Assembly (NCBI GenBank): GCA_036504095.1
Contig: DASXVS010000045.1
Location: forward strand, 62,001-126,000
DNA from: Armatimonadota bacterium
GTDB taxonomy: Bacteria > Armatimonadota > DTGP01 > JAKQQT01
DNA length: 64,000 nucleotides
Reading direction: 5' to 3'
The notes beneath the pieces were generated by a model. The model saw nothing but the letters and a program-made list of their open reading frames with translations. It made no database searches and was not told the DNA's origin. Position numbers and translations under genes: made by a program. This document shows positions 1 through 64,000 of the stretch, one piece after another (position 1 is the first letter of the stretch; the number at the start of each line of letters is the position of its first letter).

Positions 1-564
1 CACGCGCTCGGCGTGCGGATAACGTCGGGATCCTCCATCGCGATTGCCGCCGTCCGGGTCCAGCCCCGCTCGCCGCTCGTTCGGGACTTCGCCGTCCTCG
101 GTCCGTTTCCGATCGCCGGCGCGGAAGGCGCCAAAACACCACTTCCGGCGGATGGGAAAGCCCCCGATCTGTCGAGGGCCTACGCCGTCGGATCCAGAAG
201 CCTGAAATGGACGGTACTGCGCGCGCCGAATGGCCTGCTGGACCTGGCCGCGACGCTGAGCCCTCATGTGAACGTCGCCGCCTACGTTGCATTTGCCGTG
301 AAATCACCCCACGATCAGACCCTGCCGCTGATGATCGGATCGGACGACGGAGTACAGGTCTGGGCGAACGGGGCGCTCGTCACCACCAACAACGTTGTGC
401 GCGGGTTCCGCCTCGACGAGGACCGCGTGCCGGTATCCCTGAAGGCAGGCTGGAACACGATCGTCCTCAAGGTTGCGCAGAAAGACCTTGCGTGGGCGGT
501 GTCGGCGCGCCTCCCGGACCCCGGCAGGCTCCTCCAGTTCGCCCCGATCCCGCCGGCGTCTTAG
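1..564 (+). CDS. C-terminal part of a secreted-type protein with a carbohydrate-binding-like beta-sandwich (5' end outside window)
   Basis: The frame is open from base 1, so this is the 3' end of a longer gene. The last ~150 residues run from a VLGPFPIAG stretch through SDDGVQVWANG and LKAGWNTIVLKV to the stop. This resembles the galactose-binding-like or PA14-like beta-sandwich modules appended to bacterial glycosidases and other secreted proteins: the DDG-x-x-(V/L)W-x-NG and the G-WN-hhhKV segments are the recognisable part. No catalytic domain is visible in the window, so the enzyme activity cannot be named. A strong hairpin at 631-668 follows the stop. Confidence 0.6.
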   Translation, partial: HALGVRITSGSSIAIAAVRVQPRSPLVRDFAVLGPFPIAGAEGAKTPLPADGKAPDLSRAYAVGSRSLKWTVLRAPNGLLDLAATLSPHVNVAAYVAFAVKSPHDQTLPLMIGSDDGVQVWANGALVTTNNVVRGFRLDEDRVPVSLKAGWNTIVLKVAQKDLAWAVSARLPDPGRLLQFAPIPPAS

Positions 565-630
565 GGCCTGTCCTTCACCAGCGCGCGACGTGCCGAGGTG
601 GACCGGGTGCCCGCCGCCCCGGCGTCCGGC

Positions 631-668
631 GATGCCCGCCCGAGCACCATGTGCTCGCGCGGGGCATC
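631..668 (+). terminator. Two-part stem-loop after the first gene
   Basis: GATGCCC (631-637) pairs with GGGCATC (662-668), and CGAGCAC (641-647) pairs with GTGCTCG (651-657) around a 3-nt CAT loop, with a small internal loop between the two stems. There is no U tract. It lies between the first gene and mtaB, so a terminator role is likely but not proven. Confidence 0.5.
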
Positions 669-673
669 GTGTC

Positions 674-679
674 TAGAAT
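674..679 (+). promoter_or_regulatory. -10-like hexamer TAGAAT directly before mtaB
   Basis: TAGAAT lies 6 nt upstream of the GTG start of mtaB, with no Shine-Dalgarno sequence between. The predicted transcription start would fall at or next to the start codon. No good -35 hexamer is visible. Confidence 0.4.
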
Positions 680-685
680 GATCGG

Positions 686-2005
686 GTGATAGAAACAGAC
701 CATTCCGGGCGGCGCCCACGTGTCGCTCTCTCCACGCTGGGCTGCAAAGCCAACCAATATGAAAGCGGCCGTATCGCCGCGGATTTCGCCGCGCGAGGCT
801 TCGAGATCACCGACGACGCATCGAGCGCCGACATTGTGGTCATCAATACCTGCACGGTTACGAACGTGGCGGACGGCAAGTCACGCCGGCAGATACGCAG
901 GCTGAAACGCAACAATCCGGCCGCTCTGGTCGTGGCGACCGGCTGCGCGGCGGAGTTGGAGCGGGACAATCTTCGCTCGACAACCGGCGTGGACCTTGTG
1001 GTCCCGAATCGAGACAAAGCGGCTCTGGTTGGACGGACGCTGTCGTTCAGGCCAGGGCTCAACGCCCCGCTGCAAATGCTGGACGAAGACGCGATTCCCG
1101 CTAACGCTGCCCAATGCCGCCTCACAAGCCTCGGGCGAACGCGGGCCATCCTGATGATCCAGAACGGGTGCGGCTATCGATGCTCGTACTGCATCATCCC
1201 GACAGCACGCCCTCTCCGCGAGAGCCGCCCGCTTGAGGGCATCCTGGAGGAGGCCCAGCAATTGGCCGCCGACGGCTATCGGGAGATCGTTCTCACCGGG
1301 ATTTCCATCGGCTCGTGGCGGGACGGCTCGCGCCGTCTCCAGGACCTCCTTCAGGGTATGGCAAGCATACCGGGCCTTGACCGCATCCGGTTGTCCAGCA
1401 TCGAGCCGAAGACGGTTACCTTGCCGCTGCTCGATACCATCGCCGCGGTTCGCAGCGCCTGCCATCACCTGCATATCCCGCTGCAGGCCGGGGACGACGC
1501 GACGCTCAAAGCGATGAACCGTTATTACGACACGGCCTACTTCGCCGGGTTGATCGAGCGGGTCCGGAGGCGTCTTCCGGATGTGGCGCTTTCGACAGAC
1601 GTCATCACGGGCTTCCCGACCGAGACCGACGCCCAGTTCGAGGAGACGATGCGATTCTGCGCCGACATGGGATTCTGTAAAATTCACGTCTTCCCGTTCA
1701 GCCCTCGGGCCGGAACTCCGGCGGCGGAGATGGAGGATTCGGTGGGCGGCGTGGCGCGCAAGGAGCGAACCGCCCGCCTGATGGCGCTGTCCGATACCGG
1801 CGCCCAGGCGTGGGCTGAAGCCTCCGTGGGTTCCGTTGTCGACGTTCTCGCAGAACCGCGCGCGGCGGCCACCGGACTCTATTCCGGCCTGACCGGCAAT
1901 TACATCCGCGTGCACTGGGACTGTGAGGCGGATGTTCGGGGCCAGATCGTACCTATACGGATCACCGGCGCCCGGGGCGGGGAAGCGCTCGGCGTACGAG
2001 TATGA
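686..2005 (+). CDS. mtaB: tRNA t6A37 methylthiotransferase MtaB
   Basis: Radical-SAM enzyme of the MiaB/MtaB/RimO family that converts t6A37 to ms2t6A37 in ANN-decoding tRNAs. The 439-residue length is typical. The N-terminal UPF0004 domain carries the cluster cysteines C20, C56 and C87 (STLGCKANQ, INTCTVT, ATGCAAE). The radical-SAM motif CGYRCSYC gives C162, C166 and C169, and a TRAM-like C-terminus follows. The GCKANQ and NTCTVT signatures favour MtaB over MiaB. The GTG start is the first in frame after the hairpin. It has no RBS but a -10-like box 6 nt upstream. The stop overlaps the folP start by 4 nt (ATGA), so the two genes are probably co-transcribed. Confidence 0.93.
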   Translation: MIETDHSGRRPRVALSTLGCKANQYESGRIAADFAARGFEITDDASSADIVVINTCTVTNVADGKSRRQIRRLKRNNPAALVVATGCAAELERDNLRSTTGVDLVVPNRDKAALVGRTLSFRPGLNAPLQMLDEDAIPANAAQCRLTSLGRTRAILMIQNGCGYRCSYCIIPTARPLRESRPLEGILEEAQQLAADGYREIVLTGISIGSWRDGSRRLQDLLQGMASIPGLDRIRLSSIEPKTVTLPLLDTIAAVRSACHHLHIPLQAGDDATLKAMNRYYDTAYFAGLIERVRRRLPDVALSTDVITGFPTETDAQFEETMRFCADMGFCKIHVFPFSPRAGTPAAEMEDSVGGVARKERTARLMALSDTGAQAWAEASVGSVVDVLAEPRAAATGLYSGLTGNYIRVHWDCEADVRGQIVPIRITGARGGEALGVRV

Positions 2006-2892
2006 ACCGAACGGAACCGGCAGGCGACAGGGTGCGCCGAAGCCTCAACATGCCGTGGAAGGGCGAGTTTCGCCACCCGACCCTGGTGATGGGGATCGTG
2101 AACGTTACCCCGGACTCGTTCCAGTCTGTCGGGCGGCACAACCGACCGATGGATGCGGTGGAACACGGCCTGAGCCTTTTCGCCGACGGAGCCGATATCC
2201 TCGATGTCGGCGGCGAATCCTCGCGTCCGGGCGCGCCCATCGTGCCGGTGGAGGAAGAGCTTGAAAGGGTTATCCCGGTTGTCCAGGGCCTCGCCGAGCG
2301 ATCCTCCGTTCCCATATCGGTTGACACGCGGAAATCGGAGGTTGCGGAAGCGGCCATCCGGGCCGGCGCACGGATCATAAACGACGTATCCGCCGGACGG
2401 TTCGACGCGCACATGTTTCGCGTGGTGGCGGAGTCGGATGCCTTCATCTGCCTGATGCACGGCCCGCTGGACACCACGGCCATGCAATGGTCCACCGCCG
2501 AGGTTCGCCGCGGAGCGGATATCGCCGCAAGTGTCGCGGGATTCCTATCCGCGCGCGCGGAGGCCGCTGTTTCCGGGGGCATCGACGAAGACCGTATATG
2601 GGTAGATCCCGGTTTCGGGTTCGGAAAAACAGTCGGGGACAACCTTCGGCTGATCCGTGACCTGAACCTGATCACCTGCCTCCCATGGCCGGTCATGGTG
2701 GGAACCTCCCGAAAGAGCACACTCGGCGCCGTTCTGAACGGCGCCGCTCCGGAGGATCGCCTCGAGGCGACGCTGGCCACTGTGGCGCTGGCCATTCGAT
2801 CGGGCGCTGCCATCGTTCGCGTACACGACGTGGCGGCCGCTGTTCGAACTGCCCGAACGGCGGATGCTATCGTACATTGCGGGCAACCGTAG
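2002..2892 (+). CDS. folP: Dihydropteroate synthase
   Basis: Condenses p-aminobenzoate with 6-hydroxymethyl-dihydropterin diphosphate in cytosolic folate synthesis. All family signatures appear in order: MGIVNVTPDSF, DVGGESSRPGA, SVDTRK, INDVSAG, VDPGFGFGKT, GTSRKS and the C-terminal RVHDV. The 296-residue protein has a short N-terminal extension of ~30 residues before the first strand; an internal Met at residue 17 is an alternative start. ATGA overlap with mtaB suggests translational coupling. Confidence 0.95.
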   Translation: MNRTEPAGDRVRRSLNMPWKGEFRHPTLVMGIVNVTPDSFQSVGRHNRPMDAVEHGLSLFADGADILDVGGESSRPGAPIVPVEEELERVIPVVQGLAERSSVPISVDTRKSEVAEAAIRAGARIINDVSAGRFDAHMFRVVAESDAFICLMHGPLDTTAMQWSTAEVRRGADIAASVAGFLSARAEAAVSGGIDEDRIWVDPGFGFGKTVGDNLRLIRDLNLITCLPWPVMVGTSRKSTLGAVLNGAAPEDRLEATLATVALAIRSGAAIVRVHDVAAAVRTARTADAIVHCGQP

Positions 2893-2928
2893 TTCAAACG
2901 ATGCCCGATCCACTGTAGGAGGAATCGC

Positions 2929-3783
2929 ATGAACGCATTCAGAGGAATCGCCTGCCTGATTCTTGCTTTGCCTGCCCTCGCCCACGCCGACGATCGTCCC
3001 AGCACACGGACCGGCGATTTTCGAGACTTCCCCGCGTTTGCATCCACGGTTCTTGGGAACGTGCGCAAGGTTACAGTGATGCTGCCGCCGAGTTACGCCG
3101 CCTCGCCGCAGAGGCGCTATCCGGTGCTGTACGCCCATGACCTTCAGAACCTGTTCGATGAAAAGGGGTCGTTCATCGGCAAGGAGTGGCGGCTGGACGA
3201 AACACTGACGCAAATGTGGTCGGCTAAACGCATCCCGGAGATCATCGTGGTGGGTATCGCGAACACCCCGAAGCGTATGTCCGAGTATATGCCCGGGCCG
3301 ACGGGTGACCAGTACGTCAGGTTCATCACCGTTGAACTCAAGCCGTTCATTGACAACCGGTTCCGAACAAAACGGGGGCCCGCCGATACCGCGATGATGG
3401 GGAGCAGCATGGGCGCTCTGATCTCCGTTTGGGGGTCACTCACGAGGCCGGACGTTTTCGGCGGCGCGGCGGGGCTGTCCCCCGCAATGCAATTCGCGGA
3501 TGAGATTCGAACGCGTATGGAGTCCGAGCGTCCATCGCGAATCCACTGGTATCTGGACGTCGGAACCGACGAGATACCCGGAGATGCCGGCCAGCGTTTG
3601 GTGCAGGCGTTCCGCGACGCTCGATCGGCCCTGGTGCAGGGCGGTTACCGCGAAGGTACGGATTTCGTGGCGGAGGTCATTCCCGGCGGGGTACACAACG
3701 AGGTTTCGTGGGCAGCCCGCGTTGACAAACCGCTGGAGTTCCTGTTCGGCGGAAACGACGAGGCTCCCAAGACGCATCGATAG
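2929..3783 (+). CDS. Secreted alpha/beta-hydrolase esterase (enterochelin esterase-like)
   Basis: The N-terminus has a signal peptide ending near the alanine-rich AHA site at residue ~20. The rest matches the putative-esterase fold (Esterase D / IroE / feruloyl-esterase type): YPVLYAHD, then the nucleophile elbow GSSMG (Ser160), and a late GGVHNEVSW segment supplying the likely catalytic His. A strong RBS (AGGAGG, 2917-2922) sits 6 nt before the ATG. Substrate is unknown; esters on plant polysaccharides would fit the hydrolases elsewhere in the window, but that is inference. It ends facing the parvulin gene across a bidirectional hairpin. Confidence 0.8.
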   Translation: MNAFRGIACLILALPALAHADDRPSTRTGDFRDFPAFASTVLGNVRKVTVMLPPSYAASPQRRYPVLYAHDLQNLFDEKGSFIGKEWRLDETLTQMWSAKRIPEIIVVGIANTPKRMSEYMPGPTGDQYVRFITVELKPFIDNRFRTKRGPADTAMMGSSMGALISVWGSLTRPDVFGGAAGLSPAMQFADEIRTRMESERPSRIHWYLDVGTDEIPGDAGQRLVQAFRDARSALVQGGYREGTDFVAEVIPGGVHNEVSWAARVDKPLEFLFGGNDEAPKTHR

Positions 3784-3835
3784 GGGACCGCGGCCCATCG
3801 TGTCACCGGTGTGACGACAGGTATATAGACGAAAT

Positions 3836-3864
3836 CGGGACCGGCGAGCAATTCGCCGGTCCCG
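3836..3864. terminator. Bidirectional hairpin between convergent genes
   Basis: CGGGACCGGCGA (3836-3847) pairs perfectly with TCGCCGGTCCCG (3853-3864) around a 5-nt loop. It sits between the esterase stop and the parvulin stop and can serve both. Confidence 0.7.
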
Positions 3865-3889
3865 TTCGTGAAAGCCAAACCCGCGCTGG

Positions 3890-4873
3890 TTACTGAACCG
3901 GCGGAAACTTGGTTTCGATCTTGTACGTACCGCGGATCTTGTTGAACCATGTGCCGGACGAGGTGGCCTGCTGCTTCTTGGTTTCGAGAGCCTTGGCTAC
4001 GGCGGCCTTCTTGCTTTCCGGAGTCACCGGGTCGTTTTTGATCTCGACCACCTGGATCAGGTGGAGGCCGAAAGTTGTCTTCACCGGGGTGGGGGTAATC
4101 TCGTCCTTCTTCATCGAGAAGGCCGCGTCTTCGAACGCCTTGACCATCTGTCCGCGCTTGAAGAACCCGAGGTCGCCGCCGCGGTCCTTGTTGCTCATGT
4201 CGTCGGAGTATTCCTTGGCGAGGTCATCCCACTTCGCGCCGGCTTTCAGTTTGTCCTGGACTTCCTGCATGCGCTTCTGAGCGTCCGCTTCGGATCGCTT
4301 GTCGAACTGGTCGCCGATGCCTACGAGGATATGTTTGGCGTGAACCTGATGGGCGTCCTTCTCCACCTGGTCTTCGGCCGTCTTGATCTCCTCGGGGGTG
4401 AGTTTCGTCGTTTTCGCTTCGTCCTCGCCGATCTTGCGAGCCAGGAGCTGAATCTTCATGTCGGCGAGCATGTTCGCCTTGCCGTAGCGATCGACGATCT
4501 TATTCCAATCGGCGGGCTGGCGGCCGGCCTGGCTGGTGAACTGCTGCTTCTGGACGTCAAACTCGGCCTGGACCTGCTTCGGCGTCACGGCGATTTTGCG
4601 CTTCTGGGCTTCCAGCAGAACGATAGTCTGGTTCACGGCCCGGTCTGTCACGGACTGGCCGCCTTCGCGCCACATTCGATCGAGGACGTCCTTCTCATAG
4701 ATGGGGGTCTTATTGACCATGGCCACGACGCCTTTGGGCAGTTTGGCCGCCGCCGGCGCCTTGGCGGCAGGCTTCGCGGTTGATTTCGGGGCGGTTACGG
4801 GCGCAGCCAGGGCCGCTACTGCGCTGACGAGAAGCATGACAGCGGGTAGGCCACGAGTGATCTTCGATTTCAA
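3890..4873 (-). CDS. Exported parvulin-type peptidyl-prolyl isomerase (SurA/PrsA-like)
   Basis: Periplasmic or surface foldase that catalyses cis-trans proline isomerisation in secreted proteins. A signal peptide and a Pro/Ala/Lys-rich linker (~25-45) precede a SurA-like N-terminal domain (MVNKTPIYEKDVLD) and a parvulin domain at ~178-280. Both parvulin histidines are present: H181 in HAKHILVG and H271 in FGLHLIQV. The RGGDLGFF loop is intact. The start is TTG with AAAGGAG 7 nt upstream. It has its own promoter (5002-5030), although a paralogue lies just upstream on the same strand. Confidence 0.88.
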   Translation of the reverse strand: MKSKITRGLPAVMLLVSAVAALAAPVTAPKSTAKPAAKAPAAAKLPKGVVAMVNKTPIYEKDVLDRMWREGGQSVTDRAVNQTIVLLEAQKRKIAVTPKQVQAEFDVQKQQFTSQAGRQPADWNKIVDRYGKANMLADMKIQLLARKIGEDEAKTTKLTPEEIKTAEDQVEKDAHQVHAKHILVGIGDQFDKRSEADAQKRMQEVQDKLKAGAKWDDLAKEYSDDMSNKDRGGDLGFFKRGQMVKAFEDAAFSMKKDEITPTPVKTTFGLHLIQVVEIKNDPVTPESKKAAVAKALETKKQQATSSGTWFNKIRGTYKIETKFPPVQ

Positions 4874-4905
4874 GCGGACACTCCTTTCAGATTAGGGGAA
4901 ACTGT

Positions 4906-4932
4906 GCGCACCTTCCGCGGGGAAGGTTGCGC
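4906..4932 (-). other. Hairpin in the 5' leader of the parvulin gene
   Basis: GCGCA-CCTTCC (4906-4916) pairs with GGAAGG-T-TGCGC (4921-4932), an 11-bp stem with one bulged base and a 4-nt loop. It lies between the predicted transcription start (~4995) and the RBS, so it may attenuate or protect the mRNA; it could also terminate the upstream paralogue's transcript. Confidence 0.45.
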
Positions 4933-5001
4933 CGATAACATACTCTTGCGCTTGCGGGGGAAGGCCAGGGGCCCATCAACCCGGCTTGGCAATCCACGAT
5001 G

Positions 5002-5030
5002 ATTCTATCCCAATCGACGCGCAAGGTCAA
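5002..5030 (-). promoter_or_regulatory. Sigma-70-type promoter for the parvulin gene
   Basis: On the minus strand TTGACC (5025-5030), a 17-nt spacer and TAGAAT (5002-5007). The predicted start at ~4995 gives a leader of ~120 nt. Confidence 0.7.
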
Positions 5031-5055
5031 TTGAGTGCGAGCCGTACCGGGCGGC

Positions 5056-5991
5056 CTATGGTTGATAAGGGAGCTGACGCTGAATCGAACAGGCCTTCTC
5101 CGCCTTCGGAAACCAGGTGGAGACTTCCTTCGCGATCCCCTTCTTGCGAGCCAGCGTCTCGTCCATCGCCTTCTTGATGTCGGCCTCGGTTGGCAGAATG
5201 TCCTTGCGCTCCACAACCTCCGCGACGGCGTAACCGCTGCCCAAGCGGAGGATCCGGCGCGATTCCGGACCTGGCTTGGCGGAGAACAGGAAGTCCTCCA
5301 GGGGCTTCTCAACTTGTTCGCGGGTCACAAAGCCGAGATCGCCTCCGTGGCTCCGCGTGCTGACGTCATCGGAGAACTCGAGGCTTACCGCGTCCCAGGT
5401 TTTGCCGGCATCGAGAGCGGCCCGCGCCGCATCGGCCCGTTCCTTCGCGGCGGCTTCCAGACGGCCTCCGAACTCCGCGCCGATGCCTACCAGGGCGATT
5501 CGGGCGCGTACCTTGTGCGCGGCTCGCGTCAGGTCCGCGCGGACCCTCGCCTCTTCGTCGGGGGTGAGCACCGTTTTGGCGGCCTCGTCATCCCCAATCC
5601 GAACGGCCAGCAGGCTATCCCTCTGCTGAGCTTCGATGTTCTTCAGGCCAAATCGGGCTACAAAATTCTGCCAGTCCAGGGGAGTATGCCCTGCCGCGGT
5701 CAGAAATGTCGTCTTGTACTCAAGCATGCGGGTTTGCAGGTCCTCGGGGGAGAGGGTGATCCCGCGCTTGGCGGCCTCATCGAGCAGAATCCGCGACTTG
5801 ATCATGAAATCCAGCGTTACAGCGCCCGATTCACGCCAGAGATGACTGTCAATGGTTGATTTGAGGACTGGAACCCCGTTGACGGTGGCGACAGCGCCCG
5901 GCGGCATGGCGAGCACGGATCCGCAGCCCGCGCACGCGAATAACGTCACCAGGGCACACGAGAACGTTGTAACAGAAACTGGGAGTTTCAA
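5056..5991 (-). CDS. Degenerate parvulin-like exported protein (paralogue of the downstream foldase)
   Basis: 311 residues with the same layout as the downstream gene: signal sequence, SurA-like N-domain (TVNGVPVLKSTIDSHLWRES) and a parvulin-like domain with HGGDLGFV. Both active-site histidines are gone. VHAKHILVG of the paralogue reads VRARIALVG here (His to Ile165), and GLHLIQVV reads GYAVAEVV (His to Ala255). It may be a chaperone without isomerase activity. The LFAC/CAGC end of the signal sequence could be a lipobox, but the fit is imperfect. The TTG start at 5991 was chosen because AGGAG lies 7 nt upstream; an ATG at 6033 lacks an RBS. Confidence 0.8.
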   Translation of the reverse strand: MKLPVSVTTFSCALVTLFACAGCGSVLAMPPGAVATVNGVPVLKSTIDSHLWRESGAVTLDFMIKSRILLDEAAKRGITLSPEDLQTRMLEYKTTFLTAAGHTPLDWQNFVARFGLKNIEAQQRDSLLAVRIGDDEAAKTVLTPDEEARVRADLTRAAHKVRARIALVGIGAEFGGRLEAAAKERADAARAALDAGKTWDAVSLEFSDDVSTRSHGGDLGFVTREQVEKPLEDFLFSAKPGPESRRILRLGSGYAVAEVVERKDILPTEADIKKAMDETLARKKGIAKEVSTWFPKAEKACSIQRQLPYQP

Positions 5992-6205
5992 TCCAGGGCT
6001 CCTCTTGCACGGGAAATCCGCGCCGCTCAGCATATTCGGCCGTCAATCCATAAGGCGACCGATCACTCCGTTCGGTTCCAGGAAACTGAAATTCGAACGC
6101 CACTTGATTGTAGAATGAGGCGCCCCGGCGTTCCAAAAACCGCGGAAGCGCGCCCGTCGCCCGGAGAGGGCAGGGACGCGCTTCAATACAGCCGGCGCGG
6201 TGAGC

Positions 6206-7006
6206 TTACTCGGCCGCAGGCGGTTCCGGAGCGGGCGCTTCGGCTGAAGCCGGTTCCGCGCCGGCCTTTTCCGCGGCGGCAGCCTGCTTGGCAGCTTCCC
6301 GCGCGGCCCGCGATTGGCCGCCACGCCGGCGGGGCGGGCGCATGTAAAAGCGGGTGGGTGGCTCTTCGCCTTCCGCGGTTTCTGTGGCGGCTTCACCCTC
6401 CGGCGCGGTTTCGGCCGGAGTGTCCGCCCTGGGCGCTGCGGCAGGCGCTGTTTCCTCCGCCTTTTCGACGGTCTCCGGCACCGGGGAAGCCACTTCGACG
6501 GGAGCTTCCTCGACGGTGATATCGGTTTCAGGCTCGACGGACTGGCCCTCGGCCTGGGTCTCTTCACCCTGCAACGGAATCACCCGTGTCTTGTTGGGAT
6601 CGGCCTTCGGCAGCGTAATGGTGACCACGCCGTGGCTGAAACTGGCTTCGGCGCGTTCCGCATCCACCGGCGCACCGAGTTCAACCGTGCGCTGATACGG
6701 ACCGGCGCCCCATTCGCGGCGCAAGTAGTTCGGGCGCTCTCCACCCGCGGGTTTCTGGTGGGCGCGGATGGCGAGGCTCTGGCCGCGGACGGAGATGTCG
6801 ATCTCCTCCGGAGCAAGGCCGGGCAGCGGCGCCGTAACGATAAAGGCTCCCTCGGAGTCCACGATATTAAGGGTCAGGTGCTGGGGCTGATCGCCGCCGG
6901 CCCCGCGCCCGCCTTGGGGGCGGCGTCCGCCGCCGCTGAAGTCCTCCAGGAGGTCTTCGATCTGCTGACGCAGTCCACTGATGTCGAAACCACGGTTCCG
7001 GTCCAT
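6206..7006 (-). CDS. Hsp20-family small heat-shock protein with a long low-complexity tail
   Basis: ATP-independent holdase of the alpha-crystallin family. Start ATG at 7006 with AGGAG 9 nt upstream; the open frame runs further 5' but has no RBS there. A Gly/Arg-rich N-terminal arm (24-40) precedes the alpha-crystallin domain (~43-147), with PLPGLAPEEIDISVRG, YQRTVELG and the FSHGVVTITLPK signature, then RVIPL as an I-x-I-like motif. Unusually, ~120 further residues follow: an acidic Glu/Pro/Ala stretch, a basic patch (MRPPRRRGGQSR) and an Ala/Glu/Pro end. Typical Hsp20 proteins stop at ~145-160 residues. A CTTGAAA box upstream may be a heat-shock promoter. Confidence 0.87.
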   Translation of the reverse strand: MDRNRGFDISGLRQQIEDLLEDFSGGGRRPQGGRGAGGDQPQHLTLNIVDSEGAFIVTAPLPGLAPEEIDISVRGQSLAIRAHQKPAGGERPNYLRREWGAGPYQRTVELGAPVDAERAEASFSHGVVTITLPKADPNKTRVIPLQGEETQAEGQSVEPETDITVEEAPVEVASPVPETVEKAEETAPAAAPRADTPAETAPEGEAATETAEGEEPPTRFYMRPPRRRGGQSRAAREAAKQAAAAEKAGAEPASAEAPAPEPPAAE

Positions 7007-7077
7007 AACCACCTTCTCCTTTGCTTCACCGCCCGACGGCGCGCAAACGGCGCGGACCTGCGGGACGGCTCCACAAC

Positions 7078-7109
7078 ACTTTACGCCATAACCCCGTCGT
7101 GGTTTCAAG
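7078..7109 (-). promoter_or_regulatory. Candidate hsp20 promoter with heat-shock-like -35 box
   Basis: Minus strand: CTTGAAA (7103-7109), which equals the sigma-32 -35 consensus, then TAAAGT (7078-7083) after a 19-nt spacer. The -10 does not match the sigma-32 consensus (CCCCAT), so the sigma factor is uncertain. Confidence 0.4.
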
Positions 7110-7242
7110 CCCGCACGTCGCCCGTGCTTGTTTCTTCGCCGATTTGGGCCCCGGGAGCCCTCGTGCCCGGGATCCGGCCGATGGAAGCGTGCGCGAATAC
7201 CCGACGCTTTCCTGGTCCGCACCCCCTCCCGAGGCGCCGCGT

Positions 7243-7271
7243 TTGACCCACGCGCGGCAGAATGGTAACAT
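7243..7271 (+). promoter_or_regulatory. Sigma-70-type promoter for efp
   Basis: TTGACC (7243-7248), 17-nt spacer, TAACAT (7266-7271). Predicted start at ~7278, giving a ~46-nt leader before the efp start. Confidence 0.7.
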
Positions 7272-7323
7272 GGATGAGCGCGGACCGAGACGGTCGGCGC
7301 TTATCCGCGTATGGAGGTTGAAT

Positions 7324-7890
7324 TTGGCGATTGACACAAGCGATTTCAAGAACGGCCTGAGTATCCATCTGGAAGGCAAAATCTATCAGATCGTGGAGTT
7401 TCAGCACGTGAAGCCCGGCAAAGGCCCGGCCTTTGTGCGCACCAAACTGCGCGAGGTCCGGATGGGCAGCGTGATCGAGAAGACGTTCCGCGCCGGAGAG
7501 AAGATGGAACAGGCCATCCTCGAACGAAAGTCAATGCAGTATCTCTATGGGACCGGCAGCGCCTATGTTTTCATGGATACCGAGGACTACGAGCAGACCG
7601 AGATCTCGGCCGCCACACTCGGATCACAGGTTAAGTACCTGAAGGAAAGCATGGAAGTCTCGGTCCTGACGCACAACGGCGATGTGCTAGGCGTTGAGCT
7701 TCCCGTTTCGGTGGAACTTGAGATCGCCGAGACCGATCCCGGCCTTCGGGGCGACACCGCCAGTGGCGGTGGCAAACCCGCCACGCTGGAGACAGGCGCG
7801 GTAGTCACTGTTCCTTTGTTCCTCAACGTCGGCGACAAGGTCAAGGTTGATACCCGCACGGACCAGTATCTTGGCCGCGTGACCGGCTGA
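7324..7890 (+). CDS. efp: Elongation factor P
   Basis: Binds between the ribosomal P and E sites and relieves stalling at polyproline. 188 residues, the normal size. The KOW-like N-domain begins AIDTSDFKNGLSIHLEG; the tip loop reads VKPGKGPAFVRTK with K33 as the probable modified residue, so this is a lysine-type EF-P. The C-terminal domain has DVLGVELPVSVELEI and ends KVDTRTDQYLGRV. The start is TTG, supported by GGAGG 6 nt upstream and by alignment with the family N-terminus. In Firmicutes and Cyanobacteria efp is often followed by accB; here the third gene of the cluster is AccB-like. Confidence 0.95.
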   Translation: MAIDTSDFKNGLSIHLEGKIYQIVEFQHVKPGKGPAFVRTKLREVRMGSVIEKTFRAGEKMEQAILERKSMQYLYGTGSAYVFMDTEDYEQTEISAATLGSQVKYLKESMEVSVLTHNGDVLGVELPVSVELEIAETDPGLRGDTASGGGKPATLETGAVVTVPLFLNVGDKVKVDTRTDQYLGRVTG

Positions 7891-7936
7891 TTTCCGAACG
7901 CGCATACGAGGTGCGCAACGCCCGGCAGATCGCACC

Positions 7937-9088
7937 ATGTCCGTCAAACGACCCGCCTCAACTGACCGCAGACCGCGGCGATCACGATCCGCGGCGGACA
8001 TTGCCAACGACGTCCTCGCGCTGATTGCGCGGCTGGCGGCGCTGGTCTTCATCGCGTCCCTTGCCTACATGGCCTATGCCGCGTACGGTGGCCCTCTTTC
8101 TCAGTACCCCAACACATTCGACCCGGCGCTGTCGAAACAACTGACCCACAACGTCCAGGTTGCCTCCCAGGCGATGCTGATCTCGGGCGTTGTCGGTTCG
8201 CTCAGCCTGGTCGCCCTCCTTTGGGGCTGGGACTGGGGCTGGATTCTGTTCGCGATTGCCGGCGGCCTCCTGTACGCGGCGCTGCCATACTTCGCTGTCC
8301 CGTTTCTCTCCGAAGCATCCCGCAGCATGGTTCGGCAGAACCATCCGGGCGCCGATATTCTGGCTGCTTGGCGGACGACCGGGTTGGCGCTTCTCAGCGC
8401 AGGCGGCCTTCTTCTGGCGGGCTGGATAGGGGAGCGGTTACAGGATTCGCTGGCGGCGCCGAGGCGCGCTGGCAGCCGCCTGAAGGTTCCATTTTACAGC
8501 TCGTGCTGGCAAACGCATTACTGCAAGGACGAGATCAACAAACTGTGCATGCCGGGGCGCAACGGCTACCACAAGTCTTGCTGGCGCTATAAGAGCGGCT
8601 GTATCTGCGACGAGAGCATTGCGGACAAGGTTTTCGCCGAGGCGCGGCAGAAAATGGGAAAAGACGCGGCGAAGTGGCTGGGCGCCCCGGGCAAAGCCCC
8701 CGCTCCGACGTTAGCTGACCGGTTCAAATCGACCTATCACAAAGCTCCGTATCAGAAGGTCGCCTGCGCCGACTGTCCCATCTACAATTTCCATGAGGTC
8801 CAGAAGCACAAGATTCTGGCACCGCTCACCCTGGTTGGCGTTCCCGCGCTTATGCTGTACGAGGCGGATGCGCTGCACGCGTGGTATGCGAGGGCGATGG
8901 CGTCAATCGACAAAGTTACGCTGCGCCTGGCGTTCGACCCAGCGCATACGTCCATAGTTCGATCACAGATTCGCGGCGCGCTCGACATCCCCCTCATGGA
9001 ATGGGTAACCTTTGGGCTTGCCGCGCTCGCGCTGATCACCCTGGCGGCCCGAATTCTTGAATACTGGTGTTTTGAGGCCAAACTGTAG
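7937..9088 (+). CDS. Unknown polytopic membrane protein with an eight-cysteine domain
   Basis: Family not recognised. 383 residues with a basic N-terminus (SVKRPASTDRRPRR) and about six hydrophobic segments (~25-50, 78-98, 102-124, 145-165, 292-310, 355-375). Between segments 4 and 5 lies a soluble region (~170-290) with eight cysteines: C190, C196, C204, C215, C222, C224, C277 and C280, in patterns such as CWRYKSGCIC and CADC. Their spacing suggests an Fe-S or zinc site or disulfides, depending on topology. It lies 46 nt after efp and 15 nt before the AccB-like gene on the same strand. The RBS is weak. Confidence 0.72.
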   Translation: MSVKRPASTDRRPRRSRSAADIANDVLALIARLAALVFIASLAYMAYAAYGGPLSQYPNTFDPALSKQLTHNVQVASQAMLISGVVGSLSLVALLWGWDWGWILFAIAGGLLYAALPYFAVPFLSEASRSMVRQNHPGADILAAWRTTGLALLSAGGLLLAGWIGERLQDSLAAPRRAGSRLKVPFYSSCWQTHYCKDEINKLCMPGRNGYHKSCWRYKSGCICDESIADKVFAEARQKMGKDAAKWLGAPGKAPAPTLADRFKSTYHKAPYQKVACADCPIYNFHEVQKHKILAPLTLVGVPALMLYEADALHAWYARAMASIDKVTLRLAFDPAHTSIVRSQIRGALDIPLMEWVTFGLAALALITLAARILEYWCFEAKL

Positions 9089-9103
9089 TAGAGGAGTCGT
9101 TAC

Positions 9104-9532
9104 TTGCGAATTGAGACGATTGATGAACTGGCGGACGTTCTCGCCCAGTCCGAGCTTGCGAGCCTGGAATTGGAGGCTGATTCCTGGAGCATTACCCTCG
9201 AACGCGGCGCCGTCGCCCCTCGACTCGCCGCACCGGAAGCCGGGCCCGCGCCGGTTGATCACAGCGCCCCGGTGGGCGCCTCGCATACGGCCGAAGCCGA
9301 CGCGATTGTTGAAGCCGCGGTTGTCGGCGTGTTTCACGAGGCTGCGCCTCAGGTGACGCTGGGGCAGGCCGTACGTGCCGGCGATCTGCTGGGGACGATC
9401 GACGCACTCACGATTCGCAACGATGTTCGCGCCGATTCCGATGGCGAGGTGTTGGCGGTGCACGTCGAGGACGGCCAGCCGGTTGAATACGGGCAACCAT
9501 TGTTTTCCCTGAGTTGCCACGGAGGACGGTAA
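9104..9532 (+). CDS. AccB-like protein without the biotinylation lysine
   Basis: 142 residues. The N-terminus (RIETIDELADVLAQSELASL) resembles the AccB N-domain, a Pro/Ala linker follows, and the C-terminal barrel ends VEDGQPVEYGQPLF, close to genuine BCCP. The hairpin that should read EAMKL-x-NEI reads DALTIRNDV: the biotinylated Lys is Thr, in the codon series GCA-CTC-ACG-ATT. It therefore cannot be biotinylated at that site. The upstream PMVG turn is also changed (EAAVVG). TTG start with GAGGAG 7 nt upstream; its stop overlaps the next ATG by one base. No accC is adjacent. Possibly a structural or regulatory paralogue; another AccB is expected elsewhere in the genome. Confidence 0.82.
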   Translation: MRIETIDELADVLAQSELASLELEADSWSITLERGAVAPRLAAPEAGPAPVDHSAPVGASHTAEADAIVEAAVVGVFHEAAPQVTLGQAVRAGDLLGTIDALTIRNDVRADSDGEVLAVHVEDGQPVEYGQPLFSLSCHGGR

Positions 9533-9924
9533 TGAACCACAGGTCCGCGCAACGCGGCGAAGGCATGCTGGGGCTTTTGATTGTCGCAGTGCTCATCGCT
9601 GTGGGGTTTTTCCTGTATTTCCGCCTTCAGAAGCCCGAGCCCGCGCCGATACGTCCCGGGGGTCCGACCACCTACCTGGGACAGAGCCTCGAAAAGGGTA
9701 CAGAAGTAGACTGCCGCAACAATCTCAATCAGATTCGCGTGGCCATCACCATGGCCCGGACCCAATCCGGCGAGACCGAACCACCGCCGGCTACGCTGCC
9801 GTCGCTGCGCAGTCAGGGAATCGGCCCGCAAATGCTTAAGTGCCCCGTGACACAGCAGCCGTACCAATACAACGCCCAAACGGGCCAGGTCTGGTGCCCA
9901 ACACCAGGTCACGAAAAGTTCTAG
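9532..9924 (+). CDS. Small single-span protein resembling a pseudopilin
   Basis: 130 residues. A basic start (NHRSAQRGEG) is followed at once by a hydrophobic helix (MLGLLIVAVLIAVGFFLYF), as in type IV pilin or pseudopilin N-termini, but the conserved Glu5 of pilins is missing. The periplasmic part has NNLNQIRVAI and a C-terminal CPVTQQPYQYNAQTGQVWC segment like pseudopilin ends, with a probable disulfide. Start ATG with GGAGGA upstream, overlapping the previous stop by 1 nt, so it is translationally coupled to the AccB-like gene. Function unknown. Confidence 0.7.
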   Translation: MNHRSAQRGEGMLGLLIVAVLIAVGFFLYFRLQKPEPAPIRPGGPTTYLGQSLEKGTEVDCRNNLNQIRVAITMARTQSGETEPPPATLPSLRSQGIGPQMLKCPVTQQPYQYNAQTGQVWCPTPGHEKF

Positions 9925-9988
9925 CTTGGAGCGGCTTGCGCCGCCGTTGCGGACATTGCACGTTTCGTCTTTCGCGCGAGGAACCATC

Positions 9989-11527
9989 ATGCCGATCCTA
10001 TTTCACAACGGGACCATACGTACACTTGGCCCGTCGGGACTCGTAAACGAGCTCTTGTGCGATGCGAGGGGTTATGTGCTGGCGGTTGGCGGCGCCGCAC
10101 TGGACCACCCCTTTGCGGCAGACGCCCTCAGGGTAGACCTTGAAGGCCGCACGGCCCTTCCCGGGCCGGTAGACGCCCACGTTCACCTGTTGTGGAACGC
10201 TCAGAACGATCTCTGGCAGGCGGATCTCACCGGAAGCCGATCCGTTGACGAGGTATGCGAGCGACTGCGAATCCATGGCGCCGGCCGGCCGGACGGATGG
10301 CTGATGGGTCATGGCTTCGATCACGAGTTGTTCCCGACCCACGCGTTCCCGACGAAAGCGGACCTGGATTCCATCGCCCCGGACCGTCCGTGTCTTGTTT
10401 CCCGGGTCTGTTACCACGCCATTGTGGTGAACAGCAAAGCACTTGAGCTGGCGGGATTGGAATCCGCCTCGGGCCTCCTGACCGAAGAGCGCATGGACCC
10501 GGTCTACGACTGTGTTCCGCCTCCGACGCGGGGTCAGTGGCTTGAGATATGCGAGCGCGCAATGGAACTGGCCGTTCAGGGCGGCTTCACAGGCGCCCAC
10601 GTTCTCGTCGACACCGCCGATGAGATCCGGGCGCTTCAGTCGCTCCATCGGCAGGGCCGGTTGAAGATCCGGGTTCGGATTCAGATTCCCTATCGCTTGC
10701 TGAATAATCTGGAAGGGCTCGGGCTCTCAACCGGCTTCGGCGACGATTGGCTCAGCATCGGCGGCGTCAAGATGTTTTCGGACGGCTCCATGGGCGCCCG
10801 CACCGCCGCGCTGACGGCAGGCTATTCGGACGATCCGGGCAATACGGGCGAACTCATCCACACCCCCGATGAACTGGAGCGCATGTGCCGCGCGGTGCAG
10901 CAGGCCGGCTGCCAGATGGTGATCCACGCCATCGGCGACCGAGCCATGGACGTCACAATCGATGCCATCACGAATGCGGCGGGCGAAACCACCAGGTCGC
11001 GCCGCCATCGGATCGAACACGCCAGCATTGTGCGGCCGGACCAGATCACCCGCCTCGCGAAAACCGGGATTGTGTGCTGCATACAGCCGCAGTTCATCGT
11101 TACGGATTTCTGGACGGTCCAACGCCTCGGCGAGGAGCGGAAGGGCTGGATTTACCCGTTCGCCTCCATGCTCAAGGCGGGCATTCGAATGTCGGGTGGC
11201 ACCGATTGCCCGGTTGAGCGACTCAACGCCATGGAAGCCATCGGACGCGCGGTGACCCGGGACGCCCCTTGGCGCGGCGCCGACATCTCGCAGGGCTTCG
11301 TGCCGGACGAGTGCCTCTCGGTGGAGCAGGCCTGGGACCTCTATACAAAGGGAAGCGCGGTCAGTGGCTTCCAGGAGGATTGTACCGGCACTCTCGAGCC
11401 CGGAATGGCCTGCGACTTCATCGCTCTGGATGAGGACCCGTTCACGGGCGATCCGAGAAGGCTGGAGACGATGTCCCCGGCGCTCACGGTAGTTGGAGGC
11501 GTGGTTCAGTATCGGAAGGCTGAGTGA
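9989..11527 (+). CDS. YtcJ-like metal-dependent amidohydrolase
   Basis: 512-residue member of the amidohydrolase superfamily (amidohydrolase 3 / YtcJ group). A small beta-sandwich (ILFHNGTIRTLG) precedes the TIM barrel with the metal motif PVDAHVHLLWN. Further family segments are GHGFDHELFP, GGVKMFSDGSMGARTAAL, VIHAIGDRAMD, RRHRIEHASI and GGTDCPVE, and the C-terminus re-enters the sandwich with PGMACDFIALDEDPF. Substrate unknown. The ATG at 9989 was chosen because GAGGA lies 6 nt upstream. Its stop overlaps the next start by 4 nt (GTGA). Confidence 0.87.
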   Translation: MPILFHNGTIRTLGPSGLVNELLCDARGYVLAVGGAALDHPFAADALRVDLEGRTALPGPVDAHVHLLWNAQNDLWQADLTGSRSVDEVCERLRIHGAGRPDGWLMGHGFDHELFPTHAFPTKADLDSIAPDRPCLVSRVCYHAIVVNSKALELAGLESASGLLTEERMDPVYDCVPPPTRGQWLEICERAMELAVQGGFTGAHVLVDTADEIRALQSLHRQGRLKIRVRIQIPYRLLNNLEGLGLSTGFGDDWLSIGGVKMFSDGSMGARTAALTAGYSDDPGNTGELIHTPDELERMCRAVQQAGCQMVIHAIGDRAMDVTIDAITNAAGETTRSRRHRIEHASIVRPDQITRLAKTGIVCCIQPQFIVTDFWTVQRLGEERKGWIYPFASMLKAGIRMSGGTDCPVERLNAMEAIGRAVTRDAPWRGADISQGFVPDECLSVEQAWDLYTKGSAVSGFQEDCTGTLEPGMACDFIALDEDPFTGDPRRLETMSPALTVVGGVVQYRKAE

Positions 11528-13092
11528 ATCCCGTTAAGCGATTTTCCCTCCCGTCTCTGCTATGTGCCATTGCCGCAGCAACGGCGGCCGCGACTCCCGC
11601 AGCGCACCGCCCTTCCGTTCTCGCATCGATCCGTCTGCCTTTCACATCCAGCGCATCCCCGGCTGTGGCGGACGTCGACGGTGACAGCCGCCCGGAGATT
11701 GCAGTCACGAGTGACAACATCGGGGACATCACGCGGCAGCGGTACGACCCCCTCAATGTGAATGAAGTCGCCTTGATCGGATGGCGGAACGGCAAGGTCG
11801 ACATGCTGCGGGGCTGGCCCCGGCATACGCGGGACGCGACGCTCGGGCTTGCGATGGCGGACCTGGACGGCGACGGTCGCGCCGAAATCCTCGCGGCATG
11901 CGGACAGGACATCGCCCCGGCCGCTATGCGGGCGACTGGGACCTGGCTGGTATCGCGTCTGTATGTGTGGAGCGGCGACGGCAGCGCGGTTGCCCCGTGG
12001 TACCCGGTCAACGAGGATACGTGGCAGGGCCTCGCGTACGGGCACGCTTACGCCGCGCCTCTGATCACCGATCTGAACGGGGATGGCCGGTTGGAGGTGC
12101 TGCACGCGTCACAGGGTGTGTGGGAGGGGGACGCATTTCAGAACGGATCTCTGCGCCTTTATTCCGCCTCAGGCGCGCTGCTCGCGCGAACCCAGACCGA
12201 TTTTGCCGCGCTCCCCTGGTATGCGCTGAAGGGGTTTGCCATGGACTCTCCCGCTGTCATCGCGGATCTCAATGGGGACGGCAGGCACGAAGTGGTCGCC
12301 GCGACTTACGACGGCCATCTGTATGCCTGGACCGCAGTCGGGTCGCCAATCAGGGGGTGGTTTCCGGCCGACAGGGCTTCCACGGAACTCCCGAAGGGCA
12401 CCCTGATACGCGGCGGCATCGCGGCCGCGGACATCAATGGCGACGGGCGCGACGAGGTCATCGCCGGCGGCTACGATGGAGCGCTCTACTGCTGGAGCGG
12501 CAGCGGCCGTCTCCTGTGGAGGACAGTGTGCGGCAAGGCGCCCCTCACGTCGGGAGTCGCCGTTGGGCGGTTGAGGCGTGGAACGGGCGAAGTGGACGCG
12601 GTGGCCGGTGATGCGGCGGGAGTGCTGACCGTCTGTAACCCGAATGGCGCCATCCGTTGGCGTTTCGCCGCAACTCCCGGGAGCGGCATCTTCGCGGAAC
12701 CGGCAATCGGTGACGTCAATGGCGATGGGACGCAGGACGTCGTTGTGGGCGGAACGGACGGCTATGTGTACGCCCTGGACGGCGAGAGCGGGACGCTTCT
12801 GTGGCAGGTTCCCACCTGTGCGGCGCCGACCCAGGAAGGAATGCGCTTCGAAAGCATATTCGGCGCCCCGGCGTTGTGCGATCTGCGCGGCAACGGTCAC
12901 CTGAACGTGGTGATCGCGACGGGCCAGCGCTACATCGCCGACGTTCCGTCGCATACGTGGAAAGGCTTCGGACATGTTATCATTCTCGACTGCGGGCCGG
13001 GTACATACAATGCGACGAAGATCGACTGGCCGCAGTATCGCGAGAACGCGGGCCGTACCGGCCACCTCGCACCACCCGGGGATCCCCGGTAG
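11524..13092 (+). CDS. Secreted FG-GAP/VCBS-repeat beta-propeller protein
   Basis: 522 residues with a signal peptide (NPVKRFSLPSLLCAIAAAT). At least seven repeats carry calcium-binding DxDGD or DxNGDG loops: DVDGDSRPEIAV, DLDGDGRAEILA, DLNGDGRLEVL, DLNGDGRHEVVA, DINGDGRDEVIA and DVNGDGTQDVVV, plus a weaker last one. This predicts an integrin-alpha-like seven-bladed propeller, probably extracellular and binding or adhesive. GTG start overlaps the amidohydrolase stop. It lies 29 bp upstream of the GH5 gene, so the three may be co-transcribed. Confidence 0.88.
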   Translation: MNPVKRFSLPSLLCAIAAATAAATPAAHRPSVLASIRLPFTSSASPAVADVDGDSRPEIAVTSDNIGDITRQRYDPLNVNEVALIGWRNGKVDMLRGWPRHTRDATLGLAMADLDGDGRAEILAACGQDIAPAAMRATGTWLVSRLYVWSGDGSAVAPWYPVNEDTWQGLAYGHAYAAPLITDLNGDGRLEVLHASQGVWEGDAFQNGSLRLYSASGALLARTQTDFAALPWYALKGFAMDSPAVIADLNGDGRHEVVAATYDGHLYAWTAVGSPIRGWFPADRASTELPKGTLIRGGIAAADINGDGRDEVIAGGYDGALYCWSGSGRLLWRTVCGKAPLTSGVAVGRLRRGTGEVDAVAGDAAGVLTVCNPNGAIRWRFAATPGSGIFAEPAIGDVNGDGTQDVVVGGTDGYVYALDGESGTLLWQVPTCAAPTQEGMRFESIFGAPALCDLRGNGHLNVVIATGQRYIADVPSHTWKGFGHVIILDCGPGTYNATKIDWPQYRENAGRTGHLAPPGDPR

Positions 13093-13121
13093 GCCCGCAA
13101 GTCTTTTACAGGAGACGTATC

Positions 13122-14204
13122 ATGATTGCCAGATTTACGTTCGCGCTCTGTTTAGGATGCCTTGCCGGCGCCGGGTTTGCAAAAGGCGTGCCGGCGGTGC
13201 GCCTGCAGCGCATGTCGCACGGCCTCAATTTCGGAGCGTACCGGTACGCATCCGAGGACGCGGTTTCGGAGCCACTGGTCCGGGCATTGGCGAAGGCCGG
13301 ATTCAAACACGTTCGTCTGACGGTCGATCCAAAACGGTTCTGGCTGCCCGATTCACCGGCGATCCTCGACCCGGATGGCCTCAAACGATTGGACGCCGTG
13401 CTCGGCCGCCTGTTGTCCAATCACTTTGCCGTTAGCGTGGACATCCACGACCCCGACAAGCGTGTGTGGAACGATCCCGAGTGGGGCACCCGCTTCGTAG
13501 CTTTCTGGGGCGCGCTGGCAAAGCACCTGTCGAAGTACGATCCAAACTATCTCTTCCTTGAAGTGTGCAACGAGCCGCTGTCGGACACGCCGGCGGTATG
13601 GGACGCGCTGCAGGGCCGCTGCCTGGCCGCCATGCGCAAATCGGCGCCGCGCCACACGCTCCTCGCGTCACCGAACATGCAGATTGCCCCCGGGAACTGG
13701 AATGTGCTGGAGGTGATGAAGACGTTCAAGCCCGTCGGCGACACAAACGTCGTGTACACCTTCCACTACTACAACCCGTTCCTGTTCACGCACCAGGGCG
13801 CCACATGGTCGTGGGATGGCGTCAAGGGCCTGAGCGGTGTTCCATACCCGTCCTCTCCTGAGGCGGTGGCGGCTGTCGCGGAGAAGTACCCGGAACCGCA
13901 GAAGGGCTACATCCTGCAATACGGCAAAGAGCGTTGGGACGCGGCGAAGATCGCGGTGGACATGAAGCCGTACATCGAGTGGGGCAAGAAGTACAACGTG
14001 CCACTCACGTGCGGCGAATTCGGCGCATACAAGAACGGCCCCACCGTTGACCGGCTGACGTGGCTGCACGACGTGCGCGTGGCGTTGGAAGCCTATAAGG
14101 TGCCGTGGACGATCTGGGATGATGGAGGCGGTTTCGGCGTGACCAACGGCAAGGACGATCAACTGGACAAAGAAGCCCTCAAAGCGCTGGGTTTGAAGGG
14201 GTAG
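13122..14204 (+). CDS. Secreted glycoside hydrolase family 5 (cellulase-like)
   Basis: 360 residues. Signal peptide ends near GFA (residue ~20). A TIM barrel follows, starting SHGLNFGAYRY, with HVRLTVDP and DIHDPDKR. The predicted acid/base is E151 in FLEVCNEP, and the nucleophile E299 in LTCGEFGAYKNG; both sit at the usual GH5 positions. FHYYNPFLFTHQG matches the substrate-binding His/Tyr segment. RBS AGGAG is at 13110-13114. Probably an endo-beta-glucanase or mannanase; specificity cannot be decided here. The 3' end overlaps the opposing small gene by 26 bp. Confidence 0.9.
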   Translation: MIARFTFALCLGCLAGAGFAKGVPAVRLQRMSHGLNFGAYRYASEDAVSEPLVRALAKAGFKHVRLTVDPKRFWLPDSPAILDPDGLKRLDAVLGRLLSNHFAVSVDIHDPDKRVWNDPEWGTRFVAFWGALAKHLSKYDPNYLFLEVCNEPLSDTPAVWDALQGRCLAAMRKSAPRHTLLASPNMQIAPGNWNVLEVMKTFKPVGDTNVVYTFHYYNPFLFTHQGATWSWDGVKGLSGVPYPSSPEAVAAVAEKYPEPQKGYILQYGKERWDAAKIAVDMKPYIEWGKKYNVPLTCGEFGAYKNGPTVDRLTWLHDVRVALEAYKVPWTIWDDGGGFGVTNGKDDQLDKEALKALGLKG

Positions 14205-14649
14205 GAGAGCCCTGGGAGCGCTGCCATAGCTTTCGTGTAATCGTGTACAGCACATAGACCAGGCCGCCTGCGACGACGAGGCATATGTCATCAAATACAG
14301 CCAATGGACTTCCAGCATATCCCCACTTTGTCCGTGCAAACAACCTGGCAGTATCGGACAGGGGGGTACCAAACGCTGCGGCCACAGCCCAGGTCAGATT
14401 ATCCTCGGAAGGCAGCGATATGGTGACGCCCCGTCTCCGCCTTCGGCGCAGGGTAAGCTTCCATGCCAGCAACGCGCAGACAAATGGAGGCATCGTTAGA
14501 AGACAAGGCCTGATCCATTCCGACGGATAGTTTCCACTCCACTGTGCGAGTCCCATGAGCAGGAACAGGTTCGGAACGCCAAACGCTAGAAACAGTGCGA
14601 CTGGACTGACCCGCCAGAACGATGGCGTTGCTGAATCTTTTCGACGCAT
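14179..14649 (-). CDS. Small hypothetical membrane protein
   Basis: 156 residues with three likely membrane segments (~14-36 PVALFLAFGVPNLFLLMGLA, ~47-66, and ~118-139). A basic cluster LRRRRRRG follows the second segment. Family not recognised. AAGGAG lies 5 nt before the ATG, which supports a real gene. It starts 14 nt after the vapC stop on the same strand, and its 3' end overlaps the convergent GH5 gene. Confidence 0.6.
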   Translation of the reverse strand: MRRKDSATPSFWRVSPVALFLAFGVPNLFLLMGLAQWSGNYPSEWIRPCLLTMPPFVCALLAWKLTLRRRRRRGVTISLPSEDNLTWAVAAAFGTPLSDTARLFARTKWGYAGSPLAVFDDICLVVAGGLVYVLYTITRKLWQRSQGSPTPSNPAL

Positions 14650-14663
14650 GAAATCTCCTTGAG

Positions 14664-15047
14664 TTAACGTTCGTACGGCTCCACCACGGTGAGGCCTTCC
14701 ACTGCGGCGAAGTGCTTGGTGTTGAAAGTCGCAAGCGTGGCGCCGGCTTCGATCGCGGTCTGGGCGATAAGAACATCAACGATGCCGAGACCAGATTTGA
14801 GTCGGAGCGCAGAGTAGCGCGCGAGCATCTCGTCGCAACCACTCGCCGTTGCCCATCTGATCTCTGTATCCTTGAGGAGCGCTGAGACCCCTCGCGCGGC
14901 CGCCGCATCTCGGCAACCCGTGTACAACTCAAGCGCCGTATAGCCGGTGACGATCGGGTCTGTGTCCTGCGCAGACAACCAGTGAAGCGCCGGAGCATAC
15001 TCGCGGAGGACATCGACGAGTACGTCTGTATCGACGACGAGCCTCAT
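14664..15047 (-). CDS. vapC: PIN-domain ribonuclease, VapC-type toxin
   Basis: 127-residue PIN domain. The acidic metal site is visible: D6 in VVDTDVLVD, E40 in ALELYTG, D91 in LGIVDVLIA, and N109 in the ATFNTKHF end motif. VapC toxins cleave tRNA or rRNA and are neutralised by a co-encoded antitoxin. The ATG overlaps the stop of the upstream gene by 4 nt, the usual VapB-VapC arrangement. Chromosomal, next to gyrB. Confidence 0.87.
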   Translation of the reverse strand: MRLVVDTDVLVDVLREYAPALHWLSAQDTDPIVTGYTALELYTGCRDAAAARGVSALLKDTEIRWATASGCDEMLARYSALRLKSGLGIVDVLIAQTAIEAGATLATFNTKHFAAVEGLTVVEPYER

Positions 15048-15325
15048 TCGTTGATCCGTTCGTTCGAGCGTCGGCGGAGCTCTCGTGCGAACTCCACCGC
15101 GTCTCCAATGTCGGAGCGGTCGTTCCAAGCTCCAATCGCCCCGCTTGTTCGCCAGGACGCGACGACCTCGGCTCCAGTTCGATGCTTAGGTACGCTCGCC
15201 TGAAGGGACTCAAGCCCTTCGTTAATCGCTTTGACAGCTACCGCCTCTTGTGCCTCATGGCGATCCTCAGAGATCGCTCTCAGGCGGCGTTGCAATTCCT
15301 CCGGCAACTCAAGCACGAGTGTCAT
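15044..15325 (-). CDS. vapB: VapB-type antitoxin
   Basis: 93 residues. The N-terminal half (MTLVLELPEELQRRLRAIS) looks like a ribbon-helix-helix/CopG-type DNA-binding and dimerisation element. The C-terminus (GAWNDRSDIGDAVEFARELR) is the likely toxin-binding part. GGAGG lies 8 nt before the ATG. It overlaps vapC and probably autoregulates the pair, as is usual for the family. Confidence 0.8.
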   Translation of the reverse strand: MTLVLELPEELQRRLRAISEDRHEAQEAVAVKAINEGLESLQASVPKHRTGAEVVASWRTSGAIGAWNDRSDIGDAVEFARELRRRSNERINE

Positions 15326-15349
15326 GCGGGCAACCTCCAAAACTAACTC

Positions 15350-15377
15350 AGCGGAAGCGGAATGATCCGCTCCCGCT
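15350..15377 (-). terminator. Hairpin after gyrB
   Basis: AGCGGAAGCGGA (15350-15361) and TCCGCTCCCGCT (15366-15377) form a 12-bp stem with one mismatch and a 4-nt loop, just beyond the gyrB stop and before vapB. A weak T-rich stretch follows on the minus strand. Confidence 0.55.
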
Positions 15378-15404
15378 GATATTGTACCAGACAACCGCCT
15401 GAGA

Positions 15405-17543
<2,139 letters not shown>

Positions 17544-17554
17544 TCACTACTTTC

Positions 17555-17584
17555 AGTATAGTCCGTGGGGGGGTACGGACTCAA
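17555..17584 (-). promoter_or_regulatory. gyrB promoter with an inverted repeat in its spacer
   Basis: Minus strand TTGAGT (17579-17584), 18-nt spacer, TATACT (17555-17560). AGTCCGT/ACGGACT, a perfect 7-bp inverted repeat with an 8-nt gap (17560-17581), fills the spacer and touches both hexamers. It could be an operator or a supercoiling-sensitive structure. Confidence 0.65.
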
Positions 17585-17738
17585 GCGCAGGCGGGGCGTA
17601 AATGAGCGTGCGGGACACCGGATTTGGGCGCCTCCGCCGCCCCTGGCGCGAGGCGCTAGAATGAATGAAACGCCACCCGATCATCGGAGGGACAATCCGG
17701 TCTCCGGTGAGCCATCATCGCAGCAAAGGATAAGCAGC

Positions 17739-18839
17739 ATGTCAGATAACACACTTTCGCCGAGGCCGGCCGTAAACCGCCTGGTCCCATATTCGCCCGG
17801 CAAGCCGATTGAAGAGACAAAGCGAGAATTCGGCCTTACCGATGTCATCAAGCTCGGATCCAATGAGAACGCCCTCGGGCCATCGCCAAAGGCGGTCGAG
17901 GCGATGAAATCCGCGCTTGGCGAGCTCAATCTGTATCCGGATGGCGCGGCGTTCACGCTGAAAAACGCTCTCAGCGAACGCTTCGGCCTCCCCGCCGGGT
18001 GCATCACCATCGGCAACGGTTCGGACGAACTGATCCACTACCTGGGGATTGCGTACCTTCGCGAAGGTGACAACATCGTCCAGGGCGATCCGTCGTTTGT
18101 GCGCTATGAGTCGGCTGCGGTCCTGAACGATACCGAATGCGTCAAAGTGCCGCTGAAGAATCTGACCTACGACCTGGAGACGATGGCGGACGCGGTCAAC
18201 GAGCGAACACGGATGGTTTTCGTCTGCAACCCGAACAACCCGACCGGAACGATCAATACGAAGGCTGAGGTCGAGCGCTTGATGGACCGCGTGCCCGATT
18301 CGGCGCTCATTGTTCTGGACGAGGCTTACTGCGAGTACGTCGGCTCACCCCAATACCCGGATTCCATTCAGTACGTCAAGGACGGCCGCAATGTCATCGT
18401 GCTGCGCACTTTCAGCAAGATATACGGTATCGCCGGCCTCCGCGTGGGGTATGGCCTCGCGCGGCCCGATATTATCAGGGCCGTGGAGCAGGTTCGAGAG
18501 CCGTTCAACGTGAACAGCCTGGCCCAAGTCGGCGCGACCGCCGCGCTGTCGGACACGGAGCATCTTCAGCGAAGCGCCTCGAACAACACCGAAGGCAAGA
18601 AGGCTTTCTACGCGGCATTTGAAGCCATGGGGCTGCCGTACGCTCCCAGTGAAGCCAATTTCGTGTTCGTAGATGTGAAGCGGGACTGCCGGCCGGTATA
18701 TATGGCCCTTCTCCGAAAAGGCGTCATCGTGCGGACCGGCGACATCTTCGGACTGCCAACTTATCTGCGCGTGACGATCGGCACTCCCGAAGAGAACCAA
18801 CGCTTCCTGAGCGAACTCAAAGCGATCCTCGCAGCATAG
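17739..18839 (+). CDS. hisC: Histidinol-phosphate aminotransferase
   Basis: PLP enzyme of histidine synthesis that converts imidazole-acetol phosphate to L-histidinol phosphate. 366 residues. Fold-type I motifs: LGSNENALGPSP, GNGSDELIH, FVCNPNNPTGT, VLDEAYCEY and the PLP-lysine region RTFSKIYGIAGLRVGYG. The ATG at 17739 fits the family N-terminus, with AAAGGA 8 nt upstream; the open frame extends further 5' but without support. HisC and related aromatic or broad-specificity aminotransferases overlap, so exact specificity is not certain. Confidence 0.9.
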   Translation: MSDNTLSPRPAVNRLVPYSPGKPIEETKREFGLTDVIKLGSNENALGPSPKAVEAMKSALGELNLYPDGAAFTLKNALSERFGLPAGCITIGNGSDELIHYLGIAYLREGDNIVQGDPSFVRYESAAVLNDTECVKVPLKNLTYDLETMADAVNERTRMVFVCNPNNPTGTINTKAEVERLMDRVPDSALIVLDEAYCEYVGSPQYPDSIQYVKDGRNVIVLRTFSKIYGIAGLRVGYGLARPDIIRAVEQVREPFNVNSLAQVGATAALSDTEHLQRSASNNTEGKKAFYAAFEAMGLPYAPSEANFVFVDVKRDCRPVYMALLRKGVIVRTGDIFGLPTYLRVTIGTPEENQRFLSELKAILAA

Positions 18840-18848
18840 TCGATCCTC

Positions 18849-18880
18849 CGGCCCGGGCAGCGCTTGATCTGCCCGGGCCG
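18849..18880 (+). terminator. Hairpin terminator after hisC
   Basis: CGGCCCGGGCAG (18849-18860) pairs perfectly with CTGCCCGGGCCG (18869-18880) around an 8-nt loop, 10 nt after the hisC stop. No clear U tract. Confidence 0.65.
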
Positions 18881-19148
18881 TGCTGTCTGCCCCTCCCCCG
18901 GTATGCCTCGTCCGCGCTATCCGATTCGGCAAGACACCACTACGCTTAAGATTTCCCCAAAATACTGTACTTCGCCGTCTCCTGACCGCTACCGTGACAG
19001 CGAAGCCGAATGCCTGTCACTTGGCGCGAATTTGCCCGCTACGCCACACCATCGCCCGGCTTCGAGCATCGCCGCCGTTTGAAGCACATCGGCGACCCCG
19101 AATATTCACGCGTCCGGTCTAATGTTTGAATGCCACCAAGCCAAAGAC
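18881..19148. other. Intergenic region before the GH18-like gene
   Basis: No gene seen. It contains a perfect 7-bp inverted repeat, GTGACAG (18994-19000) and CTGTCAC (19014-19020), spaced by 13 nt, which could be a transcription-factor site or an RNA stem. No confident promoter hexamers. Confidence 0.4.
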
Positions 19149-20168
19149 ATGAGTAGAAGATTCATCGCGATAATTACACTGTATCTGGCATTGGCCGCCG
19201 CTGTGACAGCAAAACCAATACAACGTAACGTGACCGGCTATTTCTGGCTGCCGGAAGGGGATTCCTCGCCCTACTGGACGCTCGCGGACCACGCGGACTG
19301 TTTCACAGCCCTCGCTCCCACGTGGCTGTCCTTCGACGCCTCCGGAAAGTTTACGGACAACTCGGATAAGAGACTCATCCGCTTCGCCCACGCTCACGGC
19401 ATCAAGGTGACCCCGCTTGTGGCGAACAGCCCGTTCCGCGCCGAGGTTGCCCGTCCGATCTTTGCGAATGAGGAAGCCGTCCGGGCAAACGTAGCCCTTT
19501 TGCTGAAGACGATTCAGGCGTCCGGCGCCGACGGCGTCAACGTTGACATCGAGGGCGTTGCGCCGGCGAATCGGCCGCTGTACAACGCGTTCATCGAGGC
19601 GCTATGCAAGGCGTTCCACGACGGGAAGCTCATTGTGACCCTGGACCTGCCCGCGAAAACGGCTGACACGCCCGCCGCGGAATGGGCCGGTTTCGGCGAT
19701 TACGCCTTCCTCGCAAAGCACGCCGATCAACTTCAGTTGATGTGCTATGACGAGCATTGGAGCGGCGGAAAGGCAGGGCCGATCGCATCGATCCCGTGGG
19801 TCCGAAAAGTGATGGAATATGCCACAGCGGTGATTCCCAAGGAAAAGGTCGTGATGGGGGTGCCAAATTATGGCTATGATTGGCCGGCAACGGGCAAGAC
19901 GACCGAAGTCACTGCTGCAAGGGCATATGAATTGCTTGAAACCTACCACCTGACGCCTGAGTGGGATGCGGACGCTCAGACCTGCTGGTTCGAGTATACG
20001 GACGCGGCAGGCGTTCGGCACACGGTGTATTTCGAGCACGAACGCACGAGGCAGGCGCGGCTTGCACTGGCAAAGGAATTTGGTATTGCCGGCGTTTCCA
20101 TCTGGCGCCTCGGCGAGGAATCGTCCGGGTACTGGGCGCCCCTGAAGCGCTTCAAAGACGGTCGTTGA
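19149..20168 (+). CDS. Exported GH18-family glycosidase-like protein (YaaH/spore-germination type)
   Basis: 339 residues with a signal peptide (SRRFIAIITLYLALAAAVTA). The catalytic strand reads DGVNVDIEG, matching the DxxDxDxE signature of GH18, with the final Glu as proton donor. LMCYDEHW, VVMGVPNYGYDW and GIAGVSIWRLGEE match the later strands of the YaaH subgroup, which hydrolyses peptidoglycan or N-acetylglucosamine links. It may therefore act on cell wall or chitin-like substrate outside the membrane. The ATG at 19149 puts the signal peptide at the N-terminus; an ATG 27 nt upstream is possible. Weak RBS. Confidence 0.85.
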   Translation: MSRRFIAIITLYLALAAAVTAKPIQRNVTGYFWLPEGDSSPYWTLADHADCFTALAPTWLSFDASGKFTDNSDKRLIRFAHAHGIKVTPLVANSPFRAEVARPIFANEEAVRANVALLLKTIQASGADGVNVDIEGVAPANRPLYNAFIEALCKAFHDGKLIVTLDLPAKTADTPAAEWAGFGDYAFLAKHADQLQLMCYDEHWSGGKAGPIASIPWVRKVMEYATAVIPKEKVVMGVPNYGYDWPATGKTTEVTAARAYELLETYHLTPEWDADAQTCWFEYTDAAGVRHTVYFEHERTRQARLALAKEFGIAGVSIWRLGEESSGYWAPLKRFKDGR

Positions 20169-20343
20169 CAAATGTTCATTTCCATGAGATTCTAGAGACA
20201 CCCGCGGCATTGGTTCGTGGAGGGGTGCGGCTTGGCCGCCGCTGCCTTCCCATCCCGTAATCATTTTGCTTTATTGTCCGGCGAGATACGTGTCGCAATT
20301 CTGAGCGGGGTTTACCCCGTGGTTTCGCAGCGAGGAGCCGTCA

Positions 20344-22731
20344 ATGGCCATGCGCTTTCAAACATTGCCGAGATCCAGCCAGAACGTCATCGTTCTGACG
20401 GTCGTCGCCGCGACGGCGGCGGCGTTCATCTCGCTGAGATATCTGGATCTGGTACGTATGGACCCGGTGGACCTATTCGCCGCCTGCGCCATATGCTCCG
20501 CCCTGGAGCTGGTTCAAATAGAGCTTACGGCGGACAAGAGCCGCATGAGCCTGAGTTTTGCCGGCCTCCTCGGTGTAATCATGCTTTTCGGCCCTGCTGC
20601 CGGCGCGTTCGTCGGAGTCATAGAGGGCGCCAGCGGAAACTTCATCCGCCACGACCCCGTCACAAAGCGCCGGCGTTTCACGTGGCCGGACATGACAAAG
20701 CTTACCTTCAACACCTTCAACCACTCTCTGAGCGCCTGCGCTGCCGGGTTGGCGTTCATCTGGACCGGTGGAACGCCCGGCACGATCAGCCAGGATTCGA
20801 TCATGCCTGCGTTGGTGGCGACCACGGTGTATTTCCTCATCAACACTTGGGGCACTGCGGCCGTGGTCGCGACGACGAAAGGGCTGAACATTCCACAGGT
20901 GTGGCACGAAAACTTCCTGTGGACGGCGCCACAGTCGCTCATGTCGGCCTCGTCAGTGGTCGTTGGGCTCTGGGTGTACTGCCAGTGGAAGCTCATCTGG
21001 ATCGTTGCGCTGGTGCTTCCGCCGATCTATGTGGTGTACTACTCGTACCGCCTCTACATGGACAAGATCCGTAAGGACCTCGAGCACATCAGCGCACTGG
21101 CCAACCTGAACAACTCCGTGATCGCCTCTCTCGCCACCGCCATCGACGCGAAGGACCACTACACGAATAAGCACCTCTCCCGCGTTCAGACGTATGCCCT
21201 GGCCATATCAGAATACCTTGGCCTTTCGCACGACGAGCACGAGGCCGTCCGATGCGCCGCGCTGGTGCACGATATCGGCAAACTGGGAGTCCCCGAGCAT
21301 ATCCTCACCAAGCCGGGCAAGCTGACCCCCGAGGAATACGAGCGGATGAAGACGCACGTGGAAATCGGCGCCGCTATCCTCGGGCCGGTTCAGTTTCCGT
21401 GGCCCGTCGTACCCGTCGTTTTGGGGCACCACGAGCGCTACGACGGTCTCGGATATCCGCAGGGCCTGAAGGGGGAGGAAATCCCCATCGGCGCCCGTGT
21501 GATTGCGCTGGCTGATGTCTTTGATGCGCTGACCTCCGACCGGCCCTACCGGAAGGCGATGACGCACAAAGAGGCTTTGGATTACCTGAGCAAACAGTCC
21601 GGTTCCCACTTCGACCCGAAGTGTGTGGAGGGGTTGCTCAAGGTGATGGACGAATGCGAAGCGCGTTTGGCCGCACTGTCGGATGGTGAGCCCGAAGGGC
21701 TGGGCGACATCGTCCACACACGGAAGATCAGCGACGACGTTATGGAGAAGATCGCCAAAGCGAACTCCGAGTTCTACACGTTCTACGATCTCAGCCACGC
21801 CGTCCGCGGTCCGCTGACGCTGGACCATTCACTCAATACGATCATCGAGAAGATCCAGATGCTCGTGCCCTTCGACACCTGCGCCATCTTTCTCGATACG
21901 GATACGGACCAGCTTCAGGTCGCCGCCGTCTCGGGACGGTATGCGGAACTTCTATACGGTATGAAGGTGACCGTTGGGGAAGGCCTCAGCGGACGCGTCT
22001 ACAAGGACCTCCAACGAATTGTCAACGGTCCCGCGACGAATGACGTGGGCCGCAAGATTCCCCACACCGAAACGCTTGAACTCAACGCGTCTCTGGTCGT
22101 TCCGCTGCGCGCTAACGGGAAGGCCCTGGGTACGATCAGCGTGTACCATTCCAGCTACAACATCTACACCGACGACCACGCCCGCTTGATGGAACTGATC
22201 GCGGAGCACGCGGCCAACAACATCTACAGTGCGCGGCGCCTCGAACAGACTGAGGAGATGGTTCTTTCAGATCCGTTGACGGGGCTTGCGAACGCCCTCA
22301 GCCTGAACAATGCCCTCACGCGGCGCCTCGAAGAGTCCCGCAAGACCCACGAAGCCTTTGCGGTGGTCCTCATCGATCTGGACAATTTCAGCCTGGTCAA
22401 CGAATCAGTCGGTTATCCCGCCGGCGATGAGCTTCTGAAAGTGGCCGCCAATGCGATGCAGGGAGGCGTTCGGTCGAAGGACCTTCTATCCCGATATGCG
22501 GGCGACGAGTTCATTCTGGTGGTTCCGAACGCGGATTTCGACCTGGTATCCCAAGTGTGCCGGCGCCTCACCGAGTCGGTGGGAAGGATCAAGTTCGCCG
22601 ATCGGCAGCACCTCGGCGCCAGCGCGGGCTTCGCGCTCTATCCGGACGACGGCCTCAACGCCAGAGACCTGATCGAGAAAGCCGAAAACCGTATGTTCGC
22701 GGAAAAGAACAGCCGCAAGCAGACAGGCTGA
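20344..22731 (+). CDS. Membrane HD-GYP + GAF + GGDEF c-di-GMP signalling protein
   Basis: 795 residues. N-terminal integral-membrane sensor (~14-235, six or seven hydrophobic segments). HD-GYP phosphodiesterase (~245-430) with HD at 309-310 (LVHDIGKLG), HHERYDGLGYP at 362-372 and ADVFDALTSDRPYR. GAF domain (~485-625). GGDEF domain (~640-790) with the active loop AGDEF at 719-723, a first-position Gly to Ala variant that is active in some homologues. It thus joins a c-di-GMP-degrading and a possible c-di-GMP-making domain. RBS GAGGAG lies 6 nt upstream. A small CGGGG/CCCCG hairpin at 20306-20319 precedes it. Confidence 0.92.
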   Translation: MAMRFQTLPRSSQNVIVLTVVAATAAAFISLRYLDLVRMDPVDLFAACAICSALELVQIELTADKSRMSLSFAGLLGVIMLFGPAAGAFVGVIEGASGNFIRHDPVTKRRRFTWPDMTKLTFNTFNHSLSACAAGLAFIWTGGTPGTISQDSIMPALVATTVYFLINTWGTAAVVATTKGLNIPQVWHENFLWTAPQSLMSASSVVVGLWVYCQWKLIWIVALVLPPIYVVYYSYRLYMDKIRKDLEHISALANLNNSVIASLATAIDAKDHYTNKHLSRVQTYALAISEYLGLSHDEHEAVRCAALVHDIGKLGVPEHILTKPGKLTPEEYERMKTHVEIGAAILGPVQFPWPVVPVVLGHHERYDGLGYPQGLKGEEIPIGARVIALADVFDALTSDRPYRKAMTHKEALDYLSKQSGSHFDPKCVEGLLKVMDECEARLAALSDGEPEGLGDIVHTRKISDDVMEKIAKANSEFYTFYDLSHAVRGPLTLDHSLNTIIEKIQMLVPFDTCAIFLDTDTDQLQVAAVSGRYAELLYGMKVTVGEGLSGRVYKDLQRIVNGPATNDVGRKIPHTETLELNASLVVPLRANGKALGTISVYHSSYNIYTDDHARLMELIAEHAANNIYSARRLEQTEEMVLSDPLTGLANALSLNNALTRRLEESRKTHEAFAVVLIDLDNFSLVNESVGYPAGDELLKVAANAMQGGVRSKDLLSRYAGDEFILVVPNADFDLVSQVCRRLTESVGRIKFADRQHLGASAGFALYPDDGLNARDLIEKAENRMFAEKNSRKQTG

Positions 22732-22744
22732 ACTAGGGCGTATG

Positions 22745-22796
22745 GAAATGGGGAAACGAGGGAATGAACCTGTTCATTTCCTCGTTTCCCCATTTC
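22745..22796. terminator. 25-bp near-perfect palindrome between convergent genes
   Basis: Left arm 22745-22769 and right arm 22772-22796 pair over 25 bp with a single G-U pair and only 2 unpaired loop bases. It lies between the stops of the c-di-GMP gene and gpmA. Unlike the GC-rich terminators nearby it is mixed in composition (core GGGGAAACGAGG) and unusually long. Bidirectional terminator is the simplest reading. Confidence 0.6.
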
Positions 22797-22804
22797 AGAT
22801 TGTC

Positions 22805-23548
22805 TCAGCCTTTGGCCTGGTTGGCGACTGCTTCGGCGGCGCGCTTGGCGGCTTCCGGATCGCCGAGATAGTAGCTCTTGATCGGCTTCAGGTCGGAATC
22901 CAGTTCGTAGACCAGCGGGATGCCGGTGGGGATGTTCAGCGCGACGATGTCCTCTTCGGAGATGTTGTCGAGATGTTTGACCAGGGCGCGCAGGCTGTTG
23001 CCGTGGGCGGCGATGAGGACCTGCTTGCCGGCCTTCACATCCTTCGCGACAACGTTTTCCCAGTAGGGGATGACGCGGGCGACCGTCTCCTTGAGGCTTT
23101 CGGTGAGCGGCAATTCCGCCTTGGTCAATCCGGCGTATCGGCGGTCTTTGCCCGGATAGCGCTCGTCATCCGGCGTCAGCGGCGGCGGCGGGATGCTGTA
23201 GGAACGACGCCAGATTTTCACCTGGTCCTCGCCGTGCTGCCGGGCGGTCTCGGCCTTGTTCAGCCCCTGCAACTGACCGTAATGGCGCTCATTGAGGCGC
23301 CAATCCCGGACGACGGGCACCCACATCTGGTCCAGTTCGTCCATCACGATCTGCATCGTGCGAATGGCCCGCTTGAGCACGGACGTATAGACCACGTCGA
23401 ACTCGTAGGCGCCTTCCCTCAGGAGGACGCCGCCGGCCGCGGCCTCCGCCCGACCCTGCTCGCTGAGATCAACGTCATACCAGCCTGTGAAACGATTGTC
23501 CAGATTCCACTGACTCTGTCCGTGGCGGAGCAACACGATCTTATACAA
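22805..23548 (-). CDS. gpmA: 2,3-bisphosphoglycerate-dependent phosphoglycerate mutase
   Basis: Glycolytic/gluconeogenic interconversion of 3- and 2-phosphoglycerate. 247 residues, as in the dPGM family. [18 protein letters not shown] has the phospho-acceptor H9; [15 protein letters not shown] and [14 protein letters not shown] (second active-site His) complete the site. The start is TTG with AAAGGA 8 nt upstream; the next codons (YKIVLLRHG) are the family N-terminus. Confidence 0.95.
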
Positions 23549-23752
23549 CTCTGTGTTCCTTTCGTACGAAAAACGCGTGGCCCATGGCCCAAATCACGGT
23601 AGCAATGCCGGGCGGACAGCGGCAAACGTCCTCCGTTGGCGGGAAACTTGACGGAGTTTGCCCGGGTCCGCCCATTCTGAACAAAACCGGGTGCGATACG
23701 GCGTTCGGTCGCAGATCGACCCGGCCATGTTCAGGCAGGGAGGTGTGGTGCG

Positions 23753-25357
23753 ATGTATAATCTGGTGATTCACAACGCGAAGATTCTGGACGGGTCCGGC
23801 GCGCCGGCGTACCGCGGCGGGATCGCCGTGAAGGGTGACCGGATCGTCGAAGTCGGCGAAATCACCGGGCCCGGCCGCAGTCATATCGACGCAGAGGGCC
23901 TTTGCCTCGCGCCGGGCTTCATCGATATGCACAGCCACACGGATCACAACCTCCTGGTGAACCCCACCGCCGAAAGCAAGACGACGCAGGGTGTCACCAC
24001 CGAGGTGTGCGGGAACTGCGGCTCGGCTTCCGCCCCATTGCTCGATCCGAAGGACCGCGAGAGCATCCTCCAGTTTCTCTCCGAAAACGGCAGCGAAGCG
24101 GACTGGACCTCAATGGAGGAGTATTTCGCCACCCTCGAAAACAGCGGAATCGCGCCCAACTTCATGACTTTCGTGGGACATGGCAGCCTCAGGGCGGGCG
24201 TGGTGGGCTACGATGACAGGCCGGCGACGGAAGGCGAGATGGCGCGCATGCGAAGCCTCGTCGCCGAGAGCTTGGCGGCGGGCGCGGTTGGTCTTTCCAG
24301 CGGACTCATCTACGCTCCGGGCTGTTACGGCGGGACCGCCGAAGTGACCGAACTCTGCCGTCCGGTAGGTGAAGCCGGGGGGGTGTACAGCACCCACATG
24401 CGCAGCGAAGGGGACCATCTTCTGGAGGCGGTTACGGAGTCCATCGCGATCGCCGAGGAGAGCGGGGCGCGGCTTCAGATCTCACATCACAAATCCTGCG
24501 GCCCGGCAAACTGGGGCAAGGTTCACGGCTCCCTGGCGCTCATTGATTCGGCGCGCGCCCGTGGTCTGGATGTGGCTGCCGATCAATACCCATACGTCGC
24601 CACGTCCACCGGCCTTAGCGTGAACGTTCCCCAGTGGGCGCACGACGGTGGTGACGACCGCCTGATAGATCGCCTCCAGGATCCGGCCCTGTCGGAGCGT
24701 CTGAAGGCCGAAACGACCTGCGCCGTGGAAGACGGATACGCCGATCCTGTTCAGGGTTGGAAGGACATCGTTGTGGCGTCGGTCAAGTCTGCGGCGAACA
24801 AATGGACGCAGGGGCTTTCGGTCTTCGAGATCGCGCAGCGATGGGGTGTTGAACCGTACCCGGCGCTTGTCCGCCTTCTCGTCGAGGAACGGTGCCACGT
24901 GGGTATGGTACACTTCACGATCTCTGAAGACGATGTTGAAACGGTGATGAGGGCGCCGTATGTGATGGTGGGCTCAGACGCCACCGCCCGGGCACTCACC
25001 GGTCCGCTGGCGCTCGGCAAGCCCCATCCCAGGACGTTTGGCACGATGCCCCGCGTGCTGGCGCGATACGTGCGTGAGAAGGGGGTTCTCACACTGGAAG
25101 AGGCGGTGCGCAAGATGACCAGCCTCCCCGCGGGGCGTCTCGGCCTCGCGGACAGGGGACGCATCGCCCCGGGCTATGCCGCCGACATCGTGTTGTTCGA
25201 TGCCGGTACCGTGGCCGATGCCGCGACGTTCGCGGATCCCTTCGCCCTGGCTCTTGGAATCCCGCACGTATTCGTGAACGGTGTGGACGTTGTTCACGAT
25301 GGGCGCGTGACCGGCAACCTGCCCGGCCGCTGCCTGCGCTTCGGCCGGCCTCAGTAA
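23753..25357 (+). CDS. N-acyl-D-amino-acid deacylase (D-aminoacylase)
   Basis: Zinc amidohydrolase that removes acyl groups from N-acyl-D-amino acids, e.g. from peptidoglycan-derived or modified peptides. 534 residues. PGFIDMHSHTDHNL is the metal-binding motif; GVTTEVCGNCG, GLSSGLIYAPG, STHMRSEGDHLLEAV and QISHHKSCG are typical for the family, and VGSDATARAL carries the late Asp. GGGAGG lies 9 nt before the ATG. Its 3' end overlaps the opposing dehydrogenase by 7 bp. Confidence 0.9.
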   Translation: MYNLVIHNAKILDGSGAPAYRGGIAVKGDRIVEVGEITGPGRSHIDAEGLCLAPGFIDMHSHTDHNLLVNPTAESKTTQGVTTEVCGNCGSASAPLLDPKDRESILQFLSENGSEADWTSMEEYFATLENSGIAPNFMTFVGHGSLRAGVVGYDDRPATEGEMARMRSLVAESLAAGAVGLSSGLIYAPGCYGGTAEVTELCRPVGEAGGVYSTHMRSEGDHLLEAVTESIAIAEESGARLQISHHKSCGPANWGKVHGSLALIDSARARGLDVAADQYPYVATSTGLSVNVPQWAHDGGDDRLIDRLQDPALSERLKAETTCAVEDGYADPVQGWKDIVVASVKSAANKWTQGLSVFEIAQRWGVEPYPALVRLLVEERCHVGMVHFTISEDDVETVMRAPYVMVGSDATARALTGPLALGKPHPRTFGTMPRVLARYVREKGVLTLEEAVRKMTSLPAGRLGLADRGRIAPGYAADIVLFDAGTVADAATFADPFALALGIPHVFVNGVDVVHDGRVTGNLPGRCLRFGRPQ

Positions 25358-26325
25358 CCGGCCTGTTTGTCCACCACGTTTCTCAGGGGTTCGCCGGCCA
25401 GGTAGCGCCGAAGGTTGTCCTGAAACAGGTCCAGTGTGCGCGCCAGACTGTTGGGGCTCGCTCCGCCGCTGTGCGGAGCAACGATGACCTGCGGCAGATT
25501 CCATAGCGGGCTGTCGGACGGCAGCGGCTCTTCGACGAACACATCCAGCCCCGCGCCCGCGATTCGGTTTTCCCTGAGAGCCTCAATCATCGCGCACTCA
25601 TCGATCAGGGCTCCGCGTGCGATGTTGATCAGCCTCGTTGTGGGCTTCATCATCGCCAGTTCCGCGGCGCCGATAATATGGCGCGTTTCGGAGGTGAGAG
25701 GCGCGCACAGGACAACCCAGTCGGCCTCGCCCAATGCGCCGTGCAATTCGCCGGCCGGGAGAACGGTGTCCACATTGGGCGTCACGATATCGTTTCGCCG
25801 TCGGGTTCCGATCACCCTCATTCCCATTGCCTTGCAGAGGGCTGCGACCCGGGCGCCGATTCCGCCAACGCCAACGATCAGGACTGTCGAGCCGTTAAGC
25901 TCGCCGCCGCGCAGCCCGGACCACTTGGCGCGATCCTGCTGGCGGATCATCTCCGGAATACGCCGGGACAGCGCGAGCATCATCGCCAAAACGTGCTCGG
26001 CAATCGGGATGGAGTAGACGCCGGCCCCGTTGGTGAGAACGATGGGACGCTTCAGCAACGCGGGGTAAAGGGCGTGGTCAACGCCGGCGCTGGCCAGGTG
26101 AACCCATTTCAGGCTGACCGCCGCGTCAAGCACATCGGGCGTGAAGAAATGGCCGGAGAGCGGGAAAAACACTTCGGCATCCCTTACCTCGCGCACCAGA
26201 TCGCCGCCCGGAGCCACGAAAACGACCTCGTGACCGGCGGCGCTCGCTCGCAGTGAGGACTCGAACGGGCCGACCAGACTCTCATCCCCGGCGTACCAGG
26301 TTGCCGTACTCAAGACGATTCGCAT
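25351..26325 (-). CDS. D-isomer-specific 2-hydroxyacid dehydrogenase
   Basis: NAD(P)-dependent reduction of a 2-oxoacid to a D-2-hydroxyacid, cytosolic. 324 residues. Rossmann motif VGVGGIGARVAALCKAMG followed by a basic stretch (GTRRR), which favours NADPH. Substrate-binding Arg in LINIARGALIDE, Glu in GLDVFVEEPLP, and the catalytic His in VAPHSGG. Exact substrate unknown. ATG at 26325 is chosen from the family N-terminus (MRIVLST); no good RBS, and an upstream ATG is possible. Confidence 0.88.
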   Translation of the reverse strand: MRIVLSTATWYAGDESLVGPFESSLRASAAGHEVVFVAPGGDLVREVRDAEVFFPLSGHFFTPDVLDAAVSLKWVHLASAGVDHALYPALLKRPIVLTNGAGVYSIPIAEHVLAMMLALSRRIPEMIRQQDRAKWSGLRGGELNGSTVLIVGVGGIGARVAALCKAMGMRVIGTRRRNDIVTPNVDTVLPAGELHGALGEADWVVLCAPLTSETRHIIGAAELAMMKPTTRLINIARGALIDECAMIEALRENRIAGAGLDVFVEEPLPSDSPLWNLPQVIVAPHSGGASPNSLARTLDLFQDNLRRYLAGEPLRNVVDKQAGY

Positions 26326-26413
26326 AGCACCGTCACAATAGACAGCCGGGTACACGGTCGTCCACATCGGGCCGGCCCGCAAATGCACTTGTGAGCGCGT
26401 TTGGAGCGGCGCA

Positions 26414-26419
26414 TAGAAT
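26414..26419 (+). promoter_or_regulatory. -10-like hexamer TAGAAT directly before bioY
   Basis: TAGAAT lies 5 nt before the ATG, with TTGTGA at 26389-26394 after a long 19-nt spacer. No Shine-Dalgarno sequence precedes the start, so the transcript may be leaderless. Confidence 0.4.
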
Positions 26420-26424
26420 GCGTA

Positions 26425-26991
26425 ATGACACCCATATACGCATCGGCCCGGTCCCGGGCCATTTCAGTCCGTTGGCCGGCCTACCTTCTCAAGCTGCTCC
26501 TGGCCAGTTGGGGGATCGCACTGGCCGCCCATTTCCGCGTAGTCCTTCCCTGGAGCCCCGTTCCGATCACCGGTCAGACACTCGCAGTGGCGATCGTCGG
26601 CCTCTCGTTCGGGCCCGCGATGGCCTTCCAGGCCGTGTGCGCCTACCTTCTGCAGGGCGCCGCCAGCCTCCCGGTGTTCGCCGGATCGAGCGCGGGGATC
26701 GCTGCGTTGACCGGCGCCACGGCCGGATACCTTGCGGCGATGCCGTTTGCCGCGTCAGCCGCGTCCGCACTCAGCCGCAGGGGGGCGAAATCGTACCCGA
26801 TAGCCGTCCTGGCGGCGTGGCTGAGTTCCGCCATCGTGCTTCTCGCGGGAACGCTGTGGCTTTCGCATTTCGTTCACGGATTCCGCGCCGCTCTCTGGGC
26901 GGGCCTCTATCCGTTCCTCCCCGGGGAGGCGATCAAAGGTGTCGTAGCCGCGGGGTCGGTCGCCGGAATCCGGCGCCTGCGCCGCAGGTAG
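26425..26991 (+). CDS. bioY: Biotin transporter S component BioY
   Basis: Substrate-binding membrane subunit for biotin uptake, working with an ECF module or alone. 188 residues with ~6 hydrophobic helices. Family signatures: PWSPVPITGQTLAV near the start, LQGAASLPVFAG, TGATAGYL and the C-terminal FLPGEAIKGVVAA. No EcfA/T genes are adjacent. It would supply biotin for acetyl-CoA carboxylase, whose AccD and AccA are encoded ~8 kb away. A TTG 24 nt upstream is another possible start. Confidence 0.87.
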   Translation: MTPIYASARSRAISVRWPAYLLKLLLASWGIALAAHFRVVLPWSPVPITGQTLAVAIVGLSFGPAMAFQAVCAYLLQGAASLPVFAGSSAGIAALTGATAGYLAAMPFAASAASALSRRGAKSYPIAVLAAWLSSAIVLLAGTLWLSHFVHGFRAALWAGLYPFLPGEAIKGVVAAGSVAGIRRLRRR

Positions 26992-27029
26992 ATCGGCTTC
27001 GCCCCAGCGGCGCGGGGCGTGACAACGCC

Positions 27030-27058
27030 TTGTCCCGCCGCGTTTGAAATGGTAGACT
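27030..27058 (+). promoter_or_regulatory. Sigma-70-type promoter for dxs
   Basis: TTGTCC (27030-27035), exactly 17 nt, TAGACT (27053-27058). Predicted start at ~27065, 111 nt upstream of the chosen dxs ATG and right at an in-frame GTG. Confidence 0.6.
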
Positions 27059-27175
27059 TAATGGGTGCGTCGACCGGACGCCCACAACTGCTGCGAACGG
27101 TTCCCCCCCGCACCTACCGCGATACCCGAGGAAACTTCCCACGCGCACACCGCGTATAGGCCTCAAAGGCGAAAT

Positions 27176-29071
27176 ATGGCTTTGCTCGACACGATTGGAG
27201 GTCCGGATGACCTCAAGAAACTGACCCGCGACGAAGTGGTAGCCCTTGCCGCGGAGATTCGCGAGAGGCTGATCTCCATCATCAGCGTAAACGGTGGTCA
27301 TCTAGCTCCCAATCTCGGGACGGTGGAGCTCACTCTGGCGCTCCATCGCGCCTTCAACAGCCCGACAGACAAGTTTGTCTGGGACGTCGGCCATCAGGCG
27401 TACGTTCACAAACTGGTCACCGGCCGCGTTGGGGCGTTCCCGACATTGCGCCAGTACGGAGGGTTGAGCGGCTACTGCAAACGCACCGAGAGCCCGCACG
27501 ATTTCTTCGGCGCCGGACACGGAAGCACGTCCATCAGCGCCGCGCTGGGCTTTGCCATCGGGCGCGACCTTTCAGGCGGGCAAAACAATGTCGTTGCGGT
27601 AATTGGGGACGGGGCGATGACCGGCGGGATGGCGTTTGAGGCCCTTAACCACGCCGGGCACCTCCACACCAATTTGCTGGTTGTCCTGAACGACAACGAG
27701 ATGTCGATTTCGCCGAACGTCGGCGCGCTGCATGCCACCTTCACACGTATCCGGACCAATCCGGCATACATCAAGGCTAAAGGGCGCATCGAATCAATCG
27801 CGCGAAAACTGCCGATGGGCGGGCAGATGGTCGAGTTCGCGGACAAAGCCCGCGACGCGGTCACCACGGTCGGCACTCCGGGCACCTTTTTCGAAAGCCT
27901 GGGCTTCACGTACCTTGGCCCCATCGACGGCCACAATATCCCGCTTCTGGAGGAGACACTGGCCCTCGCGAAGAGCCTGACCGGCCCGGTGCTTCTGCAT
28001 GTTCTCACGCAGAAGGGAAAGGGCTATCAACCGGCAGAGGAGAACGCCGTCCATTTCCACGGAGTTGCGCCGTTCGAGATCGAGACGGGGGCAGCCAAGA
28101 AGCGCGCCAACGTTCCCACCTATTCCGAAGTGTTCGTAGGCGCCATGCGCGAACTGGCCCGCCGGGACGACAAGATCGTTGCCGTGACCGCAGCGATGCT
28201 GGAAGGCACGGGGCTCGTCAAGTTTCAGAGCGAGTTCCCGGACCGGTGTTTCGACGTGGGCATGGCCGAGCAGCACGCAGCAACGTTCGGCGCCGGGATG
28301 GCCGCCGAAGGAATGAAGCCGGTCGTCGCCATCTACAGCACGTTCCTCCAGCGCGCGTATGACTCGATCATCCACGACGCGTGTATTCAGAACCTCCCGA
28401 TCACATATGCACTGGACCGCGCGGGCATTGTCGGAGAGGACGGGCCGACGCATCAGGGCGTGTTCGACATGGCTTACATGCGATGCGTGCCAAATCTCGT
28501 CGTGATGGCGCCGTCAGATGAAGAGGAATTGCGGCGCATGCTCAAGACGGCGGTGGATCACCCTGGCCCCACCTCGCTGCGCTTCCCGCGAACGAACGCC
28601 GAGGGCGTGGAGGTGAGCGCCGATATTCAGGCACTGCCCATCGGCGAGGGGGTTGTCCGGAGGACGGGGTCCGACGTCGCGCTGGTGGCGATCGGCTCGA
28701 TGGTCTATCCCGCGCTTGCCGCCGCCGACCTGCTCTCGAAGGACGGCATTTCGGCATCGGTCGTAGATGCCCGCTTTGTGAAGCCGCTCGATGTCGACCT
28801 CATCTCGCGGATCGCTCTCGACCACCCGCACGTCATAACGATCGAGGAAGGCTGCCTCCAGGGCGGCTTCGGGTCCGCTGTGCTCGAGATGCTGGAAACG
28901 CGCCAGATTCGCAATGCCAGCGTGACGCGGCTGGGGCTGCCGGATCGCTTCATCGAACACGGTCCGCGCCAGATTCTGATGGGGAAATATGGTCTGGACG
29001 CGGAGGGGATAGCGGCGACCGTATCGCGCATTCTCGGCCCGGTGGTGTCGGGACTGAGCCCCGTTCTCTAG
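27176..29071 (+). CDS. dxs: 1-deoxy-D-xylulose-5-phosphate synthase
   Basis: Thiamine-diphosphate enzyme joining pyruvate and glyceraldehyde 3-phosphate, the first step of the MEP isoprenoid pathway. 631 residues from ATG 27176, matching the family N-terminus (LLDTIGGPDDLKKL). Motifs: DVGHQAYVHK, GHGSTSISAALG, the ThDP motif GDGAMTGGMAFEALNHAG through NDNEMSI, then FDVGMAEQHA and DRAGIVGEDGPTHQGVFD. An in-frame GTG at 27065 sits exactly at the predicted transcription start and would add 37 residues; conserved Dxs proteins do not have these. Only a weak RBS at the ATG. Confidence 0.95.
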   Translation: MALLDTIGGPDDLKKLTRDEVVALAAEIRERLISIISVNGGHLAPNLGTVELTLALHRAFNSPTDKFVWDVGHQAYVHKLVTGRVGAFPTLRQYGGLSGYCKRTESPHDFFGAGHGSTSISAALGFAIGRDLSGGQNNVVAVIGDGAMTGGMAFEALNHAGHLHTNLLVVLNDNEMSISPNVGALHATFTRIRTNPAYIKAKGRIESIARKLPMGGQMVEFADKARDAVTTVGTPGTFFESLGFTYLGPIDGHNIPLLEETLALAKSLTGPVLLHVLTQKGKGYQPAEENAVHFHGVAPFEIETGAAKKRANVPTYSEVFVGAMRELARRDDKIVAVTAAMLEGTGLVKFQSEFPDRCFDVGMAEQHAATFGAGMAAEGMKPVVAIYSTFLQRAYDSIIHDACIQNLPITYALDRAGIVGEDGPTHQGVFDMAYMRCVPNLVVMAPSDEEELRRMLKTAVDHPGPTSLRFPRTNAEGVEVSADIQALPIGEGVVRRTGSDVALVAIGSMVYPALAAADLLSKDGISASVVDARFVKPLDVDLISRIALDHPHVITIEEGCLQGGFGSAVLEMLETRQIRNASVTRLGLPDRFIEHGPRQILMGKYGLDAEGIAATVSRILGPVVSGLSPVL

Positions 29072-29084
29072 GGAAATCGTATCC

Positions 29085-29420
29085 TTGCCCCTCTACGAAT
29101 ATCGCTGCGCCGACTGCCGCAAGCGCTTCACCGTGCTGGTGGGTGTGGTGGCGGCCGACGACCCGGTTTCCTGCACGCGATGCGGGAGCCCCCGGGCCTC
29201 GAGGCTGGTGTCCCGTTTCTCCCGCCTTCGGTCCGAGGACGAGGTCCTGGACACTCTGGCGGACTCCTTCGATGCCGGATCCGTGAACGAGGACGATCCC
29301 GCGTCGGTGGCCCGCTTTATGAAGAAGATGGGCGGCGAGATGGGGGAGGACTTCGGGGACGACTTCGAGGAAGCCATGGCCGATGAAATGGCCGGCGAAG
29401 GTGGCGGGGAAGCCGAATAA
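29085..29420 (+). CDS. FmdB-type zinc-ribbon protein
   Basis: 111 residues. PLYEYRCADCRKRF and SCTRCGSPRASR form the CxxC...CxxC zinc ribbon at residues ~5-45 that defines the FmdB regulatory family. The C-terminal half is very acidic (GGEMGEDFGDDFEEAMADEM). It starts with TTG 13 nt after dxs, so it is probably in the same operon; no clear SD. Role unknown, possibly a small regulator. Confidence 0.83.
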   Translation: MPLYEYRCADCRKRFTVLVGVVAADDPVSCTRCGSPRASRLVSRFSRLRSEDEVLDTLADSFDAGSVNEDDPASVARFMKKMGGEMGEDFGDDFEEAMADEMAGEGGGEAE

Positions 29421-29423
29421 ACA

Positions 29424-29452
29424 AAGCCCGGGCGCTGACTGCGCCCGGGCTT
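29424..29452 (+). terminator. Hairpin terminator
   Basis: AAGCCCGGGCGC (29424-29435) pairs perfectly with GCGCCCGGGCTT (29441-29452), loop of 5 nt. It lies 3 nt after the FmdB stop and also before the end of the opposing GH127 gene, so it may act both ways. Confidence 0.75.
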
Positions 29453-29470
29453 AGCGTTGCGAGTTCAGGA

Positions 29471-31342
29471 TTACAGAGTTGGGAACTCGCCGATCCGCAG
29501 GTTTGTGCTGCCGTAAGGGATCAGCAACACGTCCTCCAGCGGCTCTTCCGAGGTTACCGGGCTTTGCGGGAGCGGACCCGCGGAGTTCTCAACCAGATCC
29601 CACCCCGGCAGGCGCTTCGCCTTCGCGTGCAGGACCACCGGGGCGGATTCCGGGGCAAAGGGAACAGGTCCGAGGGGTCGCGTTTCGGTGGTGAAGCCGG
29701 CCTTCACGTCAAGCGCGTAATTCCACGGTGTCGTCGGGAACACTTCCCAGTCCGCGTGGGGCTCCTCGCCCTTCAGTTTTCGGAACTCCTCACCCATCTG
29801 CAGGGCGAACACCAGCGGGCCGCGGACGATGGATGCCGCGTTGTGATAGCGGCGCTCGACCCGGGTCTCTATCGGCAGGTAGATGTCCACGACATCCTTA
29901 TCCTTCCACTCCCGTTCGATTCGATGGTACGTTCCCGCTTTGACGTCCTCGAGGGGCGTTCCATTGACGGTGATGCTCGCGCCCTTCACCCAGGCCGGAA
30001 CGCGAACGAGCAGGGGGAAGGTGGTTGCTTCGGCGATGGATACGGTCAAGCGGATCGAGCCGGCAAACGGGTAGGCGGTCGTCTCGGAAATCGTGACGTC
30101 AACTCCACCGGCCACTTTGGCCTTCACAACGCTCGGGCCGTACGCAACAACCGCCAATCCGCCGTCCAGCGTGGCCATCCACATATGGGCAACCAGTTTC
30201 GGCCAGCCCTGGTGGTAGTTGGCCGTACAGCAGCCGAAATTGGGCTCCAGGCCGTAAGTGTTGGAATCCGGCAGATTGTTCGTCCATTGTCGCGGTGCGA
30301 CTGTACACAGGACCTGATTCACCTGCTGGTCGTACTGATGCGCCCACATATCCGGCGTGAACGTCGCGGGAAGCGCGTTGTAGGCGATGCGTTCGAGGCG
30401 ATCTCCGAACGCGGGATCCCCGAGGCACGCGGTCAGCAACTCCAGCGAATACATGTACTCGACCACGGCGCACAACTCGGTACCCTGCGACGGGTCTTTC
30501 CCCGCATAATGCTCGTCGCCCGTGAAAACGCCGGTGACCTGTCCGTGGTACTCGTCCAGCATCTCCATCGTCCGGTAGACGCTGGCGCGGTCGCCGTCGT
30601 CACCTGTGATACTCCAGGCAGTGCCGCCGGACTTGACCGCCATCGCGCTGTTGACGACGTGGTTGTCCCGCGTGCAGTCTTCGGGTGGGGTTTTCACCGT
30701 GTACCGGAAATTCTCGAAGTGGTCGCGCCAGTCGTAACCCTGCTTGCGGACGGTGTCGGCTACGTCCGCGATCCATGCCTCGCCGGTCTGCCGGTAGAGC
30801 CACAACAGGCTGATCGCCAGATCGGCCCAGCGGTGCTGTCCCCAGTCGAACAGCGGGCGTTCATCCAGCGTGTCCTTCAGATAGCGGGCGAAGCCTGTCA
30901 TGACCGTAAGCACGCGCTCATCTCCGGTCGCTTCAAAGTGCTGTGTGAGGGCCTTCAGGACAATGGCGACAGGCCATTGATCGTAAGGCTTCCTGTCCAG
31001 CGCCTGTACGGGGCCGATCCAGCCGTCGGCGGTCTGCATCCCCAGAATCGAATCGGTCCACCGCTTAGCCATGGCTTTCAGCCGGTCATCGTCCAGTACG
31101 TAAGCGAGGGCGATGAGTCCATCCAGGTAGTACGGGCCGCGTTCCCAGCCCTCGGTCTCGCCGCCCAGCCACATGGAGTCCGGGCCGACATCCGGCCAGA
31201 ATTCCTCCAGGTGTCCGGTCAGCCCGTTCGCCTGCACGCGGCACTGGTCCAACAGCCAGCCGAGCGGCTTTACGGAGCCGAGAGGGAGCGGTATGAGGGC
31301 TTCGGCCTTCAGGGGTGGCCGATTGACTGGGTAAAGGCTCAT
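29471..31342 (-). CDS. GH127/DUF1680-family glycoside hydrolase (beta-L-arabinofuranosidase-like)
   Basis: 623 residues, normal for the family. Alpha/alpha-barrel N-terminal part (YYLDGLIALAYVLDD; TADGWIGPV; HDNHVVNSAMA-like region) and C-terminal beta-sandwiches. The catalytic zinc-cysteine centre is visible: Glu in GTELCAVVEYMYSLE and the Cys pair in NFGCCTANYHQGW. The family removes beta-L-arabinofuranose and related sugars. No signal peptide is seen, so it is probably cytosolic and acts on imported oligosaccharides. The start (MSLYPVNRPPLK) has GAGGA 9 nt upstream; the open frame continues into tRNA-Ala, which rules out the longer start. Confidence 0.88.
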   Translation of the reverse strand: MSLYPVNRPPLKAEALIPLPLGSVKPLGWLLDQCRVQANGLTGHLEEFWPDVGPDSMWLGGETEGWERGPYYLDGLIALAYVLDDDRLKAMAKRWTDSILGMQTADGWIGPVQALDRKPYDQWPVAIVLKALTQHFEATGDERVLTVMTGFARYLKDTLDERPLFDWGQHRWADLAISLLWLYRQTGEAWIADVADTVRKQGYDWRDHFENFRYTVKTPPEDCTRDNHVVNSAMAVKSGGTAWSITGDDGDRASVYRTMEMLDEYHGQVTGVFTGDEHYAGKDPSQGTELCAVVEYMYSLELLTACLGDPAFGDRLERIAYNALPATFTPDMWAHQYDQQVNQVLCTVAPRQWTNNLPDSNTYGLEPNFGCCTANYHQGWPKLVAHMWMATLDGGLAVVAYGPSVVKAKVAGGVDVTISETTAYPFAGSIRLTVSIAEATTFPLLVRVPAWVKGASITVNGTPLEDVKAGTYHRIEREWKDKDVVDIYLPIETRVERRYHNAASIVRGPLVFALQMGEEFRKLKGEEPHADWEVFPTTPWNYALDVKAGFTTETRPLGPVPFAPESAPVVLHAKAKRLPGWDLVENSAGPLPQSPVTSEEPLEDVLLIPYGSTNLRIGEFPTL

Positions 31343-31416
31343 GTGTGGAATCCTCAGGCGAAAAAGACCGGCAAGATGCAAGGGGCCGCCCGCGCATCGC
31401 GCGAACGACCCCTGAA

Positions 31417-31492
31417 TGGTGGACCTGGGGGGATTCGAACCCCCGACCTCCTCGTTGCGAACGAGGCGCTCTCCCAACTGAGCCACAGGCCC
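31417..31492 (-). tRNA. tRNA-Ala (anticodon CGC)
   Basis: 76 nt including an encoded CCA. Acceptor GGGCCTG/CAGGTCC contains the G3-U70 wobble pair, the alanine identity element. Anticodon stem CCTCG/CGAGG with loop TTCGCAA gives CGC, reading GCG. T-arm GGGGG-TTCGAAT-CCCCC. It lies just upstream of GH127 on the same strand. Confidence 0.97.
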
Positions 31493-31503
31493 GGACCACG
31501 CTT

Positions 31504-31532
31504 AGTATAACACGCGAGGGGAAGCGCGTCAA
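31504..31532 (-). promoter_or_regulatory. Promoter of tRNA-Ala
   Basis: Minus strand TTGACG (31527-31532), 17-nt spacer, TATACT (31504-31509), ending 11 nt before the tRNA 5' end. Close to consensus. Confidence 0.85.
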
Positions 31533-31690
31533 ACCCCCGGAATGGCCGTTCCGTTCAACGGTGACCTATAGTGGAATACAGTGCCGCGACTATTCGGCGC
31601 CTGCCCTTCGGCGGAACACCGGGGTCCCTCAATCGGGAGATCGCGGCCTTCTGCTGGGGGGCGGGAAACAGCAATCGGAGAAGAAAGCCT

Positions 31691-33442
31691 ATGGACGACG
31701 AGATGGAGACAGCAACCCCCACGGGTGCAGCGAAAGCCGGAACCAATTACCACGCCCAATTGATCCCAGAGACCGAACCCTACACCGCTTTGTCGATTAT
31801 CCCTCTCGGAGGGGCCTGCGAAATCGGCAAAAACATGACAGTCTACGAGCAAGGCAACGACATCATCGTCGTCGATTGCGGCCTTATGTTCCCGCAGGCG
31901 GAACAGTTGGGTGTAGACGTCGTCATCCCCGACATCTCGTACCTGCTGATGCATCAGGCGAAGGTCAGGGCGATATTCCTGACCCATGGGCATGAGGACC
32001 ACATCGGCGCCTTGCCGTATGTTCTCGCGCAGATAAACGTCCCGATCTACGCAACACGGCTCACCATGGCGCTCATCAAGTCGAAATTCGATGAATACGA
32101 CATGTGGGATGACATCGAAGCGCATGAGGTCCAAGACAGCGAAACCGTCAAGGCCGGCGCCTTCGAGGTCCAGTTCATCCACGTTGCCCACTCCATCCCG
32201 GACGCGTGCAGCCTGGCTATTCGAACGGAGATGGGCACGGTCATCCAGACCAGCGATTTCAAGTTCGACCAGACACCCGTGGATAACCGGCCGAGCGATT
32301 ACGCGACCTTCAGCCGCTATGGCGACGAAGGGGTACTGGCCCTTGTATCGGACACGACCAACGTCGTCCGTGCGGGGCACACGCCCAGCGAGCGCACGGT
32401 GGTCAAAGCGCTGGACGAGATCTTCAGGACGGCGACCGGCCGCATCATCCTTGCGACGTTCGCGTCCAATATCAACCGCGTGGGCCAGGTCATCAAGGTT
32501 GCGGAGAAGCACGGGCGGAAAGTTGCGGTTGTCGGCCGAAGCATGGAGAAGAACGTCAAGATCGCCATCGCCCTCGGGTACATCGAGGCCCAGGACGGCA
32601 CGCTGATCACGGCCGGGCAAGTTGAGCAGCAGCCGGCTTCCCAGGTGGCGATCATCACGACAGGGAGTCAGGGTGAACCGCTGGCGGCTCTTTCACGCAT
32701 GGCAACGGACGACCACAAGAAGATTCAGATCGATCCGGGCGATACCGTCGTGCTGAGCAGCACCCCCATCCCCGGCAACGAGAACGAGGTGTACCGGGTG
32801 GTGAACAACCTGTTCCGCCTGGGCGCCAATGTGATCTACAGCGAGCAGAACCCCGGCATCCACGTGAGCGGACACGGCAGTCGCGACGAGTTGACCATGA
32901 TGATCAACCTCACGCGTCCTCAATACCTGGTCCCTGTGCACGGAGAGTATCGCCACGTCGTTACGTTCGGACGGATGGCCGCCGACCTCGGGTTTAAACC
33001 GGACCAGGTGCTCGCGCCGGAGGTGGGGGATATCCTGGAGTTTACCGACGAGGGCGCCGAGATCGTGGGGCGTGTGCCCAGCAGCGGAAGCGTGATGGTG
33101 GACGGGATCGGCGTCGGCGACGTCGGCGATGTTGTCCTGCGAGACCGGCGGCATCTCGCCGATGAAGGCATCGTTATCGTAACGCTCGCCCTCCACAGCG
33201 CGACAGGGGACATCGTCTCGGCGCCGGATATCGTCAGCCGCGGATTTGTTCTCGAAACCGAGAGCGAGGATCTGTACGAGCGGGCGAAGGAAGTCGTCCT
33301 GAAGGAACTGGCCGACATCGAGCCTGATTATACCGGTGAATGGACCGTTGTGAAGACCGACCTGCGCCGCGCGCTCAACAAGTTCTTCCGGGCGGAAACG
33401 CGCCGCCAGCCGATGGTTCTCCCGGTGATTGTGGAGGTCTAG
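31691..33442 (+). CDS. rnj: Ribonuclease J
   Basis: Metallo-beta-lactamase/beta-CASP nuclease with 5'-3' exonuclease and endonuclease activity in mRNA decay and rRNA maturation. 583 residues. Metal motif THGHEDHIGALPY and the upstream IPLGGACEIGKNM; beta-CASP motifs FASNINRVGQVI and TTGSQGEPLAALSRMA; PVHGEYRH carries a late metal ligand, and the C-terminal domain ends NKFFRAETRRQPMVLPVI. An extra ~35-residue N-terminal stretch precedes the first strand. ATG at 31691 with GGAGA 10 nt upstream; an in-frame GTG at 31571 overlaps a TATAGT box and is less likely. Confidence 0.94.
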   Translation: MDDEMETATPTGAAKAGTNYHAQLIPETEPYTALSIIPLGGACEIGKNMTVYEQGNDIIVVDCGLMFPQAEQLGVDVVIPDISYLLMHQAKVRAIFLTHGHEDHIGALPYVLAQINVPIYATRLTMALIKSKFDEYDMWDDIEAHEVQDSETVKAGAFEVQFIHVAHSIPDACSLAIRTEMGTVIQTSDFKFDQTPVDNRPSDYATFSRYGDEGVLALVSDTTNVVRAGHTPSERTVVKALDEIFRTATGRIILATFASNINRVGQVIKVAEKHGRKVAVVGRSMEKNVKIAIALGYIEAQDGTLITAGQVEQQPASQVAIITTGSQGEPLAALSRMATDDHKKIQIDPGDTVVLSSTPIPGNENEVYRVVNNLFRLGANVIYSEQNPGIHVSGHGSRDELTMMINLTRPQYLVPVHGEYRHVVTFGRMAADLGFKPDQVLAPEVGDILEFTDEGAEIVGRVPSSGSVMVDGIGVGDVGDVVLRDRRHLADEGIVIVTLALHSATGDIVSAPDIVSRGFVLETESEDLYERAKEVVLKELADIEPDYTGEWTVVKTDLRRALNKFFRAETRRQPMVLPVIVEV

Positions 33443-33538
33443 TGGAAAGCGCCGCACGTCCGCCGCGACGCAGTGGATCCCGGTTCTCTCTCGTCCCGCC
33501 GGACGGGTCGGCCGCCGGGACGGTGCTATACTAACGCC

Positions 33539-34492
33539 GTGAATTGGGTTGACGGCGTGATTTTGGGCATCGTCATCGTCTATGCGCTCACGGGTCTGCG
33601 CCGAGGGTTCCTCGCGGGATTCGCGGAGGTACTGACGATATTCGTTGCATTCGGGGTTGCGATCGAGCTCTTTCGACCGTTGGGCTCGACGCTGTCACAC
33701 GCACGGGGCTGGCGGCCGGGCATCACTCAGGGCGTGGCCTTTGTGCTCTTGTGGCTGGGCGTTCAACTGGTCCTTGGCCAGGCCGTGCATTGGTGGCACA
33801 AACGGCTTCCCGAGGAGACCCGCAAGGCACAGGCCAATCGAATACTGGGGCTTCTGCCCGCCGGGATGAAAGGTCTCGTCGCCGCCGCGCTTTTCGCCAC
33901 CATGCTGAGCCTTTCCCCTGGCGGAAGCGCTTCGTCCGACGCCGAGGCGTCCCGCCTGGGACCGCCGATGGTTTCGGTGGTCATGGCTTCGGAGAAGGCG
34001 GCGTACAACACGTTTGGCGACGCGATCAGCGAGATTCAGGACTTGTACGGGCCGTCCGGTGAGGTGTTGGGGTCCCGTGGCCTGCAGTTCAAGACCACCC
34101 ACGTGGCGCCGGACCCGGTTGCGGAGGCGGCCATGCTGGGGCTTCTGAACGCGGAGCGTGAAAAGCGGCATTTGAAGCCGTTGACCGCCGATGAGCGGTT
34201 GCGGAAAATCGCCCGGAGGCATTCGGCGGATATGCTGGCGAAAGGCTATTTTGCGCATAACTCGCCGGATGGAACGACGCCCTTCACCCGCATGCAGGAT
34301 GCCGGCATCACGTATAGGGTGGCCGGGGAGAACCTGGCGCTTGCTCTGACGGTTGAGACCGCGCACGATCGCCTGATGCGCAGCAAGGGTCACCGTGACA
34401 ATATACTGGACCCGGAGTTCGGCAAAGTGGGGATAGGCGCCATGCGCACGGATGTGCGCGGCACGATGTTTACACAGGATTTCACGGATTGA
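33539..34492 (+). CDS. CvpA membrane domain fused to a CAP/SCP domain
   Basis: 317 residues. Residues 1-125 match the CvpA family, with four hydrophobic helices beginning NWVDGVILGIVIVYALTGLRRGF. Residues ~195-315 are a bacterial CAP (YkwD-type) domain: LLNAEREKR, H229 in ARRHSADML, GYFAHNSPDG, E264 in AGENLA and H285 in SKGHRDNIL. The CAP domain should lie outside the membrane. CvpA domains are found fused to extracytoplasmic domains such as the MarP protease, so a cell-envelope role is likely. Start GTG; TATACT sits 6 nt upstream as a TGC-TATACT extended -10, and there is no SD. Confidence 0.87.
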   Translation: MNWVDGVILGIVIVYALTGLRRGFLAGFAEVLTIFVAFGVAIELFRPLGSTLSHARGWRPGITQGVAFVLLWLGVQLVLGQAVHWWHKRLPEETRKAQANRILGLLPAGMKGLVAAALFATMLSLSPGGSASSDAEASRLGPPMVSVVMASEKAAYNTFGDAISEIQDLYGPSGEVLGSRGLQFKTTHVAPDPVAEAAMLGLLNAEREKRHLKPLTADERLRKIARRHSADMLAKGYFAHNSPDGTTPFTRMQDAGITYRVAGENLALALTVETAHDRLMRSKGHRDNILDPEFGKVGIGAMRTDVRGTMFTQDFTD

Positions 34493-34510
34493 GGAGCGGT
34501 GGTTGACGGG

Positions 34511-34891
34511 ATGACGTTACTGTCCATACTGAAGAGCAAGATACACAGGGCTACCGTTACGGATTGCTGCATCGACTATGTGGGAAGTGTGGGTATTGAC
34601 GAGGACCTGATGGAGCGGACCGAACTGCAGCCCAACGAACACGTGCATGTGTGGAACGTAACAAACGGCGCGCGGCTTGAAACCTATGTAATCCCGTGTC
34701 CGCGCGGATCGGGCGTGATCTCCTTGAACGGCGCCGCCGCCCATCACGCGAAGGTGGGCGACAAGGTGATCATCGCATCGTTCTGCCTGACGGATGCGCC
34801 GTCCAAGCCCAAGATGGTGCTTGTGGACGAAAACAACCGGTTTGCGTCATGGCTCGATTCGGAGCCGCCGTTGACGGCTTTGGAGGTCTGA
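34511..34891 (+). CDS. panD: Aspartate 1-decarboxylase
   Basis: Pyruvoyl enzyme making beta-alanine for pantothenate and CoA. 126 residues. The self-processing Gly-Ser is in IDYVGSVGID; SKIHRATVTD, HVWNVTNGARLETY, ISLNGAAAHHAKVGDKVIIASF are the conserved segments. ATG at 34511 fits the family N-terminus; GTG at 34499 is also open. Two nt separate it from accD, linking CoA precursor synthesis to fatty-acid synthesis. Confidence 0.94.
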   Translation: MTLLSILKSKIHRATVTDCCIDYVGSVGIDEDLMERTELQPNEHVHVWNVTNGARLETYVIPCPRGSGVISLNGAAAHHAKVGDKVIIASFCLTDAPSKPKMVLVDENNRFASWLDSEPPLTALEV

Positions 34892-34893
34892 AC

Positions 34894-35739
34894 GTGGCTG
34901 AAGGCTGGTTTGGAAAGAGATTCAAACGCGACGAAGTGCGGCAGCGCATCGCGGATGTGGCTGAAGGCATGTGGGACAAGTGTCCCAGATGTGGCGAGAT
35001 CCAGTACAGCGCGGAACTCGTGCGGAACTGGAAGGTCTGCAAGAAATGCGCGTTTCACTTCCGGCTCACGGCGCAGGAGCGTATTGATCTTCTCGCGGAT
35101 GAGCCCGAGGCCTTCGAGCGCTGGGATGAGGACCTGACCACGGTGAACCCGCTCGCGTTTCCTCTTTACCTCGAGAAACTCGAGGGGCATAAGGAGAAGA
35201 CGGGCTTGTCCGAGGCCATCGTCACCGGCGAGGCCCGCATCGGGGGTGTTACCGTGGCGCTTGGCATCACGGATCCTCATTTCAAGATGGGCACGATGAA
35301 CAGCGTGGTGGGCGAGCGCATCGCATTGTGCGCGGAGCGTGCGATCGACCGGCGGATCCCGCTGGTGCTGGTATGCGGCAGTGGCGGCGGCGCGCGCATG
35401 GAGGAAGGGATCCTCAGCCTGATGCAGATGGCAAAGACGTCCGCCGTGCTTGGCCGGTTCAAAGCCGAAACCCGCTCGTTCTACATTTCCGTTCTCACCG
35501 ACCCTTCCATGGGCGGCACGTTGGCGAGTTGGGCCAGCCTGGGCCACGTTGCCTATGCCGAACCCGGTGCGATGATCGGGTTCGCCGGACAGCGCGTATC
35601 GGCGCAGGTACAGAGCGGGAAGGTGCCTGCAAACTACCAGTCCAGCGAGTTCCAGTTGGAGCACGGGCAGGCTGACGCCATCGTTCATCGCAAGGACCTT
35701 AAGGATACCATCGCCCGTACGTTGCAGTGGGCCGCATAG
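34894..35739 (+). CDS. accD: Acetyl-CoA carboxylase carboxyltransferase subunit beta
   Basis: Transfers the carboxyl group from carboxybiotin to acetyl-CoA together with AccA. 281 residues. The N-terminal zinc ribbon is CPRCGEIQYSAEL...VCKKC; the crotonase-like core has ITDPHFKMGTMNSVVGER, SGGGARMEEGILSLMQMAKT, SDPSMGGT-like TDPSMGGTLAS and IGFAGQRV. The GTG start has GGAGG 7 nt upstream, inside the end of panD. Confidence 0.95.
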   Translation: MAEGWFGKRFKRDEVRQRIADVAEGMWDKCPRCGEIQYSAELVRNWKVCKKCAFHFRLTAQERIDLLADEPEAFERWDEDLTTVNPLAFPLYLEKLEGHKEKTGLSEAIVTGEARIGGVTVALGITDPHFKMGTMNSVVGERIALCAERAIDRRIPLVLVCGSGGGARMEEGILSLMQMAKTSAVLGRFKAETRSFYISVLTDPSMGGTLASWASLGHVAYAEPGAMIGFAGQRVSAQVQSGKVPANYQSSEFQLEHGQADAIVHRKDLKDTIARTLQWAA

Positions 35740-35844
35740 AAGCCTTCGCCTTACGCACCGAATTGCACATCCGTTGGACTCCGGCGGACTACCGTCCGCT
35801 GTCTGGCCACGTACTTCGAACTTGATACTCGAAACTCATCAGAT

Positions 35845-36891
35845 ATGTTGAAAAACGCCCTCGATTTTGAGAAGCCAATCGCCGAACTTGACGCGGAGAT
35901 GGTGAGCATCCAGGCCCAACTGCAGGACGGCGGCCTGGAACAATGGTGCCGAGACCACGGCCGCGACTACGCCGCGGAATTTGCGAAACTGGACGCGGGC
36001 CTGCAGCAACTCAAACGTGACCGGGAGCGCCTCATGAAAGACATCTTCAGCAAGCTGACGCCTTGGGAAAAAACACAAGTTGCGCGACATCGCGACCGCC
36101 CTCATACGGTTGACATGATCCGCCTTCTTTGCGAGGACTTCCTGGAGCTTCACGGCGATCGCCAATACGCGGATGATGCCGCCATCCTTGGCGGAATCGC
36201 CCGTATTGCGGGGCGCGACGTGCTGGTCCTGGGGCATGAAAAAGGCCGGGATCTCAAGGAGAAGGTGCGCCGGAATTACGGCAGCGCGAAGCCCGAAGGC
36301 TATCGCAAGGCCGTTCGCCTGATGAAGCTTGCCGAGCGCGCGCGAAAGCCCGTCGTCGTATTTGTGGACACCAGCGCCGCGGACTCTTCGCTGGGGTCCG
36401 AAGAACGCGGCATCAGCGAGGCGATCGCAAAGGCGATGGAAGAGATGGCCATGCTGAAGACCCCGACCGTAGTGGTTGTGCTGGGCGAGGGCGGCAGCGG
36501 CGGCGCCATCGGACTCGGGGTGGGGGATCGGATCCTCATGCTCGAACACGCGATATACTCGGTCATCCCGCCTGAAGGCTGCGCCAATATACTCTGGCGC
36601 GACGCGGCCAAGGCGGACCAGGCGGCCGATGCCCTGAAACTGACCGCCCAGGACGCCCTGCGCCTCGGCGTGATCGATGAAGTCCTGCCGGAACCGCTCG
36701 GCGGCGCCCATAGAAGCCCAGAGCTTACGGCCCTTGCTGTGAAAGATGCCGTGGTGGCCGCCCTCGATACCCTTGCCGAATTGTCCTGCGAGGACCTGCT
36801 GCGCGAACGATATGAGAAATTCCGGCGAATGGGCCAGTGGTCGCTTCCTGATGCTCCTCTGGTAGCGGATGGCTTGACGGCCGTCGGATAA
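35845..36891 (+). CDS. accA: Acetyl-CoA carboxylase carboxyltransferase subunit alpha
   Basis: Partner of AccD. 348 residues. N-terminal ALDFEKPIAELDAEM helix, then VARHRDRPHTVDMIRLL, GDRQYADDAAILGGIAR, GHEKGRD, the CoA/biotin region YRKAVRLMKLAE, FVDTSAAD and GEGGSGGAIGLGVGDR, and PEGCANILWRDA. It follows accD after 105 bp, the usual order. No AccB or AccC gene is nearby; the only AccB-like gene in the window lacks its lysine. Confidence 0.95.
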   Translation: MLKNALDFEKPIAELDAEMVSIQAQLQDGGLEQWCRDHGRDYAAEFAKLDAGLQQLKRDRERLMKDIFSKLTPWEKTQVARHRDRPHTVDMIRLLCEDFLELHGDRQYADDAAILGGIARIAGRDVLVLGHEKGRDLKEKVRRNYGSAKPEGYRKAVRLMKLAERARKPVVVFVDTSAADSSLGSEERGISEAIAKAMEEMAMLKTPTVVVVLGEGGSGGAIGLGVGDRILMLEHAIYSVIPPEGCANILWRDAAKADQAADALKLTAQDALRLGVIDEVLPEPLGGAHRSPELTALAVKDAVVAALDTLAELSCEDLLRERYEKFRRMGQWSLPDAPLVADGLTAVG

Positions 36892-36959
36892 CTGCAGCCG
36901 AGGTGAACGAGCCGCTGCGCGACAATATCCCGCCGCCAGCGGAAAAAAACTGTTGAAAA

Positions 36960-36990
36960 CTCTTTCCTCAATGTGGAACGAGGAAAAGAG
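36960..36990 (+). promoter_or_regulatory. Hairpin overlapping the RBS of the next small gene
   Basis: CTCTTTCCTC (36960-36969) pairs with GAGGAAAAGAG (36980-36990) with one bulged A and a 10-nt loop. The right arm reaches the first bases of the AGGAG (36989-36993) that serves the start at 37004, so the stem could mask the RBS. A plain terminator for accA is also possible. Confidence 0.4.
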
Positions 36991-37003
36991 GAGTGATTCA
37001 ACA

Positions 37004-37237
37004 GTGAACGGTGCCGTAAACTACCGATGGAGCATTTGTCTGGCCGCTATGTCCGCCATAGCCGCCTGTTCGATTTCCTCTGTTCAAGGGATTGCCCCGG
37101 CGACCATATTCTGGCGCGGCCTGGTTGCCTTCGCGATGGTCTGGGCGTTCCAGTGGAGCCTCTTGGCGGCCTGGGACATCCTGGGCGACGAAACGCCTAC
37201 GCCGCAACGGGCTCAGGTTCGTCAAGGCGGAGCGTAA
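37004..37237 (+). CDS. Small two-helix membrane protein, unknown
   Basis: 77 residues. Two hydrophobic segments (WSICLAAMSAIAACSISSV and FWRGLVAFAMVWAFQWSLL) and a short polar tail (ILGDETPTPQRAQ). Not assigned to a family. GTG chosen because AGGAG lies 10 nt upstream; a TTG at 36953 and an ATG at 36971 are in frame. Its last 41 bases overlap the end of the convergent DDAH-like gene. Confidence 0.55.
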   Translation: MNGAVNYRWSICLAAMSAIAACSISSVQGIAPATIFWRGLVAFAMVWAFQWSLLAAWDILGDETPTPQRAQVRQGGA

Positions 37238-38045
37238 GGCATCTCGCAGCGCCCCCCGCCCGCATGAATTCACCCAGTGGGGTTTCGACGCACCGCAGCC
37301 CCCATTCCCCAAGCCGGGCCTTCAGGCCCGATGTCGCGCGGTTCATCACAATGGCCCCGTTCAGGCAGACCGCGTTGCAGGCGAAGGCTTCGGCATCCTC
37401 CTCGGACACGGCGAGCCTCTGATCTTCAGGCACGGCTCCCTCTATTCGACGCACGCTCTCCGGGTCGAATGCCGGTGGATAATAGAGGAGCCTCCCACCG
37501 CTTATGGGGCAGAAACACGTATCCAGGTGGTAGAATCGGGGATCCACCAGCCTCAACGGCTGAACCGACAGACCGGAGGGCTCTACGATATCGCGCAAAG
37601 CCGACGCCGCGGGCAGCCCCGTCCGGAAACCGTATCCCAGCCACAGGACAGGCCGGCCGCGGTCGTAGAGGGCGTCGCCGGCGCCTTCAAAGAACACATC
37701 GTCGGGCAACGGGGTGATAGCGTACGCGGCATGCTCGGCCCAGCACGCGAAATGGGCCTCTTCGCCGGCCCGTTCCTGATGGCGGAACCGGCTTGGAACG
37801 AACCGGTCGCCGAACACCATACCGGCGTTGGCGGTGAAAACCATATCGGGCTGGTGTGGCGACGGGGCAATACACGTGATATCGGCCAGCGGGCTCAGAG
37901 CATCGTAAAGGGCCGACCATTGGCTCATGGCCTCCCGAGGGCGCACTTTTCCCGTCTGATCCGCCATCCACGGGTTGATGACGTACTCAACGCCGAAATA
38001 CTCGGGGCTGCACATCAATATCCTGGGCCGTGCATTCGCGCACAT
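37197..38045 (-). CDS. DDAH/arginine-deiminase-like amidinohydrolase
   Basis: 282-residue member of the guanidino-modifying superfamily. RILMCSPEYFGVEYVINPWM is the typical N-terminus. Predicted catalytic residues: E120/D124 in FFEGAGDAL, H173 in FYHLDTCF and nucleophile C269 in GGAARCLTL. DMVFTANAGMVFGD provides the substrate-binding Asn. Members hydrolyse arginine, dimethylarginine or related guanidines; the VINPWM type is close to the arginine dihydrolase domain of AgrE/ArgZ. Substrate not fixed. GGGAGG lies 5 nt before ATG 38045. Confidence 0.87.
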   Translation of the reverse strand: MCANARPRILMCSPEYFGVEYVINPWMADQTGKVRPREAMSQWSALYDALSPLADITCIAPSPHQPDMVFTANAGMVFGDRFVPSRFRHQERAGEEAHFACWAEHAAYAITPLPDDVFFEGAGDALYDRGRPVLWLGYGFRTGLPAASALRDIVEPSGLSVQPLRLVDPRFYHLDTCFCPISGGRLLYYPPAFDPESVRRIEGAVPEDQRLAVSEEDAEAFACNAVCLNGAIVMNRATSGLKARLGEWGLRCVETPLGEFMRAGGAARCLTLRLDEPEPVAA

Positions 38046-38205
38046 AGCGACCTCCCGGTTACTGGGCCGATGGTTGGCGGGCGACGCTTCATCAGGTCGG
38101 CCGACACCTGCCGTATGTGATATCGGACGCTGCAACGCGCTACATTAACAAAGGAGTGCGCGTTCTGCCCGCCGAGATGCCGGGGATGACGTCGCCGCAA
38201 AGCCT

Positions 38206-39357
38206 ATGCTAATTGAATCCAAACGCGACCTGGTCATCTTCTGCAACGACATAGCCGATGCGCCCGCCTTGTTCCTGGACACCGAATTTGTCGGCGAGGG
38301 ACGCTACTACCCCGATATAGGGGCCATCCAGGTGGGGACGCCGGATGTCGCCGCCCTCGTGGACCCGATCGCGATTCCCGACCTCTCTCCCCTGCTGGAG
38401 CTTCTGGCCAACGAAAACACCATCAAGGTTTTTCACGCGGCCAACCAGGACCTTGCGATTTTCTATCGCCTCATGGGACGCGCCATGCGGCCGATCTGGG
38501 ACACCCAGCTTGCCGCCGCCCTTCTGGGAAGCGACGAGCAGATCGCCTTTGTCAATCTCGTGGAGCGCTTGACCGGCAAGCGTCTCCGCAAGGAGCACTC
38601 GTTCACCAACTGGCTGCAAAGGCCGCTCGCGGCGGGACAGGTGGAATACGCGCTGGACGATGTACGCTACCTGATCCCCGTCTATGAAGAGCAGCGCCGG
38701 CAGATGGAAGAGTTGGGACGCCTGGACTGGGCCACGGAGGAATTCGCCCGGCTCGAACGGGATGAAACGTGGGCTCCCGCCGATCCTACAACGCTCTATC
38801 TCCGCATCCGGAATGTTGATCGCCTGAATGGGCGAACCCTGGCGATCCTCCGCGAACTGGTGGCGTGGCGCGAAGATACTGCCCGGAACGACAATATCCC
38901 CGCCGGGCGCATTGCCCGCGACGAAGTTCTTGTGGAACTCGCACGCCGCCCTCCGCCCGATGCGCGCCACCTGCGTGACATCCGGGGGTTGACCGCGCAG
39001 CAGGCCGACAGATACGGCCGGCAGATGATAGAAGCGGTAGTGGAAGGCGGCCGCGCGGCCCCTCCGCCAGCGCCTACAAGGCAGTCGTTCCCCTCGGCCA
39101 TGGAGCCAACGGTTGACTTCCTGTTTGTGTGTCTGCGAAGTCTTGCGGTTGAGAAATCTGTCGCGACCGGCATGGTGGCGACGCGCGGTGACATGAGCCA
39201 GCTTGCGGTTCGCGGGGAAGAGGCCGATATCGCGCTGATGCGTGGGTGGAGGCGAAAGGCGTTTGGGGACGATCTCCTCGCGACCCTGGAAGGCAAAGCG
39301 ACGGCGCGGATTATCCCCGAAACGCGGGAAGTTCATCTGGAGTGGCGGCGGGACTGA
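38206..39357 (+). CDS. rnd: Ribonuclease D
   Basis: 3'-5' exoribonuclease for tRNA maturation. 383 residues. DEDD motifs: Exo I in LFLDTEFVGEG, Exo II in KVFHAANQDL, Exo III in YALDDVRYLIPVY. HRDC domains follow (RNVDRLNGRTLAILRELVAWRE; ARHLRDIRGL). No SD near the ATG. It converges with the flgM-like gene, stops only 6 nt apart. Confidence 0.92.
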   Translation: MLIESKRDLVIFCNDIADAPALFLDTEFVGEGRYYPDIGAIQVGTPDVAALVDPIAIPDLSPLLELLANENTIKVFHAANQDLAIFYRLMGRAMRPIWDTQLAAALLGSDEQIAFVNLVERLTGKRLRKEHSFTNWLQRPLAAGQVEYALDDVRYLIPVYEEQRRQMEELGRLDWATEEFARLERDETWAPADPTTLYLRIRNVDRLNGRTLAILRELVAWREDTARNDNIPAGRIARDEVLVELARRPPPDARHLRDIRGLTAQQADRYGRQMIEAVVEGGRAAPPPAPTRQSFPSAMEPTVDFLFVCLRSLAVEKSVATGMVATRGDMSQLAVRGEEADIALMRGWRRKAFGDDLLATLEGKATARIIPETREVHLEWRRD

Positions 39358-39363
39358 CTCGGG

Positions 39364-39690
39364 TCAGCCCTTGTCGCCGGTGCGGTCTTGGTGGTCGGCG
39401 GCTTCTTCGGCTTTGGCGAGAGCACACTCGGCTTCGCGCTCAGACAACATCGATTCCGCAACTTCGTCGAGGTCCGGGTCGTAGTCGCCGGCCCAAACCT
39501 TCGCCTTGAGCCCCATCACGAGGCTGCTCCGTTGCGCATCGTACGCCTGCATCCCGGTGCGCACCGTGATTTCGTCGCGCGACATCACGCGCCGGGTCCA
39601 ACCTTTCGACTGGTCCGGCGTTTCGCCATGAGACGGCGAATGTGTTTTGTGCGCCACTGCTACCCCCGTATTGCGCCCTAACGGTATCAA
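39364..39690 (-). CDS. FlgM-like anti-sigma-28 factor
   Basis: 108 residues. The C-terminal half (SSLVMGLKAKVWAGDYDPD followed by LDEVAESML) matches the FlgM pattern of V..LK..V..G.Y.vD...vA..ml, the helices that bind FliA. The N-terminal half is polar and probably disordered, as in FlgM. Start is TTG with GGAG 7 nt upstream. A sigma-28-like promoter lies ~55 nt upstream, matching the autoregulation known for flgM. No other flagellar gene is in the window, so this is a prediction. Confidence 0.65.
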   Translation of the reverse strand: MIPLGRNTGVAVAHKTHSPSHGETPDQSKGWTRRVMSRDEITVRTGMQAYDAQRSSLVMGLKAKVWAGDYDPDLDEVAESMLSEREAECALAKAEEAADHQDRTGDKG

Positions 39691-39743
39691 ATCGATGCTC
39701 CATTTCTGGACACACCGGGCGCCTTGTTAGTGCCATCATGGAG

Positions 39744-39771
39744 TAATCGGTACATTTGTTCGCCCACTTTA
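39744..39771 (-). promoter_or_regulatory. Sigma-28-like (FliA) promoter of the flgM-like gene
   Basis: Minus strand TAAAGTGG (39764-39771), N12, ACCGATTA (39744-39751), against the consensus TAAAGTTT-N11-GCCGATAA. Spacing is one base longer than ideal. Confidence 0.5.
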
Positions 39772-39854
39772 CCCAAGCCGAACAGATATCTTGACGTTGG
39801 TCCTGCATTTGGCTTACCCAATGGGGAGCGCGCCTAAACGGCCTTGACGCGAAA

Positions 39855-39882
39855 ACAGGGACGTCCCGGTGGACGTCCCTGT
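39855..39882 (-). terminator. Intrinsic terminator of metG
   Basis: ACAGGGACGTCC / GGACGTCCCTGT, a perfect 12-bp stem with a 4-nt loop. On the minus strand it is followed by TTTTCGCG, and it begins 13 nt after the metG stop. Confidence 0.85.
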
Positions 39883-39895
39883 CAAGAGTCGCGCG

Positions 39896-41869
39896 CTATC
39901 GCACGGAAGCGCCCGGCGGCAGATCGCCCTGGGGGCCCAGAAGGATCACCCTCCCATCCGCCTCGGCCGCGAGGAGCATCCCGTTGCTTTCAATGCCGCG
40001 GATCTTCGCCGGCTGAAGGTTGGCGACGACTATGATAGTGCGCCCGATCATTTCCTCCGGCGTGTAGTGCTGCGCGATGCCGGCGACGAGGTTTCGAGGC
40101 TCGTCCTCGCCCACGTCGATCGTCATCTGCAGCAGTTTGTCGGCCTTCGGAATGCGTTCGGCGGTCAGAACCTTCGCCACCTTCAACTGGACCTTCTTGA
40201 AGTCGTCGATGGTGATTCGTTCAATATCAGGGATATCCGGAGCCGCAACGGCCGGGGCAGGCGCCGTCACCGCTGGCTTGGCTTCAGGCTTGCGGGCGGG
40301 GTCTATCCGCGGGAATATTGGTGTGCCGGTTTCAACGCGTGTGCCCGGCGCCAGACGTTGCGGAGTGCAGGCGGAGGCCCAGGTCTCGGACGATAGCGGG
40401 GTGGTGCAACCCAATTGTTTCCAGATCGCCTCCGTTGCGTTTGGCATGAACGGTCGGAGCAGAATCGCCGCAGACCGAACGCAGTCCAGCACGGTATAGA
40501 GCACCGTGCCGGCCTGTTCCGCCTTGCCCTCTTTCATCAATTTCCAGGGGGCCTGCTCGTCGATGTACTTGTTGCCTGCCGTGACGATGGTCCAGATCGA
40601 CTCGATCGCGGCCTGCAATTGAACATCGTCCAACGCTTCCGCCGCGCCGGCCGCGGCCTTGGTCACGATGTCCGAAGTCGCCGGGTCGAGTCCCGATGGT
40701 TTGGGCAGCACACCTTCGAAGAATTTGCCGACCAGCGACAGCGTGCGATTCAGGAGGTTGCCGAGATCGTTGGCGAGGTCTCCATTGAAGCGCTTGGTCA
40801 GGGCCGCGCGGCTGAAATCCGCATCCTGTCCGAACGGGACCTCACGGAATATGAAATAGCGCACCGCGTCAACAGAGACTTTCACGTCGCAGCCGCTCTG
40901 TTCCGCCAGTTCCTGGGCGACGATGTACGGGTCGACGGCATTCCCTTTAGACTTGCCGATCTTCTCGCCCTCCACGGTCCAGAACCCGTGGCCGATCAGG
41001 CGGTCCGGAAGCGGAAGCCCGAGGGCCATCAGCATGCCGGGCCAGAAGGTGCAATGGAAGCGTACGAAGATGTCCTTACCCATCAGCTGGACATTGCACG
41101 GCCACCACTTCTTGAACGTCGTGTCGTCGGTTCCGTAGCCGACGGCGGTCAGATAGTTGATCAACGCGTCGAACCAGACGTAGATGACGAACCCTGGATC
41201 GCCCGGGACCGGGATGCCCCAGCCTTCGCCCTTGCGAGTGATGGAGACGTCGCGCAGACCTTCTTTGATGAACTGCACGACCTCATTTCCACGGAACGAT
41301 GGGCCGAGGAATTTCGGATGGGTCTCGATGTACTGCAGCAGGCGGTCGCCGTACGCGCTCAGACGGAAGAAGTAGTTGTCTTCGCTGACGCGCTCCACGG
41401 GGCGCTGGCACTCCGGGTTCGGACAGTGCGCCACCCCGGCGTCATCCATCACCACCTGGGTGTCTGTCCAGAATGTTTCATCGGGGACGCAGTAGTAGCC
41501 TTCGTAGGTGCCCTTGTAGATGTCGCCCTGATCGCGCAGCCTGGCGAAGATATCCTGCACCAGGTTGATGTGGCGCTGTTCCGTCGTCCGGATGAACTGG
41601 TCATAGTCGACGTCCAGCCGTTTCCACGTCGCTTTGAACTCCGCGGCAAGGTCGTCTACATATTCTTTCGGATCGCGCCCCGCTTCGCGGGCCACTTCGA
41701 ACACTTTGGGGGCGTGCTCATCGGTTCCGGTAAGGAACAGGACGTCGTCACCACGGAGCCGGTGATAACGGGCTAGCACGTCGGCGGCGATGCTTGTGTA
41801 ACTGTTGCCGATATGCGGCAATCCATTTACGTAATAGATAGGGGTGGTGATATAGAACGTTTCGGCCAT
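39896..41869 (-). CDS. metG: Methionyl-tRNA synthetase
   Basis: Charges tRNA-Met; class I synthetase. 657 residues. N-terminal TPIYYVNGLPHIGNSYT holds the HIGH-like motif; KIGKSKGNAVDP is the KMSKS equivalent. The connective peptide has zinc-type cysteines (AHCPNPEC). A C-terminal EMAP-II-like tRNA-binding domain is present (ITIDDFKKVQLKVAKVL; PRNLVAGIAQHY), which allows dimerisation. A Pro/Ala/Lys linker joins it to the body. A TATACT box at 41923-41928 precedes the gene. It is divergent from rpsU, and the two promoters nearly overlap. Confidence 0.96.
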   Translation of the reverse strand: MAETFYITTPIYYVNGLPHIGNSYTSIAADVLARYHRLRGDDVLFLTGTDEHAPKVFEVAREAGRDPKEYVDDLAAEFKATWKRLDVDYDQFIRTTEQRHINLVQDIFARLRDQGDIYKGTYEGYYCVPDETFWTDTQVVMDDAGVAHCPNPECQRPVERVSEDNYFFRLSAYGDRLLQYIETHPKFLGPSFRGNEVVQFIKEGLRDVSITRKGEGWGIPVPGDPGFVIYVWFDALINYLTAVGYGTDDTTFKKWWPCNVQLMGKDIFVRFHCTFWPGMLMALGLPLPDRLIGHGFWTVEGEKIGKSKGNAVDPYIVAQELAEQSGCDVKVSVDAVRYFIFREVPFGQDADFSRAALTKRFNGDLANDLGNLLNRTLSLVGKFFEGVLPKPSGLDPATSDIVTKAAAGAAEALDDVQLQAAIESIWTIVTAGNKYIDEQAPWKLMKEGKAEQAGTVLYTVLDCVRSAAILLRPFMPNATEAIWKQLGCTTPLSSETWASACTPQRLAPGTRVETGTPIFPRIDPARKPEAKPAVTAPAPAVAAPDIPDIERITIDDFKKVQLKVAKVLTAERIPKADKLLQMTIDVGEDEPRNLVAGIAQHYTPEEMIGRTIIVVANLQPAKIRGIESNGMLLAAEADGRVILLGPQGDLPPGASVR

Positions 41870-41922
41870 TTGAACTCGCTTCCAGTACGGAACGGCGCCG
41901 GTGAGGCGCGGACATCCGTATC

Positions 41923-41928
41923 AGTATA
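41923..41928 (-). promoter_or_regulatory. -10 box of metG
   Basis: TATACT on the minus strand, ~47 nt before the predicted leader reaches the ATG. The -35 position (41946-41952) reads CAACC, which is weak and overlaps the -35 of the divergent rpsU promoter. Confidence 0.45.
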
Positions 41929-41948
41929 GACAGACCCAACACGACGGG

Positions 41949-41978
41949 TTGACATCATGCGGTCCGCCTTGGTATGAT
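41949..41978 (+). promoter_or_regulatory. rpsU promoter
   Basis: TTGACA (41949-41954), 18-nt spacer, TATGAT (41973-41978). The predicted transcript has a leader of ~135 nt, long for a ribosomal-protein gene. Confidence 0.8.
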
Positions 41979-42119
41979 TCATCGGGTGCGCGAATATCTG
42001 TCCGTACACCGAGGGGGAGGCTTTCCTGCGCCAGTGAGTTCGCTTGAAGCGATGATCGGCAACCGCGGGATATCAGCCCTTCCGCATCGGTGAATCTGAA
42101 CCGGAAGGAGGGGAGATAT

Positions 42120-42320
42120 ATGGCGCAAGTACAAGTCAAACCGAGCGAATCCATCGACAGCGCCCTCCGGCGGTTCAAGAAGCAGATTCAGGAATCTGGT
42201 ATTTTGAAGGAAGCCCGAGAGCACGAGCATTACGAGAAGCCCAGCGAGCGTCGCCGAAAGGCGGCAGCCGCCCGCCTTCGCAAAATAGCGAAGGCCGCCG
42301 AAAAGGATAACATCCGCTAG
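42120..42320 (+). CDS. rpsU: 30S ribosomal protein S21
   Basis: 66 residues, highly basic. [19 protein letters not shown] and [19 protein letters not shown] are diagnostic of bS21, followed by [13 protein letters not shown] strong RBS (GGAGG within 42107-42113) precedes ATG 42120. bS21 contacts the 16S rRNA 3' end near the anti-SD during initiation. Own promoter and terminator; single-gene unit. Confidence 0.96.
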
Positions 42321-42350
42321 TTGAGCTTTGTGCGCACCAAGGCTTTGAGA

Positions 42351-42381
42351 CCCGTCCCCCCGGACGGGCCTCGCGGTTTTT
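42351..42381 (+). terminator. Intrinsic terminator of rpsU
   Basis: CCCGTCC (42351-42357) and GGACGGG (42362-42368) with a CCCC loop, followed by CCTCGCGG and a run of five T (42377-42381). Confidence 0.75.
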
Positions 42382-42437
42382 GGGGCCGCATCGAACGCCG
42401 CGTTCCGGCGGCGCCAGCCGCGGTATACTGAGAACAT

Positions 42438-43514
42438 ATGAGCGATTTTCCTGTCATTTCCGCGCTGGCCCAGACGCTTCTGGGACATAGCCGCGAGGAC
42501 CTGTGCAAGATGGCCGCCGCGTTGGGCCAGCCCGCGTACCGAGGCAACCAGATTGCCGACTGGCTGTATGCCGGCAAGTGCGCAAGTATCGACGAGATGA
42601 GCAATCTGCCCAAGGGATTCCGCGCCAAACTCGCCGAGCGCGCCCGCGTTGGTACCCCGGAGGTCGTCGCCGCCACCGGGGCGCCGGACCGCACGGCCAA
42701 ATTCCTTCTCGATTTCGACGGGGTGCGCGTGGAGACGGTCCTCCTGCCTTCGGACGACCGCGTTTCCGTGTGCGTTTCGTCCCAGGTGGGCTGCGCCGCG
42801 GGCTGCACCTTTTGCGCCACCGCCACGCTGGGCCTGACGCGGAACCTTAGCGCAGGGGAGATCGTGGCCCAGGTGCTGGTCGCGGCACGGGCTCTGGAAT
42901 CCGCTCCGTGGTACGCTTCGCAGCAACCGGGCGCTCGTGCCGTCAACCACGTGGTCTACATGGGCATGGGCGAACCGCTGTGGAATCTCGAGAATGTCGT
43001 CAAGTCGATTCGCCTCCTGAACGAGGAGGTGGGAATCGGGATGCGGGGCATCACCGTCAGCACCGTCGGCATCCCGGATGAGATCCGGCGCCTCGCCGAT
43101 TACAATCTCCAGATCACTCTGGCGGTGAGCCTTCACGCGGGCACAGAGGAAACCCGGCAGGCGCTCGTCCCGGTGGGGCGAAAGTTCCCGCTCAACCAGG
43201 TGCTGGAGGCGTCCCGCTACTACTTTGACGTCACGGGGCGTCGTGTGACGTATGAATACGTGCTTCTGAAAGGGGTGAACGATTCGCCCGAAGAGGCGTT
43301 CGCGCTCGCCAACAGGATATCAGGGGTTCCCGCCCACGTGAACCTCATCCCGTGGAACCCAGCCGAATCACGCGGGTCATTCGAGCGCCCCCGTGGCGAC
43401 GACATCCGCCGGTTCCGCGCAGTGCTGGAGCGGGCAGGTGTCGCCGTGACGCAGCGCCGGGAGCGTGGACAGGGTATCGCGGCGGCGTGTGGACAGCTTG
43501 CCGGGAGCAGGTAG
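42438..43514 (+). CDS. rlmN: Dual-specificity rRNA/tRNA methyltransferase RlmN
   Basis: Radical-SAM methylation of C2 of A2503 in 23S rRNA and A37 in tRNA. 358 residues. Cluster motif CAAGCTFCATA; N-terminal PAYRGNQIADWLY and VSVCVSSQVGC; HVVYMGMGEPLWN; LAVSLHAGTEETRQALVP; LIPWNPAESRGSFERP; and the C-terminal Cys for the methyl transfer in AAACGQL. ATG with TATACT 8 nt upstream (42424-42429) and no SD, so possibly leaderless. Twelve bases separate it from the helicase gene. Confidence 0.95.
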   Translation: MSDFPVISALAQTLLGHSREDLCKMAAALGQPAYRGNQIADWLYAGKCASIDEMSNLPKGFRAKLAERARVGTPEVVAATGAPDRTAKFLLDFDGVRVETVLLPSDDRVSVCVSSQVGCAAGCTFCATATLGLTRNLSAGEIVAQVLVAARALESAPWYASQQPGARAVNHVVYMGMGEPLWNLENVVKSIRLLNEEVGIGMRGITVSTVGIPDEIRRLADYNLQITLAVSLHAGTEETRQALVPVGRKFPLNQVLEASRYYFDVTGRRVTYEYVLLKGVNDSPEEAFALANRISGVPAHVNLIPWNPAESRGSFERPRGDDIRRFRAVLERAGVAVTQRRERGQGIAAACGQLAGSR

Positions 43515-43525
43515 TGGCCAGTTGA

Positions 43526-45493
43526 ATGGTCGAAGAGAAACTACAACAGGTTCTCGGAGCGCTGCCGCGTTATGAGCCGCGGCCGCAGCAAACGCGCATG
43601 GCGCAGGTCGTTGAGCGCGCCATCGCCGAAGGCATCAGCGCCGTTGTGGAGGCCGGGACCGGCAGCGGCAAGACGATGGCGTATCTGATTCCCCTTCTGG
43701 GCCAGGAGGGATGCGCCGTCGTATCCACCGGCACGATCGCCCTTCAGTCCCAGTTGATGGACAAAGACCTCGTCTTCCTCGCCGAGACGTACGGCCGTCC
43801 GTTCAATTTCGCGCTCGCGAAGGGCCGGCAGAACTACCTTTGCCCCATGCACATGGAAGAGGCCGACCGGGCGCTGCCACCCATCGGCGAAGAGCGTCAG
43901 CAACTGGACGACATCATTGAGTTGTGGCGCGCCAATACGTGGGATGGGGATGTCGCGACGCTGCCGTTTCGGGTTGAAAACCGCCTCTGGCGGCAGGAGC
44001 TGACGTGCGCCAGCGAGGAGTGCCACGGGCCGCGGTGCGAACACTACCACCGATGCCCCTATATGGATGCCCGCGCCGCGCTCGAGGGCGCCGACATCAT
44101 CGTGGCGAACCACGCGCTGTACATGACCGATGTGGCCAGCGGCGGATTTGTCCTGCCGAAGCACAACATCGTGGTCTTCGATGAGGCCCACAAAATCGAA
44201 AGCGCCGCGACCGACGCGTTCACCGTCCAGATCGGCCGCTACGCCGCCCGCAATCTCCTCCGAAAGATCGCTAAGCGTATCAAGGGTATCCCGTGGCGCG
44301 TCGAGCAGGTGCTGGCGGATGCGGACGAACACTACGCCGATTGGGCAGCGCACGGCAGTTTCAGAACTCGACGGATCTGGCGCGATCCGAAACTGCTCCA
44401 GATCGCGCAGGAGTTTGACGCCGCCCTCGCCGACGCGATGGATTTCATCAAGGACACCCCGGTCGAGGATTACAACCTCTTCGAGGAAAGCGCCGAAGCG
44501 GCGAAGGCGAAATCGATCCTCCAGCGGGACTCGCTGCTCCTGCAAACACAGGGGCTGCAGATGCGATGGAAACACTTCGCCGGGGTTATGAGCGATGAAC
44601 CCAATGGCCCCAACGATTTCGTTCATTGGCTGGAGTGCCAGACCTCCGGCCTTCGCTCCAAAGGCGCGCAAGGCGAGGCGCAAACGTTGTTCACGCTCAA
44701 ATCCGCGCCGTTGGGAATCGACGACCACCTGCGGGAGTCTCTCTGGCCCCACAAGACCGCCGTGTTGACCTCCGCGACCCTCGCGACGGAGAACTCTCTG
44801 AACTACGTGAAGGGGCGGTGGGGGCTGGACATGGCGATGGACGTCATCCTGCCGCCGGCCTTTGACTACGAGACGCAGGCGGCTCTCTACGCCCCGGCGG
44901 ATATGCCGTCGCCCAACGCCGTAACCTACAACGAAACCGTCGCGCGGACCGCTGTGCCCTTGCTCAAGCGGACCGAAGGCCGCGCGCTCTTCCTCTTCAC
45001 CGCGTACAAGGCGATGCGGGAAGTGGCCGAGATACTGAAGAGCGTCCGCCTGCCGTATCCGATCATGACCCAGGACGAGTGGCCGCGCCCCAAGCTGCTG
45101 AACTGGTTCCGCGGCGAGAGCAATCCGATCCTGTGCGCCACCGCATCCTTTTGGGAAGGCGTGGACCTGCCGGGGTCCAACCTGAGCTGCGTTATCATCG
45201 ACCGGATCCCGTTCGCTCATCCTGATGACCCGGTGGTCCAAGCCAACACGGAACGCCTCAAAGCGGAAGGCAGGGACTGGTTCAATGAATACAGCCTGCC
45301 GGCGGCAATCCTCACGCTGAAACAGGGCTTCGGCCGTCTCATCCGCTCGCATACGGACGTCGGCGTGGTGTGCATCATGGACCCCCGCCTCGTGACCATG
45401 CGGTACGGCCGCGTGGTTCGCGAGTCGCTGCCCAACGCTCCTCTCATCCGCAGCCTCGATGACCCCGTCTTCGAGCGTCTCTTCCCGCGCTGA
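43526..45493 (+). CDS. dinG: DinG-type Fe-S ATP-dependent DNA helicase
   Basis: XPD/DinG superfamily 2 helicase. 655 residues, no exonuclease domain. Walker A VVEAGTGSGKTMAYL, Fe-S cysteines in NYLCPMHM, LTCASEECHGPRC and RCPYMDARAAL, DEAH box in VFDEAHKIE, then LTSATLATENSL, CATASFWEGVDLPG and motif VI QGFGRLIRSHTDVG. Fe-S helicases of this family unwind R-loops and forked DNA in repair. Likely co-transcribed with rlmN. Confidence 0.9.
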   Translation: MVEEKLQQVLGALPRYEPRPQQTRMAQVVERAIAEGISAVVEAGTGSGKTMAYLIPLLGQEGCAVVSTGTIALQSQLMDKDLVFLAETYGRPFNFALAKGRQNYLCPMHMEEADRALPPIGEERQQLDDIIELWRANTWDGDVATLPFRVENRLWRQELTCASEECHGPRCEHYHRCPYMDARAALEGADIIVANHALYMTDVASGGFVLPKHNIVVFDEAHKIESAATDAFTVQIGRYAARNLLRKIAKRIKGIPWRVEQVLADADEHYADWAAHGSFRTRRIWRDPKLLQIAQEFDAALADAMDFIKDTPVEDYNLFEESAEAAKAKSILQRDSLLLQTQGLQMRWKHFAGVMSDEPNGPNDFVHWLECQTSGLRSKGAQGEAQTLFTLKSAPLGIDDHLRESLWPHKTAVLTSATLATENSLNYVKGRWGLDMAMDVILPPAFDYETQAALYAPADMPSPNAVTYNETVARTAVPLLKRTEGRALFLFTAYKAMREVAEILKSVRLPYPIMTQDEWPRPKLLNWFRGESNPILCATASFWEGVDLPGSNLSCVIIDRIPFAHPDDPVVQANTERLKAEGRDWFNEYSLPAAILTLKQGFGRLIRSHTDVGVVCIMDPRLVTMRYGRVVRESLPNAPLIRSLDDPVFERLFPR

Positions 45494-45558
45494 TCCCGGT
45501 CCGGGCGGTTGGAACGCCATGCCGCCCCTGCGTCTTCTATATACCAGGAGGCACGAAT

Positions 45559-46653
45559 ATGGCCAGGAACTGGGCTCTTGCCGCGGCGACTCTGATCTTG
45601 CTGAGTGGCTGCGGATTGAATACGCCGCCGAGCGAGGCGCGCGTTCGCGCGCCGGAGTTTGTGGGCGGCAAGGCGGACTGGATCAACACGTCACCCATCA
45701 CCTTGAAGGAGATCCTGCGGACGCACAAGACGCCGGACGGCAAGCCCGTTGCGGCGATCCTCGTGGATTTCTGGGAGTATACGTGCATCAACTGCATTCG
45801 CACGATGCCGTACCTGAAGGAATGGAACAAGCGCTACTCGGACAAGGGCCTGCTCATCGTGGGCATCCACACGCCGGAGTTCGGGTTTGCGCACGACGGC
45901 AAACACGTGGCGGAAGCCGTCAAGCGCTTCGGTCTGACATATCCCATTCTCGTTGACTCGGACCACAGGAACTGGGACGCCTACAGCAACCAGTACTGGC
46001 CCCGCCACTACCTCATCGACTCCCGAGGCTACATCGTCAGCGACCATGCCGGAGAGGGCGGATACTCCGAAACCGAGCGCGAGATACAATCTCTCCTGAA
46101 GCGGTATGACCCGGGAGTGGCCCTGCCGAAGGTGATGGATGTGGTCCGCGAGACCGACCGCCCGGACGCGGTCTGTTATCCGGTTACCGGGGAGACGTAC
46201 GTCGGCTACGAAAGGGGGCAACTGGGCAACCGGGGTGGGTACCGTCGCGACGTCGCGGCGGATTACGCGGATACCGGCCGGTACGAGGACGGGGTTCCGG
46301 TGGCGGTAGGCTCGTGGCGCGCCACGCCGGAGGCGCTGATCCACACGTCCACGCGACCCGATGACGCGATATTGCTGCGCTACCACGCGTTGGACCTTTA
46401 CGCGGTGATCAAGCCCGAAGGCGGTACGCCGCTGAGGGTCTACGTCACGCAGGATGGAAAGCCGCTCCCGGTGGCCGACAAGGGCGCCGATATCCTGTTC
46501 GATGAGCAGGGCCGGCCGTATTTGAACGTCGATTCGCCGCGCATGTATGCGATCGCGCACAATGCGAAGTTCGGCCAGCACGTTCTGGGGCTATCGTCGC
46601 CGTCTTCGGGCTTCGGACTGTATTCGTACACCTTCGGCTCGTGCACCGAGTAG
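45559..46653 (+). CDS. Thioredoxin-like lipoprotein (TlpA/DipZ-type)
   Basis: 364 residues. Lipobox LLSGC with C18 predicts membrane anchoring outside the cytoplasm. The TlpA-like domain (~30-180) has FWEYTCINCIRTMPYL with the redox pair C76-C79, then LLIVGIHTPEF and RHYLIDSRGYIV. The second half (~190-360) resembles the C-terminal domain of DipZ-like proteins (TGETYVGYERG; HALDLYAVIKPEGGTP; YAIAHN...HVLGLSS). Likely a thiol-disulfide oxidoreductase in the envelope. AGGAGG lies 7 nt before ATG. Confidence 0.87.
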   Translation: MARNWALAAATLILLSGCGLNTPPSEARVRAPEFVGGKADWINTSPITLKEILRTHKTPDGKPVAAILVDFWEYTCINCIRTMPYLKEWNKRYSDKGLLIVGIHTPEFGFAHDGKHVAEAVKRFGLTYPILVDSDHRNWDAYSNQYWPRHYLIDSRGYIVSDHAGEGGYSETEREIQSLLKRYDPGVALPKVMDVVRETDRPDAVCYPVTGETYVGYERGQLGNRGGYRRDVAADYADTGRYEDGVPVAVGSWRATPEALIHTSTRPDDAILLRYHALDLYAVIKPEGGTPLRVYVTQDGKPLPVADKGADILFDEQGRPYLNVDSPRMYAIAHNAKFGQHVLGLSSPSSGFGLYSYTFGSCTE

Positions 46654-46664
46654 CTCTTGAGGCG

Positions 46665-46703
46665 TGGGGCGGGCACGGCCTACGCGGGGCTAAGCCCGCC
46701 CCA
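46665..46703. terminator. Hairpin between convergent genes
   Basis: TGGGGCGGGC (46665-46674) pairs perfectly with GCCCGCCCCA (46694-46703); the loop is 19 nt. It lies between the thioredoxin-like gene and ndk and may terminate both. Confidence 0.55.
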
Positions 46704-46728
46704 TCGATATCCCCTCGCCTCACGCCGG

Positions 46729-47151
46729 CTATTCGCCGACAATCTCCGCGGGGTTGAACCACAGCGCGATCTCAGACGCGGCCGTCTCCGGGGCATCGCT
46801 ACCGTGAACCAGGTTCTGCTGGGTCGAGTTGGCAAAATCGCCCCGGATGGTGCCGGGGGCCGCTTCCAGAGGGCTTGTCTTGCCCATCATCAGGCGCACC
46901 ATCTCGATTGTGCCTTCGGGGCCTTCGAAGACCATCGCAACCACCGGACCGGAGGTGATGAACTCCACCACGGGCGCGAAAAATGGCTTGCCGCGATGGA
47001 CTTCGTAATGGGCTTCCGCAAGACCACGCGACGGGGTCAATTGTTTCAGGGCCGCGATGCGAAGCCCCTTGGCCTCAAACCTGCCGATGATTTCGCCGAC
47101 AAGTCCGCGGCGAACCCCGTCCGGCTTCACTATTACGAGAGTGCGTTCCAT
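46729..47151 (-). CDS. ndk: Nucleoside diphosphate kinase
   Basis: Transfers gamma-phosphate among NTPs through a phospho-His. 140 residues. [20 protein letters not shown] start, [11 protein letters not shown], and the active-site region [16 protein letters not shown] with the NxxHGSD motif (catalytic His as in family). It is 33 nt after the methyltransferase gene and closes the FHA operon. Confidence 0.96.
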
Positions 47152-47184
47152 CTATCCTCCTGGGCGATCATTGCGCCTTGTGCA

Positions 47185-47877
47185 TTATGCATTCGGCGGG
47201 TATGGTCGGGTAAACACGAGCAGCGTTTCCTCGAATGGCTCCGGGGAGATGTATGCCCGCCGTACAACAGCCTCGAACGCCGCTACCGGGCTCACACTGC
47301 CTCTGCAACCCGATTCCAGCCAGGCTTGTTCCACGATGTGGCTCATTCCTGCGATCCACTGCTCATACGTTCCGGCGAATGGTGTGGAGACAAGATCAAA
47401 CGCGGACATCCCCAACCCGGCGCGCTTGCCCCATGTCAGGATCCGCGAAATCGTCGGCGCGCGCGATGCCAGGGCCTCGAATCCCTCCGGATCCCATCGT
47501 GCCAAAGGAAGTTTCTGCAGGTTCTGGGGACTGGAGAAGCGTACGCTGATACGACCGCCGGGAGACACAACACGGGCTGCCTCGCGCAGCGCCACAACGG
47601 GGCGTTTCAGCATGTGGGCTACGTGATTGAACAATACGACGTCGAAATCGGCATCGGGAAAGGGGAGGGCTTCCGCTGTGCCTCGGACCCGGTTCGGCGC
47701 GGCGGTGCTGGGATCGACGGCAGGGTCTACAACGGCGCCGATCGCACCAGAGAGCGACTCGATGGCCGCGCACAGGGCGCCGTCGCCGCCGCCGACATCC
47801 AGGAACGTCTGACCCTTTGTGAGGGAGGTCGCGTCGATGAGGCGCCGGGCCCACAACTCGACGACCGGGGCGCTCAA
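47185..47877 (-). CDS. Class I SAM-dependent methyltransferase
   Basis: 230 residues. SAM-binding motif I FLDVGGGDGALCAAI, post-I acidic VVDP, motif II ALPFPDADFDVVLFNHVAHM and VSPGGRISVRF, as in the Methyltransf_11 group (UbiE/Coq5-like small-molecule methylases). The substrate is not clear. TTG start overlaps the FHA stop (TTGA), with GAGG close upstream, so it is translationally coupled to the FHA gene. Confidence 0.83.
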   Translation of the reverse strand: MSAPVVELWARRLIDATSLTKGQTFLDVGGGDGALCAAIESLSGAIGAVVDPAVDPSTAAPNRVRGTAEALPFPDADFDVVLFNHVAHMLKRPVVALREAARVVSPGGRISVRFSSPQNLQKLPLARWDPEGFEALASRAPTISRILTWGKRAGLGMSAFDLVSTPFAGTYEQWIAGMSHIVEQAWLESGCRGSVSPVAAFEAVVRRAYISPEPFEETLLVFTRPYPPNA

Positions 47878-49289
47878 GCCGCCTCGACCCGGAACACGGA
47901 GTTGCCCAATCGCACCTCGTCGCCGGGCTTCAGTGGCGATCTCGTGATCCGCGCGCCGTTGATCCACGTCCCGTTCGACGACCCTTCGTCCAGCATCTCC
48001 ATACCGGTCGGGCCGGCCACAAAGCGGGCGTGGCGGCGGGATACCGACGTGTCATCGGGCAGGCGAATATCGCGGTCATCGCCGCGGCCCAGCGTTACCT
48101 CGGGCTTCTCCAGGGGGAAGGAGCGCCCGACGTAGGGACCGCGCAGGGCGCGCAACTGGAACACCCGCGCCGGCGAGGGCGCATGACCCGGCAGCGGCGG
48201 GGCCGGACTGGCGGGAGAGCAGGCACAGCCGCCCAGCGCGTCCTTTCGCTGTCCGCAGAACTCGCAGATGCCCTCCGGCGCAAGGGGTTTGGGAGCGATG
48301 GCCGGCTTGGCGACGTCCTTCAAGCCAATCGCCCTCGGCGCGCCTTTCTGGTGGAACTCGATCTCCCGGGTGCTGATCCGGATCGCGTCGCCATCGGAAA
48401 GCGGTGCGCTCTGGACGGCCACGTTGTTCAGATACACGCCCGGCGCGGCGGCCTGCAGCATAAACGCGCCACGTTTGCCAATGATGCTCGCGTGCTGTCT
48501 GGCGATCTGCATATCGCCGAAAAGCGGTATATCGGACAACTCGTCGCGTCCGATCGTGCTGGGGGACTTCTCGATCAGGAACTCCTGGCCCTCGTTTCGC
48601 CCCACCTTCACGCGCACCCAGGCATTCCGAAGGAACCGCTCCGTGAGCCCCACGAGGAGGCCGATGGCCGATCCGGTGAGCGTGAGGGCGGTCCCTCGCA
48701 TCATCGCACCGGTCAGGAAGAAGAAGGGGCTGCGGCCGTCTGCCGTAGTGGATTCGACTGTCGCGCTCATAAGGGCGAAGACACAGCCACCGACGAATCC
48801 GCCCAGGACGCCGCCAATGGCGCCGTTGCGGCTGCGCTGGGTGCTGCCGTTGATGCCGCCCTGGAGGACGCCGAGGCCGAATCCGATTCCGGCCCAGCCA
48901 AGTGATCGGGCGAAGATTTCAAGCAGGTACCCGAACGGGCCGAAAACGCTGTTGTGCGTGAGCGCTTCGGCCATACCGGTCAGGGGTTGGTAGATGGTCT
49001 GTCCGAGCGCGAGCCCGATCCCGCCGCCGATCGCCCCGTAGAGCAGCCCGAGGCCCATATAGCGGTTCCGGCGGCCGCTGGAACCCGAGCCGTACGCCGC
49101 GGCAATCGCTGCGCCGATCGACATTCCGACCACGATCCCGAATACGATCAACCGGCTCCACGTTACCGGTACAACCGCCTGGCCGGGCTCGCGGTCAGCG
49201 GTTATCCATGGGCACGGTTCCGTCAGACACCAGCCGATGAAGCCGCCCAGGGTGCCCGCAAGCCATTGCTGTGTAATCCTCGAACGCAT
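47874..49289 (-). CDS. Membrane protein with two FHA domains and a zinc-ribbon linker
   Basis: 471 residues. Gly-rich membrane part (~10-220, about six segments, e.g. LIVFGIVVGMSIGAAIAAAY), then FHA domain 1 (~228-320; STIGRDELSDIPL, ARQHASI), a CEFCGQRKDALGGCAC zinc-ribbon-like module (~345), and FHA domain 2 (~375-470; VTLGRGDDRDIRLPDD, SRRHARF, EGSSNGTWING). FHA domains bind phosphothreonine; R, S, H and N of the second domain are all present. No Ser/Thr kinase is adjacent. Start 3 nt after the neighbouring FHA gene; same operon. Confidence 0.88.
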   Translation of the reverse strand: MRSRITQQWLAGTLGGFIGWCLTEPCPWITADREPGQAVVPVTWSRLIVFGIVVGMSIGAAIAAAYGSGSSGRRNRYMGLGLLYGAIGGGIGLALGQTIYQPLTGMAEALTHNSVFGPFGYLLEIFARSLGWAGIGFGLGVLQGGINGSTQRSRNGAIGGVLGGFVGGCVFALMSATVESTTADGRSPFFFLTGAMMRGTALTLTGSAIGLLVGLTERFLRNAWVRVKVGRNEGQEFLIEKSPSTIGRDELSDIPLFGDMQIARQHASIIGKRGAFMLQAAAPGVYLNNVAVQSAPLSDGDAIRISTREIEFHQKGAPRAIGLKDVAKPAIAPKPLAPEGICEFCGQRKDALGGCACSPASPAPPLPGHAPSPARVFQLRALRGPYVGRSFPLEKPEVTLGRGDDRDIRLPDDTSVSRRHARFVAGPTGMEMLDEGSSNGTWINGARITRSPLKPGDEVRLGNSVFRVEAA

Positions 49290-49292
49290 TCC

Positions 49293-50543
49293 CTATGCCT
49301 CGAACCTGAAGCGCGAAGCGCCCATCACGATTTCGTCTCCGCCCCGGAGCATCTGACGGTCCACCTTTCGGCCGTTGACCCACGTGCCGTTGGAAGAGCC
49401 ATTGTCGACCATCGTGACGCTGGAGCCCACCGTTTCGACGCTGGCGTGGTGGCGCGACAGCGAGGCGTCGTCGGGGATCGATATGTCGCGGGAGGGATCG
49501 CGGCCGATCGACATGGTTCCGACCAGATTGAACGTCGACGCCGCCTTCGGGCCTGCCACGCACACGAGCCTCGGCACACCGCCTGGCGCAGGGGCGACGG
49601 ACGCTGAAACGGGTGCGCCGGGAGCGACGGCACAGTTGGCGCACGGCGCATTCGGATCCTTGCGCGCGCCACAGAAGGGACAGATTGTCGGGTCCACCGG
49701 CTTGGGTGGTTCCGCAGTGACAACGGGGATCGGTTCCGAATCGTCCGGCAATTGCACGCCTGCCGCGGCGAGGGCGGACTGCACGGTTACTCCCTTGTTC
49801 CGGAGCGAGCGGGCGACGTAAAGGCCGACGAATCCGAACGCGAGAAGCGCAATCAGAAAACCGATGAAACCGGTCAGGAAGCCGCCGGTCCGGAGGGATG
49901 GGGGGCGCGTGGTTTGCGGCTGCGTGGTCGTCTTGCTCTGTGATGGCGCGATAGTTTTCATGCCATCCGGCAGCGTGACGACCGCAGGCAGCTCGAGAAC
50001 GGGCGTTTCCCGCTTGAGTGGCAGGCGCAACGAGATGGTCTGCCGGTTCGTTAGCGCTCCCTGTTGAACGGTTACGGCGCCATCGCCGCTGGCGACGTAC
50101 CGGAACACCGCCGCTCCTTCGTCCCGGGCGCTTAGCTGAACGGACTGCTCCATGCCTGCGCCGTCCCTAAGTGTTGCGATCGCGGTATCCGGTATACCAC
50201 CCTTCGCATCGGCGACCCGTATCATCACTTCCGAAATGAACTTGAAGCTCTCCGGTTTGATAACGATCGTGCCTTCGGGTGGCAGAGGCGCCATCGCGGA
50301 GTTGCCGGTGGATTGGTCGATAACCCGGACGGTGGGCTTGCCCTTGCCCGTGAGGGCTTTGGAGGCGTCTGTGAGGGACAGGGATTTCACGTTCTCGGCG
50401 GGCAGGCTCAGTCGGACGGCGCTGTCTTCGTAAAGGGATACGGAGTATTTGCCGGGCTTGGCGAACTGCAGAGTGACGGCGGCGTGACACGCCACGCATG
50501 CGAACAACACACCGAGGGGGCTAGACCAGTACTTCGGCTTCAT
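49293..50543 (-). CDS. Single-pass membrane protein with zinc ribbon and C-terminal FHA domain
   Basis: 416 residues. Signal peptide (KPKYWSSPLGVLFACVACHAA), an outer beta-rich region (~20-210), one membrane helix (~230-250, LTGFIGFLIALLAFGFVGLY), then inside: CPFCGARKDPNAPCANC zinc ribbon and an FHA domain (~325-416; GTMSIGRDPSRDISIPD, SRHHASV, NGSSNGTWVNG). The layout suggests an outside sensor region linked to a cytosolic phosphothreonine-binding domain. The first 23 nt overlap the end of nnr. Confidence 0.87.
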   Translation of the reverse strand: MKPKYWSSPLGVLFACVACHAAVTLQFAKPGKYSVSLYEDSAVRLSLPAENVKSLSLTDASKALTGKGKPTVRVIDQSTGNSAMAPLPPEGTIVIKPESFKFISEVMIRVADAKGGIPDTAIATLRDGAGMEQSVQLSARDEGAAVFRYVASGDGAVTVQQGALTNRQTISLRLPLKRETPVLELPAVVTLPDGMKTIAPSQSKTTTQPQTTRPPSLRTGGFLTGFIGFLIALLAFGFVGLYVARSLRNKGVTVQSALAAAGVQLPDDSEPIPVVTAEPPKPVDPTICPFCGARKDPNAPCANCAVAPGAPVSASVAPAPGGVPRLVCVAGPKAASTFNLVGTMSIGRDPSRDISIPDDASLSRHHASVETVGSSVTMVDNGSSNGTWVNGRKVDRQMLRGGDEIVMGASRFRFEA

Positions 50544-52059
50544 GGGTGGTGAGCATCTCCTCCCGCGCGCGGGGCAGCAGTTTCAGCATCGTGGCCGCGC
50601 CTACGGTTCCACCAAGTCTTGACGCCGCCAGAACGCCCATGGTTCCATGCCAACGGACGCCGACGAGCGCTGCGTCCATCGGTGACAGTCCCTGCGAAAG
50701 CAGCGCGCCGATGACCCCGCTGAGCACGTCACCGGAGCCCCCGGTCGCAAGGACGTTGCTGCTGACTGTGTTGACGACCACGTGGCCGTCCGGGCCGCAG
50801 ACGAGCGTGTGGGCCCCTTTGAGAACGACGGTGGCGTTGAATGCCCGCGCGGCGGAGCGGACCGCCGAAACGCGGTCATCCTGTACTTCTGCCACGGTCG
50901 TCCCCAACAGCCTTGCCATCTCGCCCGGGTGCGGCGTGAGAACCGAATTCGGCGGAGGGGTCAGTCCCAGAGACGCCAAAATGTTCAGCGCGTCGGCGTC
51001 TATCAGCGTGGGCTTGCCAACCCTCGCCAGGAAGCCCGCAACGAACTCGGGGACGCCTTCACCCTGGGACAAACCGGGGCCGAGCACAACGGCCTTCGCG
51101 GCTTTCAAGAGATCAAGAACCGGGTCGATCGATTCCGGTGAAAAACGCGGCCGCCCGGACGACGGCACGGGCCGCGCCATCGCCTCCGTCAGTTTCCGCT
51201 CCATCACCGGTACCAGCGGGTCCGGGCAAGCCAGGTACACGAGTCCGGCGCCGGCATTGACCGCCGCGTTGCAAGACATAGCCGGAGCCCCCGTCATACC
51301 GCGGGAGCCTGCCACCACGAGGAGAGCGCCACGCCTGCCTTTATGCGCGTCTTTCGGCCATTGGGGCACGCGCTCCCGAACGTATCCCCCTGAAAGGACC
51401 GAAGAATCTGCCGCGAGAAAGGACAGGGGAGGGAAGCCGATATCGGCAAGAAGGACCTGCCCGGCATTCTCCGCCGCCGGAAAATGCACAAGCGCGGGTT
51501 TGTAGCAGCCTATCGTGACCGTGGTAGTGGCGCGGACGGCCAGTTCCGGGGCGGTGGTAGCATCGGAATCGATACCGGATGGCACATCAATGCTTATGAC
51601 CGGCCGGCCCGACGCATTGATTACTTGGATCAGCTCCGCCGTTCTTCCCCGCGGCGCCCCTGCGATTCCCGTCCCCAGCAGGCCGTCGATGATGATATCG
51701 TACGCGGATATGGACTCCGCTGAGGCTTCCAGCGTTACGCCGTCATCCGCACAACGACGCGCGTTGAGGGCCGCGAGACCTCTCAGGTCGGACAGGGGTT
51801 TCGACAGGACAACTCCAACCTTGCAGCCGCGAGCGTACAGCATCCGTGCCGCCACCAGGGCGTCGCCCCCGTTGTTGCCGCCGCCCGCGACAACACACAC
51901 CGAGCGCGGCGCACTCCGGCAGACCGCATCGGCAACGGCGCGGCCGGCGTTCTCCATAAGGAGCGCGGTTGGGATCCCGTAACGCTCCGATTCGGCGTCC
52001 ATCCGGCGACACTCCCCGGCCGTGAACACCGGGTATCCGTACGGACGGTTCGGGATCAT
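50521..52059 (-). CDS. nnr: Bifunctional NAD(P)H-hydrate epimerase/dehydratase
   Basis: Repairs damaged NADHX and NADPHX. 512 residues. N-terminal YjeF epimerase domain (VVAGGGNNGGDALVAARML; ISIDVPSGID) and C-terminal ADP-dependent dehydratase (KGRRGALLVVAGSRGMTGAP; VVLGPGLSQG; LTPHPGEMARLLG; KGAHTLVCGPDG; GSGDVLSGVIGALL). Start ATG 52059 overlaps the acpS stop (ATGA) and fits the family N-terminus (PVFTAGECRRMDAE). Confidence 0.94.
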   Translation of the reverse strand: MIPNRPYGYPVFTAGECRRMDAESERYGIPTALLMENAGRAVADAVCRSAPRSVCVVAGGGNNGGDALVAARMLYARGCKVGVVLSKPLSDLRGLAALNARRCADDGVTLEASAESISAYDIIIDGLLGTGIAGAPRGRTAELIQVINASGRPVISIDVPSGIDSDATTAPELAVRATTTVTIGCYKPALVHFPAAENAGQVLLADIGFPPLSFLAADSSVLSGGYVRERVPQWPKDAHKGRRGALLVVAGSRGMTGAPAMSCNAAVNAGAGLVYLACPDPLVPVMERKLTEAMARPVPSSGRPRFSPESIDPVLDLLKAAKAVVLGPGLSQGEGVPEFVAGFLARVGKPTLIDADALNILASLGLTPPPNSVLTPHPGEMARLLGTTVAEVQDDRVSAVRSAARAFNATVVLKGAHTLVCGPDGHVVVNTVSSNVLATGGSGDVLSGVIGALLSQGLSPMDAALVGVRWHGTMGVLAASRLGGTVGAATMLKLLPRAREEMLTTHEAEVLV

Positions 52060-52415
52060 CCTTCCGCCCCCGCATAGGCGGCGACGGCGGCGGCAAACTC
52101 GCGCGAATGGGTAATACTGACCACGACCTCCCGGCCGGCGGCGATTTCGGCGCAACGCCCGTGAAGGACGACGTACGGCTTGCCGGAGGGCAGATTCAGT
52201 ATCTCAATCTCTTTCCAGATGGTGCGTCGGCCAAGCACTTTGATGGTCGCTTCCTTGGCCGCGAATTTGCCGGCCATCTCTTCGGCGATCCGGCGTGGAT
52301 GACCTGTGAGGGCGGCCATCTCCCGCGCGGTAAAGATGCGCAGGGCGAAGCGCGGATTTTTGGCCGCGGCCGCGATGCGGCTGATTTCGATGAGGTCGAT
52401 GCCCAGTGAGTCCAT
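52056..52415 (-). CDS. acpS: Holo-[acyl-carrier-protein] synthase
   Basis: Moves 4'-phosphopantetheine from CoA to acyl carrier protein. 119 residues. Magnesium-binding Asp in SLGIDLIEISRI and the Glu/Lys of KFAAKEATIKVLG define the family; SITHSREFAAAVA closes it. Its start overlaps the upstream stop by one base (TGATG), and its stop overlaps nnr, so expression is coupled. Confidence 0.93.
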   Translation of the reverse strand: MDSLGIDLIEISRIAAAAKNPRFALRIFTAREMAALTGHPRRIAEEMAGKFAAKEATIKVLGRRTIWKEIEILNLPSGKPYVVLHGRCAEIAAGREVVVSITHSREFAAAVAAYAGAEG

Positions 52416-53323
52416 CAGATCCACGTGCCCGGGAAGCCATCCTTGTACGATGGGTACCGCGGCGTCCACCCAAGCATGCCTTTCGCCTTCGCGTTGGAAA
52501 CACGACGGGATCCGGTCATCAGGTCGACCATGTCGCCCCCGATCGCCAGTTTCGCGAGGAACGGTGCGATCGCCTTTGGCGGGTGGACGTGCAATTCCTT
52601 CGCGAGCCATGTAAGGCACTCGCCCATATGCTCGGGATGGTCGTCGGTGATGCAGAACGACTCGCCCGCCGGACGTGCCTCCAAGACCCTCAGGATTGCG
52701 GTGGCGACGTCGTACGGATGGATGAACGACCAGAAGTTGCGGCCTGAGCCGATCAGGATAGGCATCCCCGTCTTCAAACCGTGCACGATCGCCTTTGTTT
52801 GCGTACTGTCCGCGCTGTAGACGGTGGCTGCGCGAAGCAGACAGCCTGGCATGCCCTGGTTAAGGGCTTTCTGGACGATCCGCTCCGCGTCGATGGCGCT
52901 GTCCATCAGCGTTGTATGCGCAAAGGGGCTGTCCTCGGTGATCCAGTTGTCGCCCTGAGGCGCGGCGACGAAGTGCGAGCTGAGATGAACGAAGTAGGCG
53001 TCCGCGAGAAGGGCCGCCTCCGCGAGATTGCGGGTGCCTTCGCGGCGGACCAGATCGTGCGCCACGAGATATCCGTGCTTGGGGCGCTCGGACGGCAGCG
53101 ACGTGGCCAGGTTGATGATGGCGTCCGGTTTTTCGCCGGAGAATGCTTTAATGACCTGTCCCGCCACCGTTACGTCACACGGAACGAAGCGCATAGCGGG
53201 GGGCGCCCCGGGCCATTTCGAGGCGTCTCGCGCGAGGCCGACGACAGTGTGTCCTGCCGCAAGCAGCATCGGGACGGCCTGCCTGGCCAGTACACCTGTC
53301 GCACCGGCAATCCAGATTTCCAT
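52415..53323 (-). CDS. Extended-SDR-like NAD(P)-binding protein lacking the Tyr-Lys pair
   Basis: 302 residues. Rossmann motif IAGATGVLARQAVPMLL, SSHFVAAP, VSAD-type ATVYSAD and SFIHPYDVATAILRVLE resemble NDP-sugar epimerase or NmrA-like SDRs. Where the active-site YxxxK is expected before the AE helix the sequence is LMDSAIDAE: Tyr reads Leu and Lys reads Ala. It is thus probably not a standard oxidoreductase. First gene of the minus-strand operon leading to acpS; a 10-bp inverted repeat (53339-53348/53391-53400) lies upstream. Confidence 0.8.
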   Translation of the reverse strand: MEIWIAGATGVLARQAVPMLLAAGHTVVGLARDASKWPGAPPAMRFVPCDVTVAGQVIKAFSGEKPDAIINLATSLPSERPKHGYLVAHDLVRREGTRNLAEAALLADAYFVHLSSHFVAAPQGDNWITEDSPFAHTTLMDSAIDAERIVQKALNQGMPGCLLRAATVYSADSTQTKAIVHGLKTGMPILIGSGRNFWSFIHPYDVATAILRVLEARPAGESFCITDDHPEHMGECLTWLAKELHVHPPKAIAPFLAKLAIGGDMVDLMTGSRRVSNAKAKGMLGWTPRYPSYKDGFPGTWI

Positions 53324-53338
53324 TGTTTGGTCTCTGGC

Positions 53339-53400
53339 GGCCGGGGGTCACGGAACGGAGTGAGGGTACTACAGCGTTTCCCCGCTCCCAACCCCCGGCC
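53339..53400. repeat. Inverted repeat after pdxS
   Basis: GGCCGGGGGT (53339-53348) and ACCCCCGGCC (53391-53400) are perfect 10-bp complements with 42 nt between. It sits 9 nt past the pdxS stop and just before the next gene, so it could end pdxS transcription. Confidence 0.45.
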
Positions 53401-53408
53401 CCTGATAT

Positions 53409-54299
53409 TTACCAGCCGCGGGTCGAGAGCTTCTCGGATTCCGGCATGGTGCGCACGTCGAGGCCCGGCATCGCATCCCCGAGGCCTTTGCTGGCTTCAA
53501 GGAGGATGTCGGGGCGGTCAAAGTATGTGCATGCGTCCACGATGGCCTTTGCGCGAGGCGCGGGATCGCTGCTCTTGAAGATGCCGGAGCCGACGAAAAT
53601 GGCTTCGGCGCCCATCTGGCGCATCAGGCTGGCGTCGGCGGGAGTGGCAACTCCACCGGCGCTGAAGTTGGGAACCGGGAGTTTGCCGGTAGCCTTGATC
53701 TCGACGATCAGGTTGTACGGCGCACCCAGGTTCTTGGCTTCGGTCATCAGTTCCTCATCCGGCAGCATCTGTATGCGGCGAATGCCATCCGTAACGGCGC
53801 GCATATGGCGCACGGCTTCCACGATGTTGCCGCTGCCGGCTTCGCCTTTTGTGCGGATCATCGCGGCGCCTTCGCCGATGCGGCGGAGCGCTTCACCAAG
53901 GTCGCGGCAGCCGCACACGAACGGCGCCTTGAATGCGTGCTTGTTAATGTGGTAGGCCTCATCAGCCGGCGTAAGGACCTCGGACTCGTCGATGAAATCG
54001 ACTTTGAGCTCTTCGAGGATTTGCGCTTCGGCGAAATGGCCGATGCGGCATTTCGCCATCACGGGGATGGAAACGGCGTCCTTGATCGCCTGAATCATTG
54101 ACGGGTCGCTCATCCTGGCCACGCCGCCCTGCGCCCTGATGTCTGAGGGGACCCGCTCCAGAGCCATTACCGCCACAGCGCCGGCGTCCTCGGCGATGCG
54201 GGCGTGCTCCGCGGTGACAACATCCATAATCACGCCGCCCCGCAACATCTCCGCGAGGCCCACCTTGGTTTTCCAGGTGGATTTCTGTGCTTCCGTCAT
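53409..54299 (-). CDS. pdxS: Pyridoxal 5'-phosphate synthase subunit PdxS
   Basis: Makes PLP from ribose 5-phosphate, glyceraldehyde 3-phosphate and ammonia supplied by PdxT. 296 residues. [54 protein letters not shown] with a catalytic Lys, [16 protein letters not shown] and [13 protein letters not shown] are family-specific. AAGGAG lies upstream; a TATAAT box is at 54364-54369. pdxT is not adjacent but 3.5 kb away on the other strand. Confidence 0.96.
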
Positions 54300-54363
54300 A
54301 AGTATCGTTCACTCCTTGCGCCGGAATTCCCGGCCGCACCGTTGTACTCTGATATCTGTCGCC

Positions 54364-54369
54364 ATTATA
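54364..54369 (-). promoter_or_regulatory. -10 box of pdxS
   Basis: Perfect TATAAT on the minus strand, ~65 nt upstream of the pdxS ATG. No clear -35 at 16-18 nt. Confidence 0.5.
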
Positions 54370-54493
54370 GCCCCAAACGACAAAGGCGTTCGTTTGCGAC
54401 GGCGTTGCTGAACTATATTACAGACGAGCGACGGCACGCGCCGGCGCGCCCGCCCATGCGCGGCGCGACTCTGCCGTCCGGCCACGGATCAAA

Positions 54494-55351
54494 ATGCAAC
54501 AACTCATCCGCATGATAACAACAGGACTTCCGTCCCTCGACGCCACATCCATCCTGGTCAACGTGCTGGACATCGTTCTTGTGGCAGCGCTGGTGTACCA
54601 GCTGCTGATGTGGGCGCGCGGCACGCGGGCATGGCAGATCATGTGGGGAATACTCGTTTACCTGTCCGTCCTCTGGATCAGCAATGCCCTTGACCTCTCC
54701 ACCCTGTCATGGATTCTGCAGAAGTTCGAGGTCCTGGGGCCGGTCGCCATCGTGATCCTCTTTTTCCCGGAACTGCGCCACGTTCTCGAAGAGATGGGGC
54801 GCATCGGCTTCTGGGGCAGTCGTTTTCGCGTGCTGGACCGCAAGGACGTCACGCGCATAGTCGACGAGATCGTACACGCTTCCGTGAACCTGTCTTCGAG
54901 GAACACGGGCGCCCTTATCGTCATCGAACGCGAGACCGGCCTCAATGAGTACATCGCGTCCGGGCGCATGCTGGAGGCGGCGCTGAGCTCGGATTTGCTG
55001 AGCGCGATTTTTTACCCGGGCGGCCCGTTGCATGACGGCGCAGTGATTGTCCGAGGAGACAAGGTGATCGCCGCGGGCTGCGTCCTTCCACTCACCAGCA
55101 ACCCGGGCATCGGAACAAGCATCCATACGCGCCATCGCGCGGCCCTTGGCACTACGGAGAACAGCGACGCCATCGTAGTCGTCGTCTCCGAGGAAACGGG
55201 TAACATCTCTATTTCCCACGATGGGAGACTGATCAGAGGCCTCCGTGAGGACACCCTTCGCGAGCGCCTGGTCACGCTCATGGAAGGCATTCCTGGGCGT
55301 GATGCGAATCTTGCCTCACCCGCCCCGCGGCCGGCGGAGGGCGCCCCATGA
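54494..55351 (+). CDS. cdaA: Diadenylate cyclase CdaA
   Basis: Makes c-di-AMP from two ATP. 285 residues. Three N-terminal membrane helices (~20-40, 48-65, 78-92), then the DAC domain with DGA at 181-183 (PLHDGAVIV) and RHR at 213-215 (THTRHRAALG-type HTRHRAALG). Followed by a cdaR-like gene (4-nt overlap) and glmM, the conserved cdaA-cdaR-glmM operon, where the partners control cyclase activity. The C-terminal ~25 residues are Pro/Ala-rich. Confidence 0.95.
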   Translation: MQQLIRMITTGLPSLDATSILVNVLDIVLVAALVYQLLMWARGTRAWQIMWGILVYLSVLWISNALDLSTLSWILQKFEVLGPVAIVILFFPELRHVLEEMGRIGFWGSRFRVLDRKDVTRIVDEIVHASVNLSSRNTGALIVIERETGLNEYIASGRMLEAALSSDLLSAIFYPGGPLHDGAVIVRGDKVIAAGCVLPLTSNPGIGTSIHTRHRAALGTTENSDAIVVVVSEETGNISISHDGRLIRGLREDTLRERLVTLMEGIPGRDANLASPAPRPAEGAP

Positions 55352-56274
55352 TACGCGTCATTCGCCACAACCTTGCGTATAAGATCCTCGCGCTCGTGCT
55401 TTCGATCGCGCTCTGGGCCGATGTTAAGCTGCATCAGGAACCGCTCACGAAACCGATCCAGGCTCGCCTTGAGGTGAAAGGCCTCCAGCCCGACCTCGTG
55501 GCGACGACAGGCGTCTCGCAGGTCACCGCCGTCGTCTATGGCCCCAAGGTCTACGCAGGCCGGCTCCCTTCCGACAGCGTACATGCCTATATTGACTTCC
55601 GGAATGCCGCCTTGCCGGGGCAGCGTAAGGAAGAAGTCAAGGTGGTCCTGCCGCCGAGCCTTGCGGGCCTGGTGTCCGTCCTCTCGATCGCGCCGGATCA
55701 CGTTGATGTCAAAATCCGTCGGATCAGCCGCAAGACGATCCCCGTCACCATCTCGTGGACCGGAAAAAGCACTCCCGGCACCCGATATGATGTCCGGGGA
55801 GTGAGCCCGGGCTCCGTGGTCGTCTCCGGCCCGGATGAGGCTGTGAACGATGTGGACCGCGCGATGGTGGCTTTGCCGAACGGAGATCAGCAAGTCACCG
55901 GGCAGTACGCGGTTTCCGCGGTGGACCGGAACGGCGATACGGTGTCCGAAGTCGAAATGGCCCCGGCGTGGGTCACCGTGGAGGCCACCCAACGGCCCAC
56001 CAACACGCCGCGGCAGGTGTTCGTCTCGCCGGCGTACGTGGGCAAACCGGCCAGGGGATATACCCTTGACGGCGTTGTAACGGACCCGCAGATGGTGACG
56101 CTCATCGGCGCTCCGGAATTGCTGCAGGGCGTCAAGAGCATTCCCACGCGTCGATTGAGCATCGCAAATTCACGATCCGATATTTCTCGCACAGTTGAAA
56201 TTGTCGTACCCGATGGGGTTACCGCCCAGCCTGCATCCGTGCAGATTCACATCAGAATACGACCGAAGCAATAG
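55348..56274 (+). CDS. cdaR: YbbR-repeat protein CdaR
   Basis: 308 residues. One N-terminal membrane anchor (NLAYKILALVLSIALWADV) and an outside part made of about three YbbR repeats (KPIQARLEVKGLQPD; RKTIPVTISWTG; VEATQRPTNTPRQVFVSP). Regulatory partner of CdaA in other bacteria. ATGA overlap with cdaA. Confidence 0.9.
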   Translation: MIRVIRHNLAYKILALVLSIALWADVKLHQEPLTKPIQARLEVKGLQPDLVATTGVSQVTAVVYGPKVYAGRLPSDSVHAYIDFRNAALPGQRKEEVKVVLPPSLAGLVSVLSIAPDHVDVKIRRISRKTIPVTISWTGKSTPGTRYDVRGVSPGSVVVSGPDEAVNDVDRAMVALPNGDQQVTGQYAVSAVDRNGDTVSEVEMAPAWVTVEATQRPTNTPRQVFVSPAYVGKPARGYTLDGVVTDPQMVTLIGAPELLQGVKSIPTRRLSIANSRSDISRTVEIVVPDGVTAQPASVQIHIRIRPKQ

Positions 56275-56300
56275 TCGCGTCTTCAAGCAGGAGGCCTTAC

Positions 56301-57644
56301 GTGGGCAAACTTTTTGGCACTGACGGGGTGCGTGGCGCCGCCAATATCGACCTCACCCCGGATCTGGCGCTGTCCCTCGGGAGGGCTGCCGGGCTCACGC
56401 TGGCGTCCGACACACCCGGGGCAAAAGTGCTGATCGGGCGGGATACCCGCGCGAGTGGAGACATGCTGGAGGCGGCGCTGGCAGCCGGTTTCTGCTCTGC
56501 CGGCGTGAGTGTAGTGTCCGCCGGCGTCATCACGACCCCCGCCGTGGCGATGCTCACCGGCACAGGCGCATTTGCCGCGGGCGCGGTCATTTCGGCCAGC
56601 CATAACGCCGCGCCGGAAAACGGCATCAAATTCCTTGGTCCCGACGGGGCCAAACTGGCCGACGCGACCGAGCAGCGCATCGAGGACTTGCTTGAGGCTA
56701 TCTCCAATGAAAAGGGGCCGGCGCCCTCCGGAAAGGTCGGCCGCTTTGCGTACGACGACAGCCTGCACGAACAATATGCCGCCGCCTGCGTTCGTACCTG
56801 CGGCGCGACGGTGCGCGGCATCCGGATCGTTGTCGATGGCGCGAATGGAGCCGGATCCAACCTCAACGCCGCGGTTCTGGACCGGCTCGGCCTGGACGTC
56901 CACCGCATCAACTGCGCGCCGGATGGGGCCAACATCAACGCAGACTGCGGCTCAACCCATCCCACGGCGCTTCAGGTGGCGGTTCGCGGCATCGGCGCCG
57001 ATCTCGGTGCGGCCTTCGACGGAGATGGCGACCGCGTGATCCTATGCGCTTCCGACGGCGCTATTGTGGACGGCGACCACGTGATGGCCATCTTCGGCCA
57101 TCAGTGGGCGAATTCCCCGAAATTGCCGGCAAATACCATCGTGGGAACGGTGATGAGCAACCTCGGCCTCGAGAAGTGCCTGTCCGGCATCGGGGTCACA
57201 CTCTTGCGCGCCGACGTGGGCGACCGTTACGTTGCCGAACTGATGCGCCAGTCCGGCGCGGCGGTAGGCGGAGAGAAATCCGGCCATATCATCCTGTCCA
57301 GATATGCCACCACCGGCGACGGTCTACTGACGCTGCTCCAGATTCTGGCCGTCATGTCCGAGTCTGGCAGGTCCCTGGGTGACCTCGCCTCGGTGATGAC
57401 CGAATATCCGCAGATACTGATCGGCGTGCGTGTGCGAACGAAGGAGAACTGGGACCAGGACGCCGGCGTACAGAAGGCCATCGCACAGGGCAACGCCGCT
57501 CTGGCCGGCCGCGGCCGGCTGAATGTCCGGCCATCCGGCACGGAGAGCATCGTCCGGATCATGGCGGAGGGCCCGGATCAGGACGAGCTCCATGGCATCG
57601 TTCACCATATCGCCGACGCCGTCCGCGCCCACATCGGGGCTTAA
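56301..57644 (+). CDS. glmM: Phosphoglucosamine mutase
   Basis: Interconverts glucosamine 6- and 1-phosphate for peptidoglycan. 447 residues. LFGTDGVRGAAN start, phospho-Ser S100 in VISASHN, magnesium loop FDGDGDRVI, sugar-binding GGEKSGHIILS and C-terminal phosphate loop VRPSGTESIVRIM. The segment after SASHN reads AAPENGIKF rather than the common PYYDNGIKF. GTG start with AGGAGG 7 nt upstream; third gene of the c-di-AMP operon. Confidence 0.95.
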   Translation: MGKLFGTDGVRGAANIDLTPDLALSLGRAAGLTLASDTPGAKVLIGRDTRASGDMLEAALAAGFCSAGVSVVSAGVITTPAVAMLTGTGAFAAGAVISASHNAAPENGIKFLGPDGAKLADATEQRIEDLLEAISNEKGPAPSGKVGRFAYDDSLHEQYAAACVRTCGATVRGIRIVVDGANGAGSNLNAAVLDRLGLDVHRINCAPDGANINADCGSTHPTALQVAVRGIGADLGAAFDGDGDRVILCASDGAIVDGDHVMAIFGHQWANSPKLPANTIVGTVMSNLGLEKCLSGIGVTLLRADVGDRYVAELMRQSGAAVGGEKSGHIILSRYATTGDGLLTLLQILAVMSESGRSLGDLASVMTEYPQILIGVRVRTKENWDQDAGVQKAIAQGNAALAGRGRLNVRPSGTESIVRIMAEGPDQDELHGIVHHIADAVRAHIGA

Positions 57645-57824
57645 CACACTGGCGTGAGCGTTTCGACCGCGAAAGGCCGCGCCTGCGCCTCTTACCGGAA
57701 TGCGGAGGGCCACCCCGCGACAGAGCGAACCAAGCCTGCTGGGGAGCATGGTGGATGTTGAAGAGACCGAGTTTTGCCCGGCACCGTCGCACCGACGCCG
57801 CCCCCTGTACGCTGTCTCCTTTCC

Positions 57825-57830
57825 TATGAT
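57825..57830 (+). promoter_or_regulatory. -10-like hexamer TATGAT directly before pdxT
   Basis: TATGAT lies 6 nt upstream of the ATG; no SD at a useful distance and no -35 match. Pattern shared with mtaB, bioY, rlmN and the CvpA-CAP gene. Confidence 0.35.
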
Positions 57831-57836
57831 GAAGGT

Positions 57837-58430
57837 ATGGAGTCACATAGAACCGTTATCGGCGTGCTCGACCTGCAGGGCGCCGTCCGGGAACATATCG
57901 CCGTGCTGGAACGCCTGGGCGTAGACGTGCGCAGGGTGCGGTTGCCGCAGGAATTGGAAGAATTGGATGGTCTCATCATCCCGGGGGGGGAGTCCACCAC
58001 CGTCGGGAAGCTGATGGAGCGTTACGGCCTGGACGTCGCGATCCAGCGGAGAGCCGGGGAGGGGATGGCTGTCTTTGGTACCTGCATGGGCATGATCGTG
58101 ATGGCCCAGCGGATCGAGGGCAGCGACCAGCAGCGCCTTGGCCTCATGGACATCTGCGTCCGGCGAAATGCGTTCGGGCGGCAGGTGGACTCGTTCGAGG
58201 CGGACATCGACATCCCTTCGCTGGGCGAAGATCCCGTGCCGGCCGTCTTTATCCGCGCGCCGATCGTGCTGGATGCCGGCCCCGACGTCAGCGTGCTGGG
58301 CGAATGGGACGGCATGCCGGTGGCCGTGCGCCAGGAGCGTTTCCTTGGGGCCGCGTTTCACCCGGAACTCACCGATGACACCCGCATTCACAACCTGTTC
58401 GTTCAGATGGCCTCCGAGGACCGGCGCTGA
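57837..58430 (+). CDS. pdxT: Pyridoxal 5'-phosphate synthase glutaminase subunit PdxT
   Basis: Class I-type glutaminase that feeds ammonia to PdxS. 197 residues. IGVLDLQGAVREH start, LIIPGGESTTVGKL oxyanion region, nucleophile Cys in FGTCMGMIVMA and the His/Glu in AFHPELTDD. It is separated from pdxS by cdaA-cdaR-glmM and on the opposite strand. Confidence 0.95.
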   Translation: MESHRTVIGVLDLQGAVREHIAVLERLGVDVRRVRLPQELEELDGLIIPGGESTTVGKLMERYGLDVAIQRRAGEGMAVFGTCMGMIVMAQRIEGSDQQRLGLMDICVRRNAFGRQVDSFEADIDIPSLGEDPVPAVFIRAPIVLDAGPDVSVLGEWDGMPVAVRQERFLGAAFHPELTDDTRIHNLFVQMASEDRR

Positions 58431-58464
58431 CACAGCCGCCCGGGCCGCGCGCCGCTTAACCTCG

Positions 58465-59547
58465 ATGATCCTGCTGCTGGCGGGCGCGTCCGCCGTGCGG
58501 GGCCAGATTCTGGAGCGGGTCTGGGCGCGTTTCCTTCCCCGGTGCGAGTCGTTCGCGGTTTCCGCGGATGGGACGGTGGTGGTATCGGCGGACTGGGATG
58601 GCGCGGTGCAGGCGTACGCGGAAGACGGGCGCGTTTTGTGGCGGACGCGATTCCCTGACAAGGTAACGTGTGTTCCGGCGAACGGTGGAGTGTTGAGCGT
58701 GGCGTTCACGCCGCAGTCTTCCACGAACCGCAAGGTTTACCTGCTGGACGAGCACGGCCGGACGCTTCGCATCGAAAAGGCTCCCGGCAATGTTCGCACT
58801 GTGGAAGTGTCCGACGACGGCAAAACCGCCGTCATTCTATCCGAGCCCGCCCGTGTTACGGTCGTGCGCCGGTTGGGCCACCGCTGGCGCTGGCAGCGCA
58901 CCCTGCTGCCAGGGACCGTAACGTCACTTTCGCTCGACTCCACCGGTTCACGCATCGCGGTGGCACACCGGGACCCCGCCGGCATCGTGCTCTTGACGAG
59001 TTCTCTGAAAACCGTTTGGCGGTTCGCCGGATCGCCAGCCGAATCCTACCGACTTCAGATTTCGCCGAACGGGGACGTTCTTGCCGCCCTCACGATGCCA
59101 CCGCCGGGCGGGATTGCGGAAGCCTTCTATTGGCGTACCGACAATGCGGCGCCAGTCTGGAGGAGAACCATCCGGGGCGATCTGGCCCGCATCAGCCTTT
59201 CTCCCGCGGGAGATTTTGTGGCTGCGGGATACCGCACCCGTCTCTGGCACGGCCGAAAATCGGTGGTCGAGTCGCGAGTTACCCTGTTTTCGAACTCCGG
59301 CCGAAGATTGTGGGAGGTTGGCGGCCTGATCTTTCCCGCGCAGCTGGTGGGTACAAGCCCGGGACCGACTCTCGTGATGACGCACGACAACGCGCGTGTT
59401 CTGGCCGCGCTCGATTCCGGAGGCCACATGAGGGCGCGGCACCGTTTGATTGCGCCCATCCGCTCATGCGTTATGGCCCGGGCCGGGCGACACTTCACGG
59501 TCCTCACCGACGCCCGTGTGCTGTATCTTTTCCGGCGGCGGGGATAG
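58465..59547 (+). CDS. Beta-propeller protein (WD40/PQQ-like repeats), probably exported
   Basis: 360 residues. Short hydrophobic start (MILLLAGASAVRGQ) then repeats of ~40-45 residues such as CESFAVSADGTVVVSADWDGAV followed by QAYAEDGRVLWRTR, then VRTVEVSDDGKTAVI and SLSLDSTGSRIAVAHRD, typical of WD40-like or quinoprotein-like propellers. The ATG at 58465 gives only a short n-region for a signal peptide; the open frame continues upstream inside pdxT, so the start is uncertain. Function unknown. 34 nt after pdxT. Confidence 0.72.
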   Translation: MILLLAGASAVRGQILERVWARFLPRCESFAVSADGTVVVSADWDGAVQAYAEDGRVLWRTRFPDKVTCVPANGGVLSVAFTPQSSTNRKVYLLDEHGRTLRIEKAPGNVRTVEVSDDGKTAVILSEPARVTVVRRLGHRWRWQRTLLPGTVTSLSLDSTGSRIAVAHRDPAGIVLLTSSLKTVWRFAGSPAESYRLQISPNGDVLAALTMPPPGGIAEAFYWRTDNAAPVWRRTIRGDLARISLSPAGDFVAAGYRTRLWHGRKSVVESRVTLFSNSGRRLWEVGGLIFPAQLVGTSPGPTLVMTHDNARVLAALDSGGHMRARHRLIAPIRSCVMARAGRHFTVLTDARVLYLFRRRG

Positions 59548-59568
59548 GCGCCGGTTCCCGGCCAAAAC

Positions 59569-59597
59569 TTGCCGCACAGCGTCCCCTTTGATATAAT
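59569..59597 (+). promoter_or_regulatory. Promoter of tRNA-Arg
   Basis: TTGCCG (59569-59574), 17-nt spacer, perfect TATAAT (59592-59597), ending 11 nt before the tRNA 5' end. Confidence 0.85.
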
Positions 59598-59608
59598 GCA
59601 GAAGGCGT

Positions 59609-59685
59609 GCGCTCGTAGCTCAGTTGGATAGAGCGCCAGGTTGCGGACCTGGAGGTCGGGGGTTCGAGTCCCTCCGAGCGCACCA
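59609..59685 (+). tRNA. tRNA-Arg (anticodon GCG)
   Basis: 77 nt with encoded CCA. Acceptor GCGCTCG/CGAGCGC is perfectly paired; D-arm GCTC/GAGC; anticodon stem CCAGG/CCTGG with loop TTGCGGA, giving anticodon GCG at 59643-59645, which reads CGC (Arg). T-arm GGGGG-TTCGAGT-CCCTC. Most bacteria use ACG (inosine-modified) for this box. Confidence 0.93.
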
Positions 59686-59691
59686 CATTTT

Positions 59692-59718
59692 CGGGCTATA
59701 GCGTCAGGCTGTAGCCCG
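59692..59718 (+). terminator. Hairpin after tRNA-Arg
   Basis: CGGGCTATAG (59692-59701) and CTGTAGCCCG (59709-59718), 10 bp with one mismatch, 7-nt loop, followed by TGTTCGTTT. Likely terminator of the tRNA. Confidence 0.65.
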
Positions 59719-59768
59719 TGTTCGTTTCCTCGCGGACCAGGTCTTACGTCGTTCGGCTTTCGCCCAAA

Positions 59769-61634
59769 ATGTCGGAACGCAGAAGCAACTCCCGGCTGTC
59801 GCCCCTTACGATTTTCGTTGGGGTCATCGTGGTTCTGGCGGTGGTTCTCCCCACGGTTCTGCTCCGAATCTACCCGCCAGGCCATTACGACGCGTGGCGT
59901 CTGTTGGGTTTGGCGTTCGCCGGCCTGGTGCTGCATGCCCTCAACCAGCTGAACTTCACCATCCGCTTCAGCGGACAGCCCGATAACGTGGAGCTGACGT
60001 TCACGGAAGCCGCCCTTGTCGCGCTGTTCTTCAATTTCGACCCGGGCGTGATCGTACTCCTCAGCGGCCTCGCTCATTTCGTTCGCGAGATGCAGGCCCA
60101 TCGAAGGCGGAAGATCCAGGTGGTCTTCAACACCTCCGAGATCATGGTCTCCGTGGCGCTGGCCGGCCTGGTTTTCAAAGCTATCACAACGAGCCTTGGC
60201 GGTACGTTCATCGTGGCCGCCATCGTCGCCGCGATGCTTACACACAGCATCGCCAATCGCCTTCTGGTCGGAACCGTTATCAGCCTGAACGCGGGCAAGT
60301 TCCACTCGCGTTACTACAAGAGCCTCTTCGTCGAAAACGTCGTGATGCTCTTCATGAACCTCGCGGTGGGAATGACCGCCGTGATGGCGTTTTTGCTTGA
60401 CCGACCATACCTCCTGTGGGTCCCGATGAGCATCCTGGCCGTCGTCTACGTGGCCTATCAGGCCTATATCGGCCAGATGCGGGACGCCAATACGCTGGCG
60501 CGGCTCTACGAAAACGGCCTCCTGACAAGCACCGCCACGGAAGCCACCCTGATCCCTCTGGCCCTTTCCAAAATTCTGGACACGTTCTCCTCGCGAGAAG
60601 TGCGGTTGGCGATGGCCGCCACGCCGGACTCACTCGCGGAATGGCGCCTGGACCAGGACGACCAGGTGACCACCGTGTCGCGGCGCGTCGGCTCATTGCG
60701 CGAAACCGAGGGAGCGCAGGAGCCCGTGCTGTTAAGTACGACAGAGCCGGCGCACGCAATTGCGTGGCGTCGCGGCGCTCGTCTCAACAGGATGGCCGCG
60801 CCCGTGGAATATGAGGGGCAGTTGATGGGCGTGCTCAGGGCGGAGAAGCCGCGCGCCTGGGACGCGTTTACTCCGGGCGACCTTCGCGCCTTCGCGCTGT
60901 TCGCGCGGCAATTGGGCGTCGCTCTTGAGAACACGCGGCTGACGGAACTGGACAGGGAACAGCAGCGCCTCCGACAGCGTGCACTGGATGCGGAACGGAA
61001 CCGTATCTCCCGCGACCTGCACGACAGTTTCGTTCAATCCCTCGTACAGGTCGACTTGCACCTTGCCTACCTCGTCGGATTGATGGACAAGCGGCCCGAT
61101 GCCGTCCGGGGCGAGATTGAACAACTGCAGAAGAACGTGCGGGCCGGCCTCGTTGAAGCGCGCAGCTACATGGCGGAATTGAAGCCGCTCCGAATCGAGC
61201 CCGGGGAGTTTTGCTCGGTGGCGCAGCGATACCTCGACGAATTCGGCCTCAAGCATCGCATCCCGATCTCGTTCGAGACCGATCACCGTGAACTGGACCT
61301 CGGTGCTGATGATTTGAGCGAACTGTTCGCCATGATGAGAGAGGGACTCAACAACGTAGCCAAGCATGCGAGCGCGACATGCGTTCGCATCACCGTCAAT
61401 ACTACCGAGTCTCACGTGGAACTCCGCGTCCAGGATGATGGGGTGGGGTTCGATACCGCGCTGGTTGATGATTTCCGGCGTGACGGCCATTTCGGGCTGG
61501 CCAACATCTGCGAGCGCGCCAATGGTATGGGCGCTGCGGTGGATTGGGCAAGCGCGCCCGGCAAGGGAACGACCCTCACAATCCTGGTGCCGCGCCGCAT
61601 CCCGTCGGATATCTTGAAAGGAGTGCCCGTATGA
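59769..61634 (+). CDS. Membrane sensor histidine kinase, NarL/DesK (HisKA_3) type
   Basis: 621 residues. N-terminal membrane module (~10-235, ~7 segments), similar in layout and sequence to the start of the c-di-GMP protein at 20344. A GAF-like domain (~260-405), coiled coil, then the HisKA_3 dimerisation helix RNRISRDLHDSFVQSLVQVD with the phospho-accepting His, and an HATPase domain (MREGLNNVAKHASAT; VQDDGVGFD; GLANICERANGMG). The ATG at 59769 is chosen; a GTG at 59718 is in frame but lies in the tRNA terminator. Stop overlaps the response regulator. Confidence 0.9.
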   Translation: MSERRSNSRLSPLTIFVGVIVVLAVVLPTVLLRIYPPGHYDAWRLLGLAFAGLVLHALNQLNFTIRFSGQPDNVELTFTEAALVALFFNFDPGVIVLLSGLAHFVREMQAHRRRKIQVVFNTSEIMVSVALAGLVFKAITTSLGGTFIVAAIVAAMLTHSIANRLLVGTVISLNAGKFHSRYYKSLFVENVVMLFMNLAVGMTAVMAFLLDRPYLLWVPMSILAVVYVAYQAYIGQMRDANTLARLYENGLLTSTATEATLIPLALSKILDTFSSREVRLAMAATPDSLAEWRLDQDDQVTTVSRRVGSLRETEGAQEPVLLSTTEPAHAIAWRRGARLNRMAAPVEYEGQLMGVLRAEKPRAWDAFTPGDLRAFALFARQLGVALENTRLTELDREQQRLRQRALDAERNRISRDLHDSFVQSLVQVDLHLAYLVGLMDKRPDAVRGEIEQLQKNVRAGLVEARSYMAELKPLRIEPGEFCSVAQRYLDEFGLKHRIPISFETDHRELDLGADDLSELFAMMREGLNNVAKHASATCVRITVNTTESHVELRVQDDGVGFDTALVDDFRRDGHFGLANICERANGMGAAVDWASAPGKGTTLTILVPRRIPSDILKGVPV

Positions 61635-62290
61635 TTCGCGTTCTCATCGTGGACGACCACGCACTGGTCCGAGACGGCCTCACGAAGATTCTGGATCTGG
61701 AAGACGATATCGAGGTCCTCGGCACTGCCCCGGACGCCGCCGCGGGGCTGGCCGCCGTTCGTACATTCAAACCGGATATCGTTCTGCTGGACGTTCAATT
61801 GCCGGGGCGAAGCGGGCTTGATGCTCTTCCCGAGATGATCGACGCCTCGCCGGCAACCCGGTTCATCATACTGACCGGCTTCAGCGAGGGGGAGTACGGG
61901 TTTGAAGCGCTCAAGCGTGGCGCGAGAGGTTTTGTGCTAAAGGACGCCGCGTCATTGAGCCTCGTGAAGGCCATTCACGCGGTGCACGAAGGCGAGGTTT
62001 GGGCGGACAAGGATCTTACCAGCCGCCTCGTGGACGAATTCGTTCGGCTGTCACGGTTGCAGACGGCCGTCACAAGCCCCGTGGACAATCCGCTCACCAA
62101 CCGGGAACGGGCGATCCTGACCCTGGTGGCCCAGGGTCAGACGAATTCGGCGATCGGGGAAGCTTTGTTTATCAGCGAGAAGACAGTCAAATCCCACCTT
62201 ACGAATGTCTTCGATAAACTGAATGTCGAGGACCGATCGCAGGCGGCCATGACGGCCTTCAAACGAGGATACATTCAGATCAGTGATTAG
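61631..62290 (+). CDS. NarL/FixJ-family response regulator
   Basis: 219 residues. Receiver domain with VDDH acidic pocket, phospho-acceptor D54 (VLLDVQLPG) and conserved Thr/Lys (ILTGFSEG; FVLKDAAS). C-terminal LuxR-type HTH (LTNRERAILTLVAQG; ISEKTVKSHLTNVFDKL). It pairs with the kinase by ATGA overlap. Targets unknown. Confidence 0.94.
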   Translation: MIRVLIVDDHALVRDGLTKILDLEDDIEVLGTAPDAAAGLAAVRTFKPDIVLLDVQLPGRSGLDALPEMIDASPATRFIILTGFSEGEYGFEALKRGARGFVLKDAASLSLVKAIHAVHEGEVWADKDLTSRLVDEFVRLSRLQTAVTSPVDNPLTNRERAILTLVAQGQTNSAIGEALFISEKTVKSHLTNVFDKLNVEDRSQAAMTAFKRGYIQISD

Positions 62291-62342
62291 CAAATTGGAC
62301 TTGACTTTTTCTGCGTAATCCACGCTGTATAACTTGCATTCG

Positions 62343-62377
62343 CGGCCTCTTGGACATCAAATCCGGGAGGCCGATTT
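62343..62377 (+). terminator. Hairpin after the response regulator
   Basis: CGGCCTC (62343-62349) and GAGGCCG (62367-62373), 7 bp, 17-nt loop, followed by ATTTT. A second inverted repeat, CGAAAGGT (62382-62389) and ACCTTTCG (62405-62412), follows and may lie in the dnaA leader. Confidence 0.5.
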
Positions 62378-62531
62378 TCGGCGAAAGGTATGTCCTTCAA
62401 TAACACCTTTCGGCCCAATTTGAGCGGCCTTAAGAATGGCTTTAGGTGCGTTCCCAACGGTAGCATGAGTAAGCCTGTTCTGACGTCCCCCAGGTTTGTG
62501 AGCCCGGTCTGTACGTGTCCCGAAACCATCC

Positions 62532-63965
62532 ATGCCAACCGCTTCTCAACTTGATTTTGGATTGCGCGAGACCACCACGCAGGAAGCGTGGGCTGCCGCC
62601 TTACACTTGGCTCGCGAGCGAACAGGCGTCCCTACTTTCGAATCCTGGCTGCGCGATCTTAAGCCAAGCGCTGTTGAGGACAACGCCCTCGTAATCGGTG
62701 CGCCGTCCGAGTTCAAGCGCTCGTGGGTCGAAAAGAAGTACGCGTCCCTGCTCGAGGAGTGTGTGGAGGCTGCATTCGGAGAGCCGGTGCGGCTTCGCTT
62801 CTCGGTAACAGAGCACGCCGCGTCCGATGCGGCGCCGGAGCCCCGCGCAACGAAGAGGGACACGTTCACATCGAGGCCCGTCGCCGCGGTGACCACCCGG
62901 ACCGCGGAAGCGATCTCCGACGAGGCCATGTTCGGCGGTGTGCCGCTTAACGAACGGTATACCTTCGATACTTTCGTGGTCGGGGCCTGCAACCGCCTGG
63001 CCCAGGCCGGCGCCATCGCCGCGGCCCGGAAACCTGGCGCGGCTTTCAACCCGTTGTTCCTCTACGGGGGCGCGGGGCTCGGCAAGACCCATTTGATGCA
63101 CGCGATCGGCCACGGTGCCAAGGCGGACAATCCCCGCTGCCGCGTCGCCTACATGTCCGGAGAGTCGTTCACCACCCAGTACGTCGCCGCTATCCGTGAA
63201 CGCAAGATGGACGAGTTCCGCCGTCGTTTCCGGCACGCCGATGTCTGGCTGGTAGACGATATCCAGTTCATCGCGGACAAGGAACGGACCGAAGAGGAGT
63301 TCTTTCACACGTTCAACACACTGCGGGACACAGGCAAACAGATCGTTCTGAGCAGCGACCGTGCTCCCAAGGACCTGCGTCTCGATAACCGTCTTCGTTC
63401 CCGTTTCGAAGCGGGCCTGATCGCGGATATCGGCGCGCCAGACCTTGAGACGCGCATCGCCATACTTCAGGCCAAGGCTCAGGTTGAAGGCGCTCCGATC
63501 CCCGATGATGTGCTCCTGTACATGGCGGAGTTAGTACAAAGCAACATACGCGTACTCGAGGGCGCCCTGATCAAACTGCTGGCGTATGCGAGCGTGACAC
63601 ACAGCGCCATTACGCAGCAACTCGCCGGGGACGTCTTGGGCTCCTATTTCTCCCAGCGCTGCGGGGAGGAGGGGGTGACTCCGGACGAGGTGAAGAAGGC
63701 CGTCGCCCAGGCATTCGATGTCACCGTCGCCGAGATCAACGGAACGTGCCGCTCGCGGGCCATCGTCTTCGCCCGCCAGGTGAGCATGCACCTCATCCGC
63801 GAGCTCACGGGCGCCAGCCTGCCGGAGATAGGCCGCAATTTCGGCGGAAAGGACCACAGCACCGTTGTCCACTCCTGCCAGAAGATCCGCGCGCTCCTCA
63901 AGTCAGACCTCGATCTGTCCAAGCGGCTTGCCGAACTGACGGAGGGACTGCGCAAGAGCGCATAG
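62532..63965 (+). CDS. dnaA: Chromosomal replication initiator DnaA
   Basis: AAA+ ATPase that opens oriC. 477 residues. Domain I (~15-85, AWAAALHLARERTGVPTFESW), linker (~90-140), AAA+ domain with FVVGACNRLAQAGAIAAA, Walker A YGGAGLGKTHLMHAIG, Walker B VWLVDDIQFIADKERTEEE, sensor LSSDRAPKDL and arginine-finger region RLRSRFEAGL. Domain IV DNA-binding signature: SRAIVFARQVSMHLIRELT and FGGKDHSTVVHSCQKI. It follows a two-component system, not the rpmH or dnaN genes common at origins; the window ends 35 nt later. Confidence 0.97.
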   Translation: MPTASQLDFGLRETTTQEAWAAALHLARERTGVPTFESWLRDLKPSAVEDNALVIGAPSEFKRSWVEKKYASLLEECVEAAFGEPVRLRFSVTEHAASDAAPEPRATKRDTFTSRPVAAVTTRTAEAISDEAMFGGVPLNERYTFDTFVVGACNRLAQAGAIAAARKPGAAFNPLFLYGGAGLGKTHLMHAIGHGAKADNPRCRVAYMSGESFTTQYVAAIRERKMDEFRRRFRHADVWLVDDIQFIADKERTEEEFFHTFNTLRDTGKQIVLSSDRAPKDLRLDNRLRSRFEAGLIADIGAPDLETRIAILQAKAQVEGAPIPDDVLLYMAELVQSNIRVLEGALIKLLAYASVTHSAITQQLAGDVLGSYFSQRCGEEGVTPDEVKKAVAQAFDVTVAEINGTCRSRAIVFARQVSMHLIRELTGASLPEIGRNFGGKDHSTVVHSCQKIRALLKSDLDLSKRLAELTEGLRKSA

Positions 63966-64000
63966 GCTTCGGCGCGGGTTGAAGCGAGTCACGAGCTCCG

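Follow-up and report, generated by a model that had tools for sequence, protein, structure and literature searches.

We propose that in Armatimonadota and in many Chloroflexota the AccB protein (BCCP) of acetyl-CoA carboxylase has been divided between a biotin carrier and a structural partner that is not biotinylated, the latter having an assembly role like that of BADC, a plant BCCP paralogue that is 25–30% identical to BCCP, has no AMKL and bridges BC and BCCP (PMC11926652). From the sequence comparisons described below we regard this as a fairly probable explanation. The lysine-less copy would, by analogy with BADC, probably be a non-catalytic subunit of the carboxylase. The broader proposal, that the two AccB paralogues form an obligate pair that arose in both phyla by ancient duplication and complementary loss, giving a bacterial BADC-type subunit independent of plants, is put forward more tentatively. 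The starting point was an accB-like gene in a stretch of 64,000 nucleotides from an Armatimonadota genome (the window).

The accB-like gene and the carboxylase genes of its genome

The accB-like gene sits outside any acc operon, between efp, a membrane-protein gene and a pilin-like gene. The features considered in the window, all on the forward strand, are:

7321–7890, forward: efp, elongation factor P (NF001810/TIGR00038; start codon not settled)
7937–9088, forward: Cys-rich membrane protein, 383 aa, with eight invariant cysteines; a recurrent neighbour in Armatimonadota
9104–9532, forward: lysine-less accB-like gene, 142 aa (TIGR00531, E 5e-20; PF00364; BCCP fold; Thr103; zero Lys)
9110–9202, forward: N-terminal AccB domain, helix 3–15 and hairpin 20–33 (AlphaFold2 pLDDT about 92; alignment with the N-terminus of E. 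coli AccB)
9410–9412, forward: ACG codon of Thr103, where AccB has its biotinylated lysine (by alignment)
9482–9496, forward: VEYGQ motif, residues 127–131, nearly invariant among the paralogues and missing in the biotin-bearing copy
9532–9924, forward: pilin-like protein, 130 aa, with one N-terminal hydrophobic segment; a recurrent neighbour
26554–26973, forward: matched stretch of bioY (PF02632, E 4e-30)
34696–35739, forward: accD (TIGR00515, E 8e-91), about 25 kb from the accB-like gene
35845–36891, forward: accA (TIGR00513, E 3e-117)

The accB-like ORF begins at a TTG preceded by GAGGAG, its stop codon overlaps the next ATG (TAATG), and it encodes the full AccB architecture of N-terminal domain, linker and biotinyl barrel. 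A first-pass annotation, made from the sequence alone, had reported that both ends of the protein match AccB, and this is borne out by a match to the BCCP model TIGR00531 over residues 2–135 (72.5 bits, below the curated cut-off of 115.2), by PF00364 (Biotin_lipoyl) and by the E. coli AccB of PDB 4hr7 (E 5e-11). The AlphaFold2 model (pLDDT 87.7) adopts the BCCP fold, in which a linker of low confidence joins the N-terminal helix and hairpin to the biotinyl barrel, and its nearest PDB structures according to Foldseek are 1bdo (best) and 4hr7. The protein thus has the barrel and the N-terminal domain of an AccB, and it has neither the biotinylated lysine of the E-[AS]-M-K motif nor the thumb loop (18 residues between flanking glycines, FYRxPxP), as its thumb is shortened.

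The biotin hairpin reads IDALTIRND, with Thr103 at the lysine site as the annotation had it, and there is no lysine anywhere else in the protein, so that neither biotinylation nor lipoylation on a lysine is possible and biotin on a different lysine is ruled out. The nearest relative in the sample (G001), of the same family and from a separate assembly, also has threonine (IEALTLLSE). This agrees with the earlier opinion that a single-base error does not explain the substitution and, together with the open ORFs found phylum-wide, rules out both a sequencing error and a pseudogene.

The window genome (4.68 Mb, 98.6% complete) encodes one normal AccB on another contig (G000:C53, hairpin IMAMKVMSE), next to an apparent homoserine dehydrogenase gene (by reading), and one AccC and one BirA (biotin ligase), both also outside the window. 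It therefore contains a BCCP paralogue without AMKL in addition to a normal BCCP, as described for BADC-type proteins. The prediction that carboxylation can use another carrier is supported by these three genes, and the recognition of AccA, AccD and BioY in the window by the family matches listed above. A second accB is present, but it does not adjoin accC as had been anticipated.

Distribution of the paralogue and complementary loss of motifs

The paralogue was found in 39 of the 41 Armatimonadota genomes sampled, from some 25 families, and it usually adjoins efp. The residue at the lysine site varies (Gly in 15, Lys in 11, Arg in 6, Thr in 3 and others in four), the replacements comprising Gly, Arg, Thr, Gln, Asn, Asp, Ser and His. 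Lysine is absent from 28/39 paralogues and present in 34/34 canonical copies, and its loss is no local accident. VEYGQ and the core glycines are nearly invariant in the paralogue, and its thumb is shortened in most Armatimonadota members (median 13 residues), while the canonical copies keep 18. A tree of 74 AccBs places the paralogues on one side of a branch (support 90/77) and the canonical copies on one side of another (99/90). We considered whether the paralogue could be the sole AccB of some genomes, and rejected this because G002, G006, G016, G029 and G033 each have a second, lysine-bearing copy. The 11 efp-type paralogues that keep the lysine are those of loci L038, L039, L042, L046, L050, L057, L059, L072, L073, L074 and L081; as a second lysine-bearing AccB is encoded as well, some of these genomes may have two biotinylable AccBs.

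To compare the copies, each of 81 genomes was scored for the biotin lysine and for a C-terminal motif of the VEY type, V[EQDG][YFW]. One copy with lysine and no VEY was accompanied by another with VEY and no lysine in 56 of them (27 Armatimonadota and 29 Chloroflexota). Ten Armatimonadota genomes have lysine in both copies and VEY in the paralogue only, ten Chloroflexota genomes have a single AccB with both features, and five genomes fall outside these patterns, either because single copies were found or because the motif was borderline. Seen by copy, VEY is present in 55/55 lysine-less proteins and absent from the biotinylable ones in 34/34 Armatimonadota and, single-AccB genomes apart, in 29/29 other Chloroflexota. 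The pattern used to retrieve the outgroup AccBs included VEYG, which they therefore have by construction (E. coli has VEFDE), so they are not independent support; the single-copy Chloroflexota AccBs were found by whole-protein search and do count as such. Chloroflexota L212–L217, L221 and L224, with both lysine and VEYGQ in a single AccB, are natural controls for the two-copy state.

When 84,980 species genomes were scanned with the paralogue alignment, the best 80 matches looked at contained AccBs with the normal EAMK from many phyla; lysine-less AccBs among them came only from Armatimonadota, Chloroflexota and a few phylum-unnamed records close to Armatimonadota loci. A search of 61 Chloroflexota genomes revealed the same two-copy pattern. 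The lysine is lost in 27 Chloroflexota copies; since a query without the lysine was used to find these genomes, this share is not a census. Most of the lysine-less copies have efp adjacent, frequently along with xseA. In five genomes (L240, L244, L250, L259 and L268), the lysine-less copy lies inside an acc operon, which in L240 is arranged as follows:

105–827: accD
824–1798: accA
1795–2259: lysine-less copy
2259–3623: accC
after accC: fabZ and fabF (by reading)
5436–5861: normal AccB, followed by fabH

The order accD-accA-copy-accC, with genes overlapping or tightly spaced, is found in L240 and L259, and L268 is alike with accC interrupted by N. In L244 and L250 one gene separates the copy from accC (FabD-like by reading in L244). 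A normal AccB lies downstream in L240, L244, L250 and L268, four of the five stretches fetched. In these five Chloroflexota genomes, unlike the window genome, the lysine-less copy thus lies in the acc operon, which may point to a link with biotin carboxylase, and this placement is the most direct genomic indication that the copy would work with the carboxylase. The annotation had proposed that the window locus lost its chemistry. The lysine is indeed gone, but that description stops short, as the complementary motif loss and the Chloroflexota acc operons point to a carboxylase subunit.

Origin of the pair and alternative explanations

A combined tree of 164 rows was poorly resolved; when the Armatimonadota and Chloroflexota paralogues were constrained to a single clade, the likelihood was better than that of the unconstrained search (p-AU 0.77). 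One old duplication for both phyla is therefore compatible with the sequences, allowed rather than proven given a short alignment and a root that is not settled. On a tree with the paralogues of both phyla together the lysine state changes at least nine times, suggesting that the lysine was probably lost repeatedly. It is also plausible, as first suggested, that the efp locus is the ancestral accB locus, since it has retained both VEYGQ and the linkage to efp, although the tree gives it no firm root.

The sequences show a duplicated AccB throughout Armatimonadota and in much of the Chloroflexota sample; one copy remains biotinylable and retains the thumb, having lost VEYGQ, and the other retains the N-terminal domain, the barrel and VEYGQ, usually without the lysine and often without the thumb. 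According to our proposal, the lysine-less copy would bind AccC and/or biotinylated AccB through its N-terminal domain and VEYGQ face, and in the resulting complex with two kinds of AccB one would swing the biotin and the other hold the assembly together, as BADC would in plant plastids. As the features are divided between the duplicated carriers, the copies are expected to work as a pair. The complementary loss and the BADC precedent lead us to propose a non-catalytic AccB partner, for which assembly is more likely than inhibition. A regulatory decoy, which would compete with biotinylated AccB for AccC and lower carboxylase activity when needed, would also be without lysine and keep the N-terminal domain, and inhibition has been proposed for BADC in plants (PMC11926652, PMC7712654). 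We consider it unlikely, because a dispensable inhibitor would leave unexplained both the loss of VEYGQ from the biotinylated copy in every tabulated two-copy genome and the tight arrangement with accA and accC seen in certain Chloroflexota. We favour an obligate role in assembly rather than inhibition alone, since the motif that the normal copy has lost is retained in single-copy Chloroflexota AccBs, as though the normal copy relied on a partner. A drifting, functionless duplicate could account for the variable lysine site, but the ORF is open in 39/41 genomes from so many families, VEYGQ and the core glycines are nearly invariant and the gene overlaps the next one, and we find this very improbable.

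The neighbouring genes at the efp locus raise another alternative. Of the 39 Armatimonadota paralogues, 27 have efp nearby, 31 the pilin-like gene and 18 a Cys-rich membrane gene detectable by BLAST, so the latter two genes recur phylum-wide and are not the recently gained neighbours that they had been taken for. The Cys-rich protein has no Pfam or NCBIfam match. Its invariant cysteines (C190, C196, C204, C215, C222, C224, C277 and C280 in the window protein) suggest metal binding, and the AlphaFold2 model is poor in this region (pLDDT about 40). In this efp-linked Armatimonadota family the cysteines are located on a soluble loop (CWx4C, CP, CWR, GCxC, CxxCxIY), and homologues occur at L037, L039, L043, L044, L046, L049, L052–L054, L056, L058–L060, L066, L098 and L101. 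The pilin-like family (the window member and 30 homologous loci) is marked by a single hydrophobic segment at the N-terminus and mostly has a paired-Cys C-terminus ending like CPxPGHEKY; several members have a prepilin-like SLxE motif, but not the window one.

It could be that the lysine-less protein has left the carboxylase and become an adaptor for an envelope system that includes these two proteins, as the pilin-like gene comes next in most Armatimonadota loci, the Cys-rich gene is detected in many of them, and the window gene is coupled to the former through TAATG. This seems to us somewhat less likely than the decoy: in Chloroflexota the relatives are flanked by efp and xseA or belong to an acc operon and, in the loci read, neither gene was seen beside them, the AccB N-terminal domain is kept, and the window protein has no predicted membrane segment. 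We therefore keep to the assembly partner, with the Cys-rich membrane and pilin-like proteins as putative partners in Armatimonadota. A speculative possibility, by analogy with CTI, the membrane anchor of the carboxylase in plastids (PMC7712654), is that they might anchor the carboxylase to the membrane.

Comparison with known systems

The window protein resembles bacterial AccB/BCCP (TIGR00531) in domain order, fold, N-terminal domain, VEYGQ-like C-terminus and efp linkage, and differs from it in having no biotinylable lysine, a shortened thumb and a score under the family cut-off. AccE, the epsilon subunit, is unrelated to BCCP in fold and gene and is not a BCCP paralogue. The proposed likeness lies in its being a small non-catalytic subunit that helps assembly, as described for the actinobacterial acyl-CoA carboxylases (PMC3199775, PMC11926652). 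In the Chloroflexota, BC1 of Chloroflexus aurantiacus is a carboxylase component whose BCCP part also drives assembly (a tetramer), but it is a BC-BCCP fusion with a biotinylated lysine, K553 (PMC11077971), and not a separate lysine-less protein. We have found no earlier report of a non-biotinylated bacterial AccB in the open-licence literature searched. If our proposal is true, the ACC of Armatimonadota and many Chloroflexota would differ in subunit composition from the E. coli model, and genes named accB by similarity in both phyla may be the copy unable to carry biotin, which calls for caution in annotation.

Plant BADC was described in 2025 as unique to the plant enzyme, and is called a glue by some authors and an inhibitor by others (PMC11926652). 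The present copy differs from it in being bacterial and linked to efp or to an acc operon, probably with an independent origin, and BADC was compared here by description only. Both are BCCP paralogues without the AMKL lysine that exist beside a normal BCCP, and the lysine-less copy is likewise a predicted partner of BC and BCCP. With this same layout, relatives that naturally have one copy and motifs cleanly divided between the copies, the bacterial system would allow the question of glue versus inhibitor to be tested.
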